From the IMG/VR virus record IMGVR_UViG_3300042892_000537, positions 1 to 37,693 of that record: DNA of 37,693 bases; one strand, given 5' to 3'. Each line of letters begins with the position of its first letter. Within the stretch, counting starts at the first letter, position 1. Below, piece by piece: positions 1 through 37,693 of the stretch. The notes beneath the pieces are model-generated. The model did not search any database. It had not been told where the DNA came from and saw only the letters and a list, made by a program, of their open reading frames with translations. This DNA comes from a virus. The position numbers and the translations under genes were made by a program.

Positions 1-1583
1 GTACCACTTACGTAGGTAAATCTAATAGTACCACCAGCTAGGTGGCTAATATAAATTGCACCTGCTGAGGTAAATCCTGCAGCAATATTTGGTAACCCTG
101 CAGCTAAAATTGTGCTTACCAGCGTTGTTGCTGGAATTGCATTACCACTGCCTGGAATTGTGATTGTAGCTGATTGTGTTGTATTTGTGCCGGGAACAGT
201 TACTTGCATTGTGAAGCTGTTGCCTGCACTGTAAACAGCAGAACCACCTGCAGTCGTGCCAGTAACAGTTGTTGCGCCAATTACAGACTTTCTATATAAT
301 TTACCAGTTACTGTACTAGTACCAACTGTATCATATTGTACATATAATGTACCTACTGCTAGATCACCGCCGCCAGCTACTGGACTTAGTCCGTAGATTG
401 CAGCATTATCGCTAGAATATAATGGAGCCGCTTGTAACGTCCATGAATCTAAATTAGAATCATATTCTTTAATACCCCAATTTGCGCCATTACCTGTGCC
501 TGATGTTTTTAACCATACACTACCAACTGGTCGAGGGCTAGCATCTGTAACTCTCCAAGCTGGAACATTTCTGTAATCGCTAAATTGTACTGTTGGTCCA
601 AATAATGTTTTAACATTACCCGAATCATCGTTGGTCCATAGACCTAAACGTAATGAGCTGTCAGTTGCACCAATTGTTGTACCTAGAGTAATTTTCAATT
701 TACCGTCTGGTAAACTTACGTTACCAGTACTTGCAGCTAGACTGTTAGTAAAAATTTCAATTTGACCTGAGCTGTTTGCTCTAGCACTAACACCTGTAAT
801 ACCTGCACTGTTAATATCACCGGCTGTACTAGTAACTGTTGTTCCTGTTAGTGTAACGTTAACCCCGTTAAGCACCATTTTTTGGCCAATTGCCAAGTTA
901 GCTGGATTAGCAATACTACCAACAATAGTTGGAACAACGTCTGCCCATGAATCACTACCTACTAGTGTCCAAGCATTTTGATAACCTTTGTAATATAGTG
1001 GATTAGAACTGCTGGTTGCTACTACAGCGTAGTCACCAATAGTACCAACTGAAGCTAGTGGTACACTAGAGCTTAATAATGTTAAATCAGTGATGACTGT
1101 TGGAGTTTGTAATGTAAATGCATTATCATACCATTCATAAACACCCCAGTTTGTACCTGATGTGCTGATGTCTAACCAATATGTGCCATCACTTGCTTTG
1201 CCTGTTGGGCGAATACTTGTACCTGTAAGTTGATCTATGTCAACATCAGCACGTTGTACCCAAATTTGGTTGCTAACGCCTAATGCGCTATAAGCAGCCA
1301 ATAAGCCGTATTCGTTACGTTCGTCACCATTTAATGGGTTACCTGAGTCATCAGTACGGAATGCAATGTTACCGTAGTAATTAACTAGATCACGTTGACT
1401 AGTAATTGGAAATACTTTCTCAGCATTTGCCTTAGTAGTATAAGTAGCTAATGCGCCACTTGGTGTGCTTTTGTTTTCTGCTGTAGCAATAAGTATAAAC
1501 GGTACTGATCCAGCGTTGGTAGGAGTGTATTGACTCTCGTCAATTACGGATACTGATACTCCAGGTGAAATTAATGATGCCAT
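1..1583 (-). CDS. 18: Tail sheath protein (gp18-like), C-terminus outside window
   Basis: This is the contractile tail sheath subunit of a T4-like phage. It forms the cylinder around the tail tube and shortens during DNA injection. The reading frame is open from an ATG at 1583 to the left edge of the window, about 527 codons; T4 gp18 has 659, so the end lies outside. The N-terminus reads MASLISPGVSVSVIDESQ, the typical sheath opening (a proline-glycine-valine turn followed by an acidic patch). The frame was checked at both ends and shows no stop there. A GAGGACC ribosome binding site lies 8 bases upstream of the ATG, and an exact TATAAATA late promoter lies at 1617-1624. The tail tube gene would be expected further left, as in T4. 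Identification is by remembered family pattern and is quite secure. Confidence 0.88.
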   Translation of the reverse strand, partial: MASLISPGVSVSVIDESQYTPTNAGSVPFILIATAENKSTPSGALATYTTKANAEKVFPITSQRDLVNYYGNIAFRTDDSGNPLNGDERNEYGLLAAYSALGVSNQIWVQRADVDIDQLTGTSIRPTGKASDGTYWLDISTSGTNWGVYEWYDNAFTLQTPTVITDLTLLSSSVPLASVGTIGDYAVVATSSSNPLYYKGYQNAWTLVGSDSWADVVPTIVGSIANPANLAIGQKMVLNGVNVTLTGTTVTSTAGDINSAGITGVSARANSSGQIEIFTNSLAASTGNVSLPDGKLKITLGTTIGATDSSLRLGLWTNDDSGNVKTLFGPTVQFSDYRNVPAWRVTDASPRPVGSVWLKTSGTGNGANWGIKEYDSNLDSWTLQAAPLYSSDNAAIYGLSPVAGGGDLAVGTLYVQYDTVGTSTVTGKLYRKSVIGATTVTGTTAGGSAVYSAGNSFTMQVTVPGTNTTQSATITIPGSGNAIPATTLVSTILAAGLPNIAAGFTSAGAIYISHLAGGTIRFTYVSG

Positions 1584-1616
1584 AGTAGTTGGTCCTCTAA
1601 ATAGGTTACTTTAACA

Positions 1617-1624
1617 TATTTATA
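1617..1624 (-). promoter_or_regulatory. T4-type late promoter of tail sheath gene
   Basis: Read on the minus strand the sequence is TATAAATA, identical to the T4 late promoter consensus. By T4 geometry transcription would start near 1611, giving a leader of about 28 bases before the sheath ATG. The promoter lies in the loop region of an imperfect inverted repeat (1599-1608 with 1623-1631). Confidence 0.8.
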
Positions 1625-1672
1625 ACTATTTGATATTTTTGGTGTGTTAAGGTGCCCTTTGCAAAGGTATAT

Positions 1673-1680
1673 GATAAATA
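1673..1680 (+). promoter_or_regulatory. Late promoter of GIY-YIG gene
   Basis: GATAAATA on the plus strand matches the late promoter form found across this window. Its last base is 5 bases before the ATG at 1686, so the T4-predicted start point falls on that A and the mRNA would be nearly leaderless. An alternative is that the gene starts at the ATG at 1671, preceded by AAAGG, and the match is fortuitous. Confidence 0.5.
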
Positions 1681-1685
1681 TCTAT

Positions 1686-2084
1686 ATGCAATTTCAATAC
1701 GATCAACTAGAGTATTACGTATATGCCTATTTAAGGAAGGATAGTAACCCTTATTATATAGGAAAAGGCAAAAACAATAGGGTATTTGAAAAGCATAAAA
1801 ATGTAATAACTCCACCTATTAATCGTATTATTATTTTAGAAAGCAATTTAAGTGAACTGGGTGCATTCGCTATAGAAAGAAGAATGATTAAGTGGTACGG
1901 AAGACAAATTAATCATACAGGAATTTTAGAAAACGTCTCTGAAGGCGGGCCAATTGGGTCTGTAGATAGAGAAGCTCAATGGAAATTGTACTTAGAAGAA
2001 GAATTTGGATTTGTTAATGGAGACACAACAGGATGGATCGTAGACCCTTATGCAAGGCTTGTTTATCCAAGCCCGCAGCTATAA
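1686..2084 (+). CDS. GIY-YIG family endonuclease-like protein
   Basis: This is a small protein (132 residues from this start) with a GIY-YIG nuclease core. The pattern is YYVYAYLR, then PYYIGKGK about 10 residues later, followed by a conserved arginine and a His (R-V-F-E-K-H). A conserved glutamate-type position (ELGAFAIERRMIKWYG) follows. GIY-YIG proteins cut DNA; in T4-like phages they are often homing endonucleases (I-TevI, Seg), but single-domain versions also occur as repair or unknown proteins. No DNA-binding domain is attached here. Upstream in-frame ATGs at 1644 and 1671 are possible; 1686 is preferred because of the late promoter just before it, while 1671 has an AAAGG upstream. Its end overlaps the next gene by 52 bases. 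It lies between sheath and dNMP kinase on the opposite strand, as an inserted gene would. Confidence 0.75.
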   Translation: MQFQYDQLEYYVYAYLRKDSNPYYIGKGKNNRVFEKHKNVITPPINRIIILESNLSELGAFAIERRMIKWYGRQINHTGILENVSEGGPIGSVDREAQWKLYLEEEFGFVNGDTTGWIVDPYARLVYPSPQL

Positions 2085-2383
2085 ATTACAGAAAAGGCGA
2101 AGAGGTCCATTTTCGTTCTAGATGCGATTCGTGCATTCGTAAAAAAAGAGGGTTAAAACCATATCGCCCAAAATGGATGGAACAAAACTATAAAAAGAAA
2201 CCACACTGCGAAAAGTGTGGCTTCAAAGCAAAGTTAAAAGAGCAGTTATTTGTCTACTACATCGATGGTAATTTTAATAACAACAACGCTCTTAACTTAA
2301 AAACTATATGCGCTAACTGTCAGTATGAAGTTGCCCGAGAGGGTTTAGGATGGCGTCAAGGCGATCTTGTACCTGACTATTAG
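2033..2383 (+). CDS. HNH-like zinc-binding small protein
   Basis: A 116-residue basic protein with four CxxC motifs: CKAC and CDSC in the first half, CEKC and CANC in the second. The second half has the shape of an HNH (beta-beta-alpha metal) motif: CEKCG, then YYIDGNFNNNNALNLKTICA, then NCQ. In active HNH enzymes the position before IDGN is usually histidine and the segment ends in CH; here they are tyrosine and glutamine. It may therefore be a zinc-binding relic or a nuclease with altered chemistry. The ATG at 2033 overlaps the GIY-YIG gene, with a GGAG about 10 bases upstream, so the two are probably translated together. Its 3' end overlaps the opposite-strand dNMP kinase gene by 71 bases. 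The function is unknown; the fold assignment is inference from the motif pattern. Confidence 0.7.
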   Translation: MDRRPLCKACLSKPAAINYRKGEEVHFRSRCDSCIRKKRGLKPYRPKWMEQNYKKKPHCEKCGFKAKLKEQLFVYYIDGNFNNNNALNLKTICANCQYEVAREGLGWRQGDLVPDY

Positions 2384-3014
2384 TAATATTAGCTTCAATC
2401 TGTTGATACAATTCTTCAATGGTTCCGCTATTGTTTAACACCACATCAAACTTCTGTCCTACCCAAGCCGTTTCGCTGGCATGAACTCCTAGTTGGTCTA
2501 TACGATGTTTGCTTAATGCCCACGATGTATTTCTTGTAGCACCTTTGTTCATACTTTTAGCATCATTAAACCACTCGGGTTCTGGACCACGTTTGATACG
2601 TACTACCTTGCCACCTGCATTACGTATAGCTTTAATTTCATTAGGAAAGCGACAGTCTGTGATAACAATATCATCTTTACTAGATCTTAGACGATTTTCT
2701 AAACTAGCTACCCACATGTCATCATGGAACCCTTTACGCACTACCTCAGTTCCCCAATACTGTAGAACCCAACGTGGAGTTACATCACAGCCTAGTCGTT
2801 TACTCCACCATTCGTCTTTGGTTTCGCGCCAGATTCTTGATTGATTAGTACGCCCTTCTAACAGTTCTCGATCCCATCCAAATACCTGGCTCACTGCGGC
2901 TTTAAGGCTGTTAGCAAAACTTTCTCTGCGGAATTGGTGAAAATTGACCAGATAGTCTGCAACCGTATCTTTACCTGAACCGATAAAGCCTACGATACCG
3001 ATGATTTGACTCAT
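2313..3014 (-). CDS. 1: Deoxynucleoside monophosphate kinase (gp1-like)
   Basis: This enzyme phosphorylates dNMPs (in T4: dTMP, dGMP and hydroxymethyl-dCMP) to dNDPs, supplying nucleotides for phage DNA synthesis in the cytoplasm. The protein has 233 residues; T4 gp1 has 241. The N-terminus carries a Walker A P-loop, GFIGSGKDT, at residues 9-17, then DYLV and FA(N)SLK as in phage dNMP kinases. A DCRFPNE motif typical of the family follows mid-protein, with VVRIKR after it. The start is the ATG at 3014, with AAGGAG 6 bases upstream. A sigma70-type promoter (3040-3068) precedes it, so it is probably an early gene although surrounded by late virion genes. Its C-terminal 23 codons overlap the convergent HNH-like gene. 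Confidence 0.9.
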   Translation of the reverse strand: MSQIIGIVGFIGSGKDTVADYLVNFHQFRRESFANSLKAAVSQVFGWDRELLEGRTNQSRIWRETKDEWWSKRLGCDVTPRWVLQYWGTEVVRKGFHDDMWVASLENRLRSSKDDIVITDCRFPNEIKAIRNAGGKVVRIKRGPEPEWFNDAKSMNKGATRNTSWALSKHRIDQLGVHASETAWVGQKFDVVLNNSGTIEELYQQIEANITNSQVQDRLDAILNPLGQLHTDS

Positions 3015-3039
3015 TGAAAACTCCTTAATTGATAATACT

Positions 3040-3068
3040 ATTTTACGAGGTTATTAACTGAGAGTCAA
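3040..3068 (-). promoter_or_regulatory. Sigma70-type early promoter of dNMP kinase
   Basis: On the minus strand TTGACT (3068-3063) is followed after 17 bases by TAAAAT (3045-3040). Five of six bases match the host consensus in each hexamer, with optimal spacing. It lies in the intergenic gap after gp13. No late promoter precedes this gene. Confidence 0.65.
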
Positions 3069-3074
3069 TGGGTT

Positions 3075-3992
3075 TTAGCCCATTATCCACCACATTGGTT
3101 GACCACCATCAACATACATACGAATTTCTTCGTCAAGTTTGTCAATTAGGGCTTGACCTTCTGTTTTAAGTGCTGTACCGTTAAGTTGAGTACCGCCCTG
3201 TGGTCCTGCTATACTAGCAAATTTTTCACGTGCTTGGCCTATGCTCATCATGGTTAGACCATAAGCATAGTCTTGGATCCAAGGAAATGCCTGCGGATCA
3301 TTTAATAAGACAATATCTGGTTTGTAGTTGTAGGTCCAAAGTAATACGCTTTCTTTTACTATTTCTGTTCCTTGGATCCCACCCCATGGTACCTTACGTA
3401 CCAAGGTAAGTTTTTTAGTTACTTTGTTCCAAGTAAAGTTCATAAAGCCACCAAACATTTTCATAGCTAACTTTTGATAGTCTACAAACAATTCATAGTT
3501 TGCTAGTCCACCAACCCGACCTGCTACTAGCATATAAGTGTTCAAGTATCCACTAGCAAATGGTTCAAATTGGCTAGCAGTCGTACCTGTAACACTACCA
3601 ATACCGCGACGGTAAACTTGTTTGACGTCCATAATATAACTAGGTAAGATATATTCTTGTGTTTCTGGATAAATGTCTAAAAAGCAATAACTTTCTTCAA
3701 CGGCATTTGAACTGCGTTGACGATAGCGTAATAGAGCTTGTTTAATTCCCATGTCAAAGTGTTCTTTGTCGGCTTCAACATCAATCATACCGTAGCCTAG
3801 ACGTAGACGTATATAGTCAGTGATCGCATTTGATTGCGATGCTACTGTGTCTAGTTGTGCTTGTAAATTTGCATCAAACGCAATATGTCCTGCACCTGTG
3901 CCGGTAGATGGATTGTATAAACTTTTGGTAGGTATACTGTTTGTTGCTGTTAGTCCGGTGGTTGCCGATACGTTTGCTGGTAGATCAGACAT
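3075..3992 (-). CDS. 13: Neck / head completion protein (gp13-like)
   Basis: A 305-residue protein, close in length to T4 gp13 (309). With gp14 it closes the filled head and joins it to the tail. The N-terminal 50 residues are low complexity. A helical region follows (DYIRLRLGYGMIDVEADKEH, then IKQALLRYRQRS) of the kind found in head-tail adaptor proteins, and then an EESYCFLDIYPETQEYILP segment that I associate with gp13 of marine T4-like phages. The adjacent gp14 and gp15 genes, on the other strand, support the call, since 13-14-15 are clustered in T4. The start is the ATG at 3992 with AGGAT 7-11 bases upstream. The late promoter and ribosome binding site lie inside a hairpin (3998-4037) that would silence translation of early read-through mRNA. 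Confidence 0.72.
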   Translation of the reverse strand: MSDLPANVSATTGLTATNSIPTKSLYNPSTGTGAGHIAFDANLQAQLDTVASQSNAITDYIRLRLGYGMIDVEADKEHFDMGIKQALLRYRQRSSNAVEESYCFLDIYPETQEYILPSYIMDVKQVYRRGIGSVTGTTASQFEPFASGYLNTYMLVAGRVGGLANYELFVDYQKLAMKMFGGFMNFTWNKVTKKLTLVRKVPWGGIQGTEIVKESVLLWTYNYKPDIVLLNDPQAFPWIQDYAYGLTMMSIGQAREKFASIAGPQGGTQLNGTALKTEGQALIDKLDEEIRMYVDGGQPMWWIMG

Positions 3993-3997
3993 GTAAA

Positions 3998-4037
3998 TTA
4001 TCCTGTTATCGTGTATTTATTATCGACAACAGGATAA
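3998..4037 (-). promoter_or_regulatory. Hairpin masking the gp13 ribosome binding site, with late promoter in loop
   Basis: On the minus strand the 5' arm TTATCCTGTTGTCG (4037-4024) pairs with the 3' arm CGATAACAGGATAA (4011-3998). This gives a 14-bp stem with one G-U pair and a 12-base loop. The 3' arm contains AGGAT, the gp13 ribosome binding site. The loop contains the late promoter AATAAATA (4021-4014). A transcript coming from the upstream early gene forms the hairpin; one started at the late promoter (near 4008) lacks the 5' arm and leaves the site free. Confidence 0.75.
4014..4021 (-). promoter_or_regulatory. Late promoter of gp13
   Basis: AATAAATA on the minus strand differs from TATAAATA only at the first base. 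The predicted start near 4008 gives a 16-base leader beginning UAACAGGAU, which carries only the ribosome binding site half of the hairpin. Confidence 0.7.
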
Positions 4038-4065
4038 GTTTGGCTTTACGCTACCTTGAGGGGGA

Positions 4066-5259
4066 TTAGATTACTTTAAGTAGGATAGTATCAGCATTGA
4101 TACGTCCGTTGAGTTTAATTTCTGTGGTTTTAATATTTTCTAAGAACTTGCGTAGTTCTACTTTGTTACTGGCTAAGAATGCTTTAACTTGTTCTTCAGG
4201 TTTACGCAGAGTTTTTTGTGTACTCTTAGTTTCACTAAATCCCGTGATAGTTGTACCTTTAACCCCAAGCACACCACCCTGGTCTTCAGCTACATACTTG
4301 CCTAGCTTACGATTTTTAACATTATAAACCCATAGCTGTTCTGCACCAACAATGTCTACTGGATTGATTGATACCAATTTCATACCAGCATCTTGTTTGA
4401 GATATTTCAAGCTCTTCACTAGTTTTTCTTTAGCTGGCGGCTTACGTACTGCGGCTTTTTTAGTTGCCTTCTTAGTTTGATTGTAAGCAGTTAAGTCAGC
4501 AAACAGTTTGTCATAAAAAGCATCATAACGTTTATAATCTGCGGCTTTCATATACGCATACGCATCTTTAAGATCTTCATCTTTAGTTGTGCGTGCTTCA
4601 CGCACTTCTGCACAGCGTGGTTCAAACACTGCTGATATCTTACCAATCAATACCTGTGGAACATTATTTTTAATCAAATATTCGTAGGCTTTAGGATCTA
4701 CAGTTTCTCCTGCGAATAATGCATCTTCTAATACTTCAAAATAAAGTATATGCTTCTTAGCCACTTCATTCATACGATCTTGGATCGTTGGGATATAGAC
4801 TTCTGGTTTCTTTACTTCTGTCTTTGTTTCAAAATCTTCATCATTATCTGCTTTAAGCAATAGCACCCGCTGAACTGCATCAAGGATATATTCTACATGG
4901 CGGTCACGTAAAGGCATGCCACGTTCGTGTGCTTTAATTAATGCACAAACTGTAAATGGAGTTAGACTATCAGCTGAACGTTGGTAACGATCAATGGTGT
5001 TTTTATCTAACTTATGTAAGCCTTCGTTACCTTCATGTTGACGTAGCCAAGCCACAACATACTTCTTAAGATCTTTAGTGCTGTAGTAATAATTATAGTA
5101 ACGAAAACTATCACGTAGATGGTGGTCAAATTCTTCATTTGAAAAAGTCAAAGCGCGATCATAATCCCACGTGGGTTCTTTGCCTGTGTATTTTTCATCG
5201 CTAAAGTTAATATTACTAACTTTTGCTTTCTTTTTCATACCGTCAATTTTGATTGCCAT
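4066..5259 (-). CDS. Conserved phage protein of unknown function, early expressed
   Basis: I do not recognise a characterised family. The 397-residue protein is charged and probably mostly helical. It has an N-terminal KKKAKVSNINFSDEKYTG segment and an aromatic-rich stretch around residues 50-72 (FRYYNYYYSTKDLKKYVVAWL). A lysine/alanine/proline-rich basic linker spans residues 263-282 and separates a C-terminal domain ending in KLNGRINADTILLKVI. No signal peptide or membrane segment is visible. From memory, similar proteins occur as hypothetical proteins in marine T4-like phages. The start is the ATG at 5259 with GAGAGG 6 bases upstream and a near-perfect sigma70 promoter (5280-5307). It is therefore likely an early gene next to neck genes. 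Basic linker and charge would suit a nucleic-acid-associated role, but that is only a guess. Confidence 0.85.
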   Translation of the reverse strand: MAIKIDGMKKKAKVSNINFSDEKYTGKEPTWDYDRALTFSNEEFDHHLRDSFRYYNYYYSTKDLKKYVVAWLRQHEGNEGLHKLDKNTIDRYQRSADSLTPFTVCALIKAHERGMPLRDRHVEYILDAVQRVLLLKADNDEDFETKTEVKKPEVYIPTIQDRMNEVAKKHILYFEVLEDALFAGETVDPKAYEYLIKNNVPQVLIGKISAVFEPRCAEVREARTTKDEDLKDAYAYMKAADYKRYDAFYDKLFADLTAYNQTKKATKKAAVRKPPAKEKLVKSLKYLKQDAGMKLVSINPVDIVGAEQLWVYNVKNRKLGKYVAEDQGGVLGVKGTTITGFSETKSTQKTLRKPEEQVKAFLASNKVELRKFLENIKTTEIKLNGRINADTILLKVI

Positions 5260-5279
5260 AATATCCTCTCGTTTCTTAT

Positions 5280-5307
5280 ATTATATATACTTTTTGTAAA
5301 AAGTCAA
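5280..5307 (-). promoter_or_regulatory. Sigma70-type early promoter of 397-residue gene
   Basis: TTGACT (5307-5302) is followed after 16 bases by a perfect TATAAT (5285-5280) on the minus strand. The -35 box includes the TGA stop codon of the upstream 88-residue gene. Predicted start is near 5273, giving a short leader with GAGAGG. Confidence 0.72.
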
Positions 5308-5570
5308 CCGTTTAATAGTACGCCAAATGTTAGATATTGCTCATAATGGGCTATTTCTTGATTAATCTGCGCTAGTAATTCTGCATGCTTTTGGGTTTGA
5401 CGCCCCTGTCTACGACAATTGATTTCTTCTTCGCTGAGCTTTTTAACCATGGCACCTATAGCATTACTCATTTTCAGCATATCGCCTGTATAAGTTTTCA
5501 TCTTATGCGCAGGCTTTTCTAATGCTATCTGCACTTGTGCCCAATCTAAACTTGTAGTAATCTCAGCCAT
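5304..5570 (-). CDS. Small unknown protein, early and probably leaderless
   Basis: An 88-residue protein starting MAEITTSLDWAQVQ, probably all helical with a heptad-like C-terminal half (KKLSEEEINCRRQ to NQEIAHYEQYL); it could form a coiled coil. I do not recognise the family. The frame is open 6 codons further upstream to ATGs at 5588 and 5585. However, a strong sigma70 promoter (TTGACA, 17 bases, TATACT) has its -10 box ending 5 bases before the ATG at 5570. Transcription would then start at or beside this ATG, and the upstream ATGs would lie outside the mRNA. No Shine-Dalgarno sequence precedes either start. It is followed by the 397-residue early gene, and is divergent from gp14. Confidence 0.72.
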   Translation of the reverse strand: MAEITTSLDWAQVQIALEKPAHKMKTYTGDMLKMSNAIGAMVKKLSEEEINCRRQGRQTQKHAELLAQINQEIAHYEQYLTFGVLLNG

Positions 5571-5575
5571 AATAC

Positions 5576-5604
5576 AGTATAACATCATTTGGGCGGATTG
5601 TCAA
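5576..5604 (-). promoter_or_regulatory. Strong sigma70-type early promoter
   Basis: A perfect TTGACA (5604-5599) is followed by a 17-base spacer and TATACT (5581-5576) on the minus strand, the best consensus promoter seen in the window. The -10 box is 5 bases from the ATG at 5570. It lies back to back with the late promoter of gp14 at 5609-5616. Confidence 0.75.
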
Positions 5605-5608
5605 CGGC

Positions 5609-5616
5609 GATAAATA
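5609..5616 (+). promoter_or_regulatory. Late promoter of gp14-gp15-NUDIX unit
   Basis: GATAAATA on the plus strand; predicted start near 5622. The short leader contains TTAGGAT before the gp14 ATG at 5638. Confidence 0.72.
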
Positions 5617-5637
5617 CTAGATAATTAGGATTAAATA

Positions 5638-7047
5638 ATGCCACGTTTAAGTTTATGGCGCCCAAACAAGGGTAACGACTACAAGTTCTTTGATCAACGT
5701 ATGAGTGAGATGTTTACGGTTGGCGGAACAGATGTCTATATACATAAGTATCTTGGTCCAATTGACCAACCATTTACCAGCAATACTGAACCCGGTACCA
5801 CTGGCATCACCGCAATTCAAGATTTACTATTCTTAGAAAACCGCGATCGTAAGTATGATAGCGATGTATATAGTCTACGTGCTATGTATCGCATGAGTGA
5901 TAACGATTTTGATTTAACCCAATTTGGATTATTCCTAACTGGTGATACCTTGTTTATGACCTTTCACTTAAATGACATGGTTGAAACATTAGGACGTAAA
6001 TTAATGGTTGGCGATGTATTAGAACTCCCCCATCTGAAAGACCTATATCCATTAGATGAGGGCCTAGCAGTAGCACTTAAACAATATTATGTAGTACAGG
6101 ACAGCACCAGATCAGCTGAGGGATTCGCTCCAACTTGGTATCCACATTTATGGCGTATCAAAGTTGCACCATTGGTAGATAGTCAAGAATACAAAGATAT
6201 CATTGCACAGATTGCCGCCGGCGATAATACCACTGATTCAATTCAAAGTGTACTAAGCACCTACGATAAATTAATCAGCATCAACGATGCTATCGTACAA
6301 CGTGCAGAACAAGATGTTCCGGCTAGCGGATATGATACTAGCAGTATCTATGTTGTACCGGTTAATCCCGACGGATCGGCAGCAGACCCGGGTGCCTTAG
6401 ATGCTAGTGATATGAGTCCGGATGCTAGTGATACAGCCAACGACGCTAGTGCGCAGACTTCAACATCAACATTAAAAGTCAAAGGGTATTTGACCAGTGA
6501 TGCGTTACCACCAAATGGTGCAACTGTAGCCGCAGGAATTGGATTCCCATCAGGACCAGGAGTAGGTGATTTCTACCTACGTTTAGATTATGTACCTAAT
6601 AGACTATTCCGTTACGATGGCCGTCGTTGGGTCGCTGTAGAGGACGCTGTGAGAACAAACTTAACACCGGGTGCGGCTAACAAAACTCAACTTAGCAGTT
6701 TCATTAATGACACAAATGCCAATTACAGTAATGCATTAGGCTATGATGCTATACGTGTTGCTAACCCATACACACCGCCAGCTAACTCACATACTACATC
6801 ATTTACATTAAGCAGTGAAAGTGTTATTACTAACATTCCTTACAGAAGCACCTATGGCGTTAAAACTTTGGTAAACAGTCATATTGTACCTAACACAATG
6901 TCTAATTCTAGTGGCAATGTTGGATTTGCATTAACTACTGCAAACATCTTAGCCATTGGCAGTTTGTTAGAATACACTGTTTATGCTAATGTAAGACTTG
7001 AACGACAAAGCCTAAGTCAGGCTCTTAGACCAACGGCGGATAACTAA
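5638..7047 (+). CDS. 14: Neck protein (gp14-like)
   Basis: This is the second neck protein, which with gp13 completes the head after packaging and provides the tail attachment site. The N-terminal half is strongly diagnostic of the T4 gp14 family: KGNDYKFFDQRMSEMFTVGG, VYIHKYLGP, then IQDLLFLENRDRKYD, FDLTQFGLFL, LELPHLKDLYPLDEG, YYVVQDSTRSAEGFAPTWYP and LVDSQEYKDI. The protein has 469 residues against 256 in T4. The extra C-terminal part has a low-complexity Asp/Ala/Ser segment near residues 240-280 and then a domain with FYLRLDYVPNRLFRYDGRRW. From memory, marine T4-like phages also have this extension. The stop overlaps the gp15 start by one base (TAATG), so translation is probably coupled. 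Confidence 0.93.
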   Translation: MPRLSLWRPNKGNDYKFFDQRMSEMFTVGGTDVYIHKYLGPIDQPFTSNTEPGTTGITAIQDLLFLENRDRKYDSDVYSLRAMYRMSDNDFDLTQFGLFLTGDTLFMTFHLNDMVETLGRKLMVGDVLELPHLKDLYPLDEGLAVALKQYYVVQDSTRSAEGFAPTWYPHLWRIKVAPLVDSQEYKDIIAQIAAGDNTTDSIQSVLSTYDKLISINDAIVQRAEQDVPASGYDTSSIYVVPVNPDGSAADPGALDASDMSPDASDTANDASAQTSTSTLKVKGYLTSDALPPNGATVAAGIGFPSGPGVGDFYLRLDYVPNRLFRYDGRRWVAVEDAVRTNLTPGAANKTQLSSFINDTNANYSNALGYDAIRVANPYTPPANSHTTSFTLSSESVITNIPYRSTYGVKTLVNSHIVPNTMSNSSGNVGFALTTANILAIGSLLEYTVYANVRLERQSLSQALRPTADN

Positions 7048-8453
7048 TGGTAGCGCAACAACAATTTTTTTACGATGCTCAGATAGAGCGATTCCTTGCT
7101 CAGTTCATTCGCATGGTGTCAGGATTCCAAGTTGAGTTTGGAGCAGATCGTAGTGGTCACAAAACTCTACAACGAGTACCAGTATACTATGGTGACGGTA
7201 GTCGACAAGTAGCGGCCATTATTACCAATAATAGTACCAATGCAATGCCGGCGGTTCCTGCGATGACTGTTTTTATTAACGGTATCACCTATGATAGAGA
7301 TCGTGTGCAAGACCCAACATTTGTTGGTAAAATGAATATACGACAAAAATATTATAACGAAAACACAATGGAATATGAAAATCGTCAAGGTAATGCATTT
7401 ACCATTGAACGTAGTATGCCTGTTCCTTATACTATCGACTTGAAATTAGATATTTGGACCAGCAATACTAAACAAAAATTACAACTATTAGAACAATTGA
7501 TCGTATTGTTTAATCCTGCATTAGAAATACAGTCAACTGATAACTATATTGATTGGACTAGTTTAAGTGTTGTTTATTTAGAAAGTCCGAGTTGGACTAG
7601 CCGACAAGTTCCAATTGGTACCGACAATCCAATTGATGTTGCTACCCTTACATTCAAACTTCCGGTATGGATTAGTCCTCCTGCCAAAGTTAAAAAACTT
7701 GGCGTCATACAAAAAATTGTTGCTAGTATTCATGACAGTCAGGGCGATCTTAACACTGATGTATATAGTGAAGCCAACCTAATGGGATATAGACAATACT
7801 TTACTCCAATGAGTTACGGAATATTACTGATTGGCAATCAATTAACTTTACTTAAAATGGAAGAAGTTGAGGATCCTAGAGAGCCCACATTAGATACTCC
7901 TGTCAAAGTAGGCACACCCGATATTTGGCGCAGTCTAGTCAATGTCTATGGTGCTTTAGAAAATGGCATTAGCCAAATACGATTATTACAAGATGACGGA
8001 CTTACTGAAGTAGTTGGCACTGTTAGTTATCACCCAACTGACGAAACTCTTTTAATATTCAATCCAGATATAGATACATACCCTGGTAATACCTTAGGCC
8101 CAATTAATGCTATTATTGATCCAATGAAAAATTCAGCAGTGACCTTGGCCAGTACAGCAACATCGGGCACACGATTTTTAATCTTAAATGATATTGGTAG
8201 CTTTGATAATCCAATTGGTGGCGGAGCACAAGCGTGGCGTGGTAGTGATGGTCAAGATTTAGTAGCCAATGCCAACGATATCATTGAATTTGATGGTACC
8301 CATTGGACTGTATCATTTGACAGCCAGTCTGATCAGACTGTACAATATGTAAGTAATCTAAATACTGGAACTCAATACAAATGGTATCTCAATCAGTGGG
8401 TGAAAAGCTGGGAAGGCGAGTACAAAGAAGGACTATGGACACTGGTGTTGTAG
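7047..8453 (+). CDS. 15: Tail sheath stabiliser / tail completion protein (gp15-like)
   Basis: gp15 caps the finished tail (terminal ring on tube and sheath) and binds the neck. The first 235 residues match the family: an N-terminal FFYDAQIERFLAQFIRMVSGFQVEF, then RVPVYYGDGSRQ, ITYDRDRVQDP, SMPVPYTIDLKLDIWTSNTK, QLLEQLIVLFNPALEIQS and ATLTFKLPVWISPPAKVKKLG. The protein has 468 residues while T4 gp15 has 272. The C-terminal extension ends in a WxxDG/KW-type repeat region (GTQYKWYLNQWVKSWEGEYK), which I also associate with marine phage versions. It is coupled to gp14 by TAATG and overlaps the NUDIX gene by 19 bases. Its position after gp14 repeats the T4 order. Confidence 0.9.
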   Translation: MVAQQQFFYDAQIERFLAQFIRMVSGFQVEFGADRSGHKTLQRVPVYYGDGSRQVAAIITNNSTNAMPAVPAMTVFINGITYDRDRVQDPTFVGKMNIRQKYYNENTMEYENRQGNAFTIERSMPVPYTIDLKLDIWTSNTKQKLQLLEQLIVLFNPALEIQSTDNYIDWTSLSVVYLESPSWTSRQVPIGTDNPIDVATLTFKLPVWISPPAKVKKLGVIQKIVASIHDSQGDLNTDVYSEANLMGYRQYFTPMSYGILLIGNQLTLLKMEEVEDPREPTLDTPVKVGTPDIWRSLVNVYGALENGISQIRLLQDDGLTEVVGTVSYHPTDETLLIFNPDIDTYPGNTLGPINAIIDPMKNSAVTLASTATSGTRFLILNDIGSFDNPIGGGAQAWRGSDGQDLVANANDIIEFDGTHWTVSFDSQSDQTVQYVSNLNTGTQYKWYLNQWVKSWEGEYKEGLWTLVL

Positions 8454-8863
8454 AAAGTGTAGGTACGTTTATCTATTGTACTACAACCAAACGCTATCTA
8501 TTCCTATTAAGAAATTCAAGCAAGTATTCAGGCACCTGGGGATTAGTTGGCGGTAAAGTTGAAGCCAACGAATTAACTATTCAAAGCCTTATGCGTGAAA
8601 TACAAGAAGAGCTTGGTGGTACTATCCATGATCCAAAGATTATTCCTATAGAAAAATTTACCAGCGACAATGGTAATTTTACCTATCATACTTATATCAC
8701 CCCAGTAGACGAAGAGTTTGTACCTGTATTAAACAATGAACATCGTGGATATTGCTGGGTACATTTAGAAGATCATCCTAAACCCTTGCACCCAGGGGTG
8801 TGGCGTACTATTAATTTTTCAGCGGTAATTTCTAAGATTCGTACACTAGAACTAGTGTTATAG
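8435..8863 (+). CDS. NUDIX hydrolase
   Basis: A 142-residue NUDIX hydrolase, which cleaves a nucleoside diphosphate linked to another group. The complete NUDIX box is visible: G40, E46, R54-E55, E58-E59 and G61 in the spacing G-x5-E-x7-RE-x2-EE-x-G. The WGLVGGKVE context is typical. The substrate cannot be read from sequence; (d)NTPs, dinucleoside polyphosphates, NAD-type compounds or capped RNA are possible. The start chosen is the ATG at 8435, preceded by AAGAAGGA; an upstream ATG at 8381 lies deeper within gp15 and would add 18 residues unlike the family. It overlaps the end of gp15 and shares its late promoter, so it is probably made late. Its stop overlaps that of the convergent gene by 6 bases. 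Confidence 0.9.
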   Translation: MDTGVVESVGTFIYCTTTKRYLFLLRNSSKYSGTWGLVGGKVEANELTIQSLMREIQEELGGTIHDPKIIPIEKFTSDNGNFTYHTYITPVDEEFVPVLNNEHRGYCWVHLEDHPKPLHPGVWRTINFSAVISKIRTLELVL

Positions 8864-9595
8864 ATCTGCTTCTAAAACAAAATCTCTATAACTAATTTGT
8901 CTTAGGTTAGGACAGTATTTCCAATCTTCAGGAATACTAGCTGATCCTTGATCTGACACGTGTATAAACTCTACATCATTGTATACTTTGAATATTGTAG
9001 CTTGATTTGCAAACCATTTATCATCATTGATTTGAAAGTGTAAGTCTGTATATCCAGGAGTATTTGCATAAACGTTATTATTCATGCCCGGAGTGTCTTG
9101 GCCGTCGAATCCCAGTAGATAAACTTTTTTATGTCCATCAAATGCAGCAATGTATATAGCAGTTGATCCTGAATCACCATATGGGTCATGTGGAATAAGA
9201 TAGAATTTTTTAGGGAACTCTAAACTAATATCTACTCTAGAATAAACAATATTATTGTCAGTGTATCCGCTGTCAACAACTTCTTTGGCCATGATACGAT
9301 CTGTCACTACTAGAAAGTCTGGAGTATAATCTCTATAAAATGCATTACATCCATAGGTTTGAACTGTGTCGGCTCCTAGCAATCCGCTTTTCTTAGCCAT
9401 TAGATGTCTGACATCAAAATCTAATCGACTAACGCCATTGCCAAATACCACTGCACGATTGCTAATCTGATTGTTAATAACGTTATTAGGCACATGTTCA
9501 GTTGTTGATGTCCATGCACCATCTACGTAACTTCTCTCCGATATAATATCTTCACCGGAGTAATTTTTTCGATACTTTTTAAGTAAATTTAACAT
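8858..9595 (-). CDS. Rossmann-type protein resembling DUF115/GT42 glycosyltransferases
   Basis: A 245-residue protein. Three motifs recall the fold shared by DUF115/MAF-type proteins and GT42 sialyltransferases. The first is VVFGNGVSRLDFD (GNG at 52-54). The second is YGCNAFYRDYTPDFLVVTD (CN at 83-84). The third is DSGSTAIYIAAFDGHKKVYLLGFDG (SG at 142-143, LGFDG at 160-164). In those families the GNG and SG motifs contribute to nucleotide-sugar or nucleotide binding. A role in modifying a sugar on the virion or host surface fits its place just downstream of an adhesin gene (13-base gap), with AAGGCTGAAG before the ATG. This is inference from motif order; a non-enzymatic relative is possible. 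It shares the late promoter at 12544-12551. Confidence 0.6.
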   Translation of the reverse strand: MLNLLKKYRKNYSGEDIISERSYVDGAWTSTTEHVPNNVINNQISNRAVVFGNGVSRLDFDVRHLMAKKSGLLGADTVQTYGCNAFYRDYTPDFLVVTDRIMAKEVVDSGYTDNNIVYSRVDISLEFPKKFYLIPHDPYGDSGSTAIYIAAFDGHKKVYLLGFDGQDTPGMNNNVYANTPGYTDLHFQINDDKWFANQATIFKVYNDVEFIHVSDQGSASIPEDWKYCPNLRQISYRDFVLEADL

Positions 9596-9608
9596 CTATG
9601 CTTCAGCC

Positions 9609-12458
9609 TTATGATGCAATGTAATTTGGTTGTACTTTAACGTTGGCCCACGCTGTACCAGCATTTGGAATTAACCATAGTGAACACTGCCATGGACTTG
9701 ATGTTTGGTCTACGTTGGCAGCCAATACACCCATGGTGTTGCCATTATTAACAATACCGTAGGTTGTTACCCACGCACTTGTAGTGTTTTGTACTAGCAG
9801 TGCTTCCATAGCTTGTACGTTTGCTGTGCCGCCTTGTTTTACTGAAACAATATATTTTGCTGTGGTATACGTATTCGCTGAGAACCTATCTAACAATGTT
9901 AAGTCGGCAGCACTGGTTACGTTTGCTGGTGCAACATTATTGTAGATAATTTTTACACCGTTGAATATAACTTCGTTCGTGCTGTTAACCATAATTCTGT
10001 CAACAGATCCGGCAGCTGCGTTACCAGTTTGTACGTTTGCCCAGTTAGTGTTTGTATCAAATACAGTATAACCAGATGCAATTGAAGATACAGTGGCAGT
10101 TGTTGTTAATCTACGTACATCGATCACGTCACCTGTTGCTGGTGCTTCAGTGAATGTCAGTGTTGTACTTGCAATACTGTAAGCAGTAGTTGGGATCTGT
10201 ACGATACCGTTGATTGATACGATAGTGCCTGCGGATGTTGAAGCAGCACCAAGTGTAAACGCTACTGTACTACCATCACCGTTAAATGCATCTGTAGCAA
10301 TAATTGTAAATGAGCTACCAGCTACACTCCATGTACCACCACTTGCTGCTGAGTAGTATTCTAGATTGTTTGTTGAACTGTTCAAACGTAACATACCTGG
10401 TACGTCAACGTTACCCGCTGTGCTTGGACGTTGTAGTGTAGTACCTACCGGAACAATAATACCACCAGTACCGTTAAATTGCGCAGTAATACCACTGGCT
10501 GGTGACGCATTACTACCGCCAATGCTTACTACGTCAATACCTGGAACTGCATAAATTAATGTTTGTGCACCAGTACCTTTAACTTGGAATCTAGCATCAA
10601 CTCCGCTGTTGTTACCATAGTTGATAACAGCACCTTTGGCCACGTTTAAGTTAGCATTAAAGCCAACACCACCGTTGACTTGGAATGCACCAGTTGTTGG
10701 ACTTGTTGTGTTTGTTGTTGGGATAACTTGAACGTTAGCTGCCAAGTGGTTAACCAACATGTATACGTTAGCGTCATTTGGGGCGTTAATAATAAATTTC
10801 AAATCACCGCCGGAGAATATATTAGTATTGGCTTGTAAACTACTGGTTGGGCGTATACCAATACCTGTAAAATATGCATCGCCCGGATAGAAAGCTGGTG
10901 AAGATGGATCAGCATGATTTTCACCAGCGATACCAACTCGTAATAGACCAGCAGCGTTTGACCCATTGTTCTGTATTAAAACCATTTCTGATTTTGATAA
11001 TGAACCAGTGCTGATATTTTGTATGCTGAGTCTTGCGAAGCCGTTTGCATTTGCAACTATCGCAACTTTGTCTTCTGGGTAAATGATGTTACCGTTTAGG
11101 TTTGCACCTACAGTAAGGCGCATACCATCTAATAGATTTAAGAAGCCGCCGCTTGGAATATATCCAGAACTCATTGTAACGTTAGATAGTGTTACAATAT
11201 TACCTGTTTTAATAGTACCATAAGTACCTGAAATATTGCCTGTAGATTCTGTTACGTTGCCAAATACTTCAAAGAAGCCTTCTGTACGGACACGACCAAA
11301 GTACATGGCTTTGTCAATACCATCAGCAAAGTAGTGAGCGCGAACACCTTGATCATTTAGCGAATCGCTTAATAATGGCGCACCGTTGGCTCCAGTATTT
11401 AATTCAATGATATTATCTTGAGTTCTTAATGTAACGCTGTCTACTGTTGTTGTAGAACCTCTAACAAACAAGTTACCGTCAATGATTACATTGGCGCCAA
11501 CATTTAAGTTTTTGTTAATGCCAACACCGCCTTTGAATACAACTGCGCCATTGTCTTCAAATGTTGAATCTGTAGTTGAATTAAATGTTGTTGTACCTGT
11601 AGCTGCACCAACACTTAATGTTGTTGCTGCACCAGCAAAGTTTAATGTAGTTGCTGTAGAGTTATATAAGTTTTGTGTTGATTGTGTGCCTACTACAGTT
11701 GGATTTCCAATTGTCAGTGTACCGCTGTTAGCACCTACGTTTAGTGTTGTAGCTGCTTGGAATGCATTAACTGTTGTAGCATTTGCGTTGAATACGTTTT
11801 GTGTTGATTGACTACCAACTACTGTTGGATTATTTAATACCAATGTTCCTGATGTAGCACCAATTGTGTTTAATGTACCAGCGCCAAATGCGTTAACGGT
11901 AGTTGCTGTGTCATCTAATAAATTAAACGATGTAGCATCTGTTCTAACGCTACCTACTGGGCCACCACTGATAAATGCATTAGCACGTACTGTCAAGCCA
12001 GATTGTACATCAACATTTGTACCAACTTGTACACTGTATGTGGTAATTAAGTTACCAAGACGAATGTTTGCGTATGTACTTGCCGCTACGTTACCGTAGG
12101 TTGTGCCTGCTTCTGTTGTACCTACTAAACGGAATTCTTTGTTGAACTCAGACCAAAATAGTGCTTGATTAGTTAAACTACCGCGATTAAATAATAGACC
12201 TAGGTCATATGTGTTAACACCTGAGAACGCATTATTTACAACGATCAACGGATCGTTAACATAGGTGTTAGTACTTGCGATAGTTGCGTACTGGCTAGTA
12301 CCTAAAACTGTTAAGTTCCCGCCAATAGTAACATCTGATGTTGTAGTTAGGTTACTGTTAAATAAACTACCTACGATAGACCCTGGAACAATCTTAGCAT
12401 TAGCATAGATGGTTGCATCAAGGATCTGATTATTCTTAATTCTGGTTAAAACTGACAT
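9609..12458 (-). CDS. Large tail-fibre / adhesin-like virion protein
   Basis: A 949-residue beta-rich protein, high in Thr, Asn, Gly and Val, without cysteines or membrane segments; it is typical of phage fibre proteins. The N-terminus has a GNLTVLG...STNTYVNDPLIVVN module (residues 45-125). It recurs within the protein around residues 318-400 and in the 211-residue gene at 25802-26437. Residues 186-295 are 42-residue tandem repeats. Near residues 670-790 there is an LNSSTNNLEYYSAASGGTW segment and then an FNGDGSTVAFTLG...VSINGIVQ...TLTFTEAPATGD...VR domain. This pair is shared with two other genes in the cluster. The start is the ATG at 12458 with GGAG 8 bases upstream. It is likely part of the host-recognition apparatus; exact position on the virion is unknown. 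Confidence 0.78.
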   Translation of the reverse strand: MSVLTRIKNNQILDATIYANAKIVPGSIVGSLFNSNLTTTSDVTIGGNLTVLGTSQYATIASTNTYVNDPLIVVNNAFSGVNTYDLGLLFNRGSLTNQALFWSEFNKEFRLVGTTEAGTTYGNVAASTYANIRLGNLITTYSVQVGTNVDVQSGLTVRANAFISGGPVGSVRTDATSFNLLDDTATTVNAFGAGTLNTIGATSGTLVLNNPTVVGSQSTQNVFNANATTVNAFQAATTLNVGANSGTLTIGNPTVVGTQSTQNLYNSTATTLNFAGAATTLSVGAATGTTTFNSTTDSTFEDNGAVVFKGGVGINKNLNVGANVIIDGNLFVRGSTTTVDSVTLRTQDNIIELNTGANGAPLLSDSLNDQGVRAHYFADGIDKAMYFGRVRTEGFFEVFGNVTESTGNISGTYGTIKTGNIVTLSNVTMSSGYIPSGGFLNLLDGMRLTVGANLNGNIIYPEDKVAIVANANGFARLSIQNISTGSLSKSEMVLIQNNGSNAAGLLRVGIAGENHADPSSPAFYPGDAYFTGIGIRPTSSLQANTNIFSGGDLKFIINAPNDANVYMLVNHLAANVQVIPTTNTTSPTTGAFQVNGGVGFNANLNVAKGAVINYGNNSGVDARFQVKGTGAQTLIYAVPGIDVVSIGGSNASPASGITAQFNGTGGIIVPVGTTLQRPSTAGNVDVPGMLRLNSSTNNLEYYSAASGGTWSVAGSSFTIIATDAFNGDGSTVAFTLGAASTSAGTIVSINGIVQIPTTAYSIASTTLTFTEAPATGDVIDVRRLTTTATVSSIASGYTVFDTNTNWANVQTGNAAAGSVDRIMVNSTNEVIFNGVKIIYNNVAPANVTSAADLTLLDRFSANTYTTAKYIVSVKQGGTANVQAMEALLVQNTTSAWVTTYGIVNNGNTMGVLAANVDQTSSPWQCSLWLIPNAGTAWANVKVQPNYIAS
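11574..11903 (-). repeat. 126-bp (42-residue) tandem repeats in the adhesin gene
   Basis: Residues 186-227 and 228-269 are two full units and 270-295 a partial third. Each begins TTVNAF or TTLNFA and contains (S)GTL...NPTVVG(S/T)QSTQN. The 42-residue period encodes a regular beta structure, probably a trimeric stalk segment. Such repeats commonly vary in copy number. Confidence 0.8.
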
Positions 12459-12543
12459 GGGTTTAGCTCCGCAATAATAATTATTACACTATTGTTACAG
12501 CCTGCGGTTCCATATCCCCTGGGGCTTACTGTGTGTTTAGTAG

Positions 12544-12551
12544 TATTTATA
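12544..12551 (-). promoter_or_regulatory. Late promoter of 949-residue adhesin and GT-like genes
   Basis: Exact TATAAATA on the minus strand. The predicted start near 12538 leaves an 80-base leader containing a CCCCTGGGG palindrome, a 12-base AT palindrome (12475-12486) and a CCGCA/TGCGG pair (12469-12473 with 12503-12507) that touches the ribosome binding site. Confidence 0.78.
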
Positions 12552-12565
12552 CCAAACTGAAAAAA

Positions 12566-13126
12566 CTATGCTGATAGAGCTAGAATATTTTGTGTTGCTA
12601 CATTGATATTGCTGACCGTAGCGGCTGTGGTAGCTAGTTTACCACCTAGAGTATTTTGATCTGTTTGTAGTGCTGAAGCTGTGTTCCAAACTTGTGTAGC
12701 AACTTCTGCCGCACTCGGAACTATTGCACCTGTGGTGTTGTAGGCATAGGCTAAACTGCTTACTGTGGCTTGAACTCCGCCACCTGATTGTACTGTGTAT
12801 GTAGAAACACTAACATTGTCGTTGTATAATACACCGGTTACTACTACTTGGTGTCTGACCAGTATCGACCAGCTGTTTGTTAAGAAATATAGATCCCCTG
12901 CATACACACCGCCACCTACGCTGTCGCCACCAATACCTCTAAGAGGAGGTAGATAACTAGAATTTTGACGACGTTGTAACCAACGTTTGCTTGCTGAGTA
13001 GATGTCTTGTTTAACACGGACTACAGGATATTGTGGGTTAAGGATGATCTGTTTGTTGTCACCATCAAAGGTAACTGCCATTGGATCTAGCAGGTCATCC
13101 CAAAACTGTATGTAGTTTGTTGACAC
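12566..13126 (-). CDS. Virion structural protein, fibre cluster
   Basis: A 186-residue protein starting with GTG at 13126, two bases after the stop of the 809-residue gene (TAATTGTG). It therefore probably depends on translation of that gene. The N-terminal half carries a pattern I know from many unrelated tailed phages: DIYSASKRWLQRRQNSSYLPPLRGIGGDSVGGG, followed by AGDLYFLTNSWSI and a VTGVLYND strand. The C-terminal third is an Ala/Thr-rich helical region (AAEVATQVWNTASALQTDQN). The function of this family is not established to my knowledge; it travels with fibre genes and is presumed structural. The N-terminus (MSTNYIQ) resembles that of its upstream neighbour (MTTNYVQ). Confidence 0.75.
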   Translation of the reverse strand: MSTNYIQFWDDLLDPMAVTFDGDNKQIILNPQYPVVRVKQDIYSASKRWLQRRQNSSYLPPLRGIGGDSVGGGVYAGDLYFLTNSWSILVRHQVVVTGVLYNDNVSVSTYTVQSGGGVQATVSSLAYAYNTTGAIVPSAAEVATQVWNTASALQTDQNTLGGKLATTAATVSNINVATQNILALSA

Positions 13127-13128
13127 AA

Positions 13129-15558
13129 TTAACGAATTTCCTTCCAGAACTTAGTAAACATCAAGGTAGGATATGCGCCTGCATACACGTTACCCAGAGC
13201 CTTAACACCAAATATAAACACACCTTTAGCGTTTTCGGGAGCTGTTAAGTTAGGACCTAGACCAAACGATTTATCAATACGATCGCCTAGTGCTGTACGG
13301 CCTTCGCTGTTTGCTGGAGCAATAAATGATTCAATTGGTTGGAATCTGTAGTAACCATACATGTTTATTGTACTTAAAGTCTGTGACTTAGTCACTTGAT
13401 AGTTGCCTCTGTAACCTATATTAGAGAAGTTATAGTTTACAGGACCACTTGGTATCGAAGTGAAATAGCCGGTCATTAAAACAACATTGCCATTAACACT
13501 TTCAACTGTGGTTCCTAGTGGTACTCCTGTACCTGAAACTAGTTGACCAACATTCAAACCTGTTGTACTTGTAACTGAGAAACTACGTCCACCTACTGCT
13601 ACAGGAACATACGCTGTATTAGCTGTAGTTAAGTTAGGAGTTTCTGTACTGGTTAACTGTTTAATAATTTTAGATTTGTTTGTTACACTGCCTGTTGTCC
13701 AGGCAGCGTTGGCAAAGAATTGATTTTCACTTAGGTACATTTCTTTTAATAGTGGACCGCTAGTAATACCACTTACCCATAGATTGCCTGTAGCATAGCT
13801 TGGCACGCCTTCGTACTGAATTGTTAATCCTGGAGAGATATTAGCAGTAATCTGTGCTGATGTTCCCCAGAATTGATAGTTAGGCATAGCATAAGCTGTT
13901 TGATCTACGTATAACATTGTGTTAGGGTCAATGGTTTCTGACCACACACGACCTTGTAGATAGTCATCACTAGGGGCTACAAAAATACCTATGTGTAAGT
14001 TTACATTACCTGTAGTTGCCCAGTCAAATGTTTCATGAATACCAATCACTGAGTTTTGTATATTTTGGTGTACTGTGCCTGTACCTGATGCAGTACCTGT
14101 GGCTGTGAATACTACTCCAGGATTATTTGATCCCGCACCAACTAGAGTAAAGTTTGTTGTACCTACTGTTTCAATGGTATAATTTGCACCAGTTATCAGA
14201 CCCGGGCTACCACTAATACCGGCTGTTGCTGATATGCTTGGACCATTGATTGTGCTTTTAGCTTTGAAGCTCAAGAACGGTTGATAGTCGTCACTGCTGG
14301 TTACTGTAATAGGATTAGGTGGAGTAATGTGTGTATACACCCCTGTGTATTTAATATCAGCTGTTTCTGAAAACACAACACCTACACCAACTCGTAGGTA
14401 ACTAGTACCTGCGGCTGACCCAGTATTACGTTGTTGCCATGTTACTGGTAAACTAAGTTGTCTACAAACCGTTGCCCAACCAATACTACCACCGTAAACA
14501 GTACCATTGCCTGCAAATTTAGCACCTACGTTTGTTTTTGTTAGATCTGGATATGTATTAGACCATAAGAATTGATGAACTGTAATACGACGTCCATCTG
14601 GCGTCGTAACACCTAGTCGAACCCGTCCAGCTGTGCCTTGCACATCCATCCAGTAAATATTATTTTTACTAGCATCTAAGACTTTACCGCCTAAAGCACC
14701 AATCATATCTGATGTAGCGTCTGTTAATAATGTATTAACGTTCCAATTGGCTTGACTAACTTCGATGTCAATTGGTACTCCGCTGGCATCACTTCTTAAG
14801 AATACTTTCCATGTAGTTCCGTCTAATCGAAAACCAAAGCCATTGTTGTCATCAAAATATCCCCATTCACGGACCACATTAGCCACGCCTGTATCACCAC
14901 AACTACAACTAGTTAAGATTAATTGTGAAACACCTGGTTTATATGGATGATATTGTCCTGTGGATCTACGAGCAACGTCAGCTGCTGATGTGCCAGTAGA
15001 ATACACCATTGCACTAATTTGTGGATTATGTACTACCGTACCCGATCCTGCTGTATAAGTCCAATACTTACCTGGAAGATCCTGTGCAAAGTGATAGTAC
15101 TCGCCCACAGGTTGCATCTGTGACACTTGCATGTGACCAAATGCATCAAACTGCGGAGCAAACTCTGGGAATTGTACTAGAGCAGCGCCGCGGCCACCCG
15201 AAGCTTTTTCAACTGTTACTGCGTACTCCGGAACTTTTGGATCTGTAATAACTGTTCCTGATGTATAAACATTGGCTACTATTTCTGTAACAGCGCCATA
15301 ATATGTTGCTCCTGTTCTTACATAATCTGCTGTAGTAAAGGTACCAACAACATCTGTTAAGTAGTAATTAATCGTAGTTGAGTTAAAAACTCCTGCTAGA
15401 TTACCATACGCACCTGTAACAGAGCCTGTGATAGTACTACCAACTACAGGTACATTACCTGCATATCCAGTGGTATTAATTACAAGATCTGTAAGTTTGC
15501 GATGGCGGACTAATTTTCCGACACCGTCTGGTGGTAGTTGTACGTAATTTGTTGTCAT
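13129..15558 (-). CDS. Large virion structural protein, fibre cluster
   Basis: An 809-residue beta-rich protein. The core around residues 195-300 has RRSTGQYHPYKPGVSQLI, ANVVREWGYFDDNNGFGFRL and VSQANWN, then TPDGRRITVHQF. I associate this pattern with virion proteins in many tailed phages. Two small inserted modules are visible. Residues about 452-497 form a YTIETVGTTNFTLVGAGSNN...FTATGTASGTGTV unit common in phage tail proteins. Residues about 655-710 form a TGLNVGQLVSGTGVPLGTTV unit that recurs in neighbouring genes. The start is the ATG at 15558 with AAGGAT upstream and a late promoter at 15596-15603. It forms a two-gene unit with the GTG-started gene downstream. Likely part of a host-binding or baseplate-peripheral structure; the exact role is unknown. 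Confidence 0.78.
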   Translation of the reverse strand: MTTNYVQLPPDGVGKLVRHRKLTDLVINTTGYAGNVPVVGSTITGSVTGAYGNLAGVFNSTTINYYLTDVVGTFTTADYVRTGATYYGAVTEIVANVYTSGTVITDPKVPEYAVTVEKASGGRGAALVQFPEFAPQFDAFGHMQVSQMQPVGEYYHFAQDLPGKYWTYTAGSGTVVHNPQISAMVYSTGTSAADVARRSTGQYHPYKPGVSQLILTSCSCGDTGVANVVREWGYFDDNNGFGFRLDGTTWKVFLRSDASGVPIDIEVSQANWNVNTLLTDATSDMIGALGGKVLDASKNNIYWMDVQGTAGRVRLGVTTPDGRRITVHQFLWSNTYPDLTKTNVGAKFAGNGTVYGGSIGWATVCRQLSLPVTWQQRNTGSAAGTSYLRVGVGVVFSETADIKYTGVYTHITPPNPITVTSSDDYQPFLSFKAKSTINGPSISATAGISGSPGLITGANYTIETVGTTNFTLVGAGSNNPGVVFTATGTASGTGTVHQNIQNSVIGIHETFDWATTGNVNLHIGIFVAPSDDYLQGRVWSETIDPNTMLYVDQTAYAMPNYQFWGTSAQITANISPGLTIQYEGVPSYATGNLWVSGITSGPLLKEMYLSENQFFANAAWTTGSVTNKSKIIKQLTSTETPNLTTANTAYVPVAVGGRSFSVTSTTGLNVGQLVSGTGVPLGTTVESVNGNVVLMTGYFTSIPSGPVNYNFSNIGYRGNYQVTKSQTLSTINMYGYYRFQPIESFIAPANSEGRTALGDRIDKSFGLGPNLTAPENAKGVFIFGVKALGNVYAGAYPTLMFTKFWKEIR

Positions 15559-15595
15559 TTACTTTTATCCTTAGGTATTTCGCTTAATATAGCTT

Positions 15596-15603
15596 TATTT
15601 ATC
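15596..15603 (-). promoter_or_regulatory. Late promoter of 809- and 186-residue genes
   Basis: GATAAATA on the minus strand, predicted start near 15590, leader of about 32 bases with AAGGAT before the ATG at 15558. Confidence 0.74.
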
Positions 15604-15613
15604 ATAGTACAGT

Positions 15614-17731
15614 CTAGGTTGCATAGTTCTTTTCTGGTAATGCAATGATTTCTATCACGTTAGTATTAGATTTGGCCAATGTCAGCGGTGTTTCGTAATT
15701 TGAGTAATATTGTCCATTGGTACGACCCACCGCCACACAAATTACCGTTGGGCCTAGTATTTCTGTAGATTTTGCTCCGTCTGTAATACTTGACCAGGTA
15801 TTATTTGAAATATACTCAACTGTAACTCTATACCATCTGGTGATCCCACTAGCTCTAAAACGATATTCGTCGCCCACATAATAATGAGTATTTGGTATCC
15901 ATTGGCACTGTGTGTTTAAGTCCCAATCATAGTCAAAGGATACGCTGGTTAATCCGCCTTGTAAATTACCTCTAATTTCGTTAGTTCCATCCCCACTTGG
16001 ATCACTAGTATACGCTCGAACCAATACAGCGTCGTTAACCCCAAATGTTAAACTACCGCTAGTTGTTTCGCCGGTGGTAATTATATTGCCTTGATTAATT
16101 TGTTTATAATACAAATAATACCTGGCGTTTGCACCGTCCTGTGCTATAGTAGTATTAAATACCAATGCTCCAAATGACACATACGGAAACTGGCGATTGG
16201 TATTATCACTGAACACTATACGGTTGATGTCTTCTGCTTTGAAGTGGTCAATATATACACCGCCATCGCTGTTGTCATATATTGTGTATAATGTAGTTCC
16301 AATAAATTCTAATAGAGCACGTGTGATTGTTCCTGTTCTCACTGAAGCTCCGCTAGAATCAATGTCAATACCAGCCGGACGACGCAAGGTCCACTGTACG
16401 AATTCGTAGATTTGTTCTGCTGATGCCGCACCGTACTCATATGGATCTGAAGGCGATTTTGTAGTATCTGCATCGATGATTACATTGAAATAATAAGTAC
16501 TACCACCAATAACTCTGGGCTGTGCTGTTGCATACCAAGTAATGTTCATATTACTATATGGCGACTGTGTAGCAGTTATCCCTGTGGTAGAAATTTCTGT
16601 ATCAGTGTGTGTGATATACAAACTGTCTGATGTATTTGTTAATGAGAATCTATAGGCTTGATAGGTTAAACTTGATATACCAATATCTTCTATGGTAACT
16701 TCACCATAGCTGTAACCCTGTGAACGAACATAGAATTTAGCTATTGCCGGAATTCTATAATCAAAATTACCGTGTGATGCATCACCGTAGATCTTAATTG
16801 GCTGATTGATGGCTCCATGTAGGATTCCATTTATTGGTGCTACGTTAGCAACATTGCCCAATGAGTAGTAAACTTGATCTGCTGGACGAACTGTTAATCT
16901 AGTACCCACATTGGCTGTGATAGGTCTAGTAATGGAGAACATGTTTTGAGTATAAACTGTGACTACCCTTGTGCCTGTTAATGCGCCTGGAATCGCAACG
17001 AACGATCCTGATACTACACCATTTGAAGTATTAACTATAAGATTTGAACTGTTACTTACATTGGCTGTCAAGGTTAATGTTTTAATTAATCCTTCTGCAC
17101 CCATACCACCTAAGGTAATAGCACCCATGTATTCTTCTTGGCTAACTCCGCTGGCATCCTTAAGGGCCCAACCGCCTGTGCGAATTAAATTATAAGTATA
17201 ATCAGATCCACTGTTAAATGTCAATGTGCCTGCCACATTGCCGGTTGTGGCTGTGGTCATTGTAATACTGGTATTAGAATTGACTGTAGCTACTCTAGCA
17301 TTACCCGCAATGTTTGCACCTGATATATAATATCCTGCGGCAATATAGTTAGCATTGAAATTACCCGTACCTGTTATAATTGTCAATGCATTGTTACTGG
17401 CACTACAATCAACAATGGTAATTTTTGTTGTTGGATTAATTGCTTGGTCAAAATTCCAACCATTGATCAATTCAAATTTTTCATCTGTGACCGGATTAAT
17501 TGGGAATGGATACATGACTACATTGTTGTCGGTATTCCAAATATCTTTTAGTCTAGAATACAAACATTGTAGTGTCGTGCCATCTCTGGTTAGATTGCCT
17601 ACTTGTGTGAGTTTAAGTATTGAGTTGTTAACATCGATCACTAATTCTTTAGTCGTAGTGGCTGTATAAGTTGCTAGTTCGTAACCTATGCTATCTGGAT
17701 CTTCTATTAAACCACCAATGTATGTTGTCAT
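15614..17731 (-). CDS. Virion structural protein, fibre cluster
   Basis: A 705-residue protein. The N-terminal region has TLQCLYSRLKDIWNTDNNVVMYPFPINPVTDEKFELINGW (residues about 53-95), a signature I associate with virion proteins of many marine and other tailed phages. Two copies of the small beta module follow (about 113-172 and 230-286), each with a turn of the type ISGANIAGNARV or IPGALTGTRVV. The middle has FYVRSQGYSYGEVTIEDIG and the C-terminal third has AEQIYEFVQWTLRRP and YVSFGALVFN. It begins with the ATG at 17731, 14 bases after the stop of the 894-residue gene, with only a weak GGAA ribosome site, so it is probably cotranscribed with that gene. The function is presumed structural or host-binding; no enzymatic motif is visible. 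Confidence 0.76.
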   Translation of the reverse strand: MTTYIGGLIEDPDSIGYELATYTATTTKELVIDVNNSILKLTQVGNLTRDGTTLQCLYSRLKDIWNTDNNVVMYPFPINPVTDEKFELINGWNFDQAINPTTKITIVDCSASNNALTIITGTGNFNANYIAAGYYISGANIAGNARVATVNSNTSITMTTATTGNVAGTLTFNSGSDYTYNLIRTGGWALKDASGVSQEEYMGAITLGGMGAEGLIKTLTLTANVSNSSNLIVNTSNGVVSGSFVAIPGALTGTRVVTVYTQNMFSITRPITANVGTRLTVRPADQVYYSLGNVANVAPINGILHGAINQPIKIYGDASHGNFDYRIPAIAKFYVRSQGYSYGEVTIEDIGISSLTYQAYRFSLTNTSDSLYITHTDTEISTTGITATQSPYSNMNITWYATAQPRVIGGSTYYFNVIIDADTTKSPSDPYEYGAASAEQIYEFVQWTLRRPAGIDIDSSGASVRTGTITRALLEFIGTTLYTIYDNSDGGVYIDHFKAEDINRIVFSDNTNRQFPYVSFGALVFNTTIAQDGANARYYLYYKQINQGNIITTGETTSGSLTFGVNDAVLVRAYTSDPSGDGTNEIRGNLQGGLTSVSFDYDWDLNTQCQWIPNTHYYVGDEYRFRASGITRWYRVTVEYISNNTWSSITDGAKSTEILGPTVICVAVGRTNGQYYSNYETPLTLAKSNTNVIEIIALPEKNYAT

Positions 17732-17745
17732 ATGTTTCTATTCCG

Positions 17746-20430
17746 TTATGCTGGATTCAAATACTGTCTATCAATCGCCTGTGATACTTGAACTGTTGCT
17801 CCGCTGTTGGTCAATGCAGATGTTAGACGTAATGCTACATACCCAAGACTAAACACCACAATATAGATATCAACATCTTCTGTATACGCATAATTGTAGG
17901 TAATTAAAAATTTTCCTGCATTAGCTGGATCAGCTGTGACTGATATATTGTTTAGTCCACTTGGACTTGCTCCCACTACATCTGCACTGGCTAATAGTGT
18001 GTATGCGCTTTGGGTGTAGATACGGACCTTGGTACCTTCAATTAAGTTATTAATTGTTAATACACGAATATTTTGTATGATTACTGTATTTGAGTTTGTA
18101 GCTATGCTGGTTGCCGCATTGGCTGTGCCAGTTTGATTATAAACCAGTACTGTGAATGCAGGGGCATCCCAGTAAATATCTCTATTATTATTAGCAAAAG
18201 AAATACTTTCTTCAGTTAATGTTATTGTACCTGAACTTCCTGTGTATTTTAATCTAAGAGCACCGCTGGTTGTTGTGTTGTTATAAAATAATGTTTCTGT
18301 GACTGCATCTAAATTTGCTTGTAGCGCGGCTTGTGTTGCTCCAGATACTGTTAATGCTCCTGCGCCTGAGCTACCTGAGCTTCTTGAAAAATAGCAACCA
18401 CGGAACTCATTACCGGGACTCAATATTGGCTCGCATTGATCAAATGCTACTCCGCTGATTGCAATATTACCTTGTAGGTATACATTACCTGCGCCTTGGA
18501 TATTCAGGCTGTCAAGGCTATATGTTGCATCAGCTGAACTAGCTGAGCCCGGAACAAACCCCCAATAAAATTTATTTGCTGACGACACTGTACTGTTAGT
18601 ATGGATTATCGTATCACCGGGGCCTGCTTGGTATGTTAATCCAACCTCATTATCAGGAGAACAATAAAATACTTGGTTTGATGCTATGTCATATTGTTTT
18701 GGAAACTCAATCACCGTTGAATCTAAATGTAAGTACATTGGATTAACTGCACCATCACCTAATTGCAATGATTGGATCAACAATGCCTGTGATGCACCTT
18801 GTTGAATCATACTTTGGCGTTCTTTGCCACGGCCTACTGCTTTAACCAAATATGTCATATTTAACGGATGACCGGCATTGCCACCAGATACTATTTGATT
18901 TTCTAGTTGCCATAAACTACCCACTTGCCAGACTGGTGCTACACTAAATCCTGATAAGAAGAATCCAAAAGCATTAATATTTGCACCTAGGCGTATATTG
19001 CCATTGGATTGAATTCGTCCGTTTCCAAGATAATCTGTGTTGATCACTATTGGTACGTGTTGTGCTGTGTTGAAATTTGTGCCTTGCCCGTGTACATGAT
19101 ATATTGCAGTAGAACTAGTAACCAATGATGTATTTGCTATTAATGGAGTAAGTATATTTGCACTGACGGTGCTAAGTGTATATTTAAGTCCTGTGCCGTC
19201 TGATATATTTGCTGCAATTCTAACATTTCCAGCGGTAAACATACCTGAACCTACTACCGTTTGTCCAACTTCAATATTTGCAGATGTTGTTCCGGCTCCC
19301 ATTGTAAAAACTTGCATGATATTAGCATTAACGTTTGCTGTTGTAATATAAGCACAATTGGCCGTAACACCAAAGGCTAGTCCTTTAGTTCCTGTACGTG
19401 AAATTGAGTCTGTATTCTGATATGCTTTAGGGGTTCCGGGTCTTAGGTGAGCTAGAATATTTTTCCCTATAGCTGCGGGCTTATTGGCCACAGATGGGAT
19501 TAACTGTGCTCCATACCATCGACCACTAACCGGTGTTGCGGCTGTTGTCCAGGATCCCATACTATGGTAAGGATTTAATCCTACATCTAAATTAGCTGCA
19601 ACGGAAGTTGAAGTGCTTGCTATATTTCTATTATTGATTGTGTTGCCCCAAAACGGTACTGGGTTGGTGCCCCGATTGGCTATTTGAACTGTGGTAAACG
19701 GACCGTTACCATTATAGGCTGTAGTTCCGTTAATTGGGTCAATCAATATACTAGCGTCTGATACTGTATATGTTGGTACTATTGTTACACCTGTGTCTGG
19801 CGGACTAATAGCAATGGTAGTTAGTATTGACGCACTGGTTCCCATTTTATTATAGAATACGGTACTGGGTGTAGCACCTGCTGTTTTTTTATAACTCCAA
19901 CTAAATGCCGACGAATGACTTGCAGCATCTGCGCCGTCTTCCCAAGTTACTGGTCCTTCTAAAATCATTGGTACTTCAGCTGCCGATGTAATTGCGCTGT
20001 ACAGAATTAAACTATCATTGTTAGTCGTTGTAATTGACGGCATCGCACCTCGCGCCGCTGTGGCCACGGATAGTTGATATCCTGCTAGAACATTACCATT
20101 GAATATGGTTGTATTACCAGGAGATGTTATATTGGCATCTTGAATGGTAATCATATGAATTGCTGAGGTTGTACTAGTACCTAAGATAACTCCGCTGAGA
20201 TCACTTTCTGCATCAGATGCGGCTACTTTCCACCAAATTGATAGTTGGGCCGTGTTGGTTGTATCAAGTAGTGTGGTCCATCCTGTGGGCGCAGATCTAG
20301 TAGATGCTAGACGAGTGCTGACGATAGCCACAACAACGTCGTTGGCTTGTACAACTGGCATAAATCCAGTGGTTAAAGCTGTTGAGCTTGTTGTTGAAAA
20401 ACCGTAGGTCCAATCGCGTATTGCGGGCAT
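17746..20430 (-). CDS. Large virion structural protein with probable beta-helix C-terminus
   Basis: An 894-residue beta-rich protein. The N-terminal 210 residues form a domain with QANDVVVAIVSTRLASTRSAPTGW and TIQDANITSPGN, resembling beta-sandwich segments of phage surface proteins. Residues about 370-440 hold the small shared module (VGQTVVGSGMFTAGNVRI). From about 590 on, LDSLNIQGAGNVYLQGNIAISGVAFDQCEPILSPGNEFRGCYFS has the spacing of a right-handed beta-helix, ending in IVVFSLGYVALRLT. Phage beta-helices often bind or cut polysaccharide, but no catalytic pair is evident. The start is the ATG at 20430 with AAAGGAT upstream and a late promoter at 20458-20465. It heads a unit with the 705-residue gene. 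Confidence 0.74.
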   Translation of the reverse strand: MPAIRDWTYGFSTTSSTALTTGFMPVVQANDVVVAIVSTRLASTRSAPTGWTTLLDTTNTAQLSIWWKVAASDAESDLSGVILGTSTTSAIHMITIQDANITSPGNTTIFNGNVLAGYQLSVATAARGAMPSITTTNNDSLILYSAITSAAEVPMILEGPVTWEDGADAASHSSAFSWSYKKTAGATPSTVFYNKMGTSASILTTIAISPPDTGVTIVPTYTVSDASILIDPINGTTAYNGNGPFTTVQIANRGTNPVPFWGNTINNRNIASTSTSVAANLDVGLNPYHSMGSWTTAATPVSGRWYGAQLIPSVANKPAAIGKNILAHLRPGTPKAYQNTDSISRTGTKGLAFGVTANCAYITTANVNANIMQVFTMGAGTTSANIEVGQTVVGSGMFTAGNVRIAANISDGTGLKYTLSTVSANILTPLIANTSLVTSSTAIYHVHGQGTNFNTAQHVPIVINTDYLGNGRIQSNGNIRLGANINAFGFFLSGFSVAPVWQVGSLWQLENQIVSGGNAGHPLNMTYLVKAVGRGKERQSMIQQGASQALLIQSLQLGDGAVNPMYLHLDSTVIEFPKQYDIASNQVFYCSPDNEVGLTYQAGPGDTIIHTNSTVSSANKFYWGFVPGSASSADATYSLDSLNIQGAGNVYLQGNIAISGVAFDQCEPILSPGNEFRGCYFSRSSGSSGAGALTVSGATQAALQANLDAVTETLFYNNTTTSGALRLKYTGSSGTITLTEESISFANNNRDIYWDAPAFTVLVYNQTGTANAATSIATNSNTVIIQNIRVLTINNLIEGTKVRIYTQSAYTLLASADVVGASPSGLNNISVTADPANAGKFLITYNYAYTEDVDIYIVVFSLGYVALRLTSALTNSGATVQVSQAIDRQYLNPA

Positions 20431-20457
20431 CTAATTAAAATCCTTTAATTTATCTTA

Positions 20458-20465
20458 TATTTATC
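20458..20465 (-). promoter_or_regulatory. Late promoter of 894- and 705-residue genes
   Basis: GATAAATA on the minus strand; leader of about 22 bases with AAAGGAT. Just upstream (20465-20499) are two overlapping short hairpins (CTGGT/ACCAG and CAGTTT/AAACTG) spanning the stop codon of the preceding gene; they may weaken read-through but lack a clear U tract on this strand. Confidence 0.74.
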
Positions 20466-20488
20466 TGGTAGTTTTATCACCAGTTTTT

Positions 20489-22057
20489 CTATGAAACTGC
20501 ATAACTAATACCCGATACTGAAGTTCCTGTATAGGACAAGTTTTTAGTATAAACCTTACCTAAATCATTACCGGTAATTATCAATGAACTCAACTGTGTA
20601 CCTGTGTAGTAAAATGATTTAACTATAATATCAGCACCTGCTGGAGAATAAACTACATTTGAAATAAATGATCCACTGTAGTTAATCACGTAGGGATATG
20701 CTTTGAGATTCTGAGCAATAGTTTCAAATGATTCATTAAAAACTCCACTGATTGCACCAAAGCTAACCGGAGCACCATTGGCATAGTAGTATTGATTAGT
20801 AGCAATAGACTGTGGGCGTAGTTGTCCACTGATCGTTACCACCGGAGCAGTTAACAAGTTACTTGTAATTTGTCCTGCATCTAATGTTTGGAAATATCCT
20901 GTTTTCCATTGTACTGTTGGAGATCCAATACTGTAGGCAGTGTTTCCAAAGGGCATTAAATTGCCTTTGATGTTAACATTGGCTCCATCTAATGTTACCG
21001 CAGCAAATTGATAAATCAATTCTGTAGCTGAGTTGATACTGGCACTGATACGTCTGATTTCAACAACATCAGTTTGTAATGGTGCTTCAGCAAATGTTAA
21101 TAAATTATCTGCAACTGTATATGCAGTACCCGGTTGTTGTAGAGTACCGTTGATACTTACTAGAATACCTGCGGCTGTGGTATTGGCGGCTAACGTATAA
21201 GTTGTGCTAGTTCCATCAGGATCAATAATCGCTGATGTGATTGTTGCCGCGCCCGGAACTTCCCAGGATGCGCCGTTGAAATATTCAAAACTATCTGTTT
21301 CAGTATTAAATCTAATATAGCCTTGCTGTGCATCTGATGGTCTAGTAGATAGATTACCTACCGGAATTTGTAAAGCTGTAGTGCCAACAATTTTTACTAT
21401 GCCGTCACTGGTTGGATCTAATAGAATATTACCTAAAGATTCACTTGATGTTATAGTGTTACCATTGAATACAATATTACCCAATCCTGCTTGCGTTGGT
21501 AATCCTAAATTTCCGCTGTAAACAGCGCCACTGATGTAAACACTGTTGCCTGTAAAGCTAATAGGGCTCGCACCATTATATGGTGTATTATTACTGTTAA
21601 AGTTTAAGATACCTGATTGATAGTCAAATACCCAAAGGTCGTTGCTACCACTACCTGTGGCAAATACTTGTGTGCCTTTGCCGGCTACATTGGCCGCATT
21701 ACCACTTGGTGCGATATAAACTTTGATCTGATATGTTGATCCAAACTCTGGTGGTACCCAAAATGTCTGACCTGTTTGCCAAGTTAAGGTTGGTGTTGGT
21801 ATACCTGCTGTGCTAGTACATTCTACAGGAAATGTAGTTGGATAAACTGTTACGACACTGCTGTTACTGCCTGGAATAACATTAGCAATTAGGTCAGATT
21901 GTTGCCATATCTTATCACCGCGAAGTAGTAGAGGGCTTGCAACCGGCTCGTTAGTTGCGTCAATGTTGCCAGAGATATCAGTCTTAGCGGCACCATAGAC
22001 TATCTTCTTCCAAAGGTAGTCTACTTTTTGATTATCTGATGCGCTTTGTATAGGCAT
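20489..22057 (-). CDS. Virion structural protein of marine T4-like phages
   Basis: A 522-residue protein. Its N-terminal 150 residues match a conserved family I recall from marine T4-like phages: ASDNQKVDYLWKKIVYGAAKTD, SPLLLRGDKIWQQSD, WVPPEFGSTYQIKVYI and SNDLWVFDYQSGILNF. The middle carries the shared pair of modules: GYIRFNTETDSFEYFNGASW and then DPDGTSTTYTLAANT...VSINGTLQQPGTAYTV...LTFAEAPLQTD. An AYSIGSPTVQWKTGYF segment resembles the DLGS..YW.TGYF motif of its upstream neighbour. The ATG overlaps the stop of the 972-residue gene (TAATG), giving coupled translation. It is probably assembled with that protein in the baseplate periphery or fibres; the exact role is unknown. Confidence 0.78.
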   Translation of the reverse strand: MPIQSASDNQKVDYLWKKIVYGAAKTDISGNIDATNEPVASPLLLRGDKIWQQSDLIANVIPGSNSSVVTVYPTTFPVECTSTAGIPTPTLTWQTGQTFWVPPEFGSTYQIKVYIAPSGNAANVAGKGTQVFATGSGSNDLWVFDYQSGILNFNSNNTPYNGASPISFTGNSVYISGAVYSGNLGLPTQAGLGNIVFNGNTITSSESLGNILLDPTSDGIVKIVGTTALQIPVGNLSTRPSDAQQGYIRFNTETDSFEYFNGASWEVPGAATITSAIIDPDGTSTTYTLAANTTAAGILVSINGTLQQPGTAYTVADNLLTFAEAPLQTDVVEIRRISASINSATELIYQFAAVTLDGANVNIKGNLMPFGNTAYSIGSPTVQWKTGYFQTLDAGQITSNLLTAPVVTISGQLRPQSIATNQYYYANGAPVSFGAISGVFNESFETIAQNLKAYPYVINYSGSFISNVVYSPAGADIIVKSFYYTGTQLSSLIITGNDLGKVYTKNLSYTGTSVSGISYAVS

Positions 22058-24975
22058 TATGACACCGCCAATGTGGAAACTGTTTGTCCACTTGCTAGAG
22101 CAATTCTAATTAATGCAACGTTGTTGGTTGCTGATGACATACTGACGGTTCCTAATGTCATTGTAAATGTTCCATTTAGGGCTACGTTGGCTGCTATCAG
22201 TGCACCACTGCCACAACCATCACTACCATTACCGCCTGCTCCTGTATTACTTCCTGGAACTCCACTACCAGCATAGCTAGTCGTAGCAGTTAACCAACCG
22301 TTAAGTCCGCTAGTTGAATCGATAGTTGTGCCAGGCGCCGCTACCCATACACCAGCAACACCGGCTGGTGCTACGATATTCAAGTTAAAGTTTGAAACAC
22401 CAGTACGTTGGAAACCCATAGTAAAGTATTGGTAACTACCACCATCACCGCTGCGATCTGGTCCTACTGGTAGGTAACCTGTGCTGTAATTATTTGCTGT
22501 CCATCTTAATACACCAACACGGATAGTTGCTTCTTTGGTTCCTGCTACGCCCGGATCACTGGCTTCGGTGTAGACGTTTGGCGCAGTCATAAAGTTTGTC
22601 AGTCTCGCATACAGTGGAGTATGTATAGTATTAGCTAAGAAGTATGTGCTACGCACCGCTGGATTAGTATTAGCACTTGTGTTAGCACTGATAGCAATTT
22701 CACTGATACCCGTTTGGCTTGCTGTATGCACTTGGACATTGACACCCGTTTCAGCATAAGCACTGGTACCATTTACATTAGTTACTACGATTCTTAAGTT
22801 GGCTACACTACGCACACTTGCTTGGTTAATGGCTATTGTTAGGTTGCCTGCACTGTAAGCCGATACATTGCCGGTACCTGCGACGGGTGTGCCACTGGCT
22901 AGTGCCGGACTACTAACATTACTTAAACTCGCGTATGGATGAGCATTGGCTAAGATTACATTACCTGAGGATCCTTCTTTAACTGTACCTGTTACCACAA
23001 ATGCCACGTTGGCTGTATTGTTCCAAGTCTGTCCAATCCAACTGTTTATAGTAACATTCTGCCACCATAGTTGTGGGCTACCAGTATTGAAATATGGTAT
23101 GCCTGAAATGTATCTGTATGTGCCTGGCGCTTTGATTGCCAATGTACCTGCTGTGACTGTTGGCACCGTGGTCACATCATCTTTGACAAACTCAATATTG
23201 GCTGTGATGCCTGTTGAGCTGTGATTTAATCCAAATCTATTGATACCAAATGGTATGATGTCTCCACGTGCTACTACGTTAGCACGGAATCCCCAATAGT
23301 ACCCTGGATAGTATGTTGAGCTGGCAAATGTAGTTGTGGCGCCTGCTGATGTTAATAAATTATAATCACTAAATCCTAATATGCCAAGATTGCCTGTGAC
23401 TGTTGGTGATGTAGTTGCGGCTATGTTAGCATTGCCATATACCGCGCCATTTACCACTGCCTGTAGATAACCAATATTTGCGCTCCAGGTAAAACTTGAA
23501 CTTACGTTGCCTGAGTTAGCTGATATCAGTGTTGATCCTGTTGCTATGGTTCTGCTTACTGATGCGTTGGCAGCTAAAGCAGTTCCTCCTGTGTTGTCTG
23601 TAGCACTGGCCGCTAGTGTAGCATTAGTTCCAACGCTACCCGTAAATGTTAGTGTTTTAGTATTCAGTCCAGCTGGAGGACTTACACTGTTACCATAGAC
23701 TTTAAGAGTTGTAGCAGTATATCTTGGTAGGATGGCCGGATTAGTAATATCGCTAGTCAGCAAGGCTAGATTAACTGACAATGTTCCTGTGCCTGTGTTT
23801 GTAACATACGTTTTATTAGCATATGGTCCTGTAGCACCGCCAGCTGATGAGTTGTTAGACACGTTAGCGTAAGTTCCATCACCCCAGTTAATACTCCAAG
23901 TTACCGCTGTAGCAGTATTGGTGTTAGTAGTTGTATTTTGTAAGTATATCACATTACCTTGTATGCTATGGAGGTCATTACCTGTTAGTGGTGCTGAACT
24001 AATATTGGCTCTAAATAATCCAAAGCCCATAGCCGGATCAGCAGCATATATACTGATATAGTTAGTTCTTACTGCGCCTGCTAGGTTACTTGGACTTGCC
24101 CCATTGGTATTTGTAGCCGTCACAATAATTGTATAAGGTGTGCCTACATTAGTAGCATAGGTATGTGTGATATTTGAACTACTTGATATGGTATTTGACG
24201 TACCATCTCCCCACTGGACTTCGTATTGATTAACGTTGCCTTGTGGTACCATAGTCAATAATATTGTTTGGCCAACACCACCAGCGGTGACATTACTTGA
24301 GAATGTAACACTACGAACAAAAGTATTTGTGAATAAATTTTGTGATACACTGTTAAGAATATCAATAGCATCTGTTACCGTGGTTGTTGTGGTAAATCCC
24401 TGATATGCGGCATTGTTGCCTATTAGGCTAGTATCAGTTGGTGTGCCTAATGAGATTAAATTACCTACACTAGATCCAGATAGTTGTGCATCAACATACC
24501 CCTTGGTTGCAGCGTCGGTGCTGTTGATTGGGCTGCCAACCCAAATAATTTGATTGTTACCGGCATTTAGATTACCGGTGGTTGTAACATTGGCAAAGGT
24601 AACTCCGCTAACAGATAGATTACCTAAAATAGTTAAATCGTTAAGTGCGCCAATTGATGTGATGTTTGGCTGTGCGTTGGTTAGTAGTGTGCCAGCTAGG
24701 TTACCAAAATAACCAGTGCGCCAATAGTTTGTAGTACTACCTAGGTCATAGCTTAAATTACCGCTGGTATAAACATAACCGTTGGTAACAAATATATTAC
24801 CAACAACTTCTAAAGTGTCTAATGGAACTTCACCAGGTAGAGTGTTAACTCCAACTCTAAAATTATTTACGTCCCAATAGAATAGGTTTTGTCCATTGGA
24901 AGAGATGTATAGATCAGTGCCTTGACGATCTAGATTTCCTAATAGAGAGTACCCCGGGACGCGACTAATTGCCAT
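22057..24975 (-). CDS. Large adhesin-like virion protein with PKD domains
   Basis: A 972-residue protein. The N-terminus (MAISRVPGYSLLGNLDRQGTDLYIS) and a DLGSTTNYWRTGYF motif are typical of marine T4-like fibre-cluster proteins. DAATKGYVDA at 154-163 is a widespread phage fibre motif. Two PKD (Ig-like) domains follow. The first has YEVQWGDGTS (WGDGT 255-259) and THTYA at 270-274; the second has SINWGDGTYA (WGDGT 364-368). PKD domains are known from surface proteins that bind glycans or proteins. The rest is Thr/Asn/Ser/Gly-rich beta structure, ending in a glycine-rich turn near 920-935. The start is the ATG at 24975 with GGAAG upstream and a late promoter at 24996-25003. A host-binding role is likely by inference. 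Confidence 0.8.
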   Translation of the reverse strand: MAISRVPGYSLLGNLDRQGTDLYISSNGQNLFYWDVNNFRVGVNTLPGEVPLDTLEVVGNIFVTNGYVYTSGNLSYDLGSTTNYWRTGYFGNLAGTLLTNAQPNITSIGALNDLTILGNLSVSGVTFANVTTTGNLNAGNNQIIWVGSPINSTDAATKGYVDAQLSGSSVGNLISLGTPTDTSLIGNNAAYQGFTTTTTVTDAIDILNSVSQNLFTNTFVRSVTFSSNVTAGGVGQTILLTMVPQGNVNQYEVQWGDGTSNTISSSSNITHTYATNVGTPYTIIVTATNTNGASPSNLAGAVRTNYISIYAADPAMGFGLFRANISSAPLTGNDLHSIQGNVIYLQNTTTNTNTATAVTWSINWGDGTYANVSNNSSAGGATGPYANKTYVTNTGTGTLSVNLALLTSDITNPAILPRYTATTLKVYGNSVSPPAGLNTKTLTFTGSVGTNATLAASATDNTGGTALAANASVSRTIATGSTLISANSGNVSSSFTWSANIGYLQAVVNGAVYGNANIAATTSPTVTGNLGILGFSDYNLLTSAGATTTFASSTYYPGYYWGFRANVVARGDIIPFGINRFGLNHSSTGITANIEFVKDDVTTVPTVTAGTLAIKAPGTYRYISGIPYFNTGSPQLWWQNVTINSWIGQTWNNTANVAFVVTGTVKEGSSGNVILANAHPYASLSNVSSPALASGTPVAGTGNVSAYSAGNLTIAINQASVRSVANLRIVVTNVNGTSAYAETGVNVQVHTASQTGISEIAISANTSANTNPAVRSTYFLANTIHTPLYARLTNFMTAPNVYTEASDPGVAGTKEATIRVGVLRWTANNYSTGYLPVGPDRSGDGGSYQYFTMGFQRTGVSNFNLNIVAPAGVAGVWVAAPGTTIDSTSGLNGWLTATTSYAGSGVPGSNTGAGGNGSDGCGSGALIAANVALNGTFTMTLGTVSMSSATNNVALIRIALASGQTVSTLAVS

Positions 24976-24995
24976 TTATCTTCCAACCTTTTTAC

Positions 24996-25003
24996 TATTT
25001 ATC
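24996..25003 (-). promoter_or_regulatory. Late promoter of 972- and 522-residue genes
   Basis: GATAAATA on the minus strand. It overlaps a perfect 12-base palindrome TTATCTAGATAA (24999-25010). Confidence 0.74.
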
Positions 25004-25010
25004 TAGATAA

Positions 25011-25469
25011 TTAGGCTAGGGTTGATATTGTTGTAGCGTATCCGTGAATTAGTGTAATTGCGGCACCGTTATTAGGTGCCGGACTGATAACGATATTGCC
25101 AGTACCATTAAATGTGTAGTTTGTACCTGGAATTTGATAAACTGTACCTACATGGACTAGAACCATTGATTCCATACCTGCTTTATAATAGTTTGTTCCG
25201 CCGTCAATTGGCCAAAACTGAGTTTGAACTGCATTACCTGTAAAGCTAGTAATAGTTGGTAGTACGTTTCCTTCTCTGGCTACAGCATTCCATACGTTTG
25301 CACCAGTTTGACCACTTATATTACCGTAATATTCTAACTTATTTGACGTTAAACTGAATCTTGTCTGACCTACTACTGCGTTTGCAGGGCCAACACTGCT
25401 AGAACCAACAGGAACGCCTAGAGCATACCCAGCAGTCTTAAATACGGTATTCTTAAGCATGTGTCCCAT
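25011..25469 (-). CDS. Small fibre-cluster virion protein
   Basis: A 152-residue protein, MGHMLKNTVFKTAGYALGVPVGSSS at its N-terminus, a form I recall from marine T4-like phages. It consists almost entirely of the two modules also found in the 949- and 522-residue proteins. These are the GQTRFSLTSNKLEYYGN...VWNAVA segment and a strand-rich domain (ITSFTGNAVQTQFWPI ... VYQIPGTNYTF ... ISPAPNNGAAITL). It begins two bases after the stop of the 106-residue gene, with AGGAA in that gene's end as ribosome site, so it belongs to the three-gene unit 26437-25011. It may be a minimal stand-alone version of the module, decorating or capping a fibre; that is inference. Confidence 0.78.
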   Translation of the reverse strand: MGHMLKNTVFKTAGYALGVPVGSSSVGPANAVVGQTRFSLTSNKLEYYGNISGQTGANVWNAVAREGNVLPTITSFTGNAVQTQFWPIDGGTNYYKAGMESMVLVHVGTVYQIPGTNYTFNGTGNIVISPAPNNGAAITLIHGYATTISTLA

Positions 25470-25471
25470 GT

Positions 25472-25792
25472 TTAGATTCCTACGTAACTTACTGTGGCTG
25501 TAATTGCTAGATTTGCTTGACCAAATGTAATGTTAGCAACTAATCTATCACCGTTGCCTAGTGCTAGTTTTTCCCAATCAACAACAAATGTATCTAATGA
25601 TGCAACTTGTACACTATTGTAAATTTGTACATTGGCATCGGCTATTGTAACACCGTTAGGAACAGCATATAGATTAAAATTGATCGCACCAGAATTTGTA
25701 TTACAGAAGTACATCGCACTTACTACTGTATTACCTGAGCTTACATAAATGTTTGACGGTATTGTTGTCAACGCTGTGTTAATTATTGCCAT
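25472..25792 (-). CDS. Small conserved virion-associated protein
   Basis: A 106-residue single-domain beta protein. Patterns: SSGNTVVSAMYFCNTNSGAINFNLYAVPNG, ANVQIYNSVQVASLDTFVVDWEKLALGNGDRL and a C-terminal TVSYVGI. I recall such short proteins in several marine phages and phage-like particles, annotated as structural or hypothetical. Its start is the ATG at 25792 with AGGAAAT upstream; it lies 9 bases after the 211-residue gene and 2 bases before the 152-residue gene. The tight packing suggests the three are made together late in infection. No catalytic motif or membrane segment is visible; the function is unknown. Confidence 0.78.
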   Translation of the reverse strand: MAIINTALTTIPSNIYVSSGNTVVSAMYFCNTNSGAINFNLYAVPNGVTIADANVQIYNSVQVASLDTFVVDWEKLALGNGDRLVANITFGQANLAITATVSYVGI

Positions 25793-25801
25793 TTTTATTT
25801 C

Positions 25802-26437
25802 CTATAATAATAGTGAAAAGCCAATGGCTCTTCTTTTAGTGATCAACTCATCGTTTTGATTACGAGAGTCAATAGTATATAATCCTGATGATCCTGCTCC
25901 AGGAACTTGTGCGTATAGAGCTGTTAATCCAGCAATAGGTGCTGCCGCATCAAGTGTTGGGCTATAAATTATTCCAATATTAGCATTAATCGTAACATTG
26001 CCAGATGTTGATGTTAATCCGTAAATACCTGTATCAAGTACATTACCCAATACTGGATTTTTATCATCAAAGACTGAAGTTAAGTAGGTGGCCGCTACAT
26101 TTGATGAGATAATATTAGCGTAGGTTGTTCCGTCAGAAGTGATTTGCCATTTACCGCCAAACGATTCAGTCCAACGTAAAGATACGTTAGCTAAAGATCC
26201 TCTAGCAACAACTATGCCAGCAGATCCAGCAGTAACTCCTGCACCTGATTCTCCATTGTTTAATACTATAATATTATCTTTAATCGCAGTGTCTGTTGTT
26301 GTGATGGATGTTGTGGCTCCTAGTACTGTTAAGTTACCAGGAATAATAACTGCATCAGAATTAAGAGTAATGTTACTACTTACACCACGTGGTGTGTTTA
26401 TAACATAATTTGCGTTGGTATTTTTAACTATAGCCAT
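25802..26437 (-). CDS. Fibre-cluster virion protein
   Basis: A 211-residue protein. After a short N-terminus (MAIVKNTNANYVINTPRG) it carries the module PGNLTVLGATTSITTTDTAIKDNIIVLNNGESG, AGIVVARGSLANVSLRWTE and GGKWQITSDGTTYANI. This module is also seen twice in the 949-residue adhesin. The C-terminus (DELITKRRAIGFSLLL) is of a kind common at the end of marine T4-like fibre-associated proteins. It is first in a three-gene unit (211, 106 and 152 residues) with its own late promoter at 26456-26463. The preceding terminator at 26481-26508 separates it from the 318-residue gene. Likely a virion component near the fibres; the exact role is unknown. Confidence 0.78.
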   Translation of the reverse strand: MAIVKNTNANYVINTPRGVSSNITLNSDAVIIPGNLTVLGATTSITTTDTAIKDNIIVLNNGESGAGVTAGSAGIVVARGSLANVSLRWTESFGGKWQITSDGTTYANIISSNVAATYLTSVFDDKNPVLGNVLDTGIYGLTSTSGNVTINANIGIIYSPTLDAAAPIAGLTALYAQVPGAGSSGLYTIDSRNQNDELITKRRAIGFSLLL

Positions 26438-26455
26438 TTTTTGTTCCGTTTTTAT

Positions 26456-26463
26456 TATTTATC
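26456..26463 (-). promoter_or_regulatory. Late promoter of 211-106-152 residue unit
   Basis: GATAAATA on the minus strand, located between the terminator at 26481-26508 and the ATG at 26437. Confidence 0.75.
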
Positions 26464-26480
26464 ACAGAAACTCGATAGAA

Positions 26481-26508
26481 AAAAATAGCACCCGGAGGTG
26501 CTATTTTT
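26481..26508 (-). terminator. Rho-independent terminator after 318-residue gene
   Basis: AAAAATAGCACC pairs perfectly with GGTGCTATTTTT over 12 bp with a 4-base loop (UCCG on the minus strand). A run of seven U follows on the minus strand. The symmetrical A/T flanks would also allow weaker termination on the plus strand. It lies 13 bases after the stop of the 318-residue gene. Confidence 0.88.
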
Positions 26509-26521
26509 AGTTTGACTAAAC

Positions 26522-27478
26522 TTAGTCGTTTGTTGCTAGTTTAACTGTAGTATTAACTACAGCAGCATTCATGCTCCAAATTACTTGGGCATTTGCAGTA
26601 AATTGTGCACCTGGAGCAGAACCACCCGGTGTCAATGTACATGTGCGACTATCAATTTTTGTAACCCAGTATGTACCACTCGCTGAGTCAGTTGCCGTAA
26701 TAGTCATCAAACCTGCTGAAGGAGGACCACCAGCTGTATTCGCTGCGCCAACTTCTGTAGATTTAATTAGTCTCACTACATCTGTTTCTGTTGAATTTGT
26801 TACTCTATAACGACGTGAACCTTTTTGTGCAACGATATCAGCTGTTTGGCCAATTGTGCTAGTAGTCGTCCATGCGTTAGCTTGGATTGTATTACCTGTT
26901 GTAACTGCCGCTGCAAGAACTGATAATAATGAACCACCAAAACCTACGTCACCAAAGCTGATTGGTGATGAAATTGCTGATGTATTAGCTGATGAAAACG
27001 TGACATTACCTGTTGTAGTATTAACACTAACCACACGAGTTGGGCTACCAAAAGCTGCTGTAGTAAAGAACACGTTAGCAACCATACCTGCATAAATGCC
27101 TGATGTTACACCGCTTGAAAACTTAACTACTGTGCCACTTGCACCAAGATTGTAAAATCCTGTTACACCGTCAACTACAACGTTAGCCGGTTTGTTAAAT
27201 GTAATTGCTGGTGCTGTTAGATAACCAGTACCTGCTGTTGTAACTGTAACACCCGTAACGTTACCGTTACCTGGTAAACCGTTAACTGCTGGAATAACAT
27301 AAGCAATACTAGCCTCTGCTCTTGTTCCACCAATTGGACTTACTGCAAAACTAATTGTAGTACCAGCTGAGTAGCTGTTAGCACCACGTACTGTTACTGA
27401 TGATACACCTTCACCACCAGCTAATGATCCACCACCTACAGTAGTACCAAGATATCTTTTTTTAATAGGACGTCCCAT
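26522..27478 (-). CDS. Conserved virion protein next to the capsid gene
   Basis: A 318-residue protein beginning MGRPIKKRYLGTTVGGGS, an N-terminus I recall from marine T4-like phages. The first half has Gly/Val/Thr-rich strands, including TVTTAGTGYLTAPAITF. Residues about 113-175 hold the small shared beta module (SGIYAGMVANVFFTTAAFGSPTRVV). The C-terminal part, TADIVAQKGSRRYRVTNSTE, LMTITATDSASGTYWVTKID and FTANAQVIWS, is the most conserved-looking segment. It stands as its own transcription unit, between a late promoter with a structured leader (27499-27567) and a strong terminator. That isolation fits a protein needed in large, separately controlled amounts, such as a head or tail decoration protein; this is inference. 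Confidence 0.76.
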   Translation of the reverse strand: MGRPIKKRYLGTTVGGGSLAGGEGVSSVTVRGANSYSAGTTISFAVSPIGGTRAEASIAYVIPAVNGLPGNGNVTGVTVTTAGTGYLTAPAITFNKPANVVVDGVTGFYNLGASGTVVKFSSGVTSGIYAGMVANVFFTTAAFGSPTRVVSVNTTTGNVTFSSANTSAISSPISFGDVGFGGSLLSVLAAAVTTGNTIQANAWTTTSTIGQTADIVAQKGSRRYRVTNSTETDVVRLIKSTEVGAANTAGGPPSAGLMTITATDSASGTYWVTKIDSRTCTLTPGGSAPGAQFTANAQVIWSMNAAVVNTTVKLATND

Positions 27479-27498
27479 TTGTTTCTCCTTAAAATTTT

Positions 27499-27550
27499 AG
27501 CGTTCTAACGCCTACGCAGTGGGTAACTGCATAAACTCTCATTCAAGAGT
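27499..27550 (-). other. Structured 5' leader of the 318-residue gene
   Basis: The leader contains three short hairpins in a row: ACTCT/AGAGT (27535-27539 with 27546-27550), GCAGT/ACTGC (27516-27520 with 27526-27530), and a GCGT/ACGC pair near 27500-27512. AAGGAG follows, close to the ATG. They may stabilise the mRNA or tune translation. Confidence 0.5.
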
Positions 27551-27559
27551 GAACAAGTA

Positions 27560-27567
27560 TATTTATC
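27560..27567 (-). promoter_or_regulatory. Late promoter of 318-residue gene
   Basis: GATAAATA on the minus strand, directly downstream of the capsid-gene terminator; predicted start near 27554. Confidence 0.75.
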
Positions 27568-27590
27568 GTAAATTAGAAAATCAAGTCAAA

Positions 27591-27614
27591 CAAAAGCCCC
27601 GTAAGGGGCTTTTG
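27591..27614 (-). terminator. Terminator after the major capsid gene
   Basis: CAAAAGCCCC and GGGGCTTTTG form a perfect 10-bp stem with a 4-base loop (UUAC on the minus strand). A broken U run (UUUUGUUUG) follows on the minus strand. It lies 28 bases after the gp23 stop. Confidence 0.85.
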
Positions 27615-27641
27615 AGATTTCTCACAACCAATAAGTTAATA

Positions 27642-28817
27642 TTATTGGAATGATAGGTTAGAAACACCAATGCTTTCTAGGTAGTCAGCAGCATTACCAA
27701 GAGATGAAGCTGTGTTTGATAATTCAACATAGCCATATCTTGTCATGAAACCTACTACTGGTTCGAAAGTTGATGGATCAAGAACAACACCAGAACTCAT
27801 TAGAGGAATATATGGGCAGTAGAACGCAGCTGCATCAGCTTCGCTAGAACCTTTATAACCTACTAATACGTTTGTGCTATCTGCAGCATAACCGTTAACA
27901 TAAACACGCATAGCACCGTTTAGAGTACCTACGAATTTTGTGTTTGTTGGAGCTTCAAATGTACCTTCTGTGCTACGAGCAAAAGCTGAAGTAGTTGCAG
28001 ATTGTAGTACTGTTAAAGCAGCTGGAGATACAACAGCCCAGTTACCTGCACCGCGACGTGTACGTTGAGCGATCAAGTTAGCTGCACGGTTGATTGTAAC
28101 CGCTAATGCTGCATGCTCGTCACCTACGAATGTTGCTGTACCTGATACTGTAGCTTGGTTGAAGTTGTATGTGTTACCTGATAAGCTGTATAATGAGCTT
28201 AAAATTTCTTGGTCAATTTCAACAGTAATTTCTTGTGCTAAAGCTGCCATGATTTCTGCTTCAACATCTAAACCGTGCATAGATTGTGCATCTTGCGCAG
28301 CTTCAAAAGTCCAACGTGCAGACAATTTACGTGTTTTAGCTTCAACAACTTGTTTCAAGATTTGAACGTTGATTCTCTTACCTGGTGCACCTTCTAGTGT
28401 AGCTGTTGAAGCAGCTAAACCAGCAGTTGTGTCACCTGAGTATGCTTGAGCAACTTTGAATGGACTTAATGCTTCATCACCAGCTGTTACATCGTTCGCT
28501 GTACCAGTAGCATCATTGCTATCAGCATAACGTACACGTAATGTGTGGATTTGAGCAACTGGGCCAGTCATTGGTTGTACACCAACGATTTCGTTAGCGA
28601 TAACTGTTGGCATTACTCGACGAATTACTGGAAGAATAACACGGTTAAGTGTTGCAACGTTACCAGCTGATGTAGCACCAGCGGATGCGTTTTCTACCAA
28701 GTGTTTCTTTGTGTTTTCTAAAATTACAGCCATTGTTGTACGGCGTGAGCCTTGTAGACCTTCTAACAGGGCGTCTTTGGTCTCATTCCAACGGCCTTCT
28801 AATAGTTGGGTTGTCAT
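27642..28817 (-). CDS. 23: Major capsid protein (gp23-like)
   Basis: This is the hexamer-forming shell protein of the head. Characteristic segments: VATLNRVILPVIRRVMPTVIANEIVGVQPMTGPVAQIHTLRVRY, RWTFEAAQDAQSMHGLDVEAEI, ITVEIDQEILSSLY, and a C-terminal VLDPSTFEPVVGFMTRYG. The length of 391 is short compared with T4 gp23 (521), as in some divergent T4-like phages. The N-terminal region contains possible gp21 protease sites of the (I/L)-x-E type at E34 (VILE) and E42 (HLVE), so the mature protein may begin near residue 43. The ATG at 28817 is preceded by AAGGAA. No late promoter lies directly before it, so it is transcribed with gp22 and gp21; a strong terminator follows. Confidence 0.95.
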   Translation of the reverse strand: MTTQLLEGRWNETKDALLEGLQGSRRTTMAVILENTKKHLVENASAGATSAGNVATLNRVILPVIRRVMPTVIANEIVGVQPMTGPVAQIHTLRVRYADSNDATGTANDVTAGDEALSPFKVAQAYSGDTTAGLAASTATLEGAPGKRINVQILKQVVEAKTRKLSARWTFEAAQDAQSMHGLDVEAEIMAALAQEITVEIDQEILSSLYSLSGNTYNFNQATVSGTATFVGDEHAALAVTINRAANLIAQRTRRGAGNWAVVSPAALTVLQSATTSAFARSTEGTFEAPTNTKFVGTLNGAMRVYVNGYAADSTNVLVGYKGSSEADAAAFYCPYIPLMSSGVVLDPSTFEPVVGFMTRYGYVELSNTASSLGNAADYLESIGVSNLSFQ

Positions 28818-28848
28818 TTCTTATTTTTCCTTTTAATAAAAGTTTTTA

Positions 28849-29946
28849 CTACTTTAGCCCTGCTAAACGTCGAATTTCAACAACATTGTTGTCAGGTTCA
28901 ACATTGGTATTAGCAGATTTATCACCTGTCATTTCTACGCGGCCTTCTGCTAACACAGACTTTTCAGCCTTTGGTTTAGCTTGTGCGTTGTTAAGAACTG
29001 CTGGTAGATACTTGTCATATGCAGTTTGTAGTCTTTCTGTCTGCACACCTTCGAGTAGGCTGCTCATTACTTCAGCTTTCTCTTTGTTTAGAGGTTTTAG
29101 TAACTCAGATAGTTTCTCTTTACGAGCAACTGACTCTGTGATCACTTTAACTTCACGATTCTTTGTTTCAACTAATGCTTCTTTTTCTGCGATTGCTTTT
29201 TTACCTTCAGCAATAACTGCGTCTTTCGTTGCAAGTTCTGCTTGAAGTTTAGCAAATTCTTTGTTCTCATTTAAGTGAGTAACAGCGAATTCATTAGCAA
29301 ATGCTTCAAATAAGCGACGACCAAACATGTTCTCGCGAGCAGCTTGGATATCTTCTTTTAGTTGAGCTAGTTCTGAGCCTAGATTGTTTGCTACTGCTTC
29401 CTTAACAAGTTTAGCACTGCGTTTAATAAAAGCTTCTTGAATTTGAGCTAATTTTTGTTTAGCTTCAGCAACAAGTTTAACTTTCGTTTCAACAACTGCT
29501 TTCTTGTCTTGGTCGAACTCTTTGATTTCTTCGGCTAACGCATGGATAACAAATTTTTCTAACTTAGCTGTTGCTTCAGTTTGAACTTTGCGATCTGCAC
29601 GTAATTCTTGGATCTCTTCAGCAAGTTTTTTAACTAAAAAGTCATTAAACTTACCTGCGCTTTCAATCATGTGAGTTTTGAATTTCACGCGATCTTCTGC
29701 AAGAGCTTTCTTCTCATCGGCGAACTCATTGAGTTCAGCGGTAAGACTTTCAGTAACCATTTTGTCTAGAGCCTCAACCATTACATTCTTGTCATGATCA
29801 TAGCGTGTCGCAAATTCTTCGCGCAGTTCTGCACGAATACTTTCACGAGCTTCGTTAATTTTAGATTCCCAAGCTTCGTTTAGAGCAGTTTGAGTTTCTT
29901 CATTAATGATGCCGGAATCTAACAATGGTTTGATAGCGTCTAACAT
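28849..29946 (-). CDS. 22: Prohead scaffolding core protein (gp22-like)
   Basis: This is the major internal scaffold on which the prohead shell assembles; it is later degraded by gp21. The 365-residue protein is almost entirely charged helix with long coiled-coil stretches (Lys/Glu/Ala-rich, residues about 20-300), starting MLDAIKPLLDSGIINEETQ. T4 gp22 has 269 residues. Several L-x-E or I-x-E sequences suitable for gp21 cleavage are present (for example SLLEG near residue 299). Its position between protease and capsid genes matches T4 order 21-22-23. The ATG at 29946 has TAGGAG 8 bases upstream, and the gap to gp21 is only 9 bases. Confidence 0.92.
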   Translation of the reverse strand: MLDAIKPLLDSGIINEETQTALNEAWESKINEARESIRAELREEFATRYDHDKNVMVEALDKMVTESLTAELNEFADEKKALAEDRVKFKTHMIESAGKFNDFLVKKLAEEIQELRADRKVQTEATAKLEKFVIHALAEEIKEFDQDKKAVVETKVKLVAEAKQKLAQIQEAFIKRSAKLVKEAVANNLGSELAQLKEDIQAARENMFGRRLFEAFANEFAVTHLNENKEFAKLQAELATKDAVIAEGKKAIAEKEALVETKNREVKVITESVARKEKLSELLKPLNKEKAEVMSSLLEGVQTERLQTAYDKYLPAVLNNAQAKPKAEKSVLAEGRVEMTGDKSANTNVEPDNNVVEIRRLAGLK

Positions 29947-29955
29947 TGTGATCTC

Positions 29956-30597
29956 CTATTTAATTTTTAGATCTTTGATTAAGCCTTTTACAGCTTCTTT
30001 CAAATATTTCTGTACTTTTTGATCTGCGCTGGCTTCTTTTGCCATCTCGAATACCTTACTGCCACCTTTCATATTCATCAGTCCTTCGTAAATCGCTGTT
30101 GGATATGCGTTAGGTGCGCTTGGTTGCGCAACTACATCTACTGTGACTATTTCAAAGTCACTTACTTTGCCGTCTCCCTCGTTCACGTTGCCGCTACCAC
30201 GAGATGAAACACCAAGTTTTACTCCTGACTCCAGCATTGTTGTTACCAACAATCCCATTGGAGTAGGAAGAACCTTTAATTTACCAAAACCATTAGGACC
30301 ATCCATCCACATATCAGTAATCATATGTGAAACGCGATCTAGATTAATTTTCAAATCATCAGGGTGATCAACTTCGCCTAAGACGCTGTAACCACCCTTG
30401 ATTTGTTCATTTAATGTACTAACAGCTTTTTCTATTTCGTGAACTGGGTATACACGTTCATTGTGGTTTTTAACACCACCTTGAATGAATACTCCTTTCA
30501 TGTAGAGATTTTTACCTTTGCCGTCAGCGTGAGCTTCAGATAGAATTTCCATTCTAGCTGCGTCAAATGTTAAATGCTCTTTTAAGTATAAAGCCAT
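29956..30597 (-). CDS. 21: Prohead core protease (gp21-like)
   Basis: This serine protease, located in the prohead core, cleaves scaffold and capsid proteins during maturation and then itself. The 213-residue sequence shows the family motifs in order: NERVYP (residues 46-51), GEVDHP with the likely catalytic His78, GVSSRGSG with the likely nucleophile Ser131 or Ser132, and VDVVAQPSAPNAYP with Asp154. T4 gp21 is of similar length (212). The ATG at 30597 has TTAGGAAA upstream; the gap to the preceding acidic protein gene is 13 bases. It is cotranscribed with gp22 and gp23. Confidence 0.95.
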   Translation of the reverse strand: MALYLKEHLTFDAARMEILSEAHADGKGKNLYMKGVFIQGGVKNHNERVYPVHEIEKAVSTLNEQIKGGYSVLGEVDHPDDLKINLDRVSHMITDMWMDGPNGFGKLKVLPTPMGLLVTTMLESGVKLGVSSRGSGNVNEGDGKVSDFEIVTVDVVAQPSAPNAYPTAIYEGLMNMKGGSKVFEMAKEASADQKVQKYLKEAVKGLIKDLKIK

Positions 30598-30610
30598 TAT
30601 AGTTTCCTAA

Positions 30611-31459
30611 TTATTTTGCTAGTGGGCTTTTAGTTGCAACTGATAATTTACCGTCAGTTGTTTGACCTTCACCAGCTCTTGCTTTTTCTTTTGTTTTGAA
30701 TGCTGAACCAGCTTTACCGCCTGGAACATTGATGTTACCAGCATTGTTTACTTGTGGTTTTTTAGCTGTTGAACCTTTTTCTTCGCCACCTTTAACAATG
30801 TTAGCACTTGTGCCACCCATGTCATTTTTACCAGCTACGATAGAACCTTTATTAACTGCTGTAGAACTACCTTTACCAACTTCACCGCCTTCGGTTTTGT
30901 TTGAAGGTGCAGCTACTTTTTCAACATATTCACGTACGATAGATTCATCAACTTCTTCATCTTCTTCGTCGTCTTCATCTTCTTCTTTAGCTTCAAAGAA
31001 CTCTGATTGTTCTTCTTCGCCGCCCATTTCTTCTGAACCTTCATCACCGTGGATGCCTGGCATAGCTTCTTCTTCGTGTTCTTCACCTGCCATTAATGCA
31101 TCAAATTCAGCTTTAAGTTCGTCAAGTGCTGATTCTAAATCAACAACGCGATCTTCAATTTCGGCTTCTTCGTGTTCTTCGCCATCAAATTCGCCTTCTT
31201 CGCTTTCTTCTGAATCTAAAGCGCCAAGCTCATCGCCTTCTTCGCTTTCTTCTTCTTCGCTGATGCCTTCTTCGTCCATTTGAACGTCTCTTGCAAGACC
31301 TTCAACTTCGTTGCCACCAACTTCTTCTAAATCTTGTTCGTCAATTAATGACTCATAGATATCACGTGATTTTTCTACAACGATAGTGTGGAAAAGTTCA
31401 CGAGCTTTATCTGTCTCGTCATTGATGATGTGTTCGATTAATTGTTCGTACTTGTTCAT
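30611..31459 (-). CDS. Acidic prohead core-like protein
   Basis: A 282-residue protein whose middle (residues about 55-180) is extremely acidic, with runs such as EEDEDDEEDEEVDE. The N-terminus is helical (MNKYEQLIEHIINDETDKARELF), and the C-terminal third is Lys/Gly/Ser/Thr-rich and basic. It sits between portal and protease genes, where T4 has the small acidic core proteins gp67 and gp68, and could fill their role as internal core components packed with the scaffold. The low-complexity composition prevents a firm homology call. L-x-E sites for the protease are present. The ATG at 31459 is preceded by AAGGAG. It may head the core protein-gp21-gp22-gp23 unit from a weak late promoter at 31524-31531. 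Confidence 0.78.
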   Translation of the reverse strand: MNKYEQLIEHIINDETDKARELFHTIVVEKSRDIYESLIDEQDLEEVGGNEVEGLARDVQMDEEGISEEEESEEGDELGALDSEESEEGEFDGEEHEEAEIEDRVVDLESALDELKAEFDALMAGEEHEEEAMPGIHGDEGSEEMGGEEEQSEFFEAKEEDEDDEEDEEVDESIVREYVEKVAAPSNKTEGGEVGKGSSTAVNKGSIVAGKNDMGGTSANIVKGGEEKGSTAKKPQVNNAGNINVPGGKAGSAFKTKEKARAGEGQTTDGKLSVATKSPLAK

Positions 31460-31523
31460 GAATGAACTCCTTAAAAAATATTAAATCCGGACTAATACTC
31501 AATTGAATTGTATTATGTTTATA

Positions 31524-31531
31524 TATTTACA
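31524..31531 (-). promoter_or_regulatory. Possible late promoter of the core-gp21-gp22-gp23 unit
   Basis: TGTAAATA on the minus strand has one mismatch to TATAAATA. The surrounding 128-base gap (31460-31587) is very AT-rich with several partial matches, so the exact element is uncertain. A promoter here would explain separate control of the capsid unit. Confidence 0.4.
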
Positions 31532-31587
31532 AAATTTATTGAAAAGGGGGGTTAAATGCTATGTTTTTGAATCGTTTTGATGGATAA

Positions 31588-31809
31588 TTACATCGCTGGC
31601 TGTGCTGGTGGTGCTTTATACTGTGTTCTTACACCTTCAAGATCCTGCTCGTGCTCTAATTTACGCACATCATTCATAATACGTAAACGGTTGATTTGTT
31701 TAATAGTCAACTTGGTTTTACGTAGATCGCTGAGTTTCACCGCAGAATTGTCTTCTTTTTCTGTGGCATAACCTGTAGGAATAGGTTCAAAAATTTCTAG
31801 TATGTTCAT
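31588..31809 (-). CDS. Small head-region protein following the portal gene
   Basis: A 73-residue basic, helical protein: MNILEIFEPIPTGYATE, then a conserved-looking KLSDLRKTKLTIKQINRLRIMNDVRKLEHEQDLE and a Pro/Ala-rich tail. I recall very similar short proteins at this place in marine T4-like phages. In T4 this position holds gp67 or gp68, small prohead core proteins, so a core or scaffold role is likely but not shown. The start could be the TTG at 31824 (5 codons earlier) or the ATG at 31809. The ATG is preferred because it begins the recognisable sequence, although no good ribosome site precedes it; coupling to portal translation (stop at 31830) is likely. Confidence 0.7.
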   Translation of the reverse strand: MNILEIFEPIPTGYATEKEDNSAVKLSDLRKTKLTIKQINRLRIMNDVRKLEHEQDLEGVRTQYKAPPAQPAM

Positions 31810-31829
31810 AAGAGTATTTACCAAAATGC

Positions 31830-33542
31830 CTATAAACCTAAACCACCACCAGGTGCTTCTGGTGCTGCACCCGCTGTTTCTGGGCCGCCCATTGGAGCTC
31901 CGCCCATAGCATTGGCACCAGGCATTGGAGCTGGTTCTAAGTTAGTAAGATCTTGTTGTATACCAGCTGTAGTAACACCAACGCTACGTAGTCCAGCTGC
32001 CGGCGCAGTTGTGTCTTCTGCTGAGCCATTTTCTTCTGACCACATTTCGTCGTTTTCTTGCATTTCTTCTTCGCTTAGATCTAGATAGCGTTTAAGCAAG
32101 AAACGTTTACTTAGGTATGGAATTGGTTCTAGTGCTGTGTATGCTTGGATACGTGTAGCATCAACTTCAGCTTGACGATATTTGGCAAAGTTTTGTGGCT
32201 CATTAAATCGTAATTCAAACAAGCTACCGTCAATGTTAATGCCTCTCCAACGCATGAACATCTTAAACTCTTGATCTAGTTTTTCTACAATCAACATTTG
32301 TAGTCTGATACAATATTGATTAAAACGCCATTCTTGGATCAATGCTGTGGTTGTTTTGCCGTCACTGTATGTACGTTCGCCCTCATCACTGCCGTTAGGC
32401 AAGTAACTACTAGGAATACGTAGGCCACGGAACATCTTATTAGTAAAGAATCGTAAGTCAGTGATCTCACCTAGGTTTTGACCGCCTGGGAATACTTCAA
32501 CACTTGATCCGCGATTGTCTGCACCTACAGGGAAAAAGTAATCTTCGTTAGTTGACAATGGATTATATGTAGCATCCATCATGTTAGCGCCGCCACCTGT
32601 TTGTGTAGGAATACGACGTTGTTGTATTTCATTTTTGATACGATCAACAAAGGCCATGGCCATATGACTTGGCATGTTACCCACATCAATCTTAAAGATT
32701 CTGCGTTCCGGAGCACGTTGTATGCGATAGATAATAATTGCATCTTCTAATAATTCTTTTTGTTTGAATATCTTAAAGATACTTTCTAAAATACTATTAC
32801 CAAATGGCCAATTAACATCTAAGCCTTCTGTTAGGCTCATATGTACTACGTGTTCTGCATCTAACACTGCTTCATTTTGTGCATGACTAAAGCGTGTACC
32901 ACCACTGTATGGACTGTTTGGTTGTACATAACTACCGCTTGGTCCGCCTACTTGTGGGTGATTAATAAATGTATCACTGGCACTTAATGCTGTTGCTGTT
33001 AAATTCTTAAAGTTGATGTTAAGATCTTTGATAACATATTGTTCTGGTTCTTTGCCTTCTGATTCATTGACAATGACCTTGACTACCTTGTGCATCTCTG
33101 TCCAATATAATTCAAATGTTTCTGGATCACGTAGGAAAACCTGATCACCGTATTTGATTACATTACGGAATAATTTGAACAAGCGTTTATTAAACTTGTT
33201 AAGAGTACACCATTGGTTAAGTTGATCTTTCAGGATCTTAATTTCGTTATCAGTTGGTTTTTCTTTGAAGTGTAAATCAAAGCCTGTACCGTTTTCTAAA
33301 TTTGTCTGTGTTGAAAACTCAGCAATAATATCCAAGGCAGCATTAATTTCACTGTCCATGTCCATTTGTTCGTATTGATTGTAGCGTTCTGTACGATTTG
33401 GGTGACCAATATAAACTTCTGGAAGTTTACTGGCAAAATTACGATACCCAGGATCTATGTTTGATACACCGCTATTGCCATTGCCCATTGGGCTCATCTG
33501 GCCGCTAGTGTTTGCCGATTTGAAATATTTTTTCCATGCCAT
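31830..33542 (-). CDS. 20: Portal vertex protein (gp20-like)
   Basis: This protein forms the dodecameric ring at one head vertex through which DNA is packaged and ejected; it also starts head assembly. The 570-residue sequence (T4: 524) contains strongly conserved portal segments: RYNQYEQMDMDSEINAALDIIAEFSTQ, LFRNVIKYGDQVFLRDP, IYRIQRAPERRIFKIDVGNMP, GLRIPSSYLPNGSDEGERTYSDGKTTTALIQEWRF and LRFNEPQNFAKYRQAEVDATR. The C-terminus is a Pro/Gly/Ala-rich tail. The ATG at 33542 lies 23 bases after a late promoter (33565-33572) with AAAGAGA as ribosome site. It is followed directly by the small head-region gene. Confidence 0.95.
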   Translation of the reverse strand: MAWKKYFKSANTSGQMSPMGNGNSGVSNIDPGYRNFASKLPEVYIGHPNRTERYNQYEQMDMDSEINAALDIIAEFSTQTNLENGTGFDLHFKEKPTDNEIKILKDQLNQWCTLNKFNKRLFKLFRNVIKYGDQVFLRDPETFELYWTEMHKVVKVIVNESEGKEPEQYVIKDLNINFKNLTATALSASDTFINHPQVGGPSGSYVQPNSPYSGGTRFSHAQNEAVLDAEHVVHMSLTEGLDVNWPFGNSILESIFKIFKQKELLEDAIIIYRIQRAPERRIFKIDVGNMPSHMAMAFVDRIKNEIQQRRIPTQTGGGANMMDATYNPLSTNEDYFFPVGADNRGSSVEVFPGGQNLGEITDLRFFTNKMFRGLRIPSSYLPNGSDEGERTYSDGKTTTALIQEWRFNQYCIRLQMLIVEKLDQEFKMFMRWRGINIDGSLFELRFNEPQNFAKYRQAEVDATRIQAYTALEPIPYLSKRFLLKRYLDLSEEEMQENDEMWSEENGSAEDTTAPAAGLRSVGVTTAGIQQDLTNLEPAPMPGANAMGGAPMGGPETAGAAPEAPGGGLGL

Positions 33543-33564
33543 AGTATAGTCTCTTTAGATACAG

Positions 33565-33572
33565 TATTTATC
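33565..33572 (-). promoter_or_regulatory. Late promoter of portal gene
   Basis: GATAAATA on the minus strand, lying between the tape-measure stop (33576) and the portal ATG (33542). Confidence 0.75.
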
Positions 33573-33575
33573 GCT

Positions 33576-35831
33576 CTACTGACTAGCCTGTAGTATTCCT
33601 GATGTTAGAGTGTTATTCTTTTGCATGGCTGTTAAAATTTGGTTTAATAGATCAGTTTGGTATTGCATGGCCTGTGATACTGCTCCACCCCCATCCATTT
33701 TAACTGGTAGTGTTTTACCGTCTGGTAATGGAACTACTGCTTCTGTGCCGTGTAATGTTGCAGCATATCCGCTTAACGGACCTGAGGCAATACCACCATC
33801 AGCAAATTTTGGTGTACCTGCTGATGGTACTCCCGCAAATTCTGCGCTTTTGGCAGTGTTCTGTTCAATTTGTTTTAATGTAGCAGTTTGTTCTTTGGCA
33901 TTAGGATCAGCTGTTTTATCGCCCAATGCAGAACCACCTTGACCTTTGGTTGGTGCTTGTGTTGATGCGCTTTGTGCTGTTGCTAGGGTATCACCTGCGC
34001 CTGATCCTTTGTTTGAAACTTCGTCAGCACTTGCCGCTTTACCGCCCATGGTACTACTTAATCCAGGGATACTAAAATTCAATCCTGTAATTTCTGACAG
34101 ACCTGCTAGCCAACCAATCGTTCCTGTAACCATTTTAATTCCTGTGGTTACAAATTTTGCTGATGCAGCTGATGCTGCCTCCATTACACTAGCATAAGTT
34201 GGCAATATTCCACTAGCTAGACTTTCCATTTCATTTTGGAAACTAGTCATCACTTCTGTTAATCCAACATAAGCACTAGTTAATCCGTCACTGGCTCCTG
34301 CTTGTGTGTTGGCAGCTCTCATGCTGGCTTCTGCCGCATTTGGATCATATCGATATTGACGTAGCGCATTACCAAATTGACTCATACCCTGGGCAACTGC
34401 ACTAGTACCGCCCGGATTCATCAATGTAGCAAAGTCAGTGGCACTTTCACCTGCGGCACGATAAGCAATAGCCGCTTGTCCTAAATTCTTTTGTGTTGCT
34501 GTGACCATGTTAACGTTGGCGCTTTGTACTTGTCTAGCCGTGGTTGTTAACATGTCCATGATGATTCTATTACTAGCAATCACAGGGTCAGTTACTACTC
34601 CACCTGCCAACATCTGTGCTAAAGCCGCTTGTAATTTAGGCCCTTGTTCGCCTGGCATAGCCGCTAGTGTAGCATAAGCATCTTGGAATGCATTGGCTTG
34701 TGCGCCAGTAAGACTATTCATCAATGCACCACGTTGTACTTCTGCACGTGCTTGCTCTATTAATCTAGCCGCATCCTGTCCTGTAATATCTGAAAGTACT
34801 TTTAGATGTTTGGCATATTCTTCAGTTTGTCTTGCTAGGGTAGCTGGCGCTATTTTTGACAAGTTCACACCAACTGATCGTTGTTGTGCCAAGTACTGGG
34901 CCATAATTACCTGTTGTTGTTCAAACGAATAACCTAATGCCAACAATGAATCTCGCACCACCCTGCCACTTTTACCTGTGGTGCTAGCCATGGCTCCCAT
35001 GGTCTTTGATATTAACTCTGTAGCATCACCCACGCTCATACCCATGCCTGTGATATAAGGTCTAGCCGCAACCACTGCCTTGGTAAATGCCACAATACCA
35101 ATACCCGATTGATTAGCATACGCAGCCATTTGACTCATTCCGCCCGCAAAGCTACCACCAATGCCAGCAAAAGCAAATAATTGATCAGCACGTTTTTGGA
35201 ACTCTTTTTCTAATATAGTGTTGACTGTGGTGAATATTTCATTAGCAACATCAATGATTGTATTAGCAAGATCACCCAATCCTTGTACAGCGTCAGCAAG
35301 ACCAGCACCAATGAATGGTACCCAACCTACCGCAGCTTTACCTAGAGCTACACCAATGTCTACACCAATGTGCGCAATTTGAAACATGACATTGTTGATT
35401 GTTTCTAATATACCCGCACCAGCTTTGATCGGATTTGCAGCCATATCGTCATAATTCATAAGGAACTTACCGGCTAGTGCGCCAGCAGTTACAGTTAGAT
35501 CACCAAATGCAGACTTAAGATCTGATTTAGCTTTAGACATAGCAATACCAAAATCACCAACAACCTTAACTTCTTTTTCGTAGGTATCAATTAGATCTTC
35601 TAGTTCGTTATTGGCTTTCTTCTGAGCTTCGGCTTGTTTGTTAGTTTCAGTTGTGTTTTTCTTTTGGGCTGCTAGGGCTTTAGCATCTGCAGCCGCTTTG
35701 GCCGCTTCGTCACGTTGTTTGGTCTTTTCACTCTTAGACATAACCGCAAGAAGTTTTTGCAGTGTGTCCTCCTGCGCAAAATTATCTGCTTCTACTGTCC
35801 CTATTCCGGGTATTTCAATTTTAACGGCCAT
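33576..35831 (-). CDS. Tape-measure-like tail protein
   Basis: A 751-residue protein, probably the tail length-determining (tape measure) protein, functional counterpart of T4 gp29. The N-terminus (VEADNFAQEDTLQKLLAVMSKS) leads into an Ala/Lys/Gln-rich coiled coil (residues about 30-85). A hydrophobic helical region follows at about 105-200, then long helical repeats. Residues 676-711 carry FADGGIASGP, SGYAATLHGTEAVVPLPDGKTLPV, a motif frequent at the C-terminus of phage tape measure proteins. The neighbours are gp26 and portal. Alternative: another hub protein with the same C-terminal motif. The ATG at 35831 lacks a strong ribosome site; a late promoter CATAAATA lies at 35869-35876. Confidence 0.65.
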   Translation of the reverse strand: MAVKIEIPGIGTVEADNFAQEDTLQKLLAVMSKSEKTKQRDEAAKAAADAKALAAQKKNTTETNKQAEAQKKANNELEDLIDTYEKEVKVVGDFGIAMSKAKSDLKSAFGDLTVTAGALAGKFLMNYDDMAANPIKAGAGILETINNVMFQIAHIGVDIGVALGKAAVGWVPFIGAGLADAVQGLGDLANTIIDVANEIFTTVNTILEKEFQKRADQLFAFAGIGGSFAGGMSQMAAYANQSGIGIVAFTKAVVAARPYITGMGMSVGDATELISKTMGAMASTTGKSGRVVRDSLLALGYSFEQQQVIMAQYLAQQRSVGVNLSKIAPATLARQTEEYAKHLKVLSDITGQDAARLIEQARAEVQRGALMNSLTGAQANAFQDAYATLAAMPGEQGPKLQAALAQMLAGGVVTDPVIASNRIIMDMLTTTARQVQSANVNMVTATQKNLGQAAIAYRAAGESATDFATLMNPGGTSAVAQGMSQFGNALRQYRYDPNAAEASMRAANTQAGASDGLTSAYVGLTEVMTSFQNEMESLASGILPTYASVMEAASAASAKFVTTGIKMVTGTIGWLAGLSEITGLNFSIPGLSSTMGGKAASADEVSNKGSGAGDTLATAQSASTQAPTKGQGGSALGDKTADPNAKEQTATLKQIEQNTAKSAEFAGVPSAGTPKFADGGIASGPLSGYAATLHGTEAVVPLPDGKTLPVKMDGGGAVSQAMQYQTDLLNQILTAMQKNNTLTSGILQASQ

Positions 35832-35842
35832 GGTTTTTTCGC

Positions 35843-35850
35843 TATAAATA
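35843..35850 (+). promoter_or_regulatory. Late promoter of gp26
   Basis: Exact TATAAATA on the plus strand; predicted start near 35856, leader of about 35 bases with GGAG 11 bases before the gp26 ATG. It faces the minus-strand late promoter at 35869-35876. Confidence 0.75.
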
Positions 35851-35868
35851 TTATGATACTACTTATAC

Positions 35869-35876
35869 TATTTATG
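35869..35876 (-). promoter_or_regulatory. Late promoter of tape-measure gene
   Basis: CATAAATA on the minus strand; predicted start near 35863, so its transcript would overlap the 5' end of the gp26 transcript by roughly 8 bases. Confidence 0.65.
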
Positions 35877-35890
35877 GAGTTCAAAAACCA

Positions 35891-36736
35891 ATGGATCAAT
35901 CAATATCAAATAACCCTTTAGCCAAGCATTTTAGGCAACCTAGCATTTACCTAAAACTGCCCAGCGGTGGTCGTTTTTACCCTGAGGGAGCATTAGACTT
36001 AGATCCTACAGGTGAAATTCCTATCTATCCAATGACTGTCAAGGACGAATTACTGCTTAAAACGCCAGATGCACTGATGAACGGTAGCAGTCTAGTAGAA
36101 ATGATTGCTAGTTGCTGTCCTAGTATTAAAGATCCTTGGGTAATTCCGTTGATCGATCTAGACCCAATCCTTATTGCTATCAGACTAGCCAGTTACGGTC
36201 AAGGCATGGATATGAAAAGTAACTGCTCGCATTGTGAAGCTGAAAATGAGCACACAGTTGATCTTAGACATGTACTAGATACCATGAAGCCAATTGGCAA
36301 CTATGATCAACAAACATTCTTAAATGGCCTGGTATTTGAACTACAACCACAGACATTCAAAGAAATTAACACTGCGGGTATTATTGCGTTTGAACAACAA
36401 AAAATTGTTAATGTGGTTGGCAACAGCGAAATATCATTAGAAGATAAAAAAGCACAATTCCAAGCCAGCTTTGATAAATTAACAGAATTAAACATTGGCA
36501 CTTTGGTCAACTGTATTAAAACTATCACCACAGAAGACGGCACAGCGGTTAAAGAAAAAGAATTGATCAAAGACTTTTTAACACACACTGACCGTAAGAC
36601 TTACGAAAGTGTTAGAGATTTGGTCATGGTGTTAATCAAAGCCAATGCATTAGATCCTATGACTGTTAACTGTTCAGAATGTACTAAAGAATACAAAGTC
36701 ACCTTAGACTTCAATCAATCAAATTTTTTCGTATAA
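35891..36736 (+). CDS. 26: Baseplate hub protein (gp26-like)
   Basis: In T4, gp26 is needed to build the baseplate hub. The 281-residue protein (T4: 208) has the family opening HFRQPSIYLKLPSGGRFYPEGALDLDPTGEIPIYPMTVKDELLLKTPDALMNG, followed by CCPSIKDPW and a DLDPILIAIRLASYG helix. Two CxxC pairs (C112-C115 and C261-C264) may bind zinc. The final codons run through AAATTTTTTC (36721-36730), just before the stop at 36734-36736. Two overlapping -1 slippery heptamers occur there in the correct phase, the -1 frame is open into the gp51-like frame, and a stem begins 6 bases downstream. A longer gp26-gp51 product of about 356 residues is therefore plausible. The start is the ATG at 35891 with GGAG upstream. 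Confidence 0.85.
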   Translation: MDQSISNNPLAKHFRQPSIYLKLPSGGRFYPEGALDLDPTGEIPIYPMTVKDELLLKTPDALMNGSSLVEMIASCCPSIKDPWVIPLIDLDPILIAIRLASYGQGMDMKSNCSHCEAENEHTVDLRHVLDTMKPIGNYDQQTFLNGLVFELQPQTFKEINTAGIIAFEQQKIVNVVGNSEISLEDKKAQFQASFDKLTELNIGTLVNCIKTITTEDGTAVKEKELIKDFLTHTDRKTYESVRDLVMVLIKANALDPMTVNCSECTKEYKVTLDFNQSNFFV

Positions 36737-36804
36737 GGCTTTTGACCCTCTCTAACGAGGAAATCGTAGACTTGTTAGATAAAATGGAAGGAGAGTCAAA
36801 AGCC
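36721..36804 (+). promoter_or_regulatory. Candidate -1 ribosomal frameshift signal joining gp26 and gp51
   Basis: In the gp26 frame the sequence reads A AAT TTT TTC. A AAT TTT (36721-36727) and T TTT TTC (36724-36730) both fit the X XXY YYZ slippery pattern. After a 6-base spacer, GGCTTTTGAC (36737-36746) pairs perfectly with GTCAAAAGCC (36795-36804), and TCTC with GAGA extends the stem after a small bulge. The -1 frame has no stop from the slippery site to 36960. Confidence 0.6.
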
Positions 36805-36960
36805 ATGCGAGACGATGTACTTAGAATCTGCTGGTACATGCGCGGCTCAATTTCCTACAGCGACGGAATGTTGCTAGGTCACACAGATCGAACGATAATC
36901 AACAAGATCATCAAAGATAATATGGAAACTACCCAAAAGAGCGGATTACCGTTTTTTTAA
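36742..36960 (+). CDS. 51: gp51-like baseplate hub assembly protein (possibly only as gp26 fusion)
   Basis: A 72-codon frame ending in a highly conserved-looking sequence: LRICWYMRGSISYSDGMLLGHTDRTIINKIIKDNMETTQKSGLPFF. I associate this with the short reading frame that follows gene 26 in marine T4-like phages, often labelled baseplate hub assembly (T4 gene 51 also neighbours 26); the link to T4 gp51 itself is tentative. There is no ATG at the start of the conserved region. The only nearby option is the TTG at 36742, with AAGG just upstream but buried in a stem; the first ATG (36784) would cut off about 14 residues. The frame is -1 relative to gp26 and open back into it, so expression by frameshifting is an alternative to TTG initiation. 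Confidence 0.72.
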   Translation: MTLSNEEIVDLLDKMEGESKAMRDDVLRICWYMRGSISYSDGMLLGHTDRTIINKIIKDNMETTQKSGLPFF

Positions 36961-37021
36961 GAGTTTTAATTTATCCAAATTACAAAATCATTAACCTATC
37001 ATATTAAAGTTTTCCAACGAC

Positions 37022-37029
37022 TCTAAATA
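37022..37029 (+). promoter_or_regulatory. Possible late promoter of small membrane protein gene
   Basis: TCTAAATA on the plus strand has two mismatches to TATAAATA but keeps the TAAATA core. The predicted start near 37035 leaves a 40-base leader ending in GGAGG before the ATG at 37076. Confidence 0.45.
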
Positions 37030-37075
37030 GTTTACCCATTGCGCAAGCAGTGTTGGTTTTATGGAGGTCCATTAA

Positions 37076-37309
37076 ATGGAAATCTTAGCAACAATTAAGA
37101 AGTGGGCAAGTGCCCTTGCAGATACAACAGTGAGTGTTTTAGCATTGTTGATCGTGTTAGAAGTATTATTCAAGGGAGCAGCTATCCCATTTCTACCAAC
37201 AGTAGATGTCATTGGTTCAGTAACAAGCATCATTAAATCAGTGGGATCAGAAGGTGTTGTTGGTTTAGTGGCAGTATGGGTACTGTATTCAATTTGGAAG
37301 AACAAATAA
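37076..37309 (+). CDS. Small two-segment membrane protein
   Basis: A 77-residue protein with two hydrophobic segments, residues about 18-42 (TTVSVLALLIVLEVLFKG...IPFL) and 60-73 (GVVGLVAVWVLYSIW), separated by a short loop. It ends in a basic KNK. The start is the ATG at 37076 with a strong GGAGG 8 bases upstream, and a terminator follows at 37342, so it is a single-gene unit. I recall similar short proteins in marine T4-like phages without known function. Size and two membrane segments would suit a holin or another inner-membrane factor, but there is no lysin gene beside it in this window to support that. The opposite-strand frame over the same bases is a shadow. Confidence 0.8.
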   Translation: MEILATIKKWASALADTTVSVLALLIVLEVLFKGAAIPFLPTVDVIGSVTSIIKSVGSEGVVGLVAVWVLYSIWKNK

Positions 37310-37341
37310 TCTTAACTGATTAGTTCTTTTTGGTTATAAGC

Positions 37342-37373
37342 AAGCGTGAGTATTCATTTATTCACGCTTTTTT
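37342..37373 (+). terminator. Rho-independent terminator after membrane protein gene
   Basis: AAGCGTGA (37342-37349) pairs with TCACGCTT (37362-37369) with a 12-base loop, followed by a T run (TTTTTT, 37368-37373). Confidence 0.85.
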
Positions 37374-37693
37374 ATTGACTTCGTTTTAAGATGTCTACGA
37401 CATCTGCTTTATCGCTTGCGCTCTAAAGCCTTTTCTTTTCTACGGTCTTAACTTTGAATTTAACTATGATTAATGTAAGTTCTTAATGCTTTATCTAGAT
37501 CCTTCAGTCACAATTTACCTATCCGAGGCAAATTGCAACGATGAACTTTATCTGAGTCCTGTTCGCACACTAACTAAAAGAGATTGTAATCACATACACG
37601 GAAGCGGTCAGCCTGTACTCCCTACTCTAGATTCATCTGGCGGTAGCATTCATAGCCATAGTTAGCTAACTATGAATAACTCTTGGGTCGGTT
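37374..37693. other. Region without a convincing gene; hairpins and a palindrome
   Basis: No frame stays open across the window's right edge on the minus strand, and plus frames are interrupted near the edge. Visible structure: a 7-bp hairpin AGATGTC/GACATCT (37389-37405), directly followed by GCTTTA/TAAAGC (37406-37411 with 37424-37429). There is also a CAATTT/AAATTG pair (37511-37516 with 37530-37535) and a perfect 18-base palindrome (37657-37674). No tRNA could be folded. It may encode a structured RNA or the leader of a gene beyond the window. Confidence 0.4.
37486..37665 (+). CDS. Doubtful small open frame
   Basis: A 59-codon frame beginning MLYLDPSVTIYLSEANC and ending SSGGSIHSHS. It lacks a clear ribosome binding site and I recognise no family. 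It is the only sizeable frame in the final 320 bases. It may be a short gene or chance. Confidence 0.2.
   Translation: MLYLDPSVTIYLSEANCNDELYLSPVRTLTKRDCNHIHGSGQPVLPTLDSSGGSIHSHS

Follow-up and report, generated by a model that had tools for sequence, protein, structure and literature searches.

How could a gene for a virion protein be kept from untimely translation when it sits between two genes with early-type promoters? This question is raised by the gp13-like neck gene in the window, i.e., the whole 37.7-kb virus record analyzed here, which represents a giant relative of phage T4. The genes and promoters concerned are the following.

3075..3992, minus strand: gp13-like neck (head-tail adaptor) gene, 305 aa, phrog_211, downstream of the hairpin described below
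4066..5259, minus strand: co-directional upstream gene, 397 aa, phrog_11903 (function unknown), the proposed source of read-through
5280..5307, minus strand: sigma70-type promoter of the 397-aa gene, TTGACT-16-TATAAT (11/12 match)
2313..3014, minus strand: deoxynucleoside monophosphate kinase gene, downstream of gp13
3068-3040, minus strand: sigma70-like TTGACT-17-TAAAAT of the kinase gene

The gp13-like product matched phrog_211, "head-tail adaptor Ad2", with an E value of 1.2e-30 (the T4 gp13 family), and had matches in 59 phage records. Its best annotated relatives were encoded by jumbo phages, e.g., Atu_ph07, PA5oct, GAP32, CBB, and 121Q, at 34–43% identity. Genes for a T4-type portal (gp20) and a major capsid protein (gp23) were also present in the window. 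The sequence-only reading had stated that the 397-aa gene has a sigma70 promoter and that no terminator precedes gp13, and both statements were borne out. A minus-strand search of 2300–5700 called no terminator between the 397-aa gene and gp13; the sole terminator-like match, at 5171–5154, lay within the 397-aa gene itself.

The short interval between the two genes contained a hairpin built around a putative late promoter.

4024..4037, minus strand: 5' arm of the hairpin, UUAUCCUGUUGUCG, missing from the predicted late mRNA
4014..4021, minus strand: putative late promoter AATAAATA, in the 12-base loop 4012–4023; predicted late +1 at approximately 4008
3998..4011, minus strand: 3' arm, CGAUAACAGGAUAA, containing the ribosome binding site AGGAT (4004–4000)

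The minus strand from 4037 to 3998 reads UUAUCCUGUUGUCG-AUAAUAAAUACA-CGAUAACAGGAUAA, which gives 14 pairs (one of them G-U) closing a loop of 12 bases. The 14-bp stem over the gp13 ribosome site was thus exact to the base as first described (4037–4024/4011–3998), and the octamer was found in the loop at 4021–4014. AGGAT lies 7 nt 5' of the gp13 ATG, whose coordinates are 3992–3990. The T4 late promoter spacing rule would put the start near 4008. This predicted start falls within the 3' arm, in agreement with the earlier proposal that late mRNA would lack the 5' arm.

Folding of the leader, which had been suggested as a check, showed the stem to be stable. The 40-mer folded at −17.5 kcal/mol versus a shuffle mean of −3.41 (sd 2.01), corresponding to z −7.0, and none of 200 shuffles equaled it. 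The 40-mer alone closed 13/14 stem pairs and the longer leader closed all 14. For the long RNA, the computed cost of opening the gp13 ribosome site was 12.7 kcal/mol; for the predicted late RNA, in which the exposed site lies approximately 4 nt from the 5' end, it was 0.3 kcal/mol. A search of Rfam with the region 3850–4250 (E up to 1) returned no family matches. A chance hairpin was considered and ruled out by the z value together with the conservation and covariation described below.

The promoter identity of the loop motif was approached through its placement. In the window, 12 of the 13 ATAAATA sites lie 15–110 nt upstream of a gene on the same strand, where 0.4 would be expected; by its placement, the motif thus acts like a late promoter, a role supported at the level of sequence. 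The gene starts used for this placement were hand-picked from lists of open reading frames, and one of them (1583) had its origin in the motif scan; the total count of ATAAATA in the window was not above chance. Genes for a gp55-type late sigma factor were detected in three of 12 related records (G001, G003, and G004), the longest record included, with 49–51% identity over the C-terminal half when the CBB sigma protein served as the query. The window, itself a 37.7-kb fragment, yielded no such gene. The late-promoter identity proposed for the octamer was backed by motif placement and by the sigma genes of relatives; its first base differs from that of the T4 octamer TATAAATA, and the core conserved in relatives is ATAAATA. 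In CBB, according to the part of the paper available to us, MEME recovers an ATAAATA consensus in front of structural genes, and the phage encodes a gp55-like sigma (PMC5259590); CBB also shares the gp13 neck homologue with the window. In the same part, promoters and terminators are counted separately, and no hairpin around promoters is described (PMC5259590).

We consider it highly probable, judging from sequence, that the gp13 hairpin is a cis-acting switch of the T4 gene e type that blocks translation of read-through mRNA. Read-through, the late start site, repression, release, and the benefit of the switch are all steps that we infer. Transcripts from upstream sigma70-type promoters, that of the 397-aa gene or earlier ones, would run into gp13 because no terminator intervenes. 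Such RNA would hold both arms, the 14-bp stem would mask AGGAT, and gp13 would stay untranslated. Late in infection, RNA polymerase with a gp55-type sigma would initiate at AATAAATA in the loop, near 4008, and as this mRNA would start within the 3' arm, the stem could not form and the ribosome site would be free. The presumed benefit is that the neck protein would be absent until heads and tails are made.

The early/late switch is a textbook device of T4, operating at the genes for lysozyme, soc, endonuclease VII, and homing endonucleases. The accessible part of one report describes T4 e (lysozyme), soc, and 49 as early/late translational switches and predicts the e structure in close relatives (PMC3014915). 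The accessible part of another describes hairpins with a late promoter and a hidden ribosome site at T4 I-TevI/II/III, segB, and Aeh1 mobE (PMC2988022). Within these limits, the use of such an arrangement by T4 at gene e, I-TevI, and gene 49, stated in the sequence-only reading, agrees with these descriptions. As described there for T4 e, the gp13 ribosome site would be masked by a stem on the long RNA and the late RNA would lack the 5' strand; as in T4 e, the stem follows shortly behind an upstream stop codon. Unlike in T4 e, the hairpin would control a virion neck gene, its sequence differs, and, with covariation counted, it is kept across a much wider range of phages. With I-TevI/II/III, segB, and Aeh1 mobE, the gp13 locus would share the late promoter, the masked ribosome site, and the location within an early/middle unit (as far as the accessible part of PMC2988022 describes them), but those genes encode mobile homing endonucleases, whereas gp13 is a structural virion gene.

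Conservation was analyzed in gp13 relatives collected in two IMG/VR scans, which gave 160 rows and, after removal of truncated ones, 147 loci with 44 distinct leaders. The latter is the number to use, as numerous contigs are represented twice among the 147 loci, with different flanks. The opening-energy set omitted L049, L067, and L075, in which the contig ends within gp13, as well as loci whose leader was shorter than 50 nt. The stem, whose absence from relatives had been named beforehand as one refutation of the switch, was kept in all 44 distinct leaders. Each of them contained (A)TAAATA with a ribosome site behind it, and the opening cost dropped between the long and the predicted late RNA by 4.8–13.9 kcal/mol (median 12.5). 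In the best fold, all four core bases of the ribosome site paired upstream of the promoter in 42 of the 44.

Compensatory changes, also sought in the stems of relatives, were found. In an alignment of 45 leaders, ATAAATA was invariant (45/45) and located in the loop, and 91.3% of the cells were standard pairs. L044 was kept in this set despite its misaligned 5' arm, which lowers the pairing count. Seven of the 14 stem pairs had changed on both sides (20 cells), and none of 500 shuffles scored as high on any of five measures; sliding the partners reduced pairing to 34–59%. On the gp13 tree, nine branches carried double changes that keep the pair versus 0–2 when partners were slid by 1–3, and 200 permutations of the partners gave a mean of 1.2 and a maximum of 5. 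Among the clearest cases was L130, with G-C replaced by A-U and U-A by C-G. In L005, L006, and L010, an inserted gene of 411 aa (incomplete in L010, where the contig ends) lies just upstream, and the 5' arm differs yet still pairs. Against the switch count the poorer stems of L076/L077 and L107/L110 and the helix pair 10–63, unpaired in 20 of 45 leaders. A repeat element was rejected as an explanation: a short-arm pattern of the window stem occurred once per record in 11/11 related IMG/VR records and in 0/4 cultured phages. As a separate observation, some gp13 relatives (L146–L153) carry an in-frame insertion of approximately 90 residues (397 aa in L149 and L150 versus 305); it has the look of an additional domain and not of an intein.

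The proposed source of read-through was likewise retained. A homologue of the 397-aa gene was co-directional and within 400 nt in 138 of the 143 loci having at least 150 nt upstream; in the other five, a co-directional open reading frame lay in between or adjoined gp13. A sigma70 match of at least 10/12 was present in 34 of 50 distinct leaders of the upstream gene (24 of them perfect) versus 2.6% of shuffles, and the late motif ATAAATA in just one of the 50. In 13 of the 50, the best sigma70 match reached merely 7–8/12, and early read-through there would therefore need a more distant upstream source; by eye, this group includes genes that closely follow other coding sequence. In 18 of 41 distinct leaders, 0–11 nt separated the upstream stop codon from the 5' arm; in L044 the arm starts within the upstream gene, and in 22 of the 41, the window included (28 nt), the stop was too far upstream for translational coupling. 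Because the stop lies within 12 nt of the arm or past its start in 19 of 41 leaders, ribosomes that terminate there might melt the stem, which limits the switch account. A very similar geometry was seen in our fold of T4 e, with the nudE stop at −40 to −38 and the stem from −36. Two features of this interval were noted in passing. At approximately 4038–4065 on the minus strand, and in many relatives too, CTCAAGGTAGCGTAA between the stop of the 397-aa gene and the hairpin resembles a second copy of the 3' end of that gene (LKVA-stop), perhaps the scar of an insertion and loss. The interval also holds inserted genes, i.e., a 411-aa open reading frame in L005 and a 184-aa one in L012.

Whether such a hairpin accompanies every late promoter was addressed by a scan of units composed of a promoter, a ribosome site, and an open reading frame. 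These were ranked by the difference in opening energy between the long and the predicted late RNA, with shuffle p values set aside. A looser score, the chance of the ribosome site pairing upstream of the start, flagged too many units (43 of 119) and was replaced by this difference; under the looser score, the T4 (L182) late genes 4, 53, and 9 showed ribosome-site pairing upstream of the late start. The gp13 site ranked first of eight in the window (12.4 kcal/mol), first of 23 in G001 (12.1 kcal/mol), and first of 69 in 121Q (12.6 kcal/mol), where the tail sheath and DnaJ-like genes came next (12.5 kcal/mol each). In the parts of T4 that were scanned, I-TevII (11.5 kcal/mol) and e (9.8 kcal/mol) led 19 sites; the known switches I-TevII, e, 49, and segB were within the top eight, and soc, also a known switch, was outside them. 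As I-TevII and e rank first in T4, the measure finds known switches, soc excepted. The idea that the hairpin is generic to all late promoters was rejected, with at least 6 kcal/mol reached at only two of eight sites in the window (gp13 and, more weakly, 24975), three of 23 in G001, three of 69 in 121Q, and three of 19 in the T4 parts scanned.

The weaker site in the window probably represents a second hairpin of this kind.

24976..25023, minus strand: probable second switch-like hairpin CTAGCCT..ATAAATA..AGGTTGG, 7.0 kcal/mol difference
22057-24975, minus strand: 972-aa PKD-domain gene behind the second hairpin

A similar hairpin with a changed stem folded in most of nine relatives (L204–L212), e.g., GUCCUC..GAGGAC in L208/L209. 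The genes upstream of this second hairpin have a late-type ATAAATA at 26456–26462, which suggests that the device may silence read-through RNA of any kind, not just the early one. The original claim that gp13 is silenced on early read-through RNA needs to be modified in this respect: the switch has sequence support, but the hairpin would block all read-through and not the early one alone.

The second hairpin also bears on an alternative in which the structure acts as a filter for the gene's own promoter, so that translation of gp13 from any read-through, early or late, is blocked, the dose is set by that promoter, and timing is a by-product. The location of the 972-aa gene downstream of a late-type promoter favors such a filter, but the genes upstream of gp13 carry sigma70-type and not late promoters, and we regard it as unlikely. 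Were the inverted repeat instead a protein-binding operator in the DNA around the late promoter, its near-perfect symmetry about the promoter and the good conservation of the outer arms would be explained. The paired changes that preserve pairing as the sequence changes, the variation of stem sequence and loop length among lineages, and the constant location of the ribosome site in the 3' arm all argue against an operator, which we consider very unlikely.

We give still less credence to two further explanations. A terminator or attenuator of the upstream gene, in place of a translational device, would fit the U run behind most stems in the Rak2-like phages described below; in the clade of the window, a run of five T near the start codon was found in just one of 44 distinct leaders, no terminator match was called at the window hairpin, and a stem followed by a U run is not what the sequence there contains. 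Similarly slight is the prospect that gp13 translation depends on ribosomes finishing the 397-aa gene. The stop codon is suitably close to the 5' arm, or lies beyond its start, in 19 of 41 leaders, but it is too distant in the 22 others, among them the window, and coupling leaves the late promoter in the loop of every leader unexplained.

The proposed switch was also looked for in cultured jumbo phages. All ten Rak2-like records examined (121Q, XaC1, SE_PL, Hallingskeid, Kaldavass, XbC2, GAP32, CBB, K64-1, and SNUABM_19) had a strong hairpin of unrelated sequence before gp13 that follows the same logic: the 5' side of the stem-loop carries TAAATA, the 3' arm contains the ribosome site, and the opening-energy differences were 10.2–14.9 kcal/mol. 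For this analysis, the gp13 start codons of 121Q and Kaldavass were shifted downstream; the annotated starts (L158:2926 and L162:1414) seem to be 15–18 nt too far upstream, inside the hairpin. With these few sequences, four of eight pairs carried changes in both partners (a value reached by 22 of 500 shuffles) and the covariation score was equaled in one of 500. Most of the stems run directly into a U stretch, so they may, on this sequence evidence, also terminate early RNA. The tail sheath gene of the Rak2-like phages had its own stem of the ATCCTCC-AATAAATA...GGAGGAT type in 9/9 records with the start available (L158–L167; 7.0–13.0 kcal/mol), and in 121Q a promoter within a hairpin was also found before the DnaJ-like gene (L181:35078). 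A strong gp13 switch was missing in five other jumbo phages, i.e., Atu_ph07, Phosso, Vibrio phage 2.275, PAC2, and PA5oct. In the first three (−1.8, 0.1, and 3.8 kcal/mol, respectively), the upstream neighbor is encoded on the opposite strand. PAC2 and PA5oct had weak structure (3.3 kcal/mol each) though the upstream gene is co-directional, which counts against the switch. No late motif was found within 110 nt of T4 gene 13, whose ribosome site lay outside a nearby hairpin.

A search of the full-text literature, which covers few subscription journals, found no earlier report that places a switch of this type before a neck or tail sheath gene, or in any jumbo phage; the statement in the sequence-only reading that no description was known for a neck gene held within that scope. 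The kind of mechanism is already known, and what appears to be novel, as read from the sequences, is its wide conservation and its place on a virion gene between early-type genes. E. coli phage 121Q carries the predicted switch at both the neck and the tail sheath genes and therefore makes it directly testable; the neck gene of Sharanji (host K-12 MG1655) matches equally well, as far as the gene itself, apart from its leader, is concerned. The hairpin also accounts for the start codons that some records appear to place too far upstream.

We tentatively propose, at somewhat less than even confidence, that T4-like jumbo phages use this device as a standard way to hold late virion genes in early/middle operons, that hairpins of unrelated sequence arose or turned over at the same genes with the promoter in the stem-loop, and that the Rak2-like stem with its U stretch is maybe also a terminator. 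If this is true, one Rak2-like element would combine a terminator, a translation lock, and a late promoter. The clear selection on this arrangement at the neck gene, over a broad range of giant phages, suggests that it is a generally used answer to the placement of late genes within early transcription units.

Follow-up and report, generated by a model that had tools for sequence, protein, structure and literature searches.

Frameshifting in tail chaperone genes is, as such, well known. In 2004, Xu, Hendrix and Duda reportedly described the tail assembly chaperone frameshift that gives lambda gpG and gpGT, with counterparts in other long-tailed phages. The logic of gpG/gpGT is that one gene provides a short and a long protein through low-level −1 slippage, and this tail frameshift is described as conserved in long-tailed phages "except T4" (PMC5009743). 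According to PMC3004832, which lists T4 gp26 and gp51 among the hub assembly chaperones, gp51 is essential, is not found in the particle and has no known function. Both T4 proteins belong to PF12322, and gp51 consists of a gp26-like body with an extra C-terminal tail. In 2022, Vladimirov, Gautam and Davidson reportedly identified the tail chaperones of T4-like phages, in a study whose title proposes a mechanism distinct from frameshifting. That study (Virology 566:9-15) is referred to in PMC10885494 and, for poly-T signals in such genes, in PMC12846349. The TAC-N/TAC-NC genes of the Vandenendeviridae and Andersonviridae carry a GTTTTT slippery motif (PMC12846349).

The DNA analysed here, called the window throughout, comprises the 37,693 bases of an IMG/VR virus record and comes from an uncultured large T4-like phage. 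It contains a gp26-type (PF12322) gene for a putative tail or hub assembly chaperone, and this gene very probably ends in a programmed −1 ribosomal frameshift. At the sequence level, the evidence consists of a slippery site, a downstream stem, a conserved coding −1 frame and a lack of alternative starts (Table 1). An earlier note on this DNA had labelled the 0-frame protein gp26, and a profile search bears this out: the protein matches PF12322 (T4_baseplate) with 62.8 bits against a curated cut-off of 24.5, and phrog_150 (baseplate hub) with 73 bits.

Table 1. Features of the frameshift locus and its surroundings in the window.
Feature	Position	Strand	Remarks
Divergent neighbour, structural or tape-measure-like protein	33576..35831	-	Synteny in PA5oct, RaK2, 121Q, BF, Phosso and XaC1; weak profile support
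Putative T4-type late promoter box of the gp26-like gene	35843..35850	+	TATAAATA, in the intergenic stretch that separates gp26 from the divergent neighbour
gp26-like gene, short form of 281 aa (ATG at 35891)	35891..36736	+	PF12322; phrog_150; GGAG ribosome site upstream; AlphaFold2 pLDDT 85
Second heptamer A AAT TTT, overlapping, in phase	36721..36727	+	Optional in relatives
Slippery heptamer T TTT TTC	36724..36730	+	In phase; NNT TTT TTY in 62/62 non-redundant relatives
-1 frame C-terminal extension, 76 codons and stop	36730..36960	+	Homologous in all relatives; pN/pS; no stops; AlphaFold2
Spacer of 6 nt, including the 0-frame stop TAA (36734-36736)	36731..36736	+	
Putative stimulatory stem, 5' arm GGCTTTTGAC	36737..36746	+	10 bp, perfect; covariation
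Putative stimulatory stem, 3' arm GTCAAAAGCC	36795..36804	+	Pairs with GGCTTTTGAC

The family was found by tblastn, followed by an alignment of the fused proteins. The gp26-like protein was matched by tblastn in 88 phage records, mainly of jumbo myophages, with 28-32% identity among the matches listed. The comparison covers 89 loci, namely the window, eight jumbo phages and the best 80 of 553 IMG/VR relatives. A non-redundant set of 62 sequences (<90% identity) was used for the wobble, stem, stop and start-codon counts, and seven phages were added to the 89 loci: SCTP-2, the cyanophages P-SSM2 and S-PM2, the Pelagibacter phage HTVC008M, KVP40, PhiW-14 and Cr30. A nucleotide search among phages gave no match to the window gene, and neither did a search of IMG/VR with the single protein. 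A pattern search was not feasible on the nine-sequence alignment owing to its high divergence.

The codons at the end of the gp26-like gene are tcA AAT TTT TTC GTA TAA, and the slippery site fits the in-phase X XXY YYZ requirement of programmed −1 sites. The earlier note had placed two overlapping in-phase heptamers before the gp26 stop, which is correct to the base in the window; among the relatives, however, only T TTT TTC is invariant and A AAT TTT is optional. The gene ends in NNT TTT TTC at all 89 loci, save for TTT TTT in XacN1. The seven added phages end their gp26 genes likewise, and the TTT TTT variant is overall that of XacN1, HTVC008M and Cr30. The codon preceding TTT TTC is AAT in 41 of the 62 sequences, and otherwise AGT, CAT, CGT, GCT, ACT or GAT. 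Both free wobble positions (NNT and TTT) are T in 62/62, compared with 64% and 70% T in the background of the same genes; the corresponding chances are ~1e-12 and ~1e-10 if the sequences are taken as independent, figures that are too low given the common descent of the sequences.

From the slippery site, the −1 frame is open through the gp51-like frame, as had been claimed, to a TAA at 36958-36960. A slip at either heptamer gives the identical product (...S-N-F-F-R-I-R-L-L...), whose 280 + 76 = 356 residues agree with the predicted length. At the 89 loci, the continuation always lies in the −1 frame and starts at the slip, never in another frame. The extension measures 70-79 residues, apart from three loci that end at a contig edge, and 57-79 residues once the seven added phages are counted. 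About 4,525 codons of the −1 frame, taken over the 62 sequences, include not one stop, versus 390 and 422 stops in the other two frames. Among ten close relatives, the −1 frame has a pN/pS of 0.31, compared with 1.07 and 1.63 for the two alternative frames, and is under purifying selection. That the arrangement reflects gene decay or an error in sequencing or assembly is refuted by its recurrence at 89 loci and in seven further named phages, which leaves that explanation a negligible probability.

The extension could also be a separate small gene, with translation beginning independently at TTG 36742 or ATG 36784, or resuming at the gp26 stop by termination-reinitiation. An ATG does overlap that stop in a few relatives (Atu_ph07, Phosso and 121Q), and some database records annotate a separate gene for the extension. 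In the window, no ATG precedes 36784 in the −1 frame, in line with the note's remark that the gp51-like frame lacks one near its start. A separate ATG with a ribosome site was sought in the relatives, and none is conserved: 49/62 have no ATG within the first 15 codons of the extension, and a start with a ribosome-site core occurs in 8/62 only. Separate initiation fails because 16 of the 62 sequences have no ATG, GTG or TTG within the first 20 extension codons. Moreover, the protein conservation (F-F-R-x-R-L-L) crosses the junction upstream of every annotated start, and a separate start would leave the invariant wobble T's and the stem unexplained. Independent translation of the extension is thus highly improbable, and a −1 shift within the gp26-like gene is the preferred reading.

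The 10-bp perfect stem described in the earlier note was confirmed together with its 6-nt spacer. Its position at +7 falls in the ~5-9 nt range expected of a stimulatory structure. Stems were assessed by comparing the best one that starts 4-15 nt downstream with control windows of the same gene. The window's stem is unmatched in strength by any control window, and in 53 of the 62 sequences the best stem exceeds at least 95% of them, with the 5′ arm most often at +7. Nine of the 62 relatives are without an outstanding stem, among them the enterobacterial and XaC1 jumbo group (RaK2, 121Q, BF and XaC1). In P-SSM2 the stem has 11 bp at +6, and in S-PM2 it has 14 bp at +10. When the gp26 ends of the relatives are aligned, the slippery run is kept in all and the stem covaries. 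Among 31 sequences with stems of the window's type, 7 of 17 pairs are altered on both sides, and the stem covariation is 0.140 versus 0.091 ± 0.009 after shuffling (0/500) and no more than 0.075 when the partner arm is slid along. In other groups the place of the stem is kept, with its sequence or partner changed, as in GGCTCTTTGT/ACAAAGAGCC of Atu_ph07 and CCATCAAGTCC/GGACTTGATGG of XacN1.

The stem also bears on whether RNA polymerase, rather than the ribosome, slips on the T run. This run is of six T's, and of seven or more in XacN1, HTVC008M and Cr30. In most relatives, however, it is exactly six, which is short for efficient transcriptional slippage, and a stem at a constant ribosomal spacing with compensatory changes is expected for ribosomal shifting only. 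Transcriptional slippage therefore has very little probability. We infer that the slippage is ribosomal, with an efficiency that would leave most ribosomes to read AAT TTT TTC GTA TAA and release the short form. At T TTT TTC, with the hairpin 7 nt ahead, a fraction of the ribosomes would step back one base and read 76 more codons, so that one gene would yield both the short protein and a long form of 356 aa, in which the same body is followed by a helical C-terminal domain. This pair would most likely coat or escort the tail length or hub protein, and the long form would recruit a partner in tail assembly.

We infer the chaperone role, rather than read it from a structure, because neither AlphaFold2 model, that of the body or that of the all-helical extension (pLDDT 89), matches a solved tail assembly chaperone such as HK97 gp13; searched against the PDB, neither gave a fold match at E ≤ 0.001. 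In a viral structure library, the fold matches were to hub proteins of T4-like phages and to phage proteins without a name. The body also has weak matches to the chaperone profiles phrog_21995 (E 0.41) and, in PA5oct, phrog_15960 (E 0.011), which were discarded since they do not recur among the families that most members match. If the frameshift is real, its products could still be a structural component of the baseplate hub instead of a transient tail chaperone, as the family names ("baseplate hub") and the placement of gp26 in the hub by older T4 genetics (PMC3004832) would have it. The same source, however, lists both T4 proteins as assembly chaperones, with gp51 required yet missing from the particle, and the PA5oct record marks the neighbouring proteins, but not gp26, as detected by mass spectrometry, which is a weak indication. 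A structural hub role is unlikely, and a chaperone pair is preferred. The gp26 protein also has two CxxC pairs (residues 112-115 and 261-264) that are invariant in nine divergent sequences and may form a metal-binding site.

The gene neighbourhood was also compared. The earlier note had called the adjacent gene tape-measure-like and divergent. It is divergent, and its RaK2 homologue is annotated as similar to tape measure protein, but the profiles support the label weakly. No tail tube gene adjoins the gp26-like gene in the window, and the gene does not lie between tail tube and tape measure genes. Boxes resembling a T4 late promoter, such as TATAAATA, are not more numerous in the window than expected by chance. 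On the 3′ side of the frameshift gene, positions 37076-37309 (+) encode a hydrophobic protein of 77 aa, probably a membrane protein, without a family match. Elsewhere in the window, positions 27476-27550 (−) match the Rfam freshwater-2 RNA (RF02980) with 50.2 bits versus a cut-off of 49.9. This RNA sits just 5′ of an ORF at 26522-27478 (−) that is weakly head-closure-like (phrog_460, E 0.0015).

The label gp51 for the −1 frame holds only by position and, indirectly, through the extensions of jumbo phages; the window's extension itself has no profile match to phrog_634 or any gp51 family. It is homologous to the jumbo-phage extensions (99.9%), and these match the gp51 tail of cyanophages, KVP40 and T4 weakly (58%, E 1e-4); compared directly with the cyanophage and T4 gp51 tails, the window's extension matches poorly (0.5%). 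The P-SSM2 extension matches phrog_634 (gp51 family) at 1e-28, cyanophage and KVP40 records name the extension frame gp51 or hub assembly catalyst, and the gene order of KVP40 is tail tube, gp26, gp51-like. By position and protein family, the short and long forms would correspond to T4 gp26 and gp51, respectively, with an indirect link for the extension.

Searches of whole records found two PF12322 genes in T4, RB43, a Krischvirus, Aeromonas phage 31, an Acinetobacter phage and a Proteus phage. A single PF12322 gene was found in S-PM2, P-SSM2, HTVC008M, KVP40, PhiW-14, Cr30 and the eight jumbo phages, and all of these single-copy phages carry T TTT TTC or T TTT TTT with a −1 extension. In the six two-copy Straboviridae, the short gene has neither a slippery site nor a −1 extension. 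Salicola phage SCTP-2 has the slip and the extension, and its gene falls below the PF12322 search threshold. Frameshifting is probably the ancestral way of making the short/long chaperone pair across the T4 superfamily, including jumbo phages and cyanophages, and T4 genes 26 and 51 would be a later duplication that replaced it. If so, the "T4 exception" is limited to some Straboviridae.

What these comparisons may add is the breadth of the predicted frameshift, the covarying stem and the split between single-copy genes with the frameshift signal and two-copy genes without it, part of which may already be published. They would extend the tail-frameshift rule to many T4-like phages, uncultured and jumbo ones alike, and would correct a missing or mis-started gene in their annotation. 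In public records, the −1 frame is absent from the annotation of PA5oct and RaK2, and those of BF, XacN1 and XaC1 give it as a shortened hypothetical protein with a start downstream of the slip. The arrangement also suggests a role for the long-unclear T4 gp26 and gp51, as the short and the long member of one tail chaperone pair, and offers a natural comparison of two ways to hold a two-protein ratio fixed, frameshifting and gene duplication.

The likeness to lambda G/GT raised in the earlier note is good as logic, not as homology. As with gpG/gpGT, a single gene would slip by −1 near its 3′ end to give a minor long form with a C-terminal extension and a role in tail assembly. Unlike the lambda gene, to which it has no sequence or detectable fold relation, the window gene uses T TTT TTC with a hairpin and is not flanked by tail tube and tape measure genes. 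T4 gp26/gp51 (PF12322 and phrog_150; phrog_634 for the gp51 tail) belong to the same protein family and likewise come in a short and a long form, but in T4 and five other Straboviridae the two forms come from two paralogous genes, which lack both the slippery site and the −1 extension. The gp26 genes of cyanophages, HTVC008M, KVP40, PhiW-14 and Cr30 resemble the window's in having T TTT TTC/T at the gene end and a −1 extension, which is shorter (57-63 aa) and weakly similar to that of the window; in P-SSM2, S-PM2 and KVP40, gp51 is annotated as a separate gene. The TAC-N/TAC-NC genes of the Vandenendeviridae and Andersonviridae belong to other families and are compared by motif and logic, and they share with the window phage a −1 frameshift on a poly-T run in the tail chaperone of a myophage, proposed by the same comparative reasoning.
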